Source: Zychaea mexicana
Lineage: Eukaryota > Mucoromycota > Mucoromycetes > Mucorales > Lichtheimiaceae
DNA length: 64,000 bases
Reading direction: 5' to 3'
NCBI RefSeq assembly: GCF_025766255.1
Contig: NW_026516807.1
Location: forward strand, 1-64,000
The notes below the pieces were generated by a model. That model saw nothing but the letters and a program-made list of their open reading frames with translations. It had not been told where the DNA came from and made no database searches. This document shows positions 1-64,000 of the stretch, in pieces. Every line of letters starts with the position of its first letter. Position 1 is the first letter of the stretch. The position numbers and the translations under genes are program-made.

Positions 1-231
1 GCATATAAACTAATAGAATATAATGATTATACAAATTTATTTAAAATAGTAGATCCCATTTTATTTATGAATATGGTTAAAAAGATATTTTATAAAAAAG
101 AATATAATGAAATTGAGGAATAAGATATAAAAGGTTTTTTAAAGAGTAATAATGAACTTTATATTGTAAATGGTAATGAATATAGGTTTAGAAATGATCT
201 AATAGAAATGTTGCAGAATTATCACCATTAG
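1..231 (+). pseudogene. 3' part of an unrecognised AT-rich island gene
   Basis: One reading frame runs from the left window edge to a TAG at 229-231, interrupted only by a TAA at 121-123. The product is rich in Lys, Asn, Ile and Tyr, as are the other genes of this island. I do not recognise it, and its start lies outside the window. The single internal TAA could be a decayed Gln codon (CAA to TAA) or the true end of a shorter protein. It reads in the same direction as the next gene (322-675). Confidence is low because only about 75 codons are visible. Confidence 0.3.
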
Positions 232-274
232 TATTTGCTAATAAATAAATTTCAAACTCAATCACTTTTTTTAT

Positions 275-312
275 AAAATTGAATTTTATTTTTATATAAA
301 AATAAATTATTC
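275..312 (+). promoter_or_regulatory. AAAATTGA/TATA promoter block of the 322-675 gene
   Basis: AAAATTGA lies at 275-282, followed by a T-run and TATATAAAAATAA, 39 bases before the ATG at 322. The same block precedes four other island genes (8210-8217 minus, 9320-9327, 10491-10498, 21651-21658 minus). Promoter function is inferred from position and recurrence. Confidence 0.5.
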
Positions 313-321
313 AAAAAGAAA

Positions 322-675
322 ATGGTCGCGTTAAATGAATATCTTCCTATTAACCACATTGGTCCTAGAATCAATTTATGTAAAGAAATTGTTACATTTA
401 TTGATTCAGAATTCAATCATTTTGTTAAAGAAAATATGATTAAAAAAATTCAAGAAAGTTTAAAAAATAAAATAGAATCTCTTTTTTCAAATGATCATTT
501 CTTAGATTTGTCTATGAATCATGGTTTTTGTAGCCATAAATTCAAAAAAGGAAAACGTAGTAGACAGTTTTGTAGGAAGAAAATCAAGACAAATTTACCT
601 GATGGTAAAAAGGATTATCGTTGCTGTCAATATAGTAAGCTACATATTCTAAAAAAAAAAGCTATTGGTAGTTAA
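322..675 (+). CDS. small putative zinc-binding protein of the AT-rich island
   Basis: A 117-residue basic protein with an intact frame. The N-terminal 70 residues look helical and carry no known motif. The C-terminal part (about residues 72-108) has a Cys/His pattern: CSH, then a Lys-Gly-Lys-rich stretch, an isolated Cys, and YRCC. This resembles the short C-x2-H...KG...C...C knuckle common in AT-rich viral and parasite-like gene sets, but the last expected His is a Tyr. Function is unknown; DNA or RNA binding is a guess. It has its own promoter block and converges on the chromodomain pseudogene at 855-1253. Confidence 0.5.
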   Translation: MVALNEYLPINHIGPRINLCKEIVTFIDSEFNHFVKENMIKKIQESLKNKIESLFSNDHFLDLSMNHGFCSHKFKKGKRSRQFCRKKIKTNLPDGKKDYRCCQYSKLHILKKKAIGS

Positions 676-854
676 TGATAGTACTAAAATACAGAGATAA
701 AAGAGCTGTATATAAAACCTGAGAAGAAAACAGAAAAAAAAATAAAAAAAAAGAAAACCTCTAAAAATTAATATTGGTAATCCTTTTTTCTTATGCTTTA
801 ATAATATTCTTCTAGAAATTTTTTTATATAACTCTAATATATATTATGTTCTTA

Positions 855-1253
855 TTATAATATGCCTAGACTATGCCTTTCAATATATACATTTAATAAT
901 TCTTTTTGGTTAAACATATCAATAGATACCCAACTATTATCATTATTACTATATCCAACCCATTTTACCTGAAATAAATATGCATTCTTTTCTTTTTTAT
1001 GTCCAATAATACTTTCTATTTCATATGATACAGTTGAACACTGTTTTCCTTTTACATTTCTTTTTCCTTTTTCTAGTACGTTGATTAAAATTAGGAATAT
1101 CATTATCATTTTCAGTATTTTCTAAATTATCTGATTCACTGTTATCATCTATAACCATTTCATTATTTGATAATGTCATATTTAATAAGTTATTTTGTAG
1201 TTGTACCATTCTATCAAGCTTATCCTTATTTTATTTATTATTACTAACAACTA
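855..1253 (-). pseudogene. chromodomain-bearing 3' part of a zinc-ribbon transposase gene
   Basis: Reading leftward from 1253, a Ser/Asn/Asp-rich linker starts around MVQLQNN. A frameshift near 1080-1110 follows, then a chromodomain (YEIESIIGH ... FQVKWVGY ... NSWVS) ending at 855. The aromatic positions expected of a methyl-lysine cage (Y, W, Y/W) are present. The linker and chromodomain are clearly related to those at 12692-13060. The 5' part of the same gene is at 7770-8171, beyond the foldback element. Joining the flanks over a single TA keeps one frame (one TAA remains in the linker). The DDE domain expected between the zinc ribbon and linker is absent, so an internal deletion predates the insertion. 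Confidence 0.6.
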
Positions 1254-1324
1254 CAGGATTTTTCATCTCCTAGCAGACGTTTGAACTTTTATTTAGGCAG
1301 AAGGGATTTTAATTTTAGGCAGCG

Positions 1325-1758
1325 TGGACATGAATGTTAATCTAAGTGGACATGAATAAAAGTTAATCTGGACATGAATAATAATTGATCTGGACATGAA
1401 TGAAAATCGAGCTGGACATGAATGAAAATTGGGCTGGACATGAATGAAAATCGATCTAGACATGAATGAAAATCAAGCTGGACATGAATGAAAATCAAGC
1501 TGGACATGAATGAAAATCGAGCTGGACATGAATAAAGATCGATCTGGACATGAATATAAAACGATCTGGACATGAATATAAATCGACCTGGACATGAATA
1601 TAAATCGATCTGGACATGAGAAAAATCAATCTGTACATGAATGAAAATCATTCTGGACAAGAATAATAATCAATCTAAACATGAATAATAGACAACCTGG
1701 ACATAATAACAGTCAACCTGGACATAGTTTTAGTCAACTAAGACATAATAAAAGTTGA
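1325..1758. repeat. 22-bp tandem array, left foldback arm
   Basis: About 20 head-to-tail copies of a unit close to TGGACATGAATGAAAATCGA followed by TC. The inner copies are progressively more diverged. The array is mirrored in the right arm (about 7290-7700). Subterminal arrays often bind the transposase or aid arm pairing; that is inference here. Confidence 0.85.
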
Positions 1759-2620
1759 AGTAGATAATATATTAAGTGTAGCAGAGCAGAATATTTGAGT
1801 ACTTAGGATTTTCAATTCAAGTCAAGACATAATAGAAGTTAAGCAGTACAAAGCCAATGTCAAGATTTAGTAGTATGGCTGTTTCACTCGTGACAAGAAG
1901 CTTGTAGGCTAATGTACAGGAAATGGCAAGGGTGCGTCAGAGACTCACTGTGTGCATAAGCCTATTTTGCTGCTGTGGGAACAGGGCCTGAGCGTTTCCC
2001 CTCATTTCATTTTACCTGGGTTGAGATTGAAACAGATTGGAGGCTGGTGGCTGAGGTAGGTGGAAAGTGTGGGGTTTGTTAGCAGCAGCAGGGATCTTTT
2101 TTTTTCTCATTACCATTCGCCATGGCAAATCAACAGCTGCGACGCACACTTGTAAATGGCTCCTACTCTCTTCACGATGAACAAAATACAAGGAAAACAA
2201 AACGGCGCAATCCACGGATTTATTGAAAAACGAAATGAAGGTAACTGTTTTCTTAAGAAAAGCATGGGCTCAAGATTTGTAAGGAGTAGACCGCCGTTAC
2301 TGCTGCTTAAAAAAAACGCTGGGTAAGTGAACAAGGGAAGGAAAAGGTTATCGGTTGTGCTTGGGGTATAGCTTTAGTGGACATATGCCCATTCGAATTA
2401 CTGCTTCTTTCTCTTTTTCTCTGTATATACGTGATGCACCATCTTGCACCAATCCAACGTCAAACGTACGTGCGTAATACAACATCGTCCTCTACCTGCA
2501 CAAACGATTCGTACTCACAACAAGAACCACGCAACAATCTTCTTCTCCATTACTCAAACACAATCATATACAACATGACGCTGATCCGCCATTGGCTTGC
2601 AAAACATACAGCCTGGCGCA

Positions 2621-2860
2621 TTTACCTCTCACTACCATATACGCCCATATTACATGATGACGGCTATGACGCCGGTCTTTTGTTTAATACTTGTACGCTC
2701 AAGCACATCATCATCGTAATGACGGTCATCTCTTTCTTTGCTGTTTGTATACACATCAACGCGATGATAATTATATTCCTATGATGCATACACACCACCA
2801 CAACTATAACCCTCCTCTGCAATTCGCTGTACTCGCACACATACGATGGCAACGACGATT
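2621..2860. other. extra segment in left foldback arm
   Basis: The right arm runs continuously from the block at 3621-3663 into 3664-3706. The corresponding left-arm blocks (2588-2620 and 2868-2908) are separated by about 240 bases. This is either an insertion in the left arm or a deletion from the right. No terminal repeats or coding potential are evident in it. Confidence 0.5.
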
Positions 2861-3221
2861 ACCTTTTTCTTTTTGCATATGCCACTACGAACATTGCCGG
2901 TCTTGATGGATAAGGTAGTTATATATGCTGATGGGTGGTATGTAGGGTTTTATTATTGTTACTGTAGATGTTACGGCTGGAAAAAAAAATAAAAGCAAAA
3001 GATCATACATTATGTAGTCATTATGTTTCAGTTGTCTGCATAAACGGGTGTGAGATGGGATTGCATGTTATTACAAGTGCTTCTATAAAAACTATAGATA
3101 TAGCTCTGAGCGGTGATGATAATATGGCAGGGACAAAGAAGAAAAGGCGTTTGTTGTTATGAAGGAGGAAGTTTCTTTGCTATTACAACAGCAACTTTAT
3201 TTGTTGTTAATAACAACAACT

Positions 3222-3443
3222 ATGAACAACCGACAAGTTACTACCCTTGACGACATTCGCTACGCTCTCTCTCACTCGACTGTACGTGGAGTTCTTGCAC
3301 TCATTCCAAATGAAATCGTGTGCGTTCCTGCTGCTCGATGGCAGATCTTCAAGGATCGCATCTCGGAATTGTGTGGCTACAAATGGGTTCACAAACGCGA
3401 GACCGTGCATGGCACCAGACGCTCTGCCACGCAATATCAATAA
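3222..3443 (+). CDS. unrecognised small protein in the foldback centre
   Basis: A 73-residue frame starting at MNNRQVTT, chosen because the upstream in-frame ATG at 3159 adds only a Leu/Gln-rich simple stretch. The product looks globular (LDDIRYALSH, VLALIPNEIV, WQIFKDRISEL) with a basic tail. Its base composition is less AT-rich than its surroundings. It lies in the unique centre between the inverted arms, where an autonomous foldback element would keep its gene. No family is recognised. It could be a chance frame or the remnant of a larger gene. Confidence 0.3.
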   Translation: MNNRQVTTLDDIRYALSHSTVRGVLALIPNEIVCVPAARWQIFKDRISELCGYKWVHKRETVHGTRRSATQYQ

Positions 3444-4540
3444 TTAGAATAACCATCCTTCACCACGAAACAACATCCTTCGCACTTGTATAACTCTTAT
3501 GGAACCTTCTTCGTTGTCTTTCTTATATAACGGTCACATACTTTATTTTCATCCAATCCACAGCAACACAAAAGGAAAGATAACCCGTCAGTTATCCTTC
3601 CTGCTATCTACAGCTCATTTTTCCATAAAGACCGGCGATGTTAACGTTGGTATATGCAAAAGGTAAAAAGTATTCGCGTCAGGCTGTATTTTGCAAGCAA
3701 TGGCGGATCAGCGTCAGTTGTATATGATTGTGTTTGAGTAATGGAGAAGAAGATTGTTGCGTCGTTCTTGTTGTGAGTACGAATCGTTTTGCAGGTAGAG
3801 GACGATGTTGTATTACGCACGTACGTTTGACGTTGGATGGTGCAAGATGGTGCATCAAGTATATACAGAGAAGAAAAAAAAACAGTAATTCTGAATGAGC
3901 GTATGTCTACTAAAGCTATACCCCAAGCACAACCAGTAAACTTTCCTTCCCTTGTTTACTTACCCAGCGTTTTTTTAAGCAGTAACGGCGGTCTACTCCT
4001 TATCAATCTGGAGCACATGCTTTTTTTAAGAAAACAGTTACCTTCATTTCGTTTTTCAATAAATCCGTGGATTGTGCTGTTTTGTTTTCTTTGTTTTTTA
4101 TTCATCGTGAAGAGAGTAGGAGCCATTTACAAGTGTGCGTCGAAGCTGTTGATTTGCCATGGCGAATGGTAATGAGAAAAAAAAAGATCTTTGGTTGTTG
4201 TTGTTTCCTCCCTGTTGCTGCTAACAAACCCCACACTTTCCACCTACCTCAGCAACCAGCCTCCAGTTTGTGTTAAACTCAACCCAGGTAAAATGAATGG
4301 AGGGGAAACGCTCAGGCCCTATTCCCACAGCAGCAAAATAGGCTTATGCGCACAGTAGTAAGTCTCTGACGCACCCTTGCCATTTCCTGTACATTAGCCT
4401 ACAAGCTTTTTGTCACGAGTGAACCAGCCATACTACTATATCTTAACATTGGCTTTGTACTGCTTAACTTCTATTATGTCTTGACTTGAATTGAAAATCT
4501 TAAGTACTCATTATTCTGCTCTACTACACTTAATATATTA

Positions 4541-7025
4541 TGGTGGGAGTCAGCTTGAAGGGAGTTTCTGAGACCCAATTTTCAACCTTTATAGAAATTT
4601 CCCATCACCTGCAAATGCCACGAAATATAGCGCAATCGACAGCTTTCGATGAGAGGAACACGGTGTGCTAAATTTTATTTTGATTGAGCCATTTGTCGCT
4701 GCGCAATAACACCTCAAAGTTTCCGTATTTGGCCCTATTTGGCTGGGATACAATCGTTTTTTGCGTTCAAAGTCTACACCATTTCGCTTTGAACTAACGC
4801 AATTAGCACTTCTTCCATTTACTATCGAACCATTACTTCCCATCACAACTCCATTGCAATTCAACATGCCTAAACCAAGCAAAAGATCCCTCAAGGGAAA
4901 AGCCAACTACTACAACAGCAAAAAAGCGAAGTTACAGCGCGAAACAGAAGAACGCGTTGAAACGCGTGAGGAGCAGCCTGCGCCTGCCTCTGACGAAGTA
5001 GCCCACGTCAGCGATGAAGATATCAGCGACGAAGAAATCATTGGTGAAGACTATTCTGACTTCACCGAAGAAGAACTCGTCAGAGTCACCAATCAGGTAT
5101 CCAGTGGTTTCCTTGTCTGGAGCGAAGGTGCTGATAAAAAAGGGTGTGGCACCCTCTATCATAAGAATGATCCACGTACTATTGCGAGTAAAGAACGAAA
5201 GGAGCGAGAAAAGGCAGCAGGCTCTCAGCGCATCGAAGAAGCTTTTGGATTTCAGAAAATCGAATTGAAAAGAGCTAAGGAAGCGAAAAAGCAGCAAGAG
5301 CGCTTTACCATGGAGGAGGCTGCTTTAGCCTTACAAAAGTACGCCGATCCATACAAGAAAACGCCTGACGTCGACCAGCTGCAAAGAGCCCGTCTTGGCA
5401 CTCTGTACGACTTCTTCACGAAGGTGTTAAATGGCACTGGCAAGGTTGATGCGTCTTTGCAACTGAGTGAAGGAACTTGGAAACGCAGTAAACGCTTTGC
5501 TCAACGAATTCACGAATGGGCCAACGAGTACCTCGTCAATAAGTCGCTTGTTCCGTCGAAACGAGGTGCATACATTAAGACAGCATGTATGCTTACTGAT
5601 GAGAACCTTAAATCGAAGTGCTTAGAGTTCATTCGCTCTCTCAAGCCTGAGGAGAGAACGGTCCGCGGACTCCAGGAGTTCATTCAAGAAAAGCTTGTTG
5701 TTGACGAATGCAACCCTGAGCACCGCCTTGAAACCATGATTTCAGAATCCACTGTCAGACGGTATCTGAAGAAATGGGGATTTATGCTGCGTGATAGTCA
5801 AGCACAAGGCGTTTACATTGACGGTCACGAACGTCAAGACGTTGTTGAATATCGGAAGGAGTGGTCGAAAAGAATGCTTGGGCATCGTAAGCTCATGCTT
5901 TCCTACGATAATGACGACGAGCCAGAGGCACTGGCGATGCAAATTTGGGTACATTTGATAGGGAAACAATCTATAAATGCTCTTACAACGAATGCTTTGT
6001 TATGAATTATATAGGACCGCAGAAAAGTCCTTGTTACTCACGACGAGACGTACTTCTACTCGAACGACAGCAAACGCAATTTGTATCTTGCAACAGACGA
6101 AAGCATCATTCGTAAGAAAGGTCAAGGTCGAGCAATAATGCTCAGCGCGTTTGGATGCTCGTGCCACGGCTTATTTTGTTGCGAAACAATTATTCCTGGT
6201 GCCCAAAAAGACGGGTACTGGAAAAAAGAGCATATGGCGAAGCAGCTTGAATCAGCCATCGAGAAATTCAAAGTGCTTCACGGTGACTGCATTGGCGTCT
6301 TCTGCTTTGACCAAAGCTCTAATCACTCTGCGATGCCGGATGATGCTCTCAATGCCTATAGAATGAATATGGGTCCAGCAGGAAAGCAAATCGTTTCCTG
6401 TAACGGTGGCTATATCGGACCTGATGGTCAATGGGTCGTTCAGCGTATGGTTGATGATGCTGGTGTTCCCCGTGGGCTAAGCGCTGTTATCAAGGAGAGA
6501 GGGTTTTGGCCAGCTGAAGGTTTGATTCGCTATTGTCAACGCGAAAACTCTGGTAATTGCTGTGCAGTGCACCTTATGTCAAGTCAACCAGACTTCCAAG
6601 CACAAAAGTCCCTTTTGGAGGAGATCTGCTTCAAACACCACATAATCTTTGAGAAATATCCAAAGTTTCATTGTGAGTGTAACTGGATCGAAAGAGTGTG
6701 GGCAGAGATGAAGAGAATTACTAGACAAGAGTGTGATTATTCCTTCAAATCCCTTCAAGAACGCGTCCACCAGCTTCCTCAACGAATCCCTATACAACAC
6801 ATAATTCATTATGAAAAGCGTGCCTGGAGATTCATTGAAATTTACAGCAGGGATCTCGATTTTATGCATGCTGAGTGGGCTACCAAAAAATACAAAAGCC
6901 ATCGCACCTTACCTCCAACCCTTGACTTCTCTGATTTTCCTGAATAAATTTTTTGTACTACCCTAGCGGTATTTGAATTTGAAATAATTTTTGCAAAAAA
7001 ACTCCCTTCAAGCTGACTCCCACCA
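4541..7025 (+). mobile_element. Tc1/mariner-type element A (TA target duplication)
   Basis: Perfect 27-bp terminal inverted repeats begin TGGTGGGAGTCAGCTTGAAG. TA dinucleotides flank the element at 4539-4540 and 7026-7027. Removing it and one TA regenerates a sequence exactly complementary to the intact opposite foldback arm (near 1755-1785). It therefore jumped into the foldback element after the arms existed. Length is 2,485 bp. It contains one intact two-exon transposase gene, so it may be autonomous. Confidence 0.92.
4866..6947 (+). CDS. Tc1/mariner (DDE_3) transposase, two exons
   Basis: Exons 4866-5948 and 6015-6947 with a 66-bp phase-0 GT-AG intron give 671 residues. The ATG at 4866 (MPKPSKRSLKGK) was chosen over an upstream in-frame one because the related protein of element B starts MPKRKGK. 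The N-terminal 330 residues are charged and contain helix-turn-helix-like segments. The catalytic core follows: VLVTHDE (Asp near 371), CFDQSSNH (Asp near 460) and CNWIERVW (Glu near 587). The long Asp-Glu gap is filled by a Cys-containing insert typical of a fungal DDE_3 branch. The frame is intact. It should cut and paste the element at TA sites in the nucleus. Confidence 0.88.
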
Positions 7026-7053
7026 TATCTACTTCAACTTTTATTATGTCTTA

Positions 7054-7287
7054 GAAGGCTGTTTAATACTTTATTGATTTTCATATTTTTAATTTATTTT
7101 ATATATTTAGTTATTAAGTTTTATTTTTAAAAAAATATATAATGATCAATATAATTAGGGGTGGTCAGAGAAAATCTTTATTTTTGATGACGTGGTTAGC
7201 TGGTCATTGAGACGGTAGTCGGAACCCTAGAATAATGGTAGTTATTCTAAACACTTGCCTATAAGTGCCTCATGAACAGTGTTCTTA
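7054..7287. mobile_element. 234-bp insertion with 5-bp duplication
   Basis: The right foldback arm has 234 bases absent from the left arm. They are bracketed by TCTTA at 7049-7053 and 7283-7287. No inverted ends or coding sequence are apparent, so the class (SINE-like or small MITE) is open. Confidence 0.55.
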
Positions 7288-7289
7288 GT

Positions 7290-7700
7290 TGATTAAAACA
7301 ATGTCCAGTTTGACTGTTATTATGTTCGGGTTGTCTATTATTCATGTTTAGATTGATATTATTCTTGTCCAGAACGATTTTCATTCATGTACAGATTGAT
7401 TTTTATTTTGTCCAGATTGATTTCACTCATATCCAGATCGATTTATATTCATGTCCAGGTCAATTTATATTCATGTCCAGATCGTTTTATATTCATGTCC
7501 AGATCGATCTTTATTCATGTCCAGGTCAATTTATATTCATGTCCAGCTCGATTTTCATTCATGTCTAGATCGATTTTCATTCATGTCCAACTCGATTTTC
7601 ATTCATGTCCAGCTTGATTTTCATTCATGTCCAGATCAATTAGTATTCATGTCCAGATTAACTTTTATTCATGTCCACTCAGATTAATATTCATATCTAC
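7290..7700. repeat. 22-bp tandem array, right foldback arm
   Basis: Inverted counterpart of the left array, with units close to ATTCATGTCCAGATCGATTT. The outermost copies are the best conserved. Confidence 0.85.
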
Positions 7701-7769
7701 TCTACGTAAAATTAAATCACTTCTGCCTAAATAAAAGTTCAAACGTCTGCTAGGAGATGAAAAATCCTG

Positions 7770-8171
7770 TATTCCAACACTAGATACAGTACTATCTCTT
7801 GGTGTTTTCTTTAAATATTCATATAATAAGTATAAAATTTTATTAATAGGTAACTTTGCTTTATAAAATATTGTATCTTCAAAAATTGATAAAGATTTTC
7901 TACATTCATACTAAGAGCATCGATATCTCTTTTGCTGATTTTCATAATTAACTTCATTATTACATTTTGGACATATATTATATTTTTTTAAAATATTCAT
8001 TTTTGATAAATAATTTATAGCTTGACTTTCATCTAAAAAGTATGGATATAGCTTATATAATGATGACAATATAATAGTTGTGTAAAATTTATTTGGTATT
8101 TCATTTGCATAAAAATAATTTTTACTATCTTTTTCTTCTTTTTCTTCTTTTTCATTTTCTAGTTTCTACAT
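7770..8171 (-). pseudogene. zinc-ribbon N-terminal part of a Merlin/IS1595-like transposase
   Basis: Reading leftward from an ATG at 8171, the frame gives a Glu/Lys-rich start, a helical region and a zinc ribbon. The ribbon is CPKCNNE, about 15 residues, then a Cys pair. It is followed by DTIFYKAKLPINKILYLL, characteristic of IS1595/ISXO2 and Merlin transposases. Two in-frame TAG codons interrupt it, one directly after the ATG (8168-8166) and one inside the ribbon (7913-7911). Both could be former Gln CAG. The frame passes through the TA target into the linker/chromodomain at 855-1253. The DDE catalytic domain is missing. Confidence 0.55.
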
Positions 8172-8179
8172 AATAATAT

Positions 8180-8225
8180 AGAGATGTTACTTTTTATAAT
8201 AAAAAAAATTCAATTTTGTTAAAAA
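8180..8225 (-). promoter_or_regulatory. AAAATTGA/TATA block of the zinc-ribbon gene
   Basis: On the minus strand AAAATTGA (8217-8210) is followed by a T-run and TATAAAAAG, 38 bases before the ATG at 8171. Spacing is nearly identical to the 322-675 gene (39 bases). Confidence 0.5.
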
Positions 8226-8470
8226 ATAAAAATAAAGTAGATTATGTCGGAGTTTTAACTTGCCCTATATTCTATACTTGATCCAAAAAAGAATTGTGTT
8301 GGATGTTCCTTGGGGTCATAGTACCTTAGAAAATAAACATAAGACTTATGATTTATAGGACACCATCGAAAGTATAGAAACTCATGTACGAAAGCGACTG
8401 CATGCTTTTGACACAGAATTTTATCTTGACTGGGCACAGCATTCTATCCAAAACGTCATCTGATTATTCC

Positions 8471-8636
8471 GTTCCAACTATTTTCCCCTAAATGATCAAA
8501 CTGAAGCTGACATCATTCGACGAGTCTATGGATTCATTGATACAGCATTTGACGTTCCAACTATTTTTCCCTAAATGATCAAACTGAAGCTGACATCATT
8601 CGACGAGTCTATGGATTCATTGATACAGCATTTGAT
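8471..8636 (+). repeat. 83-bp tandem duplication
   Basis: Bases 8471-8553 and 8554-8636 are almost identical head-to-tail copies. The unit encodes part of the decayed protein that continues to 9167, and 83 is not a multiple of three, so the duplication shifts the frame. Confidence 0.9.
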
Positions 8637-9167
8637 GACCTCAAGAGAGACGTCTTCATTTCTTTGAAATTATTAATTTCCAGAGATCAACTAGTTAATT
8701 TCTAAAGATTAAGTTAATTTCTAAAGTTTAACTACCTAATTTCTAGAAATTAATAATTTCAAAGAAATGAAGACGTCTCTCCAAGGTTGATATCAGAACG
8801 TAAGTAATACTGTTACGGCTGGGAAAACATCCTAATACTCATCAAGCTACTGACTGGATTATTTATTGCTTTAGAGGGGAAATGGAGAGCACAGCAAGCT
8901 CTGATAGAAAGAATATCCTTCGCACCCCAAATGACCTTAAGAAACACAGTCATCAGACGGATATACTTTTCAAGTGCTCAAAAAGGCGAGATCGGATGCT
9001 GTGAGGTGGGGAAGACGGATGCAGGCGACATTGGCATGAAAGAGAAGAACGAGCTGGGCTTGAAGGTTCCAAAGATGCTGAAAGATATGATGTGGAAGCT
9101 CGTATATGTGTGCCCGAAAAGAAAAACTGAGCTAGTCATCTTTTTATTCGTCATGATGGGTGAGTAA
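8475..9167 (+). pseudogene. decayed Mucorales-type hypothetical protein gene
   Basis: Coding-like pieces in changing frames: NYFPLNDQTEADIIRR at 8475 onward, a middle piece around 8880-9000 (DLKKHSH ... FKCSKRRDR), then CEVGKTDAGDIG ... KMLKDMMWKLV to 9167. This order (acidic region followed by R-x-x, a Ser/Lys-rich region, then E-V-G-K-T-D and L-K-x-P-K-x-L-K-D-M) matches a repeated hypothetical family I associate with Mucorales. The function of that family is not established. It is broken by the 83-bp duplication, by a 137-bp hairpin insertion and by at least one frameshift. The family match is from memory. Confidence 0.45.
8645..8781. mobile_element. palindromic MITE-like hairpin
   Basis: 36-bp arms (8645-8680 and 8746-8781) are perfect inverted repeats and start GAGAGACGTCTTCATTTCTT. 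CAA flanks both ends (8642-8644, 8782-8784), suggesting a 3-bp target duplication. The 65-bp centre holds several TTAATTTCTAAAG-like repeats. It splits the decayed gene at 8475-9167. Confidence 0.75.
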
Positions 9168-9280
9168 TAGGGACTGGTTGAGGTTATAATGATTATGCTC
9201 TGGTTTATTGGTACTAATTGGATGAATAGCCACAATAAGTTGGTGTAATCAAAATAATTTTCATAAAATTAAATTATGTA

Positions 9281-9354
9281 TGTCTTGGCATATATATATT
9301 TAAGAATTTTGAAAAAATAAAAATTGAATTGTTTTTATTATATAAAAATAACAC
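9281..9354 (+). promoter_or_regulatory. promoter block of the 9371 gene
   Basis: TGTCTTGGCATATATATATT, then AAAAATTGA (9319-9327) and TATATAAAAATAA, 43 bases before the ATG at 9371. A colinear copy of 73-74 bases lies at 10452-10524 before the Rep gene. Confidence 0.55.
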
Positions 9355-9370
9355 CTCATAATATTAAACA

Positions 9371-10237
9371 TGAACAATACAATCACATTCAACAATGACA
9401 AAATCGTCCTTGATGCCAATAAATTAAGTATGTTTTTAAATAATTAAAAATATTAACATTAAAGAATTTGCTGAAGAAACGATTTATGAAAAATATGATA
9501 TAAGTTATAATATTAAAAAGATTAAATTATTAATAAAACGTAAAGCATCAAAAAAACAAAAAGAGACATCTAAAAATAATTTAAATAAAGCGAATATTGA
9601 AAGAGATATTATTTCTGTTAAAAAAAGTAAAGAGAAAACATTAACAGAAAATATAAAACTAAAGGAAAAATTACATAAATATGAGAAATACTATGAAAAC
9701 CCCGATACATTACCTCCAAAAGAAATAGTTGCTGAAAATAAAAATTCTCAGCAATTTGAAATTCCTCATATTTCAAATACACAGACAAAAGAAACATATG
9801 CTGAAAATTCAAATTCTCAGCAATCCTCAAATCCTCATATTTCCGATGCAATATTAGAAAACACCTCTGGTGCAGATGCCTCACAGGGTGATTCTGATAA
9901 CGATGAATGTGAATCAGGTGGGGGTGAATATATGTGTATGATTGCATGTAAGCCCTGTATGGATAAATTAAATGATACTTATAATTGTAGTTTTATTGAT
10001 GAACTTATTTTAAAACTTGAAAAGGAAAAATATAAGTATAAAAGGTTCTTTAAGTCATACTTTAGATATTATATTGATTTAATAAAAGCAAAAGAAACAA
10101 ATAGGGATGATATTATGCAAATATGTCAAGAGCAAATGCAGAAGTTAATCATTGAATATAGTCAGATATATACAGATGAAAATGGAAGTGAAGATGCAGA
10201 TAGTAAGGATTCTGAACAACATTATATCGGCCATTAA
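9371..10237 (+). CDS. unrecognised charged protein of the AT-rich element
   Basis: The first 19 codons (MNNTITFNNDK...) end at a GTATGT. A 37-base candidate intron (9428-9464, ending TTAAAG, with TTAAC before it) restores phase, and the frame then runs open to TAA at 10235. Without splicing this would be a frameshift. The protein has about 275 residues: a Lys-rich coiled-coil-like N-half, a Ser/Asn/Gln region (SSNPHISDAIL), an acidic DSDNDECESGGG stretch and a helical C-half with four Cys. A segment of about 20 residues ending ASQG is shared with the Rep N-terminus. No function is recognised. The stop codon lies inside the first 94-bp repeat. Confidence 0.5.
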
Positions 10238-10320
10238 TGGCTATACCGGTTAGGACAGGCTTATTAACTATAATAAAATCAATAAACAACCAATAGCTAG
10301 ACGACTAATAGCAGGACGCC
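10227..10320 (+). repeat. 94-bp direct repeat, copy 1
   Basis: It begins TCGGCCATTAATGGCTATAC and ends ACTAATAGCAGGACGCC. It has the same length and orientation as copy 2 (21689-21782), with conserved ends and a diverged middle. Near the start GCCA-TTAA-TGGC can form a 4-bp stem. It lies between the charged gene and the Rep promoter. Origin or recombination-site function is inferred from its position next to rep. Confidence 0.65.
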
Positions 10321-10451
10321 AATTTTAAAAATACAGGGGACCAGCCATGGTTATGACGATTTTAATGCGATCTAGTAACCCTAGATGACTTATTAGCTAA
10401 GATATGTCAGGATAGCCAAACTAATTTTTATTGAAATAATTCATGCACGAA

Positions 10452-10525
10452 TGTCTTGGCATACATACATTTACATTTTTGAAAAATTTAAAAATTGAAT
10501 TTTTTTTTAATATAAAAATAATACC
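10452..10525 (+). promoter_or_regulatory. promoter block of the Rep-like gene
   Basis: Near-copy of the block at 9281-9354, containing AAAAATTGA (10490-10498) and TATAAAAATAA. The ATG at 10587 is 88 bases after the octamer, the longest spacing of the five. Confidence 0.5.
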
Positions 10526-10586
10526 ACAGAATATAAAGCAAAATATATTTGTTATATTTTTTATTTTTATTACTTCAACAATCGAC

Positions 10587-11937
10587 ATGAACCAACCCAA
10601 CCTTCTCGCATTCTTGGCCATTATGGCTGAATTTGTTCCTATTTTAGGAGTTACATTGATGCTCTTAATTGAAAGAGCAAAACACCTTGCTGAAAACCAT
10701 CAGCATATTGAGTATGAACCTCTTGTCACACAACTGAGGTCAGAACTCGAAAAAGACCTTACACAGGCTAAAGTAGATAAAAAAACTAAAGATAATGCAC
10801 GCAATAAAATAATTGGAAGAATTCGAGAATATGTGAGATTCCTCAAATCCTCAAATCCTCAATTTTCTGATGCAATGTTAGAGGGTAACACCTCTAGTGC
10901 AAAATCCTCACAGGGCGGCAAAGAATTCCAATTCCAAAACACTAAAGGGCTGTTCACATATATTTGTAAGGACTTCCATTTAACAAAAGAGCAAATCATG
11001 GAATGGTTTATAAAACATGAACGTATTGGTTATCGAATTGAAAAGGCAATTGCATGTGATGAAATTGCACCAGAAACCAATGAGAAACATGTACACATAT
11101 GATACAAATGGATGAGCGGTTCGACACAAAAACAGCACGTAAATTCTTTACTATTGATGGTGTTACTCCAAATATTAAACCAGGTGGTAATCCACAAAAG
11201 TCTATTAGCTATTGTATGAAAGGAAAAGATTATATTTGTTATCATATGGATCCAAATTATGAAATTAAACCAGAAAAATGCACCAACAGTTACTTGGATA
11301 TCAATTAATTACTAAGCAGCTTAATATGTGGAAGGCTACCGAAATATATCCAGAATTGCTATGGAAATATGATACTGTAAAATCAAATTTAAATTCTTAC
11401 TTTCATGATGCAGATATGGAAAATAACCCTGGAAATAAATTACATATGTGGTCTATGTTTGGTATTGAAACAATGTTTGGTGGCAAAAATAAGATACCAC
11501 AATACTGGATTGTAGGTCCATCAAATGTAGGTAAGACATATAACATTAATGTATTAGAACAAGGTGGTCATCGAGCATATCTAATGAATAAAGAAAATGA
11601 TTGGTCAGATTATAAGGATGATGATTATGATTTTATGTATAATGAAGAAACAGGTTCTGATTTCAAATTAACATTTTTAAACCAAATGTTAGAAGGAACA
11701 CAGTTAAAACTTAATGGCAAATTCACAAAGTCAATAACTAAAAAGAAAAATATGCCAATAATACTGAATAGTAACTATATGCCGCACATGTTATACAAAA
11801 ACAAATCAGTATATGAGTTAGAGCCAACGCTCAATCGTTTCTATATTATCTATGTTGATAAGAACCGTAAAGGTCATATAATATGGAATCCATACACAAT
11901 GAAGGTGAAGGATTATGAAAATAAATTCATGTATTAG
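10587..11937 (+). pseudogene. CRESS-like Rep (HUH endonuclease plus SF3 helicase), frameshifted
   Basis: Three overlapping frames make one protein of about 450 residues. The first (ATG 10587 to TGA at 11100) has a helical N-terminus, then a Rep motif I-like LFTY and the HUH-type HVH near 11088-11096. The second (about 11099-11308) carries the catalytic motif III, YCMKGKD. The third (about 11278-11937) has Walker A GPSNVGKT, a Walker-B-like acidic FMYNEE, motif C PIILNSN and an NRF near the end. This is the domain order of Reps from circular ssDNA replicons. The breaks are 1-base shifts near 11097-11101, directly after HVH, and near 11275-11308 between the domains. No plausible introns cover them. 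As read it is inactive. Confidence 0.75.
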
Positions 11938-11942
11938 AAAAC

Positions 11943-12695
11943 ATGGATATGTATGAGGACTTATACAAAGGTGAATTCGAAAACGAATACCAAGATCAGC
12001 ATACATTTATCCGTTATACACATAATAGTGGTCAGGATGATATTAAAAAATATACACCGATGGATAAAACAGTAGAGGAACTACAAGAATTAGCTGATAC
12101 AGAAGAATATATGAAGGAACAAGAAGAAAAACATAATAGTAATAATACACAGAACAATAAACAACATAAACCGCCTCAACAAAATAATAGAGGATGGTCA
12201 ACTGTAAAGGTACCACCATCAGTAGATTGTAGGCATTGGGAAGATGTGTTTTATGATATAAAATGTGATGATGTTATAAATAATACTACTGATTGGGAAA
12301 ACCTACCAGAAGATATAGAGAAACATAAATACATAGATGTAAGTACATCTGAATCAGAGAAAAGCAGTGACTGCAACATACCAAGTAATATACCAAAACG
12401 TAAAAAGAAAAAAAGACACATTAAAAATAAACGGAGAAACAAGCAAATAGTAGAAGAAATACAGCCAAAAGAATATTTTAAAAAGCATAAGGATATAAAA
12501 CAGGCTATAATAGATGATATAGATATAACAAAAGAAACTGACATCAAAAATAAATCAACAGATACTAATATAAGTACAAGTATAACTAATGAATGCATAA
12601 AACATAAATATAATTGGGCAAGTAAACGAAAGGTTGATGCGGTCAGTTTCAATATGAGATTTTTTAATAAGCAAATAAGTAAGAAATTAATTTAG
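11943..12695 (+). CDS. charged C-terminal or downstream frame of the Rep unit
   Basis: A 250-residue intact frame starting five bases after the Rep frame stops. It is extremely charged: acidic and Gln/Asn-rich for the first 100 residues, a basic KRKKKKRHIKNKRRNK run near residue 155 suggestive of nuclear targeting, then Lys/Asp repeats. No enzyme motif is visible. It has no AAAATTGA block of its own. It may be a shifted C-terminal extension of Rep or a second gene on the same transcript. Its stop overlaps the end of the convergent chromodomain frame by four bases (12692-12695). Confidence 0.4.
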   Translation: MDMYEDLYKGEFENEYQDQHTFIRYTHNSGQDDIKKYTPMDKTVEELQELADTEEYMKEQEEKHNSNNTQNNKQHKPPQQNNRGWSTVKVPPSVDCRHWEDVFYDIKCDDVINNTTDWENLPEDIEKHKYIDVSTSESEKSSDCNIPSNIPKRKKKKRHIKNKRRNKQIVEEIQPKEYFKKHKDIKQAIIDDIDITKETDIKNKSTDTNISTSITNECIKHKYNWASKRKVDAVSFNMRFFNKQISKKLI

Positions 12696-13280
12696 AGCTG
12701 AATACCATGTGTGGCTATATATTCATGTAGCATTTCCTGGGAATTAAACTTATCAACTGTTAACCAACTATTATCCTTTACATTATATCCAACCCACTTA
12801 ACCTCAAATATGTACTTATTATCAGTATACACATGTCCTACAATCTTCTCAATTTCATATGAATTACTATGTTCTATATTTCTCTGTTCTCTTTGATTTT
12901 TTCTCTTGCGTTTAGATGTATTATTTTCAGTTTCGTCCTCACTATCTATAGCCATATCTATTGATTGATTAATGTTAAGCTGTAGAAATTTCTGCTGCAT
13001 GTCAACCATTTCGTTATATTCAGTATTTACTTTTTGCTCATTTGAAAATACTAAGTCAAGTTTGTTTTTCTTACTTAGGAATTCAAAATCTTTTCCATAC
13101 CATAATTTATGATGTGGTTGTACTCTATATTATACTTATTTACAAATCGCCATATATTAGTAAGAATACAAGCAACACGAAACTGAATATTATAATATCT
13201 TATATCGGTTATTTGCAATGCTGCACGATTATTATTAAATCGTTCAAATTTGGAGCCTAACATAGAGAACTGTGCTTCTA
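12692..13280 (-). pseudogene. C-terminal part of DDE transposase with chromodomain
   Basis: Reading leftward from 13280, the frame carries the end of a PIF/Harbinger-type DDE domain (SKFERFNNNRAALQITD ... ACILTNIWRF). Near 13110-13135 the coding frame shifts by one. It then continues through a Lys-rich linker (KLWYGKDFEFLSKKNK, EMVDMQQKFLQLN) into a chromodomain (SYEIEKIVGH ... FEVKWVGY ... NSWLTV) ending at 12692. Cage aromatic residues are present. The shift may be recent damage, because both sides look well preserved. If continuous, the chromodomain would direct the transposase to methylated-histone chromatin. The remaining gene parts are at 16308-16957 and 21320-21574. Confidence 0.65.
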
Positions 13281-16200
13281 TGGTGCAACCGATTTTAAAT
13301 AGACAAAAATGAAAAATTTATAACAAAATTTTGATTTGAAATCCCGCTACTATAAAAGGAAATTATTACATGCGACTAGGGCGACGATGGGAGGTGAAGA
13401 CAGTTTTTGCTTTTTTGTAAAGCTCATCTACTTCGCGGCCATCAACATTCCCTCCAGCATAAATTTCTATATAAAGCCATGATTTGGCAGCGAAGCGCCG
13501 GATCATTGGCAAAGAAACAGAATTTAGAATTCCTGGAAGACGTCGCTCAAGCGATCTATAAGAATAGTCGCACTGCAAACGTGCTTCACGCTTTGCTCTG
13601 CCCCAATAGCGTTCTATGAAGTTGGTCTCGCAATGGAATTTTGGATAGAGCTCAAACTTGTGATGTCTTTTTTTCACAGCTTCCTCTAGAGCGGATTTCT
13701 GATTTTTAAAATCAGGCTCGTTTGCAAGAATATGGCGAGCACAACATTGAACATTAGTTGCTGATTCAGTGCCACAACTTACACGTACTCCACCTTCAGG
13801 CCATTTGCCCCTTTCTTTCAAAATCTATAATATCATGTTTTGTAGAGTATATGTTCTGAGTACTTACCCACTTTATGAAAGATTGTGACGGTTTAATCTT
13901 ACTGTTTGAATCCCTTTGAAGTATCTTTGCTTATAGCGGGCTCCGTTACGGCGTCTTGTATACTGCTTGTCCTCGTAGTAAAAGTCGTAGAGCTTTGCTG
14001 ATCCATTCTCATTCAAAGTGTAGCCTTGAGCTTTGAATGGGTACTTCAAGTCTTCTACCTTTTGGTCCTTGAGGATCATCTGGCTTGGGCGCAAGGCGTT
14101 TGCAGCATAGGCATTGTGGTTTGAGCTTTGGTCAAAACAGAAGACACCTAACAATTGCATACATTTAAGTCATTTTTAAGATAACTTCCTTCTGCATGAC
14201 ATACCAATGCAACTAGGGTGGAGTGCCTCGAAAATTGGCAATGCCTTTTTTGTTAACTGTTCGAGCATATGCTCATTCTTCCAATATCCTTCGTTATTTT
14301 TACCGGCCTTGAAATATTCTCGGGCTTCAAATGGAATATTGTGCTATTCAGCAAATCCAGGATCAAGGCGCATTGGACCATGGCACTCGCAAAGAAAATC
14401 GCTGACCATGATCGAGCCTCCTAAACCCTTTTTTCGCAGCACCGTATCCCCTTCTTCAACCCAAATATCAGCCTTGGCATCATTTGAATAGAAGGTGGAT
14501 TCATCGTGAGTGACGAGGACATGGCGGAGACGTCCGTTTTTTAGATCTGGCGTGATCTCTTGTTCCATATCATCACCTGTATACTGAATCATCAGCTTTC
14601 GGTAATCCAACATTCTTTTTGCCCATTCAATGCGGTATGCTACAACGTCAGGTCTTTCATGTCCGTCATAGTAAATCTTATTATGGGGTTATAAGGATTA
14701 GTCAATATTTGACGTAATTATACATCATCATTGCTGCCTATTCCTTCTACTCACATTTTTCGTGTAGCGCTTATATCTGTAGCCCCATGCATGCAAATGG
14801 TTCAAAATCGTATCTTCAGCTACAGATCCTTGTACTCCAAGCGTTTCTGGAATTATTCGATTTTGCAGCTCACTTTTCAACAAAGCAGCTGAGCGCAGCT
14901 CTGGCTTGGTCTTCTTCCAGAAAGCAATACATGCTTTTTTCACATCCTCGTCGCTCAAAAATGATTTGCGCTTGGCATGCTTTCCTTGACGGTGCGATGG
15001 TAAGTGAGCGTTCAGAGCGAGATACGTCTTTGTCCAATGGCCAATTGCACGGCTGCGGTAAATAGAGCCACCTTGTCAAAGCGTCGTTGCTACTTGCATG
15101 CATGCTTCACCTTTCTTCATGCCATTTTGGCGGCACTCAAAGTACTTGGAAATACTTAATAAGCGAAGGGATTCATAGGCTTTCAAACCACCTATTTCCG
15201 ACTTGGAATTAGAGACGCGCTTAATTTTTTTTGATAGAGCTGGCATATATTCGACAATTAGCTCGAGTTCTTGCTGACTTTTTGACAATGTTGGCGCCGC
15301 AATGATTGTTGGATCCGGTGTGGAGTCGGAGCTATCGCCAGCAACTGAAGGTGTTGTAGTAGCAGTAAGAAAGTAGAAGTCCGTCATCCGATGACACGTT
15401 TTTGCGATTTTTTTGGTTTCCTTGTCATCTTTCTCCTTTCGCCAGACTGACATAACCGAAGTGCCTACATACAAATTTTGCTTATATCAGCATTTAAACT
15501 ATCATGGTTTGTATTTCTCTCAATGCACCTCTCCTATGCGAGCTTCTAAGATAGCTGTCACTGTTGGGCTTCCAAGAGAGAAGACTACGCCACAAAATAG
15601 CCTTCAGTTCATCTTCTGAAAAGCCACACAGCATCCAATCGTCGACATCTTCTTCATAGGTCAAAATGGATAACTGCACGTCATCCAGCTGATTAACCTC
15701 TTCGATGGTATTTTCTGCAGCCATAGCTGGGACACTTTCAGGTTCAGATACATTAGGTACATCAGGTACATCAGGTACTGTAGCTACGATAGTAACGACA
15801 CTCTACATATAATGAATATATCTAATTCAGCAAATGATGATGTGTAGTACAGCATATATAATCTAACCTCAGGAGCAAATTTTCTATTTAAGCACGCCTT
15901 TTTCATAGCAGCAGTGGCTTTTCCTTTACGTTTAGGCATGATAAATGATACAAAAGAAGGCAGAGGAAGAACAAGGAACAATCATGAATATAATTAGCTA
16001 TGTATATCAGAATACCATGAAGCTTGTGTAACATTGCTGATATTTTAGGTGACACAAACGGCTTAACGGTCTTTGAAATATAACAAAATTTCAGCCTTCC
16101 CTGCTTAAAGTCCCCAAAAGTCCCCAACTTCAAATGCTATCTGCTCCTCGAGATCTACTTTTGAAAAGAATCTAAAACATAAGTTTTAAACTACATATGT

Positions 16201-16307
16201 CACTCTATTAGACTTGTGAATTGGTTTTTTGATTTTTTTTGTTCCCATTGACTAGATAGATTCCAAAAAAATCTAAAAATTTTGTCTATTTAAAATCGGT
16301 TGCACCA
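13281..16307 (-). mobile_element. Tc1/mariner-type element B inside the DDE-chromodomain gene
   Basis: 28-bp inverted ends begin TGGTGCAACCGATTTTAAAT. TA flanks at 13279-13280 and 16308-16309. Removing it and one TA makes the flanking DDE gene read through in one frame, through the catalytic-Glu region. Length is 3,027 bp. It carries a decayed transposase related to that of element A. Its ends share a GACAAAATTTT-like inner motif with the MITE at 26593-27483. Confidence 0.92.
13366..15939 (-). pseudogene. DDE_3 transposase of element B, decayed
   Basis: It starts MPKRKGKA at 15939. A short first exon is followed by an intron ending before SVVTIVA, a Val/Pro/Asp repeat region, and several further exons. 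The core motifs match element A: VLVTHDESTFYSND, CFDQSSNHNA and CETNFIERYWG. The C-terminus ends FTSHRRPSRM at 13366. At least two in-frame stops disrupt it: a TGA after QVATTL (near 15077) and a TAG after DPGFAE (near 14341). Exon edges are only approximate. The element is probably mobilised, if at all, by a relative. Confidence 0.7.
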
Positions 16308-16957
16308 TATTGCTGAACGAAATGATCCAAACTTGTTATTAAAGTATGTCTCATTGATTGTTAACTTTTGTCCTGGTTCTTTTCTTATGGGATGTAAAAA
16401 ATTACGATCATAAAAACTATATCCAGCATCTGTCGCATTATCTTTAAACTTTTGTATAAATAAGTTATATCCACCATCCATTCCTAAACAATCTGCCTCA
16501 CTTATTTTTTTATATAGTTTCATATTATTAAACATAGTACCATCATTTCCGATAGCACATTTTTCAGATACTGAAACATGTGTAATTATTTCATTCATAT
16601 CCTGTATAACTTGTGTACGTACAGCTGGCCCTTTTAATTTATATGAATATAATTGTGAATGTGACTCATTTGGTTTATAATACTTTATTTTACTATCATG
16701 TCCATCGATAAATAGTGTAACATTCTTAAAACCATCTGGATTGTTTATTATTGCTGATAGAATGCGAATACGTGGTGATGAGAACATACTATCTAGATCT
16801 TGTTTTACCTTTTTATTCAATTCATTATAGTTAGTAATCCAGAACCGCTTATATAAATCATAAAATGTTGCATATGGCATAACAGTATGCATATCCTTTC
16901 CTGATATGCCTGATACTATATGATATAATAATGCAAGTCCTTTTTCAATCTCGCGGT
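16308..16957 (-). pseudogene. central catalytic part of the DDE transposase
   Basis: Reading leftward from 16957: IEKGLALLYH, a helical region, the first Asp motif (VTLFIDGHDSKI), a beta-rich KLKGPAVRTQVIQD segment, and a GMDGGYNLF motif with the second Asp. The Glu motif (FRSAIE) lies at the break with element B. This is the pattern of the DDE_Tnp_4 (PIF/Harbinger) superfamily. Its N-terminus is beyond the hAT element. The last 8 bases (16950-16957) are the hAT target duplication. The frame is open throughout. Confidence 0.75.
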
Positions 16958-19900
16958 TAGGGGTCCTCACGGTTCGGTTCGGTTCGGTTCTTGAAGGGAA
17001 CCGAACCGAACCGTGAAAAGGATGGAACCGAACCGAACCGTGAGGAACCGTGGAACCGTAGAACCGAACCGAGCTTATATATAAAAAGAGGAAAATTCAG
17101 TTCTTACATGAAAAGCTGATATAGCATCAAATTTTATAATAAATTTTAATGATTATAGTAAAAGAAAGTTTATTTCAACATGTTGCAGTGAACGATGAGT
17201 CAAAATGAGCAGGGGGAACAATGTAAACGAGAAGCAATCAGCTATTAAAGAATCGCAGCATAAAGCCAAGAAAATAACTTATTGAGCTTAAAATATTTGA
17301 AGCATGATATCGTTTATTAGTAAAGTATGATATTAACTAGGTATGAATTGGGGGAAAACTATGCAGTAATAGACATGCTAATATGTGTCTGTGAATGTCT
17401 GCGCCGTGTATAATATCTAATGATAAAGGAAAGCAAAAACAAAAAAGAAAAGATTTCCAGGAATCTGAAATGCCCAATCTCAGACGAGATGCACAGACTT
17501 GATCTGAGCAAAAGAATGGGTTGAGGTACAAGTTGTACGTCATGAGCAAAGGCCGCCGTTAAACAAGCAGTACGTCACGAACAAAAACGCTAAACCTACA
17601 AGCAATACGTCATGAACAAAGATGTCGTGAGCGGCAAAGTGAAGTGTGAAGTTGTCTAAAGTTCCGTTTCGATCGGAGATGGTGTACTGACAAAGCAGTA
17701 TCCTTTTTACTTTGGAGTTTTACTTACATACCACGGTACCGGTAGAAAGCAAGTTATATGCCAATTCACATGTAAAACATATATAGTGTTTTCTTCAAAC
17801 TTAAAAGATGGGATATAATCCGAGGGTGAAATAGAAGCTCATGTTTAGCTTTGAGGAGAGGTTAGCAAAGATCTGTTTATGATAACTTGACGTCGGAAGA
17901 AGTGTGAAAATGATGTCATATTATTCAATCTGTCGGAAGATGTATGCTTAAGTAAGAGAAAGCGATGATATCATTTTCCCTATTTGGTTACCTGCCAGCG
18001 GTTATTGTATAGAAGCATTGATAGTTACAGCATTAACCCACCATGATGAGGCGAACTTACATGATATCATCGTTTTGCTAGATTGGAAGAAGTGTATTGT
18101 ATATAGTAAAAACGTGATGATATCATGGACCGGGACTCATTATCCAGAAACACACTAACATCGATGAGATCATCATAGTAATGATTAGCAGCAATCGGTT
18201 CATTGCTTTGGATAAAATTGAATGATATATAAAGGGCTTTATTCTTCGCATCATCGATCCGTGTATCCTCTATATACTTGACACACTACTCTACCTCAAA
18301 CACTTTACCGTTTTCATTCATCTCAAAATATGCCTTACCAAGCTGGTTCTTCTTCCCGCGATGCCCGTGCTGCTCTTCATGATGGGGTAATTATCAATCT
18401 GTGATCGGTCGTGTCGTGTTGTGTCGTGTTGTGTTGTATCGTGTTGTATCGCAAATCCCTAACATATATCGATGCTTGTAATATTTTACGTAAGGCGCAA
18501 GAAAATCCTGTCCGAGCTCCCACATTACCTCGTATGCCTTCTGCCATGTCGGTGGATAGTGTATCGCTTGCTGCTGAAGAGACGGATGGAGAGGTCATCA
18601 CTGATTCCGAATCTGTTTCTATGTCCATCGTACGATCGCAAGGCAGTGCTGCTACCAAGGAGAAAAGCTGGGTGATCAAGAACAAGTTAGGCGAGCGCTA
18701 TGATGACGACAATGGCAAGCCGCGCATCCGATGTCTAGTTGCAAACTGTGGCAAGACGTTTGCATCCGAACAAGGCTCCACGTCCGCCGTTATCAAGCAC
18801 TTGAACAAGGTCCATAATGTCACCAAGGAACATGGTCCACATACCGGAACTAAGCGTGCTGGCGGTCCACTTGACTCGTTTGTACAATCGAAACGTGCCC
18901 GTGTATTCACTGCCGAACTATTCATCAAGGCGTTCATCAAATTTATCGTAAAAAGCAAGTTACCATTTACCATGGCTGAAAATGATGAATTGCAAGAACT
19001 TTTGGAAATCGCGCAATCTGCAAGTGACATGGAAATGGTGAAGCTTCCAAGTGCCGATACTATCACAAGAAAGGTAAAGAAATTAGTGATTTTGTTTTTT
19101 TTAGTTATGCACCATCAAAAAGAAAATAATTCTAATATCCTATTCCTTTGAATTTACCTTTAGACCATTGAAGAGTACAAGCTTTACAAAGCCAAGTTAC
19201 GTTCCTTATTGGATACGCTTCCTACGATTTCGTGCACACTCGACGGTTGGACCAGCCCATACAACGATGCCTTCTTAACTGTTACTGGGCACTGGATCTC
19301 GCAAACGACCTGGAAAATGCATGAAGTTATCCTTGGCTTTGTGCCACTGAACGGACCCCACTCGGCGGAAAACTTGGCCAATGCTTTCATAGGTGTCTTG
19401 CACGACTTCGGCTTAGGACCCAAGTTGTTCACGATTACGACGGATAATGCCTCCAACATGAAAAAAATGGCCCGTGTCATCGAAGAGCACGGTAACGAGA
19501 ACGGATGGTAAGCACTCAAAATTAATATAGCAATGCATAATGTATAGTATAGCCTATTTGTAAACTTACATAATACCATTATAACTGTAGGTCGTTCCGC
19601 GCTGATAAGCATCATATACCCTGCCTTGGTCATGTGCTTAACTTGGCTGTCCAGGATATTCTGCGTTGGGGATTGGAACCAGTAACGAACGATGTTTGTG
19701 CCGATACCGACGCCGATGATCTAGAAGGAGGGAACGATGGCGATGTCGATGCAACATACGAGGTCAATGCTGAGCAATGGAAGAGCAAGAAATAGAAGCG
19801 ATGAGCGTACTTATCAAGCTGCGCAAAGGAATTACGAAGATTCGGTAAGTTATCACTATCATCAAACAGTCGTTTTTACTACTTGAGATATTCATTAGCA

Positions 19901-21319
19901 CTATGTACTCATCACGCTGTTTAATGACATAGTTCCTCACCCCAACGCTCGGAGAAGTTCATGCGCCAGCAGCAAACTGATTGTTGTACCCAGCTCATCC
20001 TCCAACTCGATGTGCGCACCCGCTGGAACTCCACGTACGAGATGCTTGCCCGTGCTTCCTTACTGCGCGAACCGTACAATGTGATGTGCACCAATAGCAC
20101 CAACGACGAGCTCCTCCCATACATCTTAACGCAAGAAGAGTGGAAGCGAGTTGACCAGCTGAGGGAAATGCTGAAGCCATTTTACGAGTCCACCTTGGAC
20201 CTCTCAGCAAGTACGAGCCACGCCACCATCAATGTCGCCATTGCACACTACAACAAGCTCATGGATTGCCTGGAAGACGTCGATAACAAGGAATATCCAC
20301 GAGAATTGAAACGAGCAGCAAGACGCGGCCTGGAAAAGCTTCGAAAATACTACTGCAAGGTCGATGACACGGACGTATACGCCATTGCAACGGCGATGGA
20401 TCCTCGGATGAAGTTTTCTTGGTGGCGCCAAGCTGGATGGGAACCCGAGTACCAAGTCATGAGCCAAAATATGGTGCACCGAGCCTGGGCTGCATTCCCC
20501 AAGGACGTTGCTATGCGGCCGGAGGTGAATGAAGAGGTGCAAAAGCTGTACGATCTATACAGAACATCAACGAGCGGCGACGAATTGGACGATTACTTGG
20601 AAGAACGGTTAAGAAGACCAGAACCAAGCCAGGAGGGGCAAGGATCGCCGGTCTTGAACTACTGGAAATCCCAGCCACAGTGGCCCAATTTGGCAGCAAT
20701 GGCAGCGCAGTACTTGGCGGTTCCGGTCACTTCAACACCCTCAGAACGGTGCTTTTCACGAAGTCGACTGTTACTGCCGTACACGCGCAATCGCCTCCAA
20801 CCGGAAAGCATCGAACGTTTGATGCTTCTAGATTCATGGTGCTCCTTTGACTTCGACGATTAGTCCTTCCTTTTTTTTCCGTGCTCCTTTTTCTTCTGCC
20901 CTTTTTCCCCCTCTTTGCTTTCTCTTTCTTTGCTTCCTCTTTCTGCTTTCCCACTACCTTTTTTTCCTGCCCCTTCCTCCCCTCCGCTCTTCATTTTCTA
21001 CTTCCTTTTTGTTCCCTTCGTCTTGATATACCGTCCGTGCAACAAAATAAAGATCAGACCTTTATATACAGGGTCTCTTTGGGAAACAAAATATATCTTC
21101 GACGTTTTGTGAATGGTCTTTTGCTTCTTTAGTTTAAATTCTAGTCACTCATTGTGTTAATCATGAAATCATTAAAAGCACCATGTAGTCTTCGGTTCTT
21201 CGGTTCTACGTAGAAAATGTCGGTTCGGTTCCGGTTCGGTTCTTGATAGGAACCGAACCGTGTTTTTACGGTTCCGGTTCGGTTCGGTTCCGGTTCCACG
21301 GTTCTGATGAGGATCCCTA
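16958..21319 (+). mobile_element. hAT transposon with 8-bp target duplication
   Basis: CTCGCGGT is duplicated at 16950-16957 and 21320-21327. The ends are TAGGGGTCCTCA and, inverted, TAGGGATCCTCA. Both subterminal regions carry many GGTTC/GAACC repeats in both orientations. Length is 4,362 bp. It encodes a BED-hATC transposase (18330-20863). Removing the element with one duplication joins the two DDE gene parts in frame. Confidence 0.95.
18330..20863 (+). CDS. hAT-family transposase (BED finger plus hATC), probable frameshift
   Basis: Exons: 18330-18386, 18495-19073, 19164-19507, about 19579-19857 and 19933-20863. A BED zinc finger (CLVANC ... HLNKVH) lies near residues 80-130. The RNase H-like core has CTLDGWTS (first Asp) and TTDNASNM (second Asp). 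The C-terminus carries the hATC dimerisation region (YWKSQPQWPNLAAMA ... TSTPSERCFSRS). Start MPYQAGSSS is supported by the phase-0 first intron. In the fourth exon the frame ends at AEQWKSKK-stop, while a neighbouring frame continues EEQEIEAMSVLIKLRKG. That looks like a 1-base shift near 19780-19798, so the copy may be inactive. Confidence 0.85.
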
Positions 21320-21574
21320 CTCGCGGTATGGCCCTGGATATTCAATATTTCTATATAAAACTGTAAGAAAATAAAATACAGGTATAAATCCAAATCTATT
21401 AAGTAATACATCCTTTATATCATTTATTGTATTATTCTTCATATCTTTAATAGCTGTTCTATGATTAAATCTATGTTGCATTTCAGGCCAAGATTTATCA
21501 AGAAAAGTCCATTTATTATCAATTAAATTTTTAATTTCAATATCGAGTTGTTCAGTGTGTTGTGTTGTGTTCAT
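21320..21574 (-). pseudogene. N-terminal part of the DDE-chromodomain transposase
   Basis: It starts with ATG at 21574 (MNTTQHTEQLDIEIKNLID), giving about 85 residues of mainly helical sequence ending EYPGPYRE at the hAT insertion. It is preceded by the shared AAAATTGA block, 76 bases upstream. The sequence continues in frame at 16957 after removal of the hAT element and one CTCGCGGT. This part has no stop, so the gene was probably intact when hAT arrived. Confidence 0.6.
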
Positions 21575-21629
21575 TTTTATTTGTTGTTATGTACTTTAAA
21601 CAATCGCTCTTTTTTTTCTCGTGGGAGGC

Positions 21630-21660
21630 TACCAATATAAATAAAAAAATTCAATTTTTA
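21630..21660 (-). promoter_or_regulatory. AAAATTGA block of the DDE-chromodomain gene
   Basis: On the minus strand AAAATTGA (21658-21651) is followed by a T-run and TTTATATTGG. It precedes the ATG at 21574 and is next to the second 94-bp repeat. Confidence 0.45.
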
Positions 21661-21688
21661 TTATTTTTATTGTAAATCAATAATTAAT

Positions 21689-21782
21689 TCGGCCACTGAT
21701 GGTTATACCGATCATAGCAATTTTATTATCTATATTACAGCTAGTAGATTATAATTGGTTAGACAACTAATAGCAGGACGCC
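21689..21782 (+). repeat. 94-bp direct repeat, copy 2
   Basis: It begins TCGGCCACTGATGGTTATAC and ends ACTAATAGCAGGACGCC. Length and orientation are identical to copy 1. The early hairpin is kept with changed bases (CCA-TCAG-TGG read on the other strand). It contains TCTATATTACAG, loosely like a Rep nicking site, but this is not conserved in copy 1. Confidence 0.65.
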
Positions 21783-21839
21783 TTCCCTTCATTCCTTTAA
21801 AATAAAAACTGTATGTATTTACACTTACTTCCAAACTCT

Positions 21840-22900
21840 TCTAATTGTAACTGTTCCACCCATCTGTAAATAATGGGTGAAAGGAGGTTCAAGGAAGTAG
21901 AGGCCAACACTGTTAAGGGTTTGAGCCTATGTCTTACAGATGGTCATTGGAAAAGCCAGGCGAGCACAGAAGTGCGTGCGTTTAAACTGAATGGGGGTTG
22001 TGATGGTATTACTGATATGCAGAGGATAAGACGATGTCGCCGGTATGAGATCCAGTGGCTATTTCAGCTTCAAGTACATATCGCTGGAAAGAGCGTACAA
22101 TCAGCCGTGTCTCATCGCAGAGACCACTTTGGGTGTGCAAATTTCGCAAAAGCATGACTGGGCAACCGACTTGGGTTTTTAGCAAGTGCGGTGGGAGATT
22201 GGATGGATTCATGGAATGTAGAAGCTCTGGTGAGCATGTGCTTTGATGTACTGGATCTTCCACGGTATCAGCGCTCCGGATTACATTTACAGTGCCTGGG
22301 AAATGGCCGAGTACCAAATCATTGATTGATGTAACGTCGACATTCTTTGGAGTCAAGATGGAGCGACTGATAAGGATCCACGCGTGGTTCGTTGAGGTTA
22401 CGTAAATGGTTCTATGAGCTCGTACGTGTTGTAATATGGCATGAGCATTCGATACAGAAGCCGCACTCTGTCATCAGTGGTTGGCACCAACAGCTCAGCA
22501 CCATCACCAATGCGAAGTAAATACTGTATTGCGCAAACTCGCGAAGGTCGTTTGCGTCATTGGTGTTTGCAGCTTGTTGGACTCGCATGTTGGTTTCAAG
22601 GTGGTGGATGATGACGCTGGGCCAAATCCATGAACGATTTAAGCACTGCTGTACGATCTGCGAGCGCGAAGCTTTTGGTATCACAGGAAGGACCTCTTAT
22701 CAGGTTTTGATGCAGATACTTTACTGTATGTACTACCGCTCTATAGTAAAAGAACGCAAAGTACAAGAGAGGATACAATTGTGGATACCTGGCGAAAGTC
22801 ATCACCAAAGGCCATGACTTTTCCACCAAACGGAACATCAGCAAGAGCGGGATCGTCATGTCACATGAGATCTTGGATACTCCTGTATTTTGCATAGTGA
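21840..22900 (-). pseudogene. decayed Pif1/Helitron-type helicase
   Basis: Reading leftward, pieces in different frames keep the order of a Pif1-like helicase: VPFGGKVMAFGDDFRQVST, SQIVQQCLNRSWIWPS ... LETNMRVQQAANTND, then SMNPSNLPPHLL ... GCPVMLLRNLHTQSGLC and an EAEIATGSHTGD piece. The end QTLNSVGLYFLEPPFTH lies near 21880-21940. The NMRVQQA and VGCPVMLLRNL segments are typical of eukaryotic Helitron helicases. Multiple frameshifts and stops make it dead. The Walker A region would lie rightward of 22900 but I could not find it. The Helitron ends were not identified. Confidence 0.7.
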
Positions 22901-25160
22901 ATACGTAGATACTTGTATTCAGCGTTTTTTAAACCGATCACACTTCCCAGATGATGAAGGATCTGGAATGCGCTTCATATCGTGTTGATGACGGTTATCC
23001 CCTGGAGCCTTTTTTCAATGCGATACCCGTCTACTCACAATCTCATACATACACTGACCTGGAGCAACCACACATCTACCGTTTTGGCAGGTTATGATAG
23101 AGGCAGCAAAAGGTTTTGTGGGTCTTCCCACTCAACTCATCGCGCTTTTGAGCAATGTCCCCTGAATAAGGTCTTTGGGAGGGTTGGCATCATGTTTTAA
23201 CTTGGTATAAAACTGACGAAAGGGATTGTTTAAGGTCAGATCAAAAGTCACCATTGTTGGTCGCCCTTCTCCCAGAAGAAGAAAAGTTCAATGGAGCGTG
23301 CCAACGTGGATACTGGGAGTAGTTGCAAATGGGTGGTGAATATAGTTGAAGCGTATGGATGGATGGTAGGTCGGAAAGCACCATTGGGACAATAATGGGC
23401 GATATGGTGTCAGCGATGTGGTTGAGTATCATTTTTATACAGCCCTGCTGCGCTTGTTGTGTAAGTTAGTGAGTTTGTGTGGTTGAGGGAGCTGTGATAG
23501 CAAGACCACTTCGAAGTCTTGGGTCAGACAAAGGTGCGGTAGTAATACGTAATACTGACCGGAGACCGGTACTGTGATGAAAGAATGCCTAGTTGTCGGA
23601 GCAGTGCCATAGCCACTGTTGCTTTGGTGACTTGTTGGCTTAGGTATTGATACGTTTTAATTGTCGGCATCTGCGTGTTGTAACGTTAATAAGTAATATT
23701 GGTCGTTCGGCGATTGGCGGCTTCTGTAGATGTTGGAGGTGGTTCGATAATGGCTCATCGTCGGGATGCCTTCGATATCCAAAATCGGTGACATTTAGCA
23801 TCATCTCGAGCCGCAATGATCCTGTGAGGTTCCTCAGAAATCATATATTGTTAGGAAATTTAATATTCTCAATATTTTGAATGCAATACCAAGAGATATT
23901 ATCATCTCTAGTGCGGTTTCCTTGTAGGGCAGGTATGCAGTTTGAGATGGTGAGTATAGTAGTTGTAAGATTTACTGTAAGATTGCATGTAACCATCGTA
24001 TACAGATTTTACAAAAAGATTATGGAAGGAAGATGTAGTGCTTTTACACTTCCTGGTGGCAGATTCTTGTCCATGACTCTCGCCCACGTCACCGTTCCCA
24101 TCTCTTTCCCTACATCCACAAAGAGCAAAGAAATACATACGTTGCGGAGTAGCGTCACCCCTGGCCCTAAAACTGAATATACTTTTCTAGGCAACACCGT
24201 ACAACTCGCGGGTAACAGCACTGTCAAAGTCAAAGCGCAATTGCTCTTCTGTGGAGGCGATATTCCTGCTATAATAAAACTACTTTTAAACTTAGCTAAA
24301 TCGAGCGCAGAACCATTATAGCTTAATGAGATTTGTATCTAGTTATGTAGATACTAGTGTGGCATCCGCACACTATACATACCGGTTGTAGATTCGGGTT
24401 GTTCTAGGGCACCCACAACGGCAAGTGTCTTGTATGATTGCACCTTCTCCCCATGCATATCATGGACGTGTTCTCTTGCCTTGAGAAGATGTTTTGGGGC
24501 ATCGCCACTGGCTCGTATGGCAAGGAGAACAACCCTTTGTACTCGATACCTGCCACTTGCAAGCGGATAGGCCAGCTTATGATAGAATCTCTCTACATGA
24601 CGCTCAGTTCTTCCTCGGGTACTGTTAATGCATGGATATCACATAACATAGCGACTTTTTACCGTGCGGTCGAATAGATTTTCATCATGCGTCACATTAT
24701 CTTAACAACTGGGCTTCCCTTCATCACCAACGTGAGCGCCCAATCTGCCATCCTCTTCCTTACCACCGAGTTATCAGCTGCTAGATTATGACTGCCTCAT
24801 GATCATAGTCATGGCAATTCCGTAATCTAACTGGAGTTTCCCCTTGCAAGCTCCCCTATCCAACTGAACACATTTTAGAAACTTTATTTGCTATCATACA
24901 ATTTGAACGTCTTGCCAAAAGCATGCTTTTCGTCAACAATCTGTGTCAACAATCTGTATGTAAACAAGCAACGGTGCTCAACTCCTTCATTTTGTCACGT
25001 ACTTGGCTTGTGCTTCGGGTCAATTGGAGTTACTGCGTCTGCGTTTTTCACCAAACTACGATGACACGCATGATTCCGCGTATCAGCTTTGATAAACTCT
25101 ATCAACCGCGACACCATGGAGGGTTGGCTTGTTAGACCCAATTTTACAACAACACACTCT
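22901..25160. other. unresolved decayed repeat region
   Basis: No intact gene is recognised. Short coding-like pieces occur on the minus strand (for example FYHKLAYPLASGRYRVQRVV near 24560 and VSRLIEFIKADTRNHACH near 25080), and one plus-strand frame runs at 23881-24321. Base composition is even. It may be further decay of the helicase element or another transposon. No inverted ends were found. Confidence 0.4.
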
Positions 25161-25353
25161 CACTGTGGGAAAAAATTTGGTTAATTCTGGTCTGGTGGAT
25201 ATTGGTGAAATCTGGTTGAATCTGGTGACAACGACTAGTGGGATTGTTAAATATAATTATTTCTAGTTTTATTACAGATACAAAAAAAACTGCAAGAAAA
25301 CCAGATCGGTCACCCTGGTTATTTCTGGTAATTTCTTGTAAAGTATACTCAAC

Positions 25354-25856
25354 TTAAGCGGGTTTGTCAGCGTGCATTTTCGTAGCATGCTCTTGGAACA
25401 TTGAACCTTTGCATGATACGCCAAAGGCGCATGTCACGTATGACATTTTCAGGTATGGATGTCGAATTAGAAACATCATGGAAGATGGTATTGTCATTGA
25501 TATCCTTGATTCGTTATTGCTAGAGTTGTTGTCTACTTCTGCGCAAAAGTCGTCCATATCAAAGGCCAGATCATCGCTGGTGTCGCTTTCTCTGGATGAA
25601 CCACTATCGTCAAGTAAGCTTATCTGTTCTTCATCGACATCCATATATATTGTTTTGCTACTATTATAAACAGGTTCATTGTGATGCACAATGTCAGAAT
25701 AAAAGCGGTCTGCTGTTGTAGATTATTTAAGCTTGTAGCATTTGGTGGTGTAGAGCTTTCTTGTCGGCTATTATTGTTGGTGGGCTTAAGCAAGTTCGCA
25801 TTTCGGCATAATGTTTGTTTTTGGTATAAATTTAGAGTGCACTTTGGGCAAATCAT
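25354..25856 (-). pseudogene. Cys-cluster/acidic protein gene of the CACTGTGG element
   Basis: It starts MICPKCTLNLYQ at 25856; the CPKC pair suggests a zinc site. A Ser/Asn/Gln-rich spacer follows. Near 25670-25690 the frame shifts by one, after which an acidic Ser/Asp-rich region (DDSGSSRESDTSDDLAFD) and a Cys/His-containing tail (CAFGVSC ... QEHATKMH) end at 25354. The tail resembles half of a C2H2-like site. No family is recognised. The gene diverges from 26044-27559 with about 190 bases between the start codons, a likely shared promoter. The frameshift could instead be an unrecognised intron. Confidence 0.4.
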
Positions 25857-26043
25857 GTTGAGAAGTTAAAGAAACAATACCCTTCAATCAGTTTTATTAT
25901 ATTTTTATTTAGTACGCACGTCCTATGACTAAATGCGTGTACCTGCATTTGCATACATATTTTAATTGATGCCAATTCTCTTGAGTTATGTGCCCCTTTT
26001 TTCTACATTTCTTTCTCATTTTCAACCCGTAGAACCACGAACG

Positions 26044-27559
26044 ATGTACACACAAGACTACGAATCATCCTTGGACGAGCCCATGGTACTCAATGAACAA
26101 GACCAGTATTCAGTCTTATGTAGCCGCATAGACGAACTTGATGAACGTCAGCAGCGTATAGAAGTGATCTGCGCTGAGATATTGGAGGTGTTGAAATCAA
26201 ATAACAGCCAGCAGCAACCAGTTGAAGAGGCAGCAACTACAGCCAATAGCACGGTCGATTGGATAAAGGAGCCTAAGACACATAATATCAAGAAGGAGCA
26301 TGTCATGCACCTGGTTATACAGCAATCAGGTGGATTGGAGGGAGCAGCTGCCGAGTTAACCATCGCCAATGGATATGCTGACAAAAAGCGTCGTCAAGGA
26401 GCCATATCAAGATTGAAAGATGAACTTCCGTGCTCCAGAGAAGAGCAGAGAAGAGGCAAAAAAATTCCGTTGAAATTGATCAAGCAATCCTTGGTTGATA
26501 AATACATCAACGAGGTAGAGCAGCTTGCTGTAAAACATGCTAGAGTACCATTGGACCGTTGCGTCAACCATTGGGGTGCTCGTCATTTTGTATGATGCAT
26601 ATCACCTTAAACCGACAAAATTTTATTTTGTTGCAATTTCATTTTTCAAGTCCCGATTCCAAAAATGGCTTAGACCTGGTACCGTACATAGCACTGACGC
26701 ATTGTACACTTGGATAATGTTTACTTAAACGCCCTGTAAACAAATAGGCCCACCTCTCATCATTTTTCTTGACTATGTAGTCTCGCGTTCGTCTTCAGAA
26801 TACACATATAACAAGCTTATAGTATGAGCTACACGGACTTCTAGTCACTAGTAACCCTATTTAATCTGATTCAATTTAGAGTTGCTTTATCACACATGGG
26901 GTCGTTGGCTCGCTGCTGTCACTGTGGCCGTTGTGGGAAAATATCCTGGCAGCGAAGCATGCATCATGTATTATCATATCCACAATGTAATCCACAAACA
27001 AACAAGACAGCAGATGCTCCAACCTTTACTACTTACTGCTCTTGAAAGGGCTTGAAGTGACTTTACTCTAAACTTGAGTATCCTTTTAGTATCTCTGATA
27101 GTATACCGATGGAGCAACGGGTGAGCGAACTTCAACACAATATAAGCTATAAGAGATAGCGAAATAGTAACAAAATTATATGATTGTTGAGAACGCTGCT
27201 CTTTGTTGGTTATTCAATAAAGGGAAAAAGGCTAACTGTATATGGCAACCAGTGCTATAGAAAAGTGCTGCAATTTGGGGCTGACTCCGCTTAACATCCT
27301 CTTCTTTTGAACTCTTCTGCGTGTTCAAAAGAACGATTGACGTGAATCTCTTCCACGAATTATATTCTAAAGATGCTACTTCATATGGTTCGTAAAGTTA
27401 AAAGTAGAAGACTATGTGTCCAAGGAAGTAGTAAGATTTCAAAAAAATTCGAAAATTTTGTCGGTTTAAGGTGATATGCATCATACGTCAAGCGTGGCGA
27501 AACTTTACCAAAAGTGGCGACGATGACGGCAACTCGCGTAAAGAAACGCAAAGGCAATG
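26044..27559 (+). pseudogene. unrecognised coiled-coil protein gene split by a MITE
   Basis: The frame runs from ATG 26044 (MYTQDYESSLDEP) to 26590, and after the MITE resumes at 27486 to TGA at 27557-27559. Removing the MITE and one TA keeps the frame (RHFV then RQAWRNF). The ancestral protein had about 207 residues. It has an acidic start, a heptad-like region (LDERQQRIEVICAEILEVL), a Ser/Thr-rich linker, and a helical basic domain (MHLVIQQSGGLEGAAAELTIANG ... LKLIKQSLVDKYINEVEQL) that could bind DNA. Split as it is, translation would stop at the MITE border. No known family is assigned. Confidence 0.5.
26593..27483. mobile_element. non-autonomous Tc1/mariner-type MITE (0.89 kb)
   Basis: Inverted ends of about 32 bp start TGATGCATATCACCTTAAAC. 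TA flanks at 26591-26592 and 27484-27485. There is no coding frame of note. The inner part of the ends (CCGACAAAATTTT) resembles the ends of element B, suggesting mobilisation by a related transposase. Confidence 0.85.
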
Positions 27560-28244
27560 AGAAAAGTCATTTATTACCTTGCCTTTTCGTTTTTGCTTGA
27601 GACTGCTTTATAAATGTAGCCAACAACAAAAGACGCCGCCAAAAGATAAGCAACAAGAAAGAGGCGGTAAGGGAAAAAAAACGAACAACACCGATTTCGC
27701 GTGGCCGCAAGTCGAAAACGGCACGGCATTCATAACTCTAAGTGTTTTGATAAGCTGAAGAATGACCAACCATAGCAATAGCAGTTAATTCATTGTCAAT
27801 ACCACATGGATTATGCACGAATGTATATAGATATGACTTTATAATATATCCGCCTCTCTTGTCCCTCATCCTTAACAGTGCATTATTGTACGATCAATCA
27901 CACAACAAGAAGAACGCCTCGCGTTATTGAATATAAACAGAAATAGCTAGAAATAAATAGCTACACTATCATAAAACCGCTCAGAAGTTAAATAGCATTT
28001 CCTGGTTGTTCTTGGTTTCTTTTATTCTGATGAAATCTGGTACTATATGGTTATTTGTATTCTGATGCTATCTGGTCTTTTATGGTTTTATTCTTTCTGA
28101 TGAATTCTGATTGTTCGTGTTCCTGGTTTTCACTGGTGAAATCTGGTTATTTATGGTCCTGCTGGTGATTACTGGTCAATTCTGGTTCTGGTTAATTCTG
28201 GTTATTTACCTTATAAATAACCAGAACCAAAATTAACCACAGTG

Positions 28245-28968
28245 CTCTGCGGGTGCGTTGGCTCGAACCGACTTTTCACCTATTACCCGCGTTATTAAAT
28301 ACTACCGCTTGTCTATGTCATCATATACTAGCTGTCTTCAACAACCTATGTGGATCCGCGCTTTCCTTCGGGTTTCGCCGCAGCTCGCAACATGCCTTTA
28401 GAACCTAGCCAAATGGTATACCTTTTGTATAAGGCCACCGATCGAATCCCATTTGAATATAGGCTTTCTGATAGCCTCTCAGCTACAACCGCATTACATC
28501 TACCTTTTGAACTGTATCTAGGCACCCACCATCAGTAACGACAAGCACCGGCGTCTCCGCATTATGCAGGTCGCTGATCTCTTTGTTTTCTACCACAACC
28601 TGGGGCACATCCGCCATCGTGCGCCTGCTGATGAAATCTTTCGAGAAATTCTTACTGTAAATCATTGTGAAAACACATACCTTTCATGAAGTTTTCTCAT
28701 CCGGATCATTAGATGTTATCTCATATTCTTCCATGTCCCAATTCCCCGTAGTACTGGCATCTTTTCTCCCAGAAATTAACGGTAATTTATAACACAGCAT
28801 AATGCATGAAGCAAGTGAAAGTTTTTACAAGGGCTATTTAATAAATACAGATTTATATTTAACGGGCGTATGGTGTACATACACTACATAGATATACATG
28901 ATTACATAATGTAAACAAAAGAAGAAAAGAGGACATTAATATATTAAAGCTACTGTACCACATACATT
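28245..28968. other. intergenic, with a short coding-like fragment
   Basis: On the minus strand a short frame at about 28510-28665 (RRTMADVPQVVVENKEISDLHNAETPVLVV) has gene-like codon use, but I do not recognise it and find no continuation. A GGTTCGAGCC box occurs near 28265 on the minus strand without a tRNA fold around it. Otherwise nothing is seen. The segment after 28840 is the AT-rich 3' flank of the OPT gene. Confidence 0.4.
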
Positions 28969-31871
28969 TTAGCATTCAGCACAAATGTTCGATGCGTTCG
29001 CTCCTGCTAGTGGACAATTGTCAAAAGTGGAATAAGCACCCCAGTTGGCAGCATTTCCATTACCCCACCAATCTGGGGTGTAACCGGATCCCATGACAAC
29101 GCCAAAGATGATCAGGGCGGAAATAGCAACGCCTGAATCAAAAGCAGCAGAAGTAATGTAATTATACTTGGACCACCACTCGTGACGGTATCGGCGAAGC
29201 CAGAACATAAAGACAAACCCAGCAGCGCACCATGCGGAAAAGTTGAGCGGAACGGCGGGAGGCATCATTCCTGTGGCGTTCAAGATCAAAGGAATATGGA
29301 CATATTTAAGCCATTGAACTTGAGGGAACTTCTTGTGGGCGAGCCAGAATGGAACAGGAAGCAAGAAACCAATTAAAAAGAACCACAGCATCGAGCTATA
29401 GACAGATTCATTGCCAAACATCTTGGCTGGACTGATGGTACCCCAGATGATCGATGCAGAGTAGAAAGTGTGTGCGGAAGGGCAGGTGAATGGATAGGCT
29501 TCCTCAGTACAAATATTAGGCACGGAATCCATGAGCCAGCGTGCTGTAACAAGGTTCATCAAACCACCGAGCAAAGTGCCAACGACTTGAACATAAAACA
29601 TGGCCTTGGGAGGGATCTTGGTATAATGGCCAAGTTTCAAATCGCTTGTAAACGTCAAAGCCTACGTAAATACGATAACGTTAGCAACAAATCTAGCTTT
29701 CTATGTATTATCGATTAGTCTGCTTATAATTTTATACCTGAAACATGGAAATGTAACCATAGGTCTTGAATCTATTATTTGAAAAGAAAATTACATCGTA
29801 TTAATGGAACTGCCGCTCGAAAATTCAAAACCTAATGCTACTTACGTGACATTGGCAATGGGACGACCGGGGAGAGCAAAGCCGATGATGAACTCGGTAA
29901 TAACGTTCAAGCCAGGTTGCTCTAAAAGATTTGGCAAACAAAAACATCAAGAAAAATGAGCACCCTTCCAATGTTATATTCAAATCTCTTTAACAGAAAA
30001 GGAGAAACAATTAACTCACGGTTGCTGAGGGCTTGAACAATGCCGATTGGCAAGACAAAGATACCGGCGAGAGCCATGGCAAGGAACATACCCCACCATG
30101 GGAGCTGCATGGGCCAGCAATACAGCACAGCAAAGGAAACGCCGAATGCTATCAAGAACAAGGCGCCATACCACCAGTGAGGCACTTCGGGATAAGCGCG
30201 CATGAGCTTTCCGTGAATATCCATATCTTCATTGCGCGAGCGCTTGTATTGTTGGATGATATCCTTGCCGTGATACAATGCAGTGTGCGACAAGACGGCG
30301 GTCAGGCCAGCAAAACCAATGCCGTACGTAAAGGCAAAGAAACTGCTCATGTACATGGGACCGTATTCCTCGTAAGCAGTTTCGTTCAATGTATTCTCTG
30401 GAGTCAGCACCATATTGTTGTCCCAGAGTTCGCCATCCTTGGTGAATAGAGAAGAGGTAATGATGGGGAATTTTTGTGCGTCCCAGACGTTTGTGTAGTA
30501 AAGAGCAGGTACTATGACCCATGCAATAACAATGAAACCAACGGTAATGTTGGCAATGCACCACCAGGGTACAACGAGAGGAGAAAGCAAATATGATACA
30601 ATAGTGGACCAGTCGAATGACACGGCCAGCATGCCGAGGCCACTGTAACCTCCGGTAAGTTGAGCCAAGACGCGGTTATCTTTGTTAATCCAGCACGCCC
30701 AGCTGAAGAACGTGAGGATCTGGAAGAAGTAACCGGGCAACCAATAGTATCTACGATAGAAGATAAATTAAAGTTGTTGGTCGGCTTCATTAAACTCTCC
30801 TACTATACATTTGGCAACTGTACTTACACAAACATGCCAACGAAACAGTAGCTGAACCATCGAAGGCGGGTTGGGCCGGTCCAAGATTCACTAGAAAAAA
30901 CAAGTACTATGATTTAGCATTCAACACAATTCAGTGAAGAGTATATACAACAACTTACCCTTCAGGAACGTGGAATGTTCGGAAAAGCGAGATGTTGGCC
31001 AAGTTGGTAGGCCATACCATGCTTGGAGGATACACCAAGAATTTTCGGACAAGGCCGGCCATACCGTAGCCAATAAGCTGTACACATGAGGTGTATAGTC
31101 TCGTAAGCAACATTGCTGCTGTTTCGATTTATGCAAGTAGTTGATCATATACTACTATTATTTTACCTGAGTAGTCCAAGTGAGAAGCAAACCACCTCCC
31201 CAACCGATATCTTGGTCGTACCAGAGCTTCTGGATGGTTATGACATCGATGGAGTAGGCAGTAACGTAACTGCAGTTGGCCATGACTGTGATCAATACAT
31301 GCTCTTTCATGTTGAACGGGCCCGGGTTGAAAAAGCGGGATTTGGGGATAACCTTCTCCATAAACTTGGCAAACGGATAGCTGACCAATTGAATAATCAG
31401 CGGGGTCAAAGTCTGGTGACACGCGTCACGGCATATGTCAGTGCTTGCGCTTCATCATTTTCATTCATTGAGATCTGGAAATTAAACCAAGACTTACCAT
31501 AGCATTCTTACGGTACCAGAAGAACTGGTTGACGAATGCAAGCAGTGCGGTAAAAATTATGGCGAGTAACCACATACGGAATGTATAGACGGGCAAGGTC
31601 GGATCATCCGTGCTGAAAGAAAAATATTCGTTGTCTTAATAAGTGCTTCCACTGTATATTATTCTGTAAAGATCAAAGGAAAGAAGGAGATGGCTGGGAC
31701 AGCTTACTTTGGCACGACAAGTCTGACTTCTTCGATGGGAGAGTCCTCGTCGTCCTCGATGTGGGCGGCGATCGGCTCGACATCGTAAGTGTCGCTGTAC
31801 TTTTCGTTCACAATGCTCGATTTGTCGATGCTCTTTTCCTGAACAACTTCATGCTTCGTTTTCAAGTCCAT
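28969..31871 (-). CDS. OPT-family oligopeptide transporter, nine exons
   Basis: Exons (minus): 31871-31708, 31612-31498, 31412-31167, 31077-30959, 30890-30828, 30750-30020, 29921-29846, 29771-29738 and 29661-28969, all with GT-AG introns and consistent phases, giving 746 residues. The acidic cytosolic N-terminus (about 55 residues) is followed by many hydrophobic segments. Family signatures are present: NPGPFNMKEH near residue 122, TEFIIGFALPGRP near 483 and SDLKLGHYTKIPPKAMF near 522. The family imports tri- to pentapeptides, glutathione or metal-chelate compounds by proton symport, usually at the plasma membrane; substrate cannot be told here. The C-terminus (PDWWGNG ... NICAEC) has the usual polar ending. 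Confidence 0.93.
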
Positions 31872-31975
31872 GGTGGCTGTTGTGGATTGTTGATCCCAAT
31901 TATCTGTGTAAGATGACTATGTGCTGTGCGACGACCGCGAATTAAGAGTAAAGTAGCAAAGGTACACTTGAGGTA

Positions 31976-32003
31976 GAGAGGAGGGGAGGGGAGGGGAGGG
32001 GAT
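31976..32003. promoter_or_regulatory. GAGGG/CCCCT repeat upstream of OPT
   Basis: Four to five direct copies of GAGGG lie 105-130 bases before the OPT start. Read toward the gene they are CCCCT, the core of the yeast stress-response element. A regulatory role is inferred; it could be simple purine-strand repetition. Confidence 0.35.
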
Positions 32004-34305
32004 GAAGGAAAACAAAAAGTTCCTTTTTTTGCTTAGTCCGCCTAGTATTTATAGTCGATGCATTGGTTGCAGCAGATAGGCAAGTTTTTATCAATCATCA
32101 CATTTTCCCATAGGGCTCTCCCTAATGGGGCTGCAAGGGGCAGACACAGACAAGAAAAAAGCTTGTTGCTGCCGTGCATTACTGTTGCACAAGCATTGAT
32201 AGGTGAAATTCTGACAATTTTGCTCTAAATAACCGTATCGAGTCAGGCTTTTTATTATCGGTTAATACTTTTCGGTCTATAATTCGCCTTATTAGGACTG
32301 TCCATTGGCCGGGTGGGCATAGTACAACGTTCCTAAAACGAGGGTAATACAAGGTTCAGTTCTTTTGTAGAGGCATGCGGTATACTTCCACAGATACCTT
32401 CCTATTTCGTTAGTTTTCTCCTTTTTTAGGATCGCCTGTTTCCGGTTCCGTTTCGCTTTACTTTTTTCCCAGAAGATGAATACAGAAAAGCTACGGACCG
32501 GAAAGGATATTTTACCCATTTAAACAGACGTAGTACCATAATCATCGTTGTTGTTGCTTCTTTTTCCTCTATCTTTCGACTCTTGGAATAATGTGATAAT
32601 CCATATCAAGCATATGTACAAGGTTTTTGGGAGTACGACGAAGGTTACTCTTCGATTCATTTCGTTCTCATCTCCGAGTGCCATCAGGAGCGAAGAAAAG
32701 AATCAAGTGCAAGGTTGCATTTTTCTGTTTTTCTTCGCTCACCTGCGTTGTTCATTCTTCTTTTCTTTTCCGTCGTGCATGCGAAGCATAGTTGCAATGC
32801 TTTGATGCGTCCCATTTAGGTTGCCACCCATCCAATTGTATTTGCTAGTATGGAAGGTGCAGCTCAGTACCAATTACAATCACAGCTTCGATGACTCTTT
32901 TTGACGCGATATGTAATGTTGTGTCGGATCGCAAGTGCGCAACCATCAGAATTTAGAGCTCCGAGTGTAATACTAACTCTATCGCTGTAGTAGAAGTACA
33001 AGTATGTGATAGTCAGCGGTTTTCCTTTTATCGCGCCGATGATGTGATGCCGGATCTGAAAAGGACATCTGCCTTATTTTCTCCTCTATCTGCGCATCGA
33101 CCCGATGGCGTCGTTAATACCTATTTTACACATTGTAATCGTTTGATAGTGATGAAACTAGATTCCTCGGCAAAATCATTTTCTTTTTCATTATAGCAGT
33201 ATAAGCATGTTTTGCTTATCTATTTAACACTCTAACGCAATAAAGTTCTCAGAGTAGTATGCTTTCTTTCCACGAAAAATTATGCGCAAGAGATAAGATA
33301 TGTATAAAACAGGTCAAAAGATGCGGAGCGTTTGCCACCATTTTATTTTTTTCAATGTCTGATCACACCTTTCCCTACTCTAATCGTATGATACCTTACT
33401 ATGCTGGACACAGACACTTTGGCATATTACTATGTCCTCAAAACAAAAGAGATAAAATGGCCAAAATGGTATTTTGTTCCTAAAAGTGTCTTTGCTATCG
33501 ACAAGAAATACGTGTTTCTATTGATCAAGCTAATAAGCGTCCGTTCGCTGATACATAGCGGTGAGCTCACTATATACGTTTTGTTATTGACAGATACAAA
33601 TCACACTTACCAGTCTTCATGCGTCTAATGTTGTTACTGTACCATTCGTAAGGATACACAGATATGTACTACATAGACTATACCTTCAGCTTGCGTTTTC
33701 TTCATCTTCATTGTCGAGTCTACATCCTATGCAGTGGAGACAGCTCCGCCTTATACTAAAACTACTGTATACTTAGTGCTGGTACTTTCTTGTCAGTGAT
33801 CTTTTTAGTAAATCACATTAGACGTTACAGGTTTTTTTATATATCGCCAAGATACAGAAAGAACGCGCGAAAAACAGAGTCCGTATCACCAATGAATTAG
33901 TCTTTCAAAGATATACGGTCAGCCCACAGCCATTCTTTGCACCCATCGTCTTTCTACACTGTATTTGAATCAAACGGCACCAAACATGATCTACTGTTTG
34001 CGTCTGCAGAGTACAACCTTTACCAATAAACAACGATGTAAAATTACTTTTTTGAACCGTATGACACATTATATTTTCACCGAAGTAGTACCAGTCATAT
34101 GAGCCCGAATGTGATAAAGAGCAAACATTCTTTGTTGTGAACTATAGAAGCCGCAAAATGATTATAGCAACTGGCTCAAAAATGCTTGGTTCGCATTGCA
34201 TGGTAATGTGTAGCAATTTTGGGAGAGAGCGGAGGTTCTGATTATGGAAAAGAGTCTCTTTACACACCAACGCTAAAAAAAAAGGTCCCCGCACGATCGC
34301 GTTTA
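32004..34305. other. intergenic region between OPT and SMN
   Basis: No protein or RNA gene is recognised over 2.3 kb. Short frames on both strands lack codon bias or homology. The left 100 bases are the divergent promoter side of OPT, and the right end is the 5' flank of the SMN gene. Confidence 0.6.
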
Positions 34306-35382
34306 ATGAATAGCAACGAAGCAGGCACATCTGCACCTTCAGATCAGCAACCTTACGATAATGAGTACAACGATCTCGACGATCCGGTAGAAAATGTATT
34401 TAACAGTACATCAGCGTACCTAGCCTGCGTCCACTTTTAACCTCTAAACCCGACTTCAAATGAAAAAAATAGGTTGACGATGGCGATGTTGACAACGAAA
34501 ACGACAATGACGATCTTTGGCAAGATACCGATTTGATTCAATACTGGGATGCTGCACTCAAAGGATATAAGGTAAGCTGGTCTTCTTTTCTGTAAGAGTG
34601 CCCGGTATTATAAAAAAAAATATGTATAACACAAACACAATAGAGTTACTACAATAAGGAAGATAATCCTGCAGTATTAATACCCGCACCCAAAAAACGG
34701 TCAGCTACCGCGTAAGCACCCTTTTGCTTTTGTTTTCGAGTTCTTCAGAAAAACTCGACTCAATTTCTTGCAATTATGGATTTTGTAATGGTAGAATATC
34801 AAAACAGCAGCAAAAGAGCGTCACTGGCAAGCGAAAGCGCGTGTCGTTTGATTTACAGAAGGAGCAAGAAGGGGAGGAAGGGGGCGATGATGGACGCAGT
34901 GTCCCGGAGACATTTAAAGCGGCTCCTCCACAAATGGCAGCAGAGGAAGAACAAGAATATGCGCAAGACCAACCGAATGGCGAGGAATATCACGACCAGC
35001 AACAACAACACCACGATGATTATAATAATTATTACTACTATTACGATCAGCAACAACAACAACCGCAATATCCACAAACTGCTCCTCCACCACCTCCTCC
35101 ACCGCCATCATTTTCAGGAACCAGTAGTAGTGGTAGTAGTGAAGGTAATATATATTATATATAGACTGCTGGGATAGTGTGCGACACCACTAACAGCTAT
35201 TAACCTGAAAAAACAAACAGATGAAGCATTTGCAAACTTGATAATGGCATGGTACTATAGTGGATACTACACCGGTTATTACCAAGTAGGTTCTCTTCTC
35301 ACAGTATCCAAGCATTGATATAAAAGTGCGAGCACATATTGATGTACAATTCAACTAGGCTCGATACCGGAGGTCAAGGTAG
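34306..35382 (+). CDS. SMN1: SMN (survival motor neuron) homologue
   Basis: Exons: 34306-34386 (or to 34395), 34473-34571, 34644-34711, 34795-35144, 35221-35285 and 35359-35382, about 228 residues. The N-terminal Gemin2-binding segment contains LWQDTDLIQYWDAALKGYK. The middle has a basic KRKR patch, acidic and Gln/Tyr runs and a Pro tract. The C-terminal YG box reads LIMAWYYSGYYTGYY, the oligomerisation signature of SMN. No Tudor domain is seen, as in fission yeast Smn1. The protein assembles Sm rings on spliceosomal snRNAs in the cytoplasm. The first donor is ambiguous between two phase-0 GT sites. An AATAAA lies at 35424-35429. Confidence 0.88.
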
Positions 35383-35588
35383 CATTAATAATGGTGGTGC
35401 ATGATCAGCATAAGGGGAAGACCAATAAAACAGTTTGCTACGCATTTTATGTAACCATCATTGCTGCGGCAGGCAACGAATGCCTTGCTGCGGTAAGTTG
35501 TCGGTGTTTCAGTTGTGTGTACATATAAATTCTTTCGATTTCCTTGTCAAGGATTCTTTTTCTATTCTACTAATATTAACAACACTAT

Positions 35589-38500
35589 ATGGGTGGTGCG
35601 ACTACTACTGACACAACTTCGACAACCCCTACTACTGCTGCCTCTACTGCTTCTGCTTCTACGAGCTCGAACAATCAGCAATGTGGACCTGCACAAGACA
35701 ACAATCGCCCTCCCAGAAAACACAATCGTCCTAAGCGAAAACCGAAATCCGACAAGTCGGCTACCACTGATTCAGCAGCTACTGGCACTGGTACTTCTGC
35801 TGCTGCCGCTGCCGAAGGCAACACCAACAATAACAATGATGCTACATCTGCAGCTGCAAAACGCCATCGACGGCCCCGGAAAAAGACTAACAACAAGCCG
35901 AATGAACAGCAACAACCACAGTCATCGGATGCTCCTGTGACAGAACAGCAGCAGAAGACTGATCAGGCCAGCCATTCGACCCATCAACAGCCTGCAGCAG
36001 CAACGGGTGCTGGCGTCAACAACGAAAAGAAAAAAAGACAACGCAATCGTCAGCGTAACACTAATAGCAACAGCAATGAGACGAATGGAGAGGGTGGACC
36101 AGGTCGACGGAATCCCAAGTTTACAAAGCATCGTGCTCAAGGTCAACTTAGTACAGAAAACCAAGAGACTGACGCTCCAGACGGTCCGTCTCCGTCAACA
36201 ACAACAAAGAATCACCGGCCTCAAGATAAGGGCAAACGCCCTAGACGAAAGGGTGAGGTCAAAAAGAAGGTTGATCCAAAGGATTTGGCAAGCAGCTTAG
36301 CACAAGATCTCAGAACGGCATCGTACGAGTGCATGGTATGTTGGGATGTTGTGCGCCAAGGCCATCAAACGTGGTCGTGCGACTGTTGTTGGGCAGTTTT
36401 CCATTTGTCCTGTGTTAAGCAATGGGCAAGCAAATCTCTTCAAGGTAAAAGGCATTTGATTTGATGGATATGGAAGAAAAAAAATAACTTACAGGTCACT
36501 GATTTCAAATGATAGAAACCGAAACAAACAAGCCCGTGACGGCATGGCGATGCCCCGGTTGTCAGCATACACGAAAGGCCATACCTAAGGATTACATTTG
36601 TTTCTGTGGTAAACAGCGTAATCCTGATCAAAGTCGATACCTCACGCCACATTCCTGTGATCAATTATGCAAAAAGAGCCGGAATTGCCCACACGAATGT
36701 ACTTTGTAAGTATTTGGACGCTGTATGGAAGAGATGTGTATTTGCTGACAGTGATATATTGTTAGACCGTGCCATCCAGGACCGTGTCCACCATGTACTG
36801 CAATGGGTCCAACCATGTTTTGTTTCTGTGGTGAACACTCTCGGCAAACCCGTTGCGTGGATACCGATTACACAGCACTAGGATACTCGTGTGATGAAGT
36901 GTGTGGCGAGTTACTAGGATGTGAAAAGCATCTTTGTGAGGACAAGTGCCATTTGGGACTATGCAAACCGTGTTCTTTTCAAGAGAAACAAATGTGCTAT
37001 TGTGGCAAACACGATCGTACGGCAGCATGTGGCAGTGAGCGTGGCATATTGAGTGGTGATCATGTTGGATACTACGAATGTGATGATATATGTAATAGGT
37101 AAGATATTCTTCTCCTATTGGTATTTTTGGGATCTACAAGAAGAAACAGTGTAACTCATTTTAAATTATTTATTAATGCATAGACCATTCAAATGCGGCC
37201 AGCATCGTTGCCAAAAGAAATGTCATGTTCAAGATAGCAAGTTAGTCACCTGCCCGTACGATCCAACCATTGTTACTACGTGTCCATGTGGAACGACCAG
37301 TATCACCAAGTTACTGGATGGAGCAAATCGAACATCCTGTACAGATCCGATACCAACCTGCACAGCTATATGCGCAAAACAATTGCCCTGTGGTCATACC
37401 TGCAATCAAACATGCCATTTAGGTGAATGTCCTCCATGCGAAGAGTTAGTACAAGTACACTGTCGGTGCAAGTCGTCAACCTTCCAAGCAACATGCGCCC
37501 GTGTTTGCGAAGTTGCCGGTGGCGAACCGCCATTGTGTGACAAGATCTGTCGTTCAGTGCGCAACTGCGGCCGCCATCAATGTAAAATCCAATGTTGTCC
37601 TGCGAACAAGCAAAAGGGTGCAAAGAAATCCGTTCGACAATCAGGAACTGCACACGATTGCCCCGAAATATGTGGACGTAAATTGTCGTGTGGCATCCAC
37701 GAGTGCAAAGAGCCTTGTCACAAGGGCCGTTGCCAGCCTTGTTTAGGTAAAGTTTCAACTTTTACTATTTTAGGCTTTATGTATCATAAGCGATATGTTA
37801 ACTTACATGTCTTGTTGATTGTAGAAGCGGCATTCGACGAAGTGACCTGCCACTGCGGACGAACGCGTTTGGAACCGCCCGTGCGCTGCGGCACCAAATT
37901 GCCCCCGTGCCCTCATCCATGTATTCGCGAGGCACCTTGTGGCCACGTGCGCCTCGTGCAGCATCCATGTCACCTGGACAGCGAACCGTGCCCACCATGC
38001 GTGATGCTTGTGGCGCGAAAATGTGTGTGTGGCAAGACCGATCTCAAGAACGTCCCTTGTTACCGTGGATCCCCTCGCTGCGGCCGAGTCTGCGAGAAGC
38101 CTCTTGCATGTGGCCGTCACCGTTGCACAAAGACCTGTCACGCCGGTCCTTGCCTTGCTGAAGGTGAAGCGTGCGTGCAAATCTGTAACGGTAAACGAGC
38201 AAAGTGCGACCATCCCTGCGCTAAGAAATGCCACGGTCTTACTCCATGTCCTGAAAACGATCCATGCCAAACGATGGTGCAAGCGGCGTGCAAATGTGGT
38301 CAACACGCACTCCAAGTAGCGTGTAACGCAACCAGTGAAACCATGGGGTCTAAACGTGAATTGAGCTGTAACGATTTCTGTGCCAAAGTCGAAAGAAACC
38401 GCAGACTGGCGTCCGCACTTGAAATCGAACGTGATGTTACACCGGCATCATCATCCTCCCCATCTTCGAGCGGCATCCCATTGGACGAAGCAGTTCCATC

Positions 38501-39413
38501 GACCGATGAACTGGGCTACTATGACGACAGTTTATGCGAATTCTATCTCGAAAATCTAAGGTGGTGCAAGCAGATGGAAACAATGCTTATTGATTTTGTC
38601 AAGGACCAAGCCAAACATGTGCTTCATTGCAAGCCTATGAAGAGCGGCTTCCGGAAATTCATCCATCGTTATAGCGTCCATTTCAACGTTTCCACTGAAT
38701 CAGTCGACCCAGAACCCTATCGCAGCGTTGTTGTTCGTAAGTCACTTGGTCAACCACGGATACCGTCACCGTTGCTTTCAGTTGCTGCACATCATCCTTC
38801 CATGAACCGACCCCCTCCTCCAAATACCACTGCTGGTGCCAAGTCATCGTCATCCAGCAAGCAGCCTGTAAATGCACTATGTCTATCGGATCTAGCCTTT
38901 GGTCTTATCAAGTCTGAACTGGATATGGAATTAGCAGAAGCCTTTGGTGATGGTCTGAAATTTACGTCGGAATGGCTTACGGACGCCGACGCAGTGCTTG
39001 TTGTTCCCACCGTGGATGACTATCCGATTGAAGAAAGGGAGGGGATCGTTTGGGAATTGAAAAAATTGGCCAAGGACAGTTTGACAGCGAGCGGGAATGC
39101 AGCTCGTATAGACTGCTGCTGGGTGGACAAGGAAGGAAAGATCACTTGGACCGAGCGTAAGCAACTTATCCGACATGAGGGTGAACTAAGCGGACACGGC
39201 AGTCAACAACAAAGACCGTCATCATCATCGAGCAATATGTTTGACGCATTGTCATCATCTTCAGACGAAGGTTGGATGCGCGTGACCAAGGAAACAGCAG
39301 ACAATGACGCCTGGGACCAAGAACCTATTGTCAAAGAAAAATCTTCAGCCGTAGCTACAGGTACCACTGCGGGTTTGACTACACCCGAAGACTGGGAAGA
39401 TCTTGGCAAATAG
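35589..39413 (+). CDS. FAP1: FAP1/NFX1-type zinc-finger protein with R3H domain
   Basis: Exons 35589-36444, 36516-36705, 36766-37098, 37184-37746 and 37825-39413 give 1,176 residues. Residues 1-245 are low-complexity, Thr/Ser/Gln and Arg/Lys-rich. A RING/PHD-like C4HC3 finger starts near 246 (YECMVCWDVV). A long array of NF-X1 fingers (CGRHQCKIQCC, CGHTCNQTCHLGECPPC and others) spans about 340-800. An R3H domain (GFRKFIHRYSVHFNVS) lies near 900-960, and a conserved FAP1 C-terminal domain follows. The family acts as nuclear transcription regulators or ubiquitin ligases and, in yeast, binds FKBP12. The fourth intron (37747-37824) is a multiple of three without stops, so retention would still be translatable. 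Confidence 0.92.
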
Positions 39414-39940
39414 TTGAAAATATACACTCGAAAAATAAATTTAAGATGCGAGATTTTGCAATGCTACTTGTATTTGGGGAAATTGCTAGATGCTCTGGTT
39501 AGGGAACAGAAAGTTTGGAAAATGAAAAAGGAGTAGAGGTGGGACCAATTATTATGTATGTGGAGGTATGCTACCAAAGTATGTTGTTTATCACAGCGGT
39601 TTCCCAGTAAGGTCTTGGCGCCTTGATGATATGTTATTTGCTTCTTGTGACATGGCAGTAAGCTGAAGGGGCACTCGTAACCTTAAACGCAAATTCCTTG
39701 CCAACCAGTCACTGCTACTATACCAAAGAGTGTTCCGTGGGCCTCTTTCTACAAGTGGATACATGAACTGGTCACCAACATCAATTTAATAACTGCTTGA
39801 TTCCTTCACTTTAGAATGCACTGTTTTGTTGAAATATGCGGTAGATACTTGGAATTGCTGTCAGTTGTGCTGTACTTCCGGGATTAAATACATCAGTAGT
39901 TCCGACACATTGCTTTTCAACTCATTCACATATTGAACAG
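39414..39940. other. intergenic, FAP1 3' flank
   Basis: An AATAAA at 39433-39438 is a likely poly(A) signal for FAP1. No kinase N-lobe or catalytic loop is found before the kinase fragment. Confidence 0.5.
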
Positions 39941-40303
39941 GTCAAACTCATCGACTTTGGCTCGGCTGTGCTGCTGCCTCGTCGCCAGAATGGTCAACGC
40001 AAGACGTGCCTCCATTCCAAGTTTTACGGAACTGTCTCGTTCGCATCTCCTGAAATCCTGATTGGCAAGCCCTATCAAGCAGAACCGGCCGAAGTGTGGG
40101 CCTTGGGAGTGCTGCTCTACACAATGCTGTTTGGAGAGGTCCCATTTGCCAACCCAGCTATGGCAATTGCAGGTCGATTCGCTAAGCCAAAGGTCCAGGT
40201 TTCGGTCAAGTGCATGCACCTGATCCATTGTATGCTTACCCCATCGGCATCCAAGCGCCCTACTATCCATCAGGTGCTGGCTCATCCTTGGTTACGTTCG
40301 TAA
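39941..40303 (+). pseudogene. orphan C-lobe of a Ser/Thr protein kinase
   Basis: The frame opens at a splice-acceptor-like CAG and reads VKLIDFGSAV (DFG motif), an activation segment with GTVSFASPEIL (APE position), then VWALGVLLYTMLFGEVPF and RPTIHQVLAHPWL, ending with TAA at 40303. That is 120 residues, about half a kinase domain; it resembles PAS-kinase/CAMK-type enzymes. The glycine loop, catalytic Lys and HRD motif are absent from the 530 bases upstream. Either a long intron hides the rest beyond FAP1, or this is a truncated duplicate. It cannot be catalytic alone. Confidence 0.6.
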
Positions 40304-42802
40304 ATAATTATCATCATCATCATCATCATCAACGCTTGCTTTGTTGCCTTAATTAACAACCCATCTCCACTCGCACGCACGCACACACACACCATATTCA
40401 TCCATACACCTCTTCATTGCTTCCTTAATTTCATCAATTCACACTATTAACCCCCCCTTTTTTTCCCAGTTCATATTGCATTCAACTCACTCACACATCT
40501 TTTTCACTTTACATGTTCATCTCAAACTTTAAGCTTAATTTCTTTTTCTTCCTAATACCATCATGTATCTCACATCCACACATTCACCCTGCACAACACA
40601 CACAACAACACAATGCCACCCCTATTCTTTTCTGTTCTAAAAAAAAAGTAAGACCACAGATTACAAGAGCTATTTATGATTAATCAACAAACTGGGTTGC
40701 GCAATCGAAATTATTTTAATTTCTTCTTTTTTTGTTACATGTAGGCTTCGAAATTCTATTTGACGTTGTATCATTTGTCCTTTAGTAAGAAAGCTCTAAG
40801 CCAGCAGAACAACTAATAAAAGCACGTGAAAAAAGGAAACTTGCCTCTTCTTGCCCAATGTGGCGGCCACTCGTGATGTACACCTTAGGGCCGCGGTCTT
40901 CTCCGACGACCCTTTCATCCTTGTACTTTCGTACTAGTGCCACTGTTCCTTGCGTGTTGCCGTACATCAAGTTACATCGCTTATCCAAGTTGAACCGGTT
41001 CGGAGAGAGCAAGAGCAAGAGAGACAGAGCTATCAAAAAAAAAAAAGAAGAGACTCGATCGTGAGTAATCAATAGCACAGTCATCATCATCTTTGACACA
41101 CACCATGTACACTCTTGCTTCTCTCCTTTAACCGGTTCAGAGAGAGCAAGAGCAAGAGACAGAGCTATCAAAAAAAAAAAAAAGAAGAGGCTCGATCGTG
41201 AGTAATCAATAGCACAGTCATCATCATCTTTGACACACACCATGTACACTCTTGCTTCTCTCCTCCTTTAAAGCAGTAACCGGGCGAGGCCGAGGAGGAG
41301 ACGGCTATAGAAATGAAAGAAAGCAAGAGATTTGATCGTGAGTCGTCGTGATACTTCTTGACAGACATGCACACTACCACACGCACGGCCATGCGATGGA
41401 TCCCGTTTCCCAAGAGTTATACGTACAGTTGGTGACGAGGAGGAGAAGGAGAAAGAGAAGGAGAAAGAAGCGGAAGAGAAGAGGCCAAAGAACTATGGAT
41501 GGGTGGGTACGCGTACCTTTTTATACAAGACTCGTTGTGAATAATTGGAAAATCGATTAGATTCTTTGGCAATTGCGTGATTTGTCTGTTGTCCAATAGC
41601 CAAACGAGCGCATAGGCGATGAGGTCAACATTAAGAAAGAGCACAATGCATGTTTCAGTCAACAGTGCGGCAGAAAAACGATCGTTTTTCATTGACCATT
41701 CTACATTATTAGCTATAGTGTCGTCGTTTATTATTCGAGGATTGTATCAATATTGGCATCATTCTATAGCCACGGCTCTGCTCTACATGAATCTTTCTTT
41801 GCTGAATGACGAACATAGTCAGTTTATATGAAAAGGAAGGAAGAAGAGGTCACTGTCGCAACTGACACGAACCAACTGCATGCTTCAGATTCGATTGTTG
41901 GAGAAACAAGTTTTAGACACGGTGAAGGGAAACCTGGCATCGTCTTTTTAAGACTAGGCAATTTCCAAAGCAATATTCCGCCGCAATTATCGTCGTAATT
42001 GTACATGATATTAGTATCATGTTAAAGCTAAAGACCTGCCCTTTCTTTTGATAACCTATTGCTAATGTGTCATGAATGGATAAAGAATGAACGGGAAGGA
42101 GTAAAGAGTTTGTACAGGACTCGTGGGAAGGCAAGTTCCCGATGCATGAATTTCCTGCAATTGCTTCCGCTGCACACAAGTACGGGAAAACATTGACGCG
42201 TTTGTTGTATAGAAAATGATCGTGCTATTTTGTGCGCTGTAGCATTCAAGCCAAAATTAATGAGAGTGTTATCCTCCCAGTAAGGAGGATAAAGGTACCC
42301 GACGAAGGGTTATGGTGTCGCATCAAAAGTTGAGAGGCTAAATCAATATGAAGTCACTGCGCTCAATTTAATAGTAACACTGCTCAAAAGAAAGAGTATG
42401 TGGCAATTTGCGGTATACTACGCTAATATTTCCCTGGGACAAAAAGACTTTATATAAGCTTAGTTGTATGTCATGGTTGTTGAGGGACCAACCCTAAGCT
42501 TTTGCCTCTCAATGTGACACTTGATTATATAGACGTGGAATATCATGCGTAAAAAAGGTACATCTCGGATTTTGCGTATGACTATTGCAATTGCGTTACC
42601 GTCGACAGTGACGATAATGAAGTCCACCAAGTTATCGCTGAAAGATCAATTCTCTGACGCGTTCGTTCTGTGTGATTAGTTTTAAAGTTATAAAAGCTAG
42701 TTGATGTGGACGTTTTTCCTAAGTACAGCAAGTTGGCATTTTTAATTTTCAAACCCATACTATGTATTTCGTCTTATCCATGTTATTCCATCTATTTGCA
42801 TC
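40304..42802. other. gene-poor region with tandem repeats
   Basis: It starts with ATC and CA simple repeats. A minus-strand frame (40782-41249) has one convincing non-repeat piece (RCNLMYGNTQGTVALVRKYKD and on to SGRHIG, about 40850-40990) that could be a coding remnant of unknown type; the rest of that frame is repeat-derived. From 41300 to 42700 nothing is recognised. The last 100 bases are probably the LINE 5' region. Confidence 0.45.
40994..41345. repeat. 137-bp tandem repeat, 2.5 copies
   Basis: The unit starts ACCGGTTCRGAGAGAGCAAG and contains an A-run, a GATCGTGAGTAATCAATAGC segment and a CTTGCTTCTCTCC end. Copies start at about 40994 and 41131, with a partial diverged third from 41278. 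Confidence 0.85.
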
Positions 42803-44293
42803 ATGGCTCTTCCGCACAAAAATCACACCCGGCAGGGTACAAGCCCTGCCTCACCCCAATCGCCCCCAAAACCGCAAAAACTCAACGTTCCTCGACTTTC
42901 ATACGCCAAAGTCGTTCAGAAACATCGACAGTCGCTCATGCGACAAGAATCAGAGACTAGAGAATTGCTTGACGATAAAAACAACACCCGCACTACTCGG
43001 GTTATCCATTCCAACATCTGGCGTGTTGGTGGATCACCCGCCTCAGCAGACAGTGTCTACTTCGACGTTAGTAGCCGTACCGAACCAATCCCGCGTATTC
43101 TTGCCACCATCAACCAGCAGTTCCCCGAGAATTGTGGTGCGCAATCAATCCAAGAAGGCTCTCGCGTTATCATCGAGCTCTACTCTGAGGACCCGGAAGT
43201 GATTCAAGCTGCCTTAACCCAAGGACTTCACTTTAAAGACGGCGTTATCATTCTCGCCTGCAACACTCTATCAGGAGATGCCCAGATCAAGAAAGTGCAC
43301 CTATCCCATCTCCCCTACAGGAACCACACTGCATTAGTCGCGGGCGTATACGGCAAGGTATTAGACTGCGGCATCTATTGAGACGCCGTGTCCGGCATGT
43401 ACCTAGGCAATGGCTTCGCGGTGCTGGACCGCCAACCTATACGAGATGAGCAACCTTACTATGACCTCGCACACCGTGTTCAATGGGAAACAACTGAAGA
43501 GTGCTTCTACGCCACCTGGGCCTCCATGGCTCTACATTGCTCGCGTTGCCACAAACCCGACCACCATGTTCGCATCTGCCCGGAACGCCCTCAGGCATAT
43601 CGTGCCTGCTGGACCTGCGGACATGTCGGGCACATTTCGGCCGGCTGCCCGGACAACCCCAACAGCTACAAAGGGAAAACTAACAAGCGTCGCCGCAACG
43701 CCGACCGTCAGACCAAGAGTACCATCTCTATCACCGCCCAGGCTACAGACAACAGCAAAGTAGTAGCACAGCGTAACACCGATTCTACCGATGTGAGTCA
43801 TAAGGTCAGCAAGGCTACTGTCGTGCAAGAGCCAGAACACACCACCACGGATCCCTCTGATACTGAAATGCACATATCCGACGGGAGCTCCGTCTCCGAT
43901 TCCGATTCGCTTTACAACGTGGGTAGCGACACAGAGGAAGGCGAACATACCTCTGTCCCACGTCCACAAGCTACTGTCGAAGTAGTCGATGCTGCCCTAC
44001 TCAATATCGAACAAGAAAAGGCTGCACGTCCTGATGCTTACCGTATTTGGGCCGATCAATTCGAAACCAAAGAAGCGTCGCCATCCTGGTACAAGGCATG
44101 GCCCATGTCTGCACACAATCGCTCGGTCCTCGAATCCATGTCTCACCGTGATCAAATGACTTTGCTCGCCTTATTGGAAGCACGTGTCACACCACCAACG
44201 GCATACAAGACGCGCAGTAACCGACAAGTTATGCTGACCGACAACGCAGATAAAGCTATCACTACTAGTACGCCTGGGTCGTCGTCTCACTAA
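42803..44293 (+). pseudogene. LINE ORF1 (gag-like, two CCHC knuckles) with an internal stop
   Basis: A single frame from ATG 42803 to TAA at 44293, broken only by TGA at 43379-43381. It has a basic N-terminus, then a gag-like fold region (ILATINQQFPENCGAQSI ... EDPEVIQAALTQGLHF). Two adjacent CCHC zinc knuckles follow (CSRCHKPDHHVRIC and CWTCGHVGHISAGC) near 43540-43650. An acidic Ser/Asp region and a helical end complete it. This is the usual first protein of fungal non-LTR retrotransposons and packages the RNA. Composition is more GC-rich than the surrounding intergenic DNA. Confidence 0.8.
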
Positions 44294-44339
44294 GACGCGA
44301 CCCAACGACTTTACGTATCCCATTTGCCAAACATCCAAT

Positions 44340-44430
44340 CATCCATAATCACGATCAAAAACAATATACTCAAATTATGCGCGTTAAACTGCAACAGTTT
44401 ACGCAAAACAAACAATCCCGACTCGAGCCT
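44340..44430 (+). pseudogene. first codons of LINE ORF2 (APE endonuclease)
   Basis: About 45 bases after ORF1 the frame reads ILKLCALNCNSLRKTNNPDSSL, the typical N-terminal strand and Asn motif of an APE-type LINE endonuclease. It stops at about 44420-44440, where it meets sequence coding for a MULE transposase on the other strand. The reverse transcriptase is gone. Confidence 0.65.
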
Positions 44431-44434
44431 CGTC

Positions 44435-45877
44435 TGAAATATTTTGCGGTCTTGCTGTTTTGGGTTCTGCTAAGCGTTCCTTCACCGAGCGAACGAGATG
44501 CCACAGACATAGTCTAAGCACTCTCCTATTTGTCCAGACTGCTTCTATAGCACAGATCTGTCCCCAGTCCTTGTCCGTAAACATGAACTTGGGTTGAAGA
44601 CCAGCTTGCTTTAAGCATGCAAAAAATTCGGCAATAACACCAACACGAAATGTGTCATCCTCGCCATCGTTTACTAGCTGACTCTGTGGTGTAAGCTTCA
44701 GAAGCATGTATGCAATCGGAAACCCGGCACCGTTTACAGTTGCGACTATCCCAAATAGTTCGTATCCTGCTCGGTTTGTTTTGTATGTAGAATCGACATG
44801 GTATTCCTCTGCTAGTTGCTGTGATCCGCAAATTACATCAAATAATGGCATGGTAAAACCAATAGCCGAGTAATTGCTTTGTGCTGAGGTGAAAATCTGT
44901 TTATTGGTTATTGAATTTTATTGATTATATTATAAGTGGTTCTTGTCTATTTCTCAACGCGTTAAAGTGATTGTATACACGATCCTCACATGTATTAAAT
45001 ATTAAGTAGTAGGGACATTTTGACATACCTTACGGACACCCTTGTCAGCGGCTCTGTCGACGAGCATCTCTGCCGATCTGAACTGGTTGTTGTGCAGTGT
45101 ATATTGGTCTTGGATCGACTGGCACGCCCAGTAATACACTTGCCCCTGCGTTATTCTTGTCGCTTCTTGTTGAAACTGACGGATAATGTTACGATGCAGC
45201 TGTTGTGCATCCAAGTCGATGGCATTTGCAGCGATGTATGCACGTACATTTTGCGGGACGGCGTAATTTTCGACGGCAGGTGCAGCCCTATGCCCACAGG
45301 AGTGTTCGATATTCAAGTGAAAGTAACCATTCACTCTATCGACCATGCCGCTGATGCGGCCATTGCACAAGAAAGTTGCCATACGCCGATACAATCGTAA
45401 ACGAATGGCAGCTTGACCCTGCACATCAAAATCTTGCGAGCATCGAAAAAGGAAAGAATAGCCGAACTTTCTTCGTGGTTCTGTTCGGTATGCTTCGTAG
45501 TAATGGTATCCGTCAACAGCCTGGATACGATCGCGGATGTTGATCACAAGTTGCGAATCTGACAACGCCAACATATCGTCGTCAAGTTGCACATACGCGT
45601 CGAGGCTGTAATCTTCGAGACTGTCGGCTACGTTCCTCAAACTTTGACGCGAAGGAATCATGTCGAGTACTTCGTCCACTGTCAGGAGTAACTGCTCTGC
45701 GATTGGTTTACCGACGTCACTTTGGCGTTCAATGCATTTTCTACACGTGTTGTAATCTTGTCTATTGCCAACAAAAAATAGCAAAGGGCGATAAGATTTG
45801 CAATTACTGCATCTTTTCAATTGAGGTTGCTCGGGTGTTTCTTGGGATTGGATTTGTTGCTGATTTTGCGGTTCCAT
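44435..45877 (-). pseudogene. MULE (Mutator-like) transposase, 3' truncated
   Basis: Exon 1 45877-45029 and exon 2 from 44895 downward, with a phase-0 GTATGT intron. Start MEPQNQQQIQ. Near residue 28 a CSNC ... CRKC zinc motif is present, then a DNA-binding region with conserved Cys/His (HSCGHRAAP). Exon 2 has the MULE catalytic core: HVDSTYKTNRAGYELFGIV (first Asp) and FMFTDKDWGQICAI (second Asp), then LCLWHLVRSVKERL. The protein breaks off at the LINE border before the third acidic residue and any SWIM finger. A T-run and a simple A/T tract precede the gene; no terminal repeats were found. Confidence 0.75.
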
Positions 45878-46168
45878 TTTGAGGAAGAAGTTAAAAAACC
45901 CAAAACTACCCAAAACTGAAAAACGGGATTTTGGTTCGGTTATATGATTGACCGTTCGGAGAAAGTAATTTCCGAAATCCGTTTCCGTGATTTTTTTGAA
46001 ACGGCAAGGGCTAGTGGCTCTGGTGGCTTGCCCTAATTTTTCTTCTTCTGGCTGACTTTTTTTTTTTTTTTTTTTGTGACGGTCCATGCCTTTTTAAAAA
46101 TCAAATTTTTTCTTGACTTGTATGAACTTCCTCTTTTTAGCGTCAACCGTTTAAGTTCTTATTTCAAA

Positions 46169-46985
46169 ATGGGTCGTATGGTAAGGACAAAAAACGTTAT
46201 AAAGTGTTCATTTCAATAATATACTTACATTGTATGCTATTTGTTGTATTAGTACTGTGCTGGCAAGGGTATCTCTGGTAGTGCCCTCCCCTACCGTCGC
46301 TCTTCCCCCTCGTGGTTGAAGGTAAAAGCTTTTCTTGTTTTCTTTTTTGCCGATTGGGAAGAGAAACTAAAAAAAAAAAAAAAACCAACTTATATACATT
46401 TCAATTAGACCAACTCTGAGGAAGTTGCCGATCTCATCTGCAAGAACGCCAAGAAGGGTCTTTCCCCTGCCCAGATTGGCTTGATCCTCCGTGACTCCCA
46501 CGGCATTCCCCAGGTCAAGTCCGTCACTGGCAACAAGATTGTCCGTATCTTGAAGGCCAACGGTCTCGCTCCCGAGATCCCTGAGGACTTGTACCACCTC
46601 ATCAAGAAGTCGGTCACCATCCGCAAGCACATGGAGCGCAACCGCAAGGACAAGGACTCCAAGTACCGCTTGATCTTGGTCGAGTCGCGTATCCACCGTC
46701 TCGCACGTTACTACAAGACCGCTGGCCAGTTGCCCCCCAACTGGAAATAGTATCCTTTTTTGAATTCAAACGCTGCACGCATGATGCTATGGTGCAAATA
46801 AGAAAGTGTGTGTGTGTGTGTGGGTTGGGGTGAAAAAAGAAGCTTTTCTGCCTATATCGGACATTACGTCAGAGTTCAGCGAAAAAAAAATAGCTTTGCT
46901 CGGTAAATGTCTACCTTGACCACTCTATCTGCTTTTCTTTCTTTCTAATAGTGAGTCTGCTACTGCCTCTACTTTGGTTGCCTAA
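46169..46985 (+). CDS. RPS13: 40S ribosomal protein uS15 (RPS13)
   Basis: Exons 46169-46180 (MGRM, 12 bases), 46253-46321, 46409-46749 and 46952-46985 give 151 residues, exactly the usual length. The sequence follows the family throughout ([68 protein letters not shown]). The last exon supplies the conserved [11 protein letters not shown] end. Reading on past exon 3 without splicing would give a false stop after NWK. It binds 18S rRNA in the small subunit. AATAAA at 47063-47068 is a likely poly(A) signal. No snoRNA boxes were recognised in the 202-bp last intron. Confidence 0.96.
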
Positions 46986-47520
46986 GCAAGTCATTTGGAC
47001 CTGGTCCCAACTGGATAGTTGTACCTTTTTTTTGTGTACAAGCCCTCAATGTTGGCGACTGTAATAAACGAAGACTTTTCGTCAAGTGATATCAGGTTTC
47101 TTTTTTTTTTATTCTTGTGCGTCGTGGTATAAAATACATCTCAGGGTGTGAGTCAAGGGGTAAAGGGATTAGATAAGATCAGTGAGTGGTTTTTGCGCGC
47201 ATGTATCCTGTGATGACAGCTAATCTTGAAGACCCGAATTGTTGTATGTGGGTTTCTCAATTGTATTCACACTGCCTGAGGATATTGCGCAATACACTGC
47301 TTGTTTCTTTCATAGTAGTACGTTAAGATAGTGAGTGTCAACACACCAATGAACGAAATAAAATGTGGTTTTTTATATGTGCTTATGTGTGCACGGATTC
47401 GATGAAGTATGCAAATTGTACAAAAGTATATATAGATGGGAGAGGGGGATATGTTTGTGAAGGGGATGATGTTGTTGTTTTTGTATATCGTCGTCTTATA
47501 TCTCTCGAGTCCAGCACTGC
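46986..47520. other. intergenic 3' flanks of RPS13 and the RRM gene
   Basis: Convergent gene ends. Apart from the RPS13 poly(A) signal and a T-run nothing is recognised. Confidence 0.6.
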
Positions 47521-50231
47521 TTATTGCTGCAACGATGCCACAGCAGCATCCACCCTTGTTTTCAGTGCCACCTTATCGTGCATTGTACGCGCCAACTCAT
47601 CCAGCGGTATGGTATCCAGGAGACGAACGGTGATCTTTGGTGCATGTCTGACGCCCGTTGCCTAGTTGCCCCCCCCCCAAACTCTTGTGTTAGTAACCTG
47701 CCATCGTTTGTTTATTTTTGTTTATCTGCTGTCTACTCTGTTTACCTTGACATGAGGAAAGAGCTGATCTCCCAATTTTTCCTTTTGTTGGGTAAGCGGA
47801 AGTCCTTCAATGGATGCGAGAAATTTGTCGATTGTGTTTGGCGCAAGGCGTGCCAGTTTGTCAAGGTTTGTGCTTGACATGGGTTGTGCTGGTGACGGGG
47901 CAACGATAGGGATGGCGCGCGAAATACGCAGCGTTGTTGTTGTTGTTGCCGGCAGCGGCGGTGGTGGTGCAGTGATTGTGATGGGCAGTGGTGGTTGCCC
48001 GACGATGGGCGTAGGTGGACTCGCATTGCCAGTGGACCCATCATCGTCATCATCGTCGTCTTTGAATATCTCGAGCGCCGATTTCGCCAGTTTTATCTGC
48101 TCTCTGAGGAAATCTTGGTTAAACAAGCAGAGGGATCGTTCCTTGCGCTTGAGCGTCAACAGCATAAACACAATGTCCTCGACGTTGTGTTTGATGCCGA
48201 TACGGATCACAGCGTCTGTCATGCGTTGCTTTTGTAGGCCTGGTGTTGCTTCGGTCATGGCACTGGATGCCGATTCATTGGAGCTACGACGGCGTAGCGT
48301 CGGCGCCGGAGGCGGCTTTGTTTGTTGTTTTTGGAAAGGATGCTGGTGTGGGTTATGATGATGATGATGATGCTGCTGTTGATAGTGATTATTGGTATAG
48401 TGGGGTTGTGGATGCTGTGCAAAGAGACTGCTGGTGTGTACTGCAGCTGTTGGGGTGACAGCAGCAGAAACAGGAGGGATGTGCGTCATTGTGGAATGGC
48501 GTTTCTTGATGCCAGGGAACTTTTCAGTGACGACCGCGTTCACATGGGTCGTTGTGGTGGTGAGCGGCCGTCGTGATGATGGTGCTAACGGCGGCGGCGG
48601 TGCTGCACCAGGCTGGGGCGATGGTTTGGAGTAGTCAATGTACTCGGGTATGGTGGGAGCGACGGGGACATAAGGCGGTGGCGGATGCGCAGGGATGCCT
48701 GGTGTGGAGAAGCGCCTGACCATGTCATGCGACCGGCCGTTTTTCTCGGTTCGCGGTTTTTTAGGCTCGTGGAATGCAACAATGATAGGCTTCGACAGGA
48801 TGTACTTGTTGTTCATCTCCTCTCGTGCCCGCTGTGCCTCCTCGGCCCTGCCAAAGCTGACAAATCCGAATCCCTTTGATTGATCCGTCTCCGGGTTCCT
48901 CATCACCCGGGCCGAAATGATGTGTCCGTACTGTCGAAAGTGTTTGAACAGGTCGCAGCTTCTGACCTGCAGATCCAGGTTTTTGATGTACAGATTGGTG
49001 TAGTCCACCGTGCTCCCGTTGTTACCACCGGTGCCGCTGCCATTGCTGCTGCCATTCAGTGCCTTGGTCTATCAAGAAGAAGAATATGTCCGTTCATGAG
49101 TATTCTATCCATGGAGTGTGTGTTTCCCAGCAACTTACAGGAGAAGGTGCGAGTGGTTGTTGTTGTAGTGGTTGCTGGTGAAGAAGCGTCATGACTTCTG
49201 AAGAGTGGGGCCGCCCTTTCTTTGACACAAATGGAAAGACGTTGCTGTTTAAATACAAAAGAGAGAGCTTACTTTTAGTTGCTTATTTTTTAAGGTTGGC
49301 CGGGTCCTTCTTTGAAAGGGGAAAGAAAAAGATGTGCAACTTACATGGTGTGGCCTTGGATATTTTTGTTGTTCTACAAGCCATCCTTTATTTGTTAAGA
49401 ACTCATCATCGAATGACAACTTTTTTTTTTCACGCTCTGTACAAGCATAATCGCTCTGGGGAATCTTTCCAAGTGTACCATACCATTGTTTTCACTGCCA
49501 TTTCTGCGTCGTTTGCATCGAAATACTGAACAAGTGCGGTGCCCTTGAATCCCTTGCCTTGATCCATAATGATCTTGCACAGATTCATGGGCCCAAACGG
49601 ACGGAAAAACTCATACAGCAGGAGGTTCGTGGTGCCCAGTGGGAGGTTCCGTATCTGATATATCCCGGACGTGGCTTCTGGTTCCTGATAGTCACCCGGC
49701 GGTGCGATCTTTAGCTGAAAGGATACTTGGTTCTTTAGAGTGGCGTCGTTGAACAAAGTGTACGCTCGGTCAGCTGATTCCCCCACCCCCAAGAAAAAAC
49801 AAACAACACCATTTTTTTTTTGAGTGGGGGTTGTTTACTTTAAATATGGCTTTCTTTTCATGGACGATTTTGGTCTACCTTTATCAATGGATGGAAACTG
49901 AATGTAGCCCGTTCCGTCTAAGCGATTGAGCCTAACCCTGGTTGCCGTTGTAAGTAGACGAGCTTTGAGGATATGCAAATCAAAGGGAGAAGAGGAAGAG
50001 CTGAGGGACTTACTCTACCGGGTCACAGCTCTGCACCAGGTCCATAATATCATTCTCCGATACCGTCGACGGAATTCCTTCCGTGTAGAGCCTGTCCGAC
50101 ACCAATGCCTCGCGAAGCGGCGGCGGTTGTTGTCCTTGTTTAGTCGTCATGGCAATACGATCCGTTGTCATCATGCTTCCCCGCTTCTTGGGCAGCCGCA
50201 CAATCGGTTTTCCATGGCACAGCTCTGTCAT
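47521..50231 (-). CDS. poly(A)-binding-like protein: three RRMs plus C-terminal MLLE
   Basis: Exons (minus): 50231-50014, 49937-49879, 49773-49484, 49373-49345, 49244-49139, 49068-47746 and 47661-47521, 721 residues in consistent phase. RRM1 is degenerate (SDRLYTEGIPS, GTGYIQF; residues 45-115). RRM2 (IYQIRNLPLG, GTALVQYF; 129-205) is completed by a 29-base exon coding NNKNIQGHT. RRM3 (NLYIKNLDLQV, KGFGFVSF; 258-335) is canonical. A Pro/His/Thr-rich region follows, with a conserved helical block (VEDIVFMLLTLKRKERSLC). The MLLE domain spans the last intron and ends KITVRLLDTIPLDELAR ... DAAVASLQQ. The layout suggests a Pes4/Mip6-like or PABP-like mRNA regulator recruiting PAM2 proteins. Confidence 0.88.
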
Positions 50232-50999
50232 GGCCTGTTGTTGTTTTTCTTTTAGCTATGTCTCTAAAACACACACAAAAGAGCCACCAGGAAAAAGTGT
50301 CAAAAGGGTCGCTTCTTTAACTTCCAGAATAATAAAAAAATGACAGCCCTGCGGACCGAGAAGGTGGCACCTTGGTGATACCGTTCCACACTCTTGTTTT
50401 CTCACCTCTTTTTATTATATATATATATATTTCTCCCTTGTGTTTTCGTACGCCCTGAACTAAAAAACGCTATTTATCGTTGGTTTTCGCGAAAAAAGCA
50501 GATGGGGGTTCGTTTGTCGTTCCGGGATCTCTCTCAGAGTATTGAATGGATGGGATGACGCGCAACCCAGCTATATCCACTTGTTACCAGGTTACGTTGA
50601 AGGCAGGTGTATATGCTATGCGATACAGCTATAGAGAATGCTAGCACAAGAGAGAGAGAGAGAGAAAGGGAAAGAGGAACAGAAAAAAACAGAATGGAAA
50701 AGAAAGAAGCAAGAAGAGAGCCAAAAAGAAAAGAAAAGAAAAGCAAAGAGAAAAAAGAGAGTCAAGTGCCTCGAATGGTATCAGGGGCCCGCCTTCTCAT
50801 AGAGAGAAGCTTAAGCTGATGCTGCTGTTGCTGCTGCTGTTGCTGTAGTTGTTGTGTGGAAATAGGTGACGCACCCGCGTCATGGGTTGCCGAATGCTAC
50901 ATGCAAGAACCGGCACTCTTTCATTTTCGGCTCCCTCATTTGCCGTCGTCGTCGTGGTCGTCGTCGGTCAATGGAATGTTTATACTCTCATCCGTCGTG

Positions 51000-51035
<36 letters not shown>

Positions 51036-54000
51036 TTACACGTACACAAGAGCATACACACTACACGTTGTACAACATCAACAATACACCCTTCAGGCAA
51101 ACCGTACCCTATTTCCTTTGCATTGTCATACCGAGCCACCCGTTGTTGCTGTTACACCTTCTTTTATGTTCTTTGACACAAAACAGCTGTTTCCTGGCAA
51201 CAGCAGCAAAGTCCTCATTGAATCAATGATAATAACGTCTGTGTTTTTTCATTTTATTTTATTTTTTCGCCCTTTTTGCTGCATTCATCATCTAGCACAC
51301 ATGACCTCGTGCAGCAAACAGTCTACATGGTAATAAAGGTCCATAATCCTTATCCAAAGCGTTCGTCAATACCAACATGGCAAGTGTTGTAGTAGTAGTA
51401 GTAGTAGTAGTAGACCTTGGCTGAAGATTCTAGGTTGTAGAAAACATGGAAAATTACGCTTACAATCATGCTGGATTTACCGAGCAGTAACCGGCAATAC
51501 TATTGCTTACAGCAGCGGTTGTTTTCAATATACGTCGAAGAAAATGCAAATTACCTGAACATAAAGACTGTTTTTGTTTATCAAGGCACCCAGATAATGA
51601 TCAACCAGGAAGGGGACGATCAGGATGGTGGGGGGGGCGGGTGCTGTTGCAATGAGGCATATAGGCTAGACCGGAGATTGTATTAGATGCAACTTGCATG
51701 TTGTTGTTGTAAAGTACCCGATCATCGTCAGCATGTAGTAGTAGCCTGTTCGGGACGCAATCATGCATGCATCGAATTTGATTCCAGCAAACGACAACAC
51801 CTTGGGCAAATGAGGGGGAAGAACAGGTACGGGATTTTCAGAAACGTTGGTTCGCCGCTTCGTCATTGAACCCGTACCTTTTTTTTTTTTTTTTTTTGGA
51901 ACGGAGCAAGAAAGCAATAGCCCGATTATGCAGCTTTTGCCCATTGAGTTTTCCCTTAAGATACACTGTATATATCGGATATCCTGTGGTACCCTACGAT
52001 CATCATTGTTATGATGGATCCACAGAGAAAAAGTGTTCTCCACATGGTGTGGCATTCAATGTCAAGTTGATATGTTATTGCCTCATGATAGGGTGGCACA
52101 ACACACAAGCTTGTCATCAGTGCACTGGCTATTGTTCAGCAGATACCAGTCTCACAATCCCATGTAATGGTGCTGCAACAACGAGTTACTGATTTTTTGA
52201 ATGTTATGTGTGATGATCTGTTATTAGCTGTGAGCACTTGTAAAGATAAATAGCGATCAGTGTAGAGTATGTAACAGCCACAAAGACCCACTACTGATAT
52301 TGCAGGAAATCTTATCCAAGGGAGACGGTGTATAGGTGTAGATGTATGGCGTTTGTTACTACTGGTCCAGCATATAATGCCTAGTAGTAGTACTAAGTTG
52401 TAAAAAATAAGGCGGCGCTGCTTTTACTCATCTTATTGATCGGATTGATCGGAACGCTCACGGACGACAGCCAGACAAATATGTTTCGCTGGATTGCCGC
52501 AAACCTATTCAAGCAGCTCGAAGCTCCACTTGAATACAACAATACAAGACGCGTGTATATTGCGTAAGGGTGGGGAAATTGTATGGTTTTGGCATTCAAC
52601 TTGATCGATACGGCAACTCTTGGGCTGAATGTGTGTGAGTGGTCATGCCATTGGTAGCCCTCTTCCCCGTGACAGAAGAGAGGGAAACGCACCAAATGAA
52701 GGTACATCGTTTAGGCTTATCTTCGTAACACTTGTAACATTTCCAGTCGGGGTTTTCTTTGTGTCCTGAGAGTCTTTTTGTAGTGTGTGGTTTAATGTTA
52801 CAGCCAGCTTTGGGAGTTGACTGTGGGGACTAGCAAGTGAGGCCATTCGTTGACCTGATGACAAGTTGTCATGGGAACAAACCGCAGAGAAGCCCGTGAC
52901 CTAATATGCAACAGGGCTGCATCCTTTTTGTGTCGCCAACACATTAGTCAAATTAGCATGTTACATACATTCCAACCGGAGAATCACAGTGACAGCCGAT
53001 CACCTGTGGCAGCTCTTTCCTATCAACAAGCAACACACACACACACACACACACATCCCTTTCTCTCTACTCTGTTCTCTCTGTGACGTTCTGACGTTGA
53101 AAAAAACCGCCTGGTTCCGAAAGCCTGGAAAGGGGGCTCCAAGCAGAAAATATTTAAAAAAAGGGGGCGAAGGGGCAAGGAAGGCGCTTACTACTCTTTT
53201 CCCGCGCTCATATTACCCAAGGAACATCGTTTCGTTTCAACCCTATTTCATGAAAAACCTCGAACAACGTCATTCTTGCCTTCTAAATAAGAAAGCTCAT
53301 AACCAAATGTGAAGATGTTCTGCGGATATCATTGGTCCGTTCATTGAAAACAGCAAAAAAAAAACCCCTGGTGCAACTCCGCCAGGTAATTGGTGGCTAT
53401 ATTTTTTTTCTTTTTGGTAGTTCAAAAGAAAGAGACAAGGTAATTTCCTCTTTCCTCTTTCTCTCTTTTTTTTTCTTCCTTATCAGTTTCGAGAGCGAGA
53501 CCCTCTTTCCAGGTAGGCAAAAGCCATGTTCTCTTTATTATCTCGTCCTGGGGTGGAAGGAATTGAGTGGGGGGGGGAAAAGGTCAAAGTTCTCCTTGAC
53601 GCTCGTTCCCGCACAGACAGTTCGGTGACTCTGCTTTTCCATTCACTACCAACCCGGTCGCTTATTATATTTTTTGCTTCGAACACCACCCCCTTCTTGT
53701 TTTCCATTTTATTCCACAAAGTCAAAAGTCAGCTTATAGCGCCGCAGTCCAAACTCTTTTTTCCTTTCCTTCCTGTGTTTTTTTTTCCTTTTTGTTTCGT
53801 TCGTGTACATCCCCCGAGAAAAGAGGTTGGGTAGCAACAGGTAGGGTTATCACTAAGCAACCGGGGTAGTGAATGATTTGCGGTTGTCATGGATGGAACT
53901 ATGAGTGGGGGGTGTGTGTTCAGAAGAACTAGAGAGAGAAAATGTCATCCTACATATTTGGGCTGCATGTGAAACCCACGCTGACAGGGCCTTTTTTTTT

Positions 54001-54157
54001 TTTTTTGCCACCTTAGTACAACTTTTTTTCTCTCTCTCTCTTTCTCTCTCACACACACACTCTCCTGGTTAAGCTTTCGTTTGCCTCTCCGCTTCAATAC
54101 AAACAACACAAAAACAACAAGTTTGACAGATCTCGTAACAATCTCCAATTCCCAGCA
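50232..54157. other. 3.9-kb region without recognised gene, rich in simple repeats
   Basis: It separates the divergent RRM and Zn2Cys6 genes. It contains purine and pyrimidine tracts (AG near 50650-50665, CT at 51003-51031, 54028-54048), GTA repeats at 51386-51413, CA at 53034-53055 and T-runs. Frames in it are short and repeat-driven. The CT-rich stretch just before 54158 is typical of fungal core promoters. Long leaders or regulatory DNA for the transcription factor are plausible. Confidence 0.55.
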
Positions 54158-55206
54158 ATGCAGTCTATGCCCTATTATCAGCAAGGCTATCAGGCCACTG
54201 CTTCCTACTCCAACAACGGATCGCCCGTCCCCTCATCTGTCCTCACCACCGCCGCTCCTCCAATGATGACCCATACTAATGGCATGTCGCCCTTACCCCA
54301 TCAGGCGCTAGGTGAAATAGCCCAGTCGCAGCAGCCCCCGAAGCGCAAGCAGGTCAAGAACGCATGCAGTAAGCACTTTTTTAAATGTGATAGCAGTAGT
54401 CGTTTACTGGGAAAAAATTAAATAAATCCCGGGAGAGAGAGAGAGAGAGACAAAAAAAAATTTTATATACTAAAACGGGGAATTTTCTATTAGCAAACTG
54501 TCAAAAGGCCTGCAAAAAATGTGATGACGCTCGTCCTTGCCCACGATGCATAAAGTACGGTATTGCCGACACGTGTGTCAATTCCGTACGCAAGGAGCGG
54601 AAGAAAGGGATCAAGCGCGGCCCATACAAGAGAAGAACAAAGGACGGCAGCGATCGTGCGTCGGTTTCCTCGGCTGGCAACAGTCGCAAGGATGAAGGCA
54701 GCTCGTTGCTCGACTCGCATCAGCCACCACAGCCTGCACAAGCGAGCCATCAGTCGCCATACATGCGTCCTCCCTCGATGGCTTTTGGTTATCCCAGCAA
54801 TTTGAACCAGTATGGCCAGCCCACGACGTATGACCCGTATGGCTCCTATGCAGCTGCGTATCACAAGGATCAAATGATGCCGCAATCGTATGTTGTGAAC
54901 CCAATGTACCAGTCGATGGGCTATCCTGTCCTGATGCCAGGCGCTACGGACAACCAACAGCATCAACCGCAGCAGCAACAACAACAACAACAACAACCAC
55001 AACAACAGCAGGCGTATGCTGCTGCTCAGCATTCGCCTGTGCCTCAGCAGCATTACAGTCTACTCCATCAACAATCATCGCGTCCGTTTGGTGACCATGT
55101 ACTCCATCAGCAACAAAGTTCTGGTGCTAGCTCACCAGCTCATCTCTACTATCAGCAGCAGCAGCAGCAGCAGCAGCACCCACACCAGCAACAGCAACAA
55201 ACTCCA

Positions 55207-55246
<40 letters not shown>

Positions 55247-55542
55247 GAAGTTTGCCGGAAATCAAGGAACTGCAGGACGGATTTATGAAGCCTCAGCCAA
55301 TGACACCCGTGCCAAGCGCATCGACTTCCTCGGGAACATCCACGCCTCCAGAAGCAAACACCGAAGATGACGATGGATCCAAGTACGCACGTCTGTCGCA
55401 ACTCTGCACTGCTGCGCTACATCACAACACCAACACTACTAGCACTACTACACCCAACGCAGCTAGCGAACAACCACAGAACACGCACTCTACTACTGAT
55501 TCGCCTAATCCACAACAACAACAACAACAACAACAGTCATAA
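54158..55542 (+). CDS. Zn2Cys6 transcription factor with Gln-rich domain
   Basis: Exons 54158-54368 and 54494-55542, 419 residues. A zinc cluster begins just before the intron and continues after it: ACTNCQKACKKCDDARP then CPRCIKYGIADTC (residues about 70-99), followed by a basic RKERKKGIKRGPYKRR stretch. The rest is low complexity: Tyr/Gln/Pro-rich, with CAG/CAA runs at about 54965-55010 and 55150-55250. No fungal_trans domain is present. The short, Gln-rich form suggests a transcription activator. The regulon cannot be inferred. Confidence 0.88.
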
Positions 55543-55822
55543 AAGAATGAAAGACAGTGAGCAGCGGATACCCTTCATTTTCCCTCTGCACACCGATCCA
55601 TTTTTTTTATTACCTTGTTTTATACATATTTTCAACTCTCAATTCAACTCACGTACACTTACACACACACACACACACACATTTGCACATTTTCTAGAAA
55701 CAACAACTGCACGCACAATTTTTTCTCCCTGTTATTTGATTTTCGTTTTTTAATTTATTTGTTTGTAAATTTTGGAAAAAAGCAAAATAGACTACAAAAA
55801 TTAACTTTAAAATTTATTGCTT

Positions 55823-56986
55823 TTATGACCATGAGCTGAATGTACGCATGCATAGTTCGTATGTTGTGAATGTAGCGCCAGCGGCAGGAATACTATTTGA
55901 GGGGGCAAAGTGTAAAATGTATTTAATAACGAGAATTTTGCGTGTGTCATGTGTCAAAGACAATGGGAAAATCATAGTTTACCTTCGAACGACAGCAGGA
56001 GCAAGTCCACGGAAAAGACCTCGGGTACCTTCCCTAGCAACAATCTCCTTCATGACCCTTGTCACATAAAGGCCCCGTGGCAACGGCCCATTTTGATTCT
56101 GTACGACCGACTTGACAACATCCAGTGGATACGATGCCAACCAATACGACATGCCACCCACCGAGCCTGACGCCATCAACTGCAAGATCGTCGCGTCGCC
56201 TTCCTGACCTTGGGTCAAGTATCGCTTCATGATTTCGTATCCAGAATAAAAGCCGGCATAGGCTGGAATTTCACGCAGGATGGTGACATACATGCCTCGG
56301 AACAAGGCAGTAAAGCCGTCGTTCCGGATCAGTTGCCGGGCACAGTCAATCGGACCCTTGAATTGTTGTGTTGCTCCTTCTGTGCTGTATTGTGCCTGTA
56401 ACTTGATCTTCAACAGCTCTACCGGCGATGCCAGTGCCGAATTCACAATGCCCGCTCCTGCACCTGCCAAGGCGATTTGTCCGATCGTCAGTGTCTGCCC
56501 CGGATAGGCTTGCATGGCTTTTTTTAAAGACGAGTTGGCTGCAAATAACACAGCATTGACTGCACCAATACCCACGAGGGGACTTGCCATGCCTAAGATA
56601 AATATATTTCCTTGAGTCTTTTGCTTCTTTTGATATTTTACTCACCCACCAAAGCTTTTACCTTTATACAGGGCAAAGAAACCTTCTTTTCTGATAGTTT
56701 GTGCAGCGCAATCCCAGGCACCATTAAATCGTGTATGATCCAGTTGCAGTCTTACTTTGATTGTGTCTATCGGTTGTCCGACAATGACTTGCGCCATGCC
56801 GCTCATGCTATAATTGATTTTCTCATGTTTAGAAAAACACCAATAACCATTCAGGGACCGAGATCTGTCATTCCCAGTCGCTCCAGCAAAAAAACAAAAA
56901 AGACCAAAAACTGGGGGCTTATTAATATCAACTTACTTGCCAGCAACAAAGTCGGCAGCAGCTGAAACTTGCTTCTTTTCTGACAT
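55823..56986 (-). CDS. mitochondrial carrier (SLC25) of the carnitine/YMC type
   Basis: Exons (minus): 56986-56937, 56807-56662, 56592-55983 and 55892-55823, 291 residues. Three repeats each carry the P-x-D/E-x-x-K/R signature: QPIDTIKVRL, SPVELLKIKL and YPLDVVKSVV. REIPAYAGFYSGYE in the second repeat resembles carnitine/acylcarnitine and YMC1-like carriers. It has six transmembrane helices and no presequence, as usual for inner-membrane carriers. The exact substrate (acylcarnitine, amino acid or glycine-type) is not decided by sequence alone. Its last exon converges on the Zn2Cys6 gene with about 280 bases between the stop codons. Confidence 0.92.
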
Positions 56987-57593
56987 GTTTATAATGGAAA
57001 GTTTTTAAAAAGAACTATAAAAAAAGGCCAGAAAAAGAGTATTAAATAGTAGAAAGAAAAGAAAGGGTTTCTTGTCTAAACCTTATTACAAGATAGATCC
57101 AACCAGCATAGCCGATTGCGTGCTTTTTGTACTACCGATTCTTCTCCAGCTCTTTAACAGTCCGTAACCCGTTGTGTTTCACCCGTCTTGATGATATGAT
57201 GTGCACTCTCATAATAGACAAGTAGCTGTTCTTTGCAAACTATGCTGCAAACAGACCTACACAGCAGTAAGACCATTTGATTAGATATGCTGCATACTCC
57301 AATGCCGCTGGTATTGTAGAATGAAAGTCCTGTAAACGCAGCTGTTAATAGCAAATCTCCATAGACACAGTATTACGTTACCGTTTTCCTTTACAAACGT
57401 AGGTTGTTAGGGCAGTCATCGTCGGCTAATTGTCATGGGATTTTCTGGCTGTCATAGTTGTGTTATTGGGGGGAAATGGCTGTAGCATTCCGAAAAAAAA
57501 AATTCATGCGTTGTCGGTGTTTTTTCTGGATTTACACCCTCTTTTTGTGCTGCCGCGAAAAAAAAAAAGTTTTCGATCCTTTTAAACAGCACA
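56987..57593. other. divergent promoter region of carrier and NOPCHAP1
   Basis: Holds the starts of two divergent genes. A- and T-runs near 57490 and 57560 are typical of yeast-like core promoters. No other feature is recognised. Confidence 0.5.
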
Positions 57594-58350
57594 ATGGACG
57601 ATCGCACTCCACATTCTTCTGATCTACTCAAGATTCCCGGACGGAAACAAACGTTAGGTATAAGGAGCCAAGGAGAAAAAAAAAACGCTTTGTTTTATTG
57701 GAAATCCCAACCTCTAGTGATCTCGGTTTTTTTTCTTTTGATTTATTAACATTGATTACCGGTATAGCAAAATTACTAGCAAGCGATGAACAGAAAAAGA
57801 ATGACGTGTTAGAGACCACAACAGAAGAAGCAGCACCAGAATTAACCAAAGAAAAGCCGAAAATGTTCAAAATGGGCGTCAATAATGATAGTAAGATTGA
57901 CCTACACAGAGAGAGAGTAAAAGACCTGGGATATTTAATTAACCACTACTCCAGTTTTAGCCAAGGTTCAATCGTTTTTGCCACAAATGCAGTCTGCCAA
58001 TGAACAGTTGACAAAGCAAGATACATCGAAACTGGATATTGAGAATGTGGAAGATGATCAAGAGCAATATATTGAAATGGTAAAAAAAAAAGGGATTGAA
58101 AGGATGGAATGGCGTGTGTCGCGACTGACAAAAAGCAATTTAGAATCTCGGTCTCGGTGTGTTTGAACAGAAAAAGAACAAGGGTGGTGGATCATCGTCC
58201 GACAGTGAACAAGAAGACAACGACGACGCTATGAACGGTAGTGACGATGACGACGACGATGAGGATGATATTGTGATTCCATCAAATACAGCTCAACCCA
58301 AAGAAAAGCCCAACATACAAATGCTGTCCGAATCACCCAAAGAGAAGTGA
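57594..58350 (+). CDS. NOPCHAP1: NOPCHAP1 (C12orf45-like, DUF4598) box C/D assembly chaperone
   Basis: Exons 57594-57657, 57768-57890, 57955-58079 and 58144-58350, 172 residues. The family core is spread over the introns: LAKLLASDEQ, ILAKVQSFLPQMQSANEQL, then DIENVEDDQEQYIEM joined to NLGLGVFEQKK. The C-terminal third is acidic and Ser/Asp-rich with a poly-Asp run. Length is close to the human protein (about 185). The family bridges NOP58 and the R2TP chaperone during box C/D snoRNP assembly. All junction phases agree, and the conserved FLPQM and IEM-NLGLGV joins support the exons. Confidence 0.85.
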
Positions 58351-59143
58351 TATTGATTCGAGTGAAAGAGAGAATAATACGCTTTTGTATATTATACCAC
58401 ATCCCCCCCATAATCTTATTCTAATGCTCTTCTCGTGCAGGTGGAGGTCCACAGGGTTGCAACATTTTCTACAATATAAAAAAACCCATTAGTTTTTCTC
58501 TGTGATAGTCTGATCTGTGTGTGTGCTTTTTTTTTTTTTGATTACCTCCATCAAATTGAACTTGACTCGAGCTGTACATTCGTTTTCGGCCGTTGCAAAA
58601 TATGACAAAAGTGGAGTGTGGCCAATGAAGGACGCATAACTGTCTCTGTGTTGATTCGTCAACCATTCACTATTGCATTGAAGAAAGAAGAGTCTTTTTT
58701 TAATAATTGCTGTCTGTCATTTTGTCAATCGTCGTGCTATGAGGACTACGTACTACTTGATCGTATCGGCATGGCCAGTTCCAACGTATTTCGATTGCAC
58801 TATAAACAGAGTTCACTTTGAATACATGCATTTCATACAAAAAGTTTCCTTTCATTTTACGTACAATGTTCAATTTGACTGTTAATGTTGAATCGATCCT
58901 AGAAAAAAGATGAATAATTCAAGTTGCCGTTATATAATATACACCCTTCACGAACTGATTTGCTTGTCAGATTGCCTTACCATTGTAGCAATAGAATCGG
59001 CAGAACCCACAGTTCACTGCGGGCGAGAGGGCTCCGACAGCATTTTGGGAAACAACAGGTCAACAAGTCACACATGGGGGCGGATTGTTTCCCACGATCT
59101 GTTTTTTCACTCTTTCTTTTTCGCTCTTTTCATCTAAAGTAGC
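58351..59143. other. intergenic
   Basis: Short frames only; no recognisable gene. The last 60 bases before 59144 are T/C-rich, a likely core promoter of the dehydratase gene. Confidence 0.5.
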
Positions 59144-59564
59144 ATGCTTTCATTCGCAGCCCTTCGTCCTCTCGTCCACACCACCACCACCACACAAATG
59201 GCCCTGCTCTCCACACTGAGCCAATCCGAACGACAGTCGGTATTGAAGCCCCTGTTGTCCTCCGGCTGGGCTATGACGCAAGGCAGGGACGCTATCCAGA
59301 AAAACTACCAGTTTGCTGACTTTAACGAAGCGTTTGGATTCATGACACGCGTTGCCCTCAAGGCAGACAAGATGGACCATCATCCTGAGTGGTTTAATGC
59401 AAGTTGTATATCTGTTTAAAATTCTGCTTGATACTAACAACTGCCTTGTGCTTTTCTAGGTGTACAACCGTGTTGAAATTACCTTATCGACGCATGATTG
59501 CCAGGGCCTGTCGAATCGTGATATCGAACTTGCCAAATTTTGCGACACACTCCATCAAGAATGA
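59144..59564 (+). CDS. pterin-4a-carbinolamine dehydratase
   Basis: Exons 59144-59398 and 59460-59564, 119 residues. The active-site motif [17 protein letters not shown] is formed across the intron, followed by [21 protein letters not shown]. The intron uses a GC donor (GCAAGT) with a strong TACTAAC branch point and CTAG acceptor. The first 17 residues ([17 protein letters not shown]) could be a mitochondrial presequence; a second Met follows at residue 18. The enzyme dehydrates 4a-hydroxytetrahydrobiopterin in pterin recycling; fungal homologues may act on other pterins. Confidence 0.9.
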
Positions 59565-59699
59565 ATAAAAAAAGAGAAATATTGACGGAAGAAGTAATTT
59601 TTCTATGTTCATTCATATTGCTATTATCTACAGTGACGAAAGGAAAGGGAAAAATAAAAGAGAATTACATATACAAAAACAAAGGGAGGAGGGGGGAGA

Positions 59700-62447
59700 C
59701 TACCAATACGGTCTCCCAACATGATGATGATGATGATGATGATGATGATTATTTTCAGGTTGTTGTGTAGCGTTGGATTGAGGCTGGAGTGGATGAGAAG
59801 GATGCTGTTGAGAAGAGTGTTGTTGCTGTGGCGTTGATTGCTGTTGCTCTTGCTGTTGAGGACGCTGAGGGTTTTGGTTGTTAAAGTAACTGTTCCATTC
59901 ATCAATGTCAAACGATGTGGGCATGCCCCAGAACGCAGTTGCCAGTGGATCAAACGGTCGAGCACCGCCTTGTGAGACTGGCATGTTTGCGGTGGTAGCC
60001 GAACTGGGCGACGGTGCTGATGCTAGTGGCGGCGTTTGTGCAACGTTCTGAGGTGGACTATGGACACTGTAGCCATTGCATCGTGGAGGTGACTTTTCGT
60101 TGAACACGGCATAGTAGTTGGAATACTTGTCCTCGGTTGCGTCCTGAGACAATGGGAACAACGATTGTTGCTGCTGTTGTTGATGGGTAGCCGTAGTCGT
60201 TGTTTCTTCTTGCATCATGACAGGTGAATTTGGCACAGCAATACTAGCGGGTGCCGCGTTCGTCTGGCGTTGTATCGATGTACGTCTGCGATAGCTGTCA
60301 TCCACACCAGACAGATTGATCTCGCGAAGACCAGCAAGTTCACCAAGGATGTTGCAGTGACGCGCAGAGGTGATCCATGTCTTTTCAACTTCATCCATGG
60401 CGCGCATGGTCTTGTTAATGCTGATTTTGGCTTCAAAGGAAAACATGCTGTCCGTCGAAGCTGCGTTGTAGATGAAAATGATGCCGGCAGTGAACATAAA
60501 GTACAGTGAGTAGTTGTTGACGTTGGTCAGACGGCCGTCTGCAAAGATCGACTCTGCAATGTCGAGAATCTTGTTTGCGGCGAATGTGCAGATGGATGCC
60601 GACGGGAAAACGGAAGGTGCAATGCTCTGGGTAGGGCCGGGGATAAAGGGTCGATGCAGTAGGATCAAGGTGGTATAAAAGAGCATGTGCACTTGACACA
60701 GTTCCAACGCCGGCGCTGGAGCTCTTTCTGCCAGTCTGGTATTCGGGGGTCGGTAGCGTAACGAGGGCGGCAGTTTGGCCATCCATTGGTTCAGGGCTCG
60801 GTCGAGTGTCGAAATGACGCTGTCAGGCGTTGCCATCACGGATAGCTGCTTGCGGCCCTTGACCATGTATAGATCGCGCAGTACGTCGCCGAGAATTTCG
60901 CATAGTTTCACAAGCGCGATAAAGTTGTCCATAATACGCGGCGTCCGATTCAAGTCGTCTTCGTCCTGCTCGGTCGGATAAGGCGTGTCGTAATCGCGTT
61001 CGTCAATCATGGGCGCTCTTCCGTGCATTGCACACGTCAATCGATCAATCACAAAACTAGAGAGACAATGATGTTTAGAACACACGCCTTTATCCAGTTA
61101 ACTCATCTTAGCCTTACCAGCAAAAGAATGCTCGCTTTCTGTCTTCCTTTTGAGCAGCGGACAAATTCCACGTGTCACAGTTTCTGTGCAAACCCAGATT
61201 TTGTGCCATACGAAAAGCCTTTTAAAGAAAAGCACAATAACTGAATAAGCTTTTTGTTTTCTCGCTTTGATCTAAGCAATAATTATCAACGTTACCATGC
61301 CACTGTAGATCCAGCCCCGAGTGGGTTTCAAAGCGCCGTTCTGATGGCTGCTCATCAGTAGCAACGATTGTACGGTTGAGACGCGAAAGTTGTTCCACTC
61401 GAAATCCAACAACAGACGCGCGCGTTCGAAAAAGACGTCGCCAGCAGTGTCTGGATGATCAGGATCAGCGCGCACACGGGGATCGGGCGAGACACGCGAA
61501 GCCACGGCATAAATAGCGTTTAACAGCAAAGGCGATGGCGGCTTATCCTTGCTATTGAGCGACTCGATAAACGACTTTTTGTGCAAAAGCGGGATGAACG
61601 GATAAAAGTACTCAAAGTAGAGCTCGAGCAGGTGCTTTGACAAGTCGTCAGGCGGCATCTCAAACGGGTCTACCCGTTGTTGAATGGAATGGATAGCATC
61701 ATCGGAGCCGAATTGAAACGAGCCGTTTTGAAAGTTTTTGCTGCCTTGCAGCATGTAAAAGCCCGACGACCTGCCATAGTAGCGAAGTTGCCCACTTTCG
61801 TCAATCGACAGGTTGCACATGTTGTCGTTGACAGAGTCGATCGTCGTCATTGAGTTGCCCATGTCCGTCGGGTTTCTTTGCAGTTCTTCTGCGTCTCGGT
61901 ATTCGGCTATCGATGTGTTTTGTCCGCCTTCTTCAAAGCCGGCAATCACGCTGCGCTGCATTGGACGCGGACGCACGAGTTCGCCGTATGCTGTTTCTAA
62001 TGGTGCATTGAGCTCGTTCATCACCGCTTGGAATCGAGGGTCGCCTTCTTGGACAATGCTGCCGAGAAGCGCTTCAAGTCGATGTAGCCGCCCTTCGATT
62101 GCTTCAATGTATCCTTTGGGAGGTCCTCTCTATACAATTGGTAGGTATCATGTAATGGTTGATTGTTAGTGACCCAATGTTGGAGCATATCTACGATGTC
62201 TGCTAAAGAGAAAACTGTAAACCTAGACAATACCTTTCGGGTCGATTCCTTGTATGTGCATTGAATGTCAAGTGCAACGCAATTACTACATAATGGCGAA
62301 GCACCGTCGCATTTCACCTTTTTTCGTCGACATTGCTCGCTTAATTTCAGCGTTAGCACACGATCACAAAAAAAAGTTTTGTAGAAAGAAAGGACCAACT
62401 TACCAAGCTTTGCTCACACGTTGTCTTTTTGTTATATCTTCAGGCAT
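59700..62447 (-). CDS. Zn2Cys6 transcription factor with fungal_trans domain
   Basis: Exons (minus): 62447-62404, 62339-62234, 62129-61296, 61218-61118 and 61056-59700, 813 residues. A zinc cluster is assembled across the first intron: SKAC joined to EQCRRKKVKCDGASPLCSNC and LDIQC (residues 15-43). A coiled-coil linker follows (GYIEAIEGRLHRLEALLGSIVQ). The fungal_trans middle region includes LLELYFEYFYPFIPLLHKKSF, RGWIYSGM joined to AFRMAQNLGLHRNC, and CFVIDRLTCAMHGRAPMI. The C-terminus is Gln/Pro/Ser-rich and ends with a His run from a (CAT)n repeat. It resembles XlnR/Ctf1-class activators; targets are unknown. Confidence 0.9.
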
Positions 62448-63682
62448 ACAAAAGATAGTCTCAAAGAAGAAAGAGTGGGGTGGGGTGTGTGTTTTAGTAG
62501 TGAATGAGTGAGTGTGAGTGGAGGTGGAAGAGTAGGGTTGTGTAAAATACGGGAATCTGTGGAAAAGAGGAAAAAGAGAAAAGTGTTAAAATGATAAAGA
62601 GGATTAAAGAGAAAAAAAAGAGCGACAGAGAAATCTAACCAATAAGTGGACAGGGCAGGTGCCTTACCCAAAAAGGTCCTGTGTGGGGTAGACCTGCTAC
62701 TTAGCCTGTTATCCAGCCTACGGGACTCTCTTTCTTTTTGGTTTCAAAAGAAGGTCCAGTCTTCCTCTTGTTCTCTTGAAAAGGTTTTTTTGGGATCAAG
62801 CATCTACTGCGATCCTATAAGATTACAGATGCCGATAAGCTGACGCTGTCTGCTCGTCCAGTGGGGTTACAATCTCGCCTAACCTACTCGCTTGCTTGCT
62901 AAGTTACTTCTTCCTTCCCGCCTTATTAGCTTATAAAGCACGATGAATGGAAACGTTCAACCTTCTTTAGTAACTGTTTTCCCCGGACAGAGCCCCGCCA
63001 TTTTTTTTGGTTGTTGTTTGTTGTACACCATCCTTAGGTCCCTTGTCCCTGTCAAACCTATTAGCTATCAGTCGATTCCATCTCTTCCCCCCGCTGTCTC
63101 TTTCTCTCTTCTTTCAGCACGAACAGAAACCCAGCCTTTCCCATCAGAACCCTTCTAGGCAAACCGGTTATTTGAGCGGACTTAATGATGCTGATTACGT
63201 ACACGATAGTTGAAATGCCTTTCCAAACACAAAAAAAAAAAGGTGCGGTGCCGGCCCATTGCATGTTTTCTTGTGCAACTTTGAATTTTTTGTTTTATTT
63301 ACGATCAGGGCCTCCGTTTCCGTCCGGGGAATTTTGTTTAGAATAAAAAGAATCAGATGCCTTGAGCATAACTGCCGTTTTCGCTGCTTCACTTGGTATC
63401 GACGTTGTGTACTATCCTGTATTACTCTGTTCCAAGTCCACCATACACACACACTCACACTCACACACGAAGATGGACGTAACCAATCCGCGTTCAAGCT
63501 GTGATAAATCACGATGCATTATGCAGGGGTGGGTGTTACAGCGTTGCCTAGACAACCCGAGACGAATGACCTAGTCTTTTCTCTTTCTCCTACATGCATT
63601 TAAAACATCCGTACCATTCTCTTGGTGTGGGGTAAAAATGAGTGCAAAATTTATTAAGGTGGCAATTAAAACTATAGACTTT
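62448..63682. other. intergenic, promoter side of the Zn2Cys6 gene
   Basis: No gene recognised. CT-rich and CA-repeat tracts occur (63090-63118, 63446-63468). Short frames are not gene-like. Confidence 0.55.
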
Positions 63683-64000
63683 TTAAAGTGGCGAATGCAT
63701 GCCAAGCTAAGAAAGGATAGGTTTGTGTTATACGATCAGTAAAGGGAATGAGGGACTATCTTTTTCAAAACGTAACGAGAAAATAGAAAAATTTACCTTT
63801 GTACTGAACTCCAGCTTGGATCGTTTCTGGAACCTGGTAAACTCCTTGTCGTCATGCATCTTGACGAGCTCCTGTACAGGCACTGCAATGACAGGCCAAA
63901 TGAGCCCAAGAAAATAGACATACCAAGGAATGGATGCCAGTTGGAAAGGGCCATGCACAAGCGAGACGGCACAAAAGACAAACTGTAGTGCGATCACTAT
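63683..64000 (-). CDS. TMEM94: C-terminus of a TMEM94-like P-type ATPase (partial)
   Basis: Exon 64000-63797 (enters from the right edge) and final exon 63706-63683. Two hydrophobic helices (LQFVFCAVSLVHG and WYVYFLGLIWPVIAVPV) are followed by QELVKMHDDKEFTRFQKRSKLEFSTK and, after the intron, LGMHSPL-stop. The ending K-L-x-F-x-T-K-L-G-M-x-S-P is the diagnostic tail of TMEM94, an ER P-type ATPase reported to move magnesium. Only 75 residues are visible; the catalytic domains lie outside the window. Confidence 0.75.

What the first reader, a model, noticed from the sequence alone, without database searches (positions are those of the whole stretch)
9281..21782. AT-rich element pairing a CRESS-like Rep with a DDE transposase-chromodomain gene
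One AT-rich island carries a HUH-SF3 Rep (LFTY, HVH, YCMKGKD, GPSNVGKT, PIILNSN) on one strand. Convergent to it is a PIF/Harbinger-type DDE transposase leading into a chromodomain. Direct 94-bp repeats flank the pair. After removing two later transposons the unit is about 4.06 kb (11,462 minus 3,029 minus 4,370). Rep-like genes integrated in eukaryotes are known, but I know of no element combining this Rep with a chromodomain DDE transposase. It could be a replicative mobile element that copies by rolling circle and integrates by DDE into marked chromatin.
Basis: partly seen in the sequence, partly recalled or inferred. Interest (0 to 1): 0.87.

Follow-up and report, generated by a model that had tools for sequence, protein, structure and literature searches.

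The report
Fungal transposon carrying viral-type replication gene
A fungal genome holds dozens of copies of a jumping DNA element that joins a cut-and-paste transposase with a replication-starter gene of the kind used by small circular DNA viruses, plus a hairpin that looks like that gene's start site, so it may copy itself in two ways.

Summary
The pairing is real, repeated and mobile. The window copy (10336-21782; about 4.05 kb of element plus two later transposons) belongs to a multi-copy family in a 50-Mb genome, probably fungal. 45 of 67 Rep places have a convergent transposase match within 6 kb. Eight uninterrupted 4.03-4.07 kb copies share both ends, and 9 of 17 end pairs have matching 3-bp target duplications. 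The transposase is one 494-aa DDE_Tnp_4-chromodomain protein. Rep is 703 aa: HUH endonuclease (nearest solved relative: redondovirus Rep) plus SF3-like helicase. Both Rep domains are under purifying selection (dN/dS about 0.05-0.15). A hairpin with TATTAC in its loop lies near the right end of all 9 Rep-type ends aligned, and in none of 5 A-only ends. I read it as a PIF/Harbinger-like transposon that captured a CRESS replication module. Element identity is near certain; rolling-circle replication is inferred. A truffle element with Rep and transposase ORFs (Liu 2011) is precedent; the fusion type, target duplications, measured selection and candidate origin look new.

The parts
10336..21782 (+). 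Rep + DDE-chromodomain transposon (window copy; about 4,048 bp of element once the two later insertions and their target repeats are not counted)
   Evidence: Ends match those of 8 uninterrupted copies elsewhere in the genome
10336..10366 (+). left end, GGGGACCRGCCATGGTTATGA...
   Evidence: 21 of the 22 other left ends printed start GGGGA at the aligned base; the 22nd (C179) was printed three bases late
21755..21782 (+). right end, ...CTAATAGYAGGACGCC; imperfect inverted match to the left end (9 of the first 13 bases, shown on copy C295)
10587..12695 (+). Rep gene, broken in this copy (N-terminal helical part, HUH endonuclease, SF3-like helicase, basic C-terminal part); 703 aa in two open copies elsewhere
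11278..11937 (+). ORF with the SF3-like helicase (GPSNVGKT, PIILNSN); Pfam PF00910 match below cut-off
   Evidence: 85 matches in the genome
12692..13278 (-). C-terminal part of the transposase gene with the chromodomain (ORF 12692-13009)
   Evidence: Pfam PF00385 31.6 bits; continuous with the DDE part in open copies
16310..16957 (-). DDE catalytic part of the transposase gene
   Evidence: Pfam PF13359 29.6 bits; 151 matches in the genome, more not listed
21328..21574 (-). N-terminal part of the transposase gene
21723..21754 (+). hairpin with loop TATTACAGCTAG (candidate rolling-circle origin), 10-bp stem with one mismatch
13281..16307 (-). later insertion: transposon with inverted ends, flanked by TA (Tc1/IS630-like by these signs; its Pfam DDE matches are below cut-off)
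   Evidence: not between the two parts in the other copies
16958..21319 (+). later insertion: hAT transposon with 8-bp target repeat CTCGCGGT
   Evidence: Pfam Dimer_Tnp_hAT 53 bits
9175..10320 (+). upstream tandem unit of a Rep-less 'A-gene' family, flanked by AAT on both sides
   Evidence: 18 other places matched to within 8 bases of both ends, 81-98%; flanks
10321..10335 (+). 15-bp spacer between the two units, near-constant at seven tandem junctions in the genome

Best explanation
It is a DNA transposon of PIF/Harbinger-like type that has taken a CRESS-type replication module into the place of its second gene. Shown: one element with two convergent genes, a DDE-chromodomain transposase and a HUH-SF3 Rep, bounded by fixed short imperfect inverted ends, inserted with 3-bp target duplications, in dozens of copies. 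Shown: Rep's endonuclease and helicase parts are held by selection, with catalytic residues mostly kept. Shown: the Rep-type right ends aligned carry a hairpin with TATTAC in its loop that the A-only ends aligned lack. Inferred: the transposase excises and inserts the element; the chromodomain steers it to marked chromatin; Rep nicks the hairpin (by analogy TATT|AC) once the ends are joined, or at the resident copy, and makes extra copies by rolling-circle synthesis for the transposase to insert.
For: Gene pairing at 45 of 67 Rep places, modal gap 1,339-1,351 bp. Eight uninterrupted 4.03-4.07 kb copies. Matching 3-bp flanks at 9 of 17 end pairs, 5 of the 8 complete copies; chance is near 1 in 64 per pair. 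Single 494-aa transposase-chromodomain ORF in four fetched copies (C135, C115, C292, C90), DDE_Tnp_4 42.8 and Chromo 29.9 bits, both over cut-off. Rep HUH domain matches a PDB Rep, E 1.3e-6, named as redondovirus (Vientovirus) Rep. dN/dS of copy C179 against the two distant Reps: HUH 0.08 and 0.05, SF3 0.06 and 0.06, at dS 0.4-1.6. Catalytic residues in rows of 75% identity or more: H168 38 of 38, H170 35 of 38, Y209 37 of 38, K317 36 of 36, against 89% for the average position. Hairpin in all 9 Rep-type right ends aligned, in none of 5 A-only ends nor in C212; 64 genome places at up to 3 mismatches, reversed-pattern control 0. Stem and loop sizes (10 bp, 12 nt) lie in the range given for viral origins, stem 9-11 and loop 10-13 (PMC7826260, passages).
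Against: No circle, transcript or activity was seen. The folding energy of the right end is ordinary (z -0.70). Shuffled elements hold a hairpin of this kind 0.26-0.32 times on average somewhere, though only 1-3 of 300 within the last 100 bp. Only one stem pair shows a double change, and 72 of 500 shuffles reach it. The nonamer matches geminivirus TAATATTAC at 7 of 9 places, and with a 10-bp stem only TATTAC lies in the loop. A+DDE elements without Rep (C112, C115) carry the hairpin too. Rep-less A-only units spread with related ends, and two open transposases (C113, C76) show no Rep nearby, so Rep is not needed for mobility of relatives. None of the 8 complete copies has a full-length ORF for both genes. 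Two of the six Rep ORFs used for dN/dS have lost a catalytic residue. AlphaFold models were too poor to use.
Confidence: 0.65

Rival explanations
1. Rep is a captured DNA-binding protein that replaces the helper gene (the A gene) of a Harbinger-like element: it binds the ends and helps the transposase, or regulates it, without rolling-circle replication.
For: Rep sits in the same convergent slot as the A gene of C112 and C115. In C115 the last 30 or so residues of A resemble Rep's (76-87%), and a 70-bp stretch of A-unit DNA is shared with Rep (about 83%). Autonomous Harbinger elements of Ectocarpus have two tail-to-tail genes (PMC12477816, passages). Rep-less relatives move.
Against: HUH histidines, tyrosine and Walker lysine are kept in nearly all rows, and the helicase is among the most conserved parts (dN/dS 0.06-0.11), more than a binding role needs.
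Confidence: 0.2
2. An integrated CRESS virus or its remnant inside which, or beside which, a transposon landed; the pair then spread passively by the transposase, with Rep as cargo.
For: Rep is of viral type. Most copies are broken, the window copy included.
Against: No third gene that could be a capsid was seen between the ends, though no capsid search was made. Ends and gap are constant. Passive cargo would not show dN/dS of 0.05-0.1 at dS near 1 between Rep lineages. At C68:28k a related Rep stands with a transposase only about 58% identical.
Confidence: 0.12
3. Chance juxtaposition of unrelated repeats in a repeat-rich island.
For: The island does hold other transposons; 10 transposase matches also lie within 6 kb upstream of Rep places and 2 downstream on the same strand.
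Against: 45 of 67 convergent pairs, 21 at constant spacing, and shared ends.
Confidence: 0.01

Closest known systems
Geminivirus-like transposon of Tuber melanosporum (Liu et al. 2011, PMC3198968; passages read)
   Same: Fungal multi-copy element with a CRESS-type Rep ORF and transposase ORFs between terminal repeats; 42 Rep genes or remnants reported there.
   Different: There: 37-bp inverted repeats, no obvious target duplication, interrupted ORFs in a reconstructed copy; in the passages read the transposase superfamily is not named, and the main text holds no 'stem-loop', 'nonanucleotide', 'origin of replication' or 'chromodomain'. Here: about 13-bp imperfect ends, 3-bp duplications, DDE_Tnp_4-chromodomain fusion, selection shown, candidate origin. 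The sequences could not be compared.
PIF/Harbinger (PHIS) DNA transposons
   Same: DDE_Tnp_4 transposase, 3-bp target duplication, two tail-to-tail genes (compare PMC12730594 and, for Ectocarpus, PMC12477816; passages).
   Different: C-terminal chromodomain; no TNA or ANT target preference; Rep as the second protein.
CRESS-DNA viruses; redondovirus Rep nearest among solved structures
   Same: HUH endonuclease plus SF3-like helicase; hairpin with TATTAC.
   Different: No capsid gene seen; long N- and C-terminal extensions; sits between transposon ends with a DDE transposase.
Teratorn (PMC10175614; search listing with the start of its abstract only; the herpesvirus part is recalled)
   Same: A transposon fused with a viral replication system.
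   Different: Giant (180 kb), piggyBac-like transposase, dsDNA virus.
Helitrons (PMC6668415 passages; details recalled)
   Same: HUH protein in a eukaryotic transposon.
   Different: No DDE transposase or target duplication there; other helicase type (recalled).

Membership tests
PIF/Harbinger (PHIS) superfamily | DDE_Tnp_4-type transposase | tested here: met
   PF13359 42.8 bits, cut-off 24.8; triad residues kept in 30/30, 30/30 and 40/40 rows of 75% identity or more
PIF/Harbinger (PHIS) superfamily | 3-bp target site duplication (canonical per PMC12730594; 0, 2 or 3 bp in relatives) | tested here: met
   9 of 17 end pairs
classic Harbinger or Pangu target pattern | TNA or ANT target (PMC12477816) | tested here: not met
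   Duplications CTC (twice), ACA, ATG, ATT, CTA, TTG, TTT, TCA; only TCA and ATT would fit. So not filed in either subgroup.
Harbinger elements with a Myb/SANT protein (so described for Nuwa in PMC12730594; wider use recalled) | second gene with Myb/SANT domain | tested here: not met
   No such Pfam match in Rep or in the A protein of C115
CRESS-type Rep | HUH motifs I, II, III | tested here: met
   FTY at 123, HVH at 168, YCMK at 209; PDB Rep match E 1.3e-6
CRESS-type Rep | SF3 helicase domain | tested here: inconclusive
   Motifs present; PF00910 15.3 bits under cut-off 21.5 and absent from the whole-protein scan; second PDB stretch not significant
CRESS replicon | origin hairpin with nonanucleotide ending in TATTAC | tested here: inconclusive
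   Hairpin with TATTAC at all 9 Rep-type ends aligned; nonamer 7 of 9 to TAATATTAC; weak statistics
CRESS virus / provirus | capsid gene | tested here: not met
   No third gene among ORFs listed between the ends; no capsid profile search was made
Helitron (features recalled) | no target duplication, no DDE transposase | tested here: not met
Tuber Rep transposon (Liu 2011) | sequence relatedness of Rep and transposase | not testable with these tools
   No sequences of it could be fetched; protein database switched off

The most novel reading that the evidence does not exclude
A eukaryotic transposon with a two-stage life: a DDE-chromodomain transposase cuts it out and inserts it, and between the two a viral-type Rep copies the joined-end circle by rolling circle from an origin in the element's right end. 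Head-to-tail arrays with one near-constant 15-bp spacer, found at seven junctions in mixed orders, would be traces of circle junctions or multimers.
Probability: 0.35. Interest if true: 0.9.

Novelty: new variant of a known kind. Interest (0 to 1): 0.74.

Why it matters
It would be a transposon that adds a replication step of its own to cut-and-paste movement, and a test case for how small circular DNA viruses and transposons give rise to each other. The origin hairpin, the Rep and the transposase can each be tested apart, in a genome where related elements with Rep, with the A gene, or with neither found nearby stand side by side as natural controls.

Tried and rejected
Chance juxtaposition: rejected. 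The 94-bp repeats as flanks: rejected. A Pfam RNA_helicase scan of the genome found nothing at E 0.001, so that family search is too weak for this Rep. Viral contigs gave no relative of Rep or transposase; plasmids gave none of Rep. PHROGs and NCBIfam gave nothing useful. AlphaFold of whole Rep failed (mean pLDDT 29); of the HUH part pLDDT 49. Foldseek with that poor model put the Vientovirus Rep endonuclease first but without significance (E 0.026); used only to name the PDB entry. Left-end hairpin (ATCTAG-TAACC-CTAGAT): energy ordinary (z -0.16), dropped. Literature: among the rows listed (one search gave no paper), judged by title and start of abstract, only the truffle paper reports a Rep-plus-transposase element; most subscription journals are not held, and Repbase was not searched.
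Full report
What was checked. The window is part of contig C51 of an unnamed 50.3-Mb, 305-contig genome. Chitin synthase matches (13 rows, none in the 14 control genomes) fit a fungus; the phylum was not tested.

The element. The Rep helicase piece of the window has 85 matches in the genome, the HUH piece of copy C179 79 at E up to 10, the DDE piece 151 with more not listed, and the right-end DNA 41 rows. In one search the match stops near query base 208, that is window 21782, in most rows, which marks the terminus. Aligning copies fixed the left end at 10336. Eight copies are uninterrupted from end to end at 4,031-4,071 bp: C295, C262, C79 twice, C242, C57, C35, C141. The ends are GGGGACCGGCCAT... 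and ...GGACGCC, with 9 of 13 inverted matches on C295. Of 17 end pairs that the end patterns found in the fetched stretches and the window, 9 have the same 3 bp on both sides, against about 0.3 expected at 1 in 64 each; 5 of the 8 complete copies are among them, the window copy is not. Two of the 17 pairs are A+DDE units (C112 with, C115 unit 1 without matching flanks). The triplets share no motif.

The genes. The transposase is one ORF of 494 aa in four fetched copies (C135, C115, C292, C90) and 518 aa in C224, with DDE_Tnp_4 and Chromo domains over cut-off. Rep is 703 aa in C179 and one C303 copy, 696, 693 and 688 aa in C35, C140 and the other C303 copy. It has a helical N-terminal part (low-confidence model), HUH motifs, an SF3-like helicase and a basic C-terminal part. 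By sequence the only significant solved relatives are two chains named replication-associated protein, which names as Vientovirus FB Rep (Redondoviridae). Gemini_AL1 and Viral_Rep match below cut-off. The ends of the Rep and transposase ORFs overlap by 4 bp in some copies (C179, C57, C35).

Pairing. 45 of 67 Rep places have a transposase match downstream on the other strand within 6 kb, 21 of them with a gap of 1,339-1,351 bp between the matched pieces. For comparison, 2 transposase matches lie downstream on the same strand and 10 upstream on either strand. Of the 22 unpaired, some are tandem or deleted units (C115, C194, C140, C68:530k) and some lie near contig ends (C202, C49, C63:402). A second Rep lineage (about 81-85% identical over long stretches) occurs with its own ends and target duplications (C140, C68:529k; a third copy, C57:497k, has no matching flanks) and with a transposase of about 58% identity at C68:28k and chromodomain remnants of 57-75% at C140, C57 and C68:529k.

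Selection. By the Nei-Gojobori method on six open Rep ORFs (501-703 aa), dN/dS over whole pairs is 0.08-0.27. Against C179, the HUH part gives 0.05-0.15 and the helicase 0.06-0.11; for the two distant copies HUH 0.08 and 0.05, helicase 0.06 and 0.06, at dS 0.4-1.6. The N-terminal part gives 0.16-0.31, the C-terminal part 0.05-0.28. The transposase gives 0.25-0.41 between subfamilies, and 0.30-0.66 among three close copies with few changes. Rows aligned at 75% identity or more keep most catalytic residues, although single copies have lost one: L022 the tyrosine, L062 the second histidine.

Candidate origin. The 9 Rep-type right ends aligned share a hairpin whose TATTAC lies about 45 bp from the terminus: TTATTATCTA(TATTACAGCTAG)TAGATTATAA in lineage R1, TTACAATCCA(TATTACAGCCAA)TAGATTGTAA in lineage R2. 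It is also present in two A+DDE elements (C112, C115), and absent from 5 of 5 A-only ends and from C212, a transposase element with A-type left-end DNA whose second gene was not determined. The genome holds 64 such places at up to 3 mismatches, the reversed pattern none; 60 of 64 keep TATTAC (counted by eye). A T:A pair in R1 is C:G in R2. That is one event, and the formal count is weak (72 of 500 shuffles reach it; the true register pairs 88% of cells against at most 63% when slid). Shuffled elements hold such a hairpin somewhere 0.26-0.32 times on average, in the last 100 bp in 3, 1 and 2 of 300. Energy alone is unremarkable. I rate this as good but not decisive.

Rep-less kin. The A gene stands in the same convergent slot in C112 and C115, and an A-only 1,146-bp family, of which the window's upstream unit is a copy, has 18 other places matched to within 8 bases of both ends (40 of 124 candidates scored). 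The A protein of C115 ends in about 30 residues that resemble Rep's (76-87%), and a 70-bp stretch is shared between A-unit DNA and Rep upstream of the HUH part. So modules have probably been swapped by recombination. Two open transposases (C113, C76) show neither Rep nor A in the 5.5-6 kb read, so this transposon type lives without Rep too.

Tandem junctions. Right end, 15 bp AATTTTAARAATTCA-like, left end: seven places in the genome, reversed control 0. Orders differ: A then Rep (window, C194, C79), A+DDE then Rep (C115), Rep then A (C53, C303), Rep+DDE then Rep (C174). Window and C194 share the left flank, so they are probably one event. In C115 the whole pair is flanked by TCA on both sides. 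A scan with exact ends and gaps of 0-30 found three places, two with the 15-bp spacer and one with 13 other bases (C301, not followed); its reversed control found two, so that scan says little about other gap lengths. I have no firm explanation; multimer or circle-junction insertion is one.

How it likely works. Shown: the unit spreads as a DNA transposon, and both Rep domains are under selection. Inferred: transposase cut-and-paste, chromodomain aiming (by analogy with retrotransposon integrases, recalled), Rep nicking at the right-end hairpin, and rolling-circle copies inserted by the transposase.

Novelty. Liu et al. 2011 reported a truffle Rep-plus-transposase element (passages), so the kind is known in outline. 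A DDE_Tnp_4-chromodomain partner, 3-bp duplications, a Rep under measured selection and an end-located origin candidate did not appear in the paper searches named under Tried and rejected. None of the 8 complete copies has full-length ORFs for both genes, so present activity is not shown.

Noticed in passing
10321-10335 and six other junctions (C53, C79, C115, C174, C194, C303): Head-to-tail tandem units joined by a near-constant 15-bp AT-rich spacer, in different orders of Rep and A units.
   Followed up: partly
9175-10320: A-only 1,146-bp element, a separate family with 18 other near-full-length places; the A protein of C115 has no Pfam match over cut-off.
   Followed up: partly
7377-7728: Tandem array of a 22-bp unit, about 16 copies long.
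   Followed up: no
8470-8635 and 8645-8781: A tandem duplication of 83 bp (99% identical), followed by a 68-bp inverted repeat (85%) with 1 bp between the arms.
   Followed up: no
L067:3008-3535, L069:4641-5099, L064:1099-1602: Small basic ORFs of 152-175 aa near A or DDE-chromodomain copies, perhaps another accessory gene of the family; no Pfam match over cut-off in the two scanned.
   Followed up: no
L071:1635-1907 (C38): A lone, decayed HUH fragment about 46-56% identical to this Rep, on a contig with no transposase match in the list; possibly an older lineage.
   Followed up: no
13281-16307 and 16958-21319: Two nested transposons with clean TA and 8-bp target repeats inside the window copy; both are younger than the copy they sit in.
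   Followed up: yes
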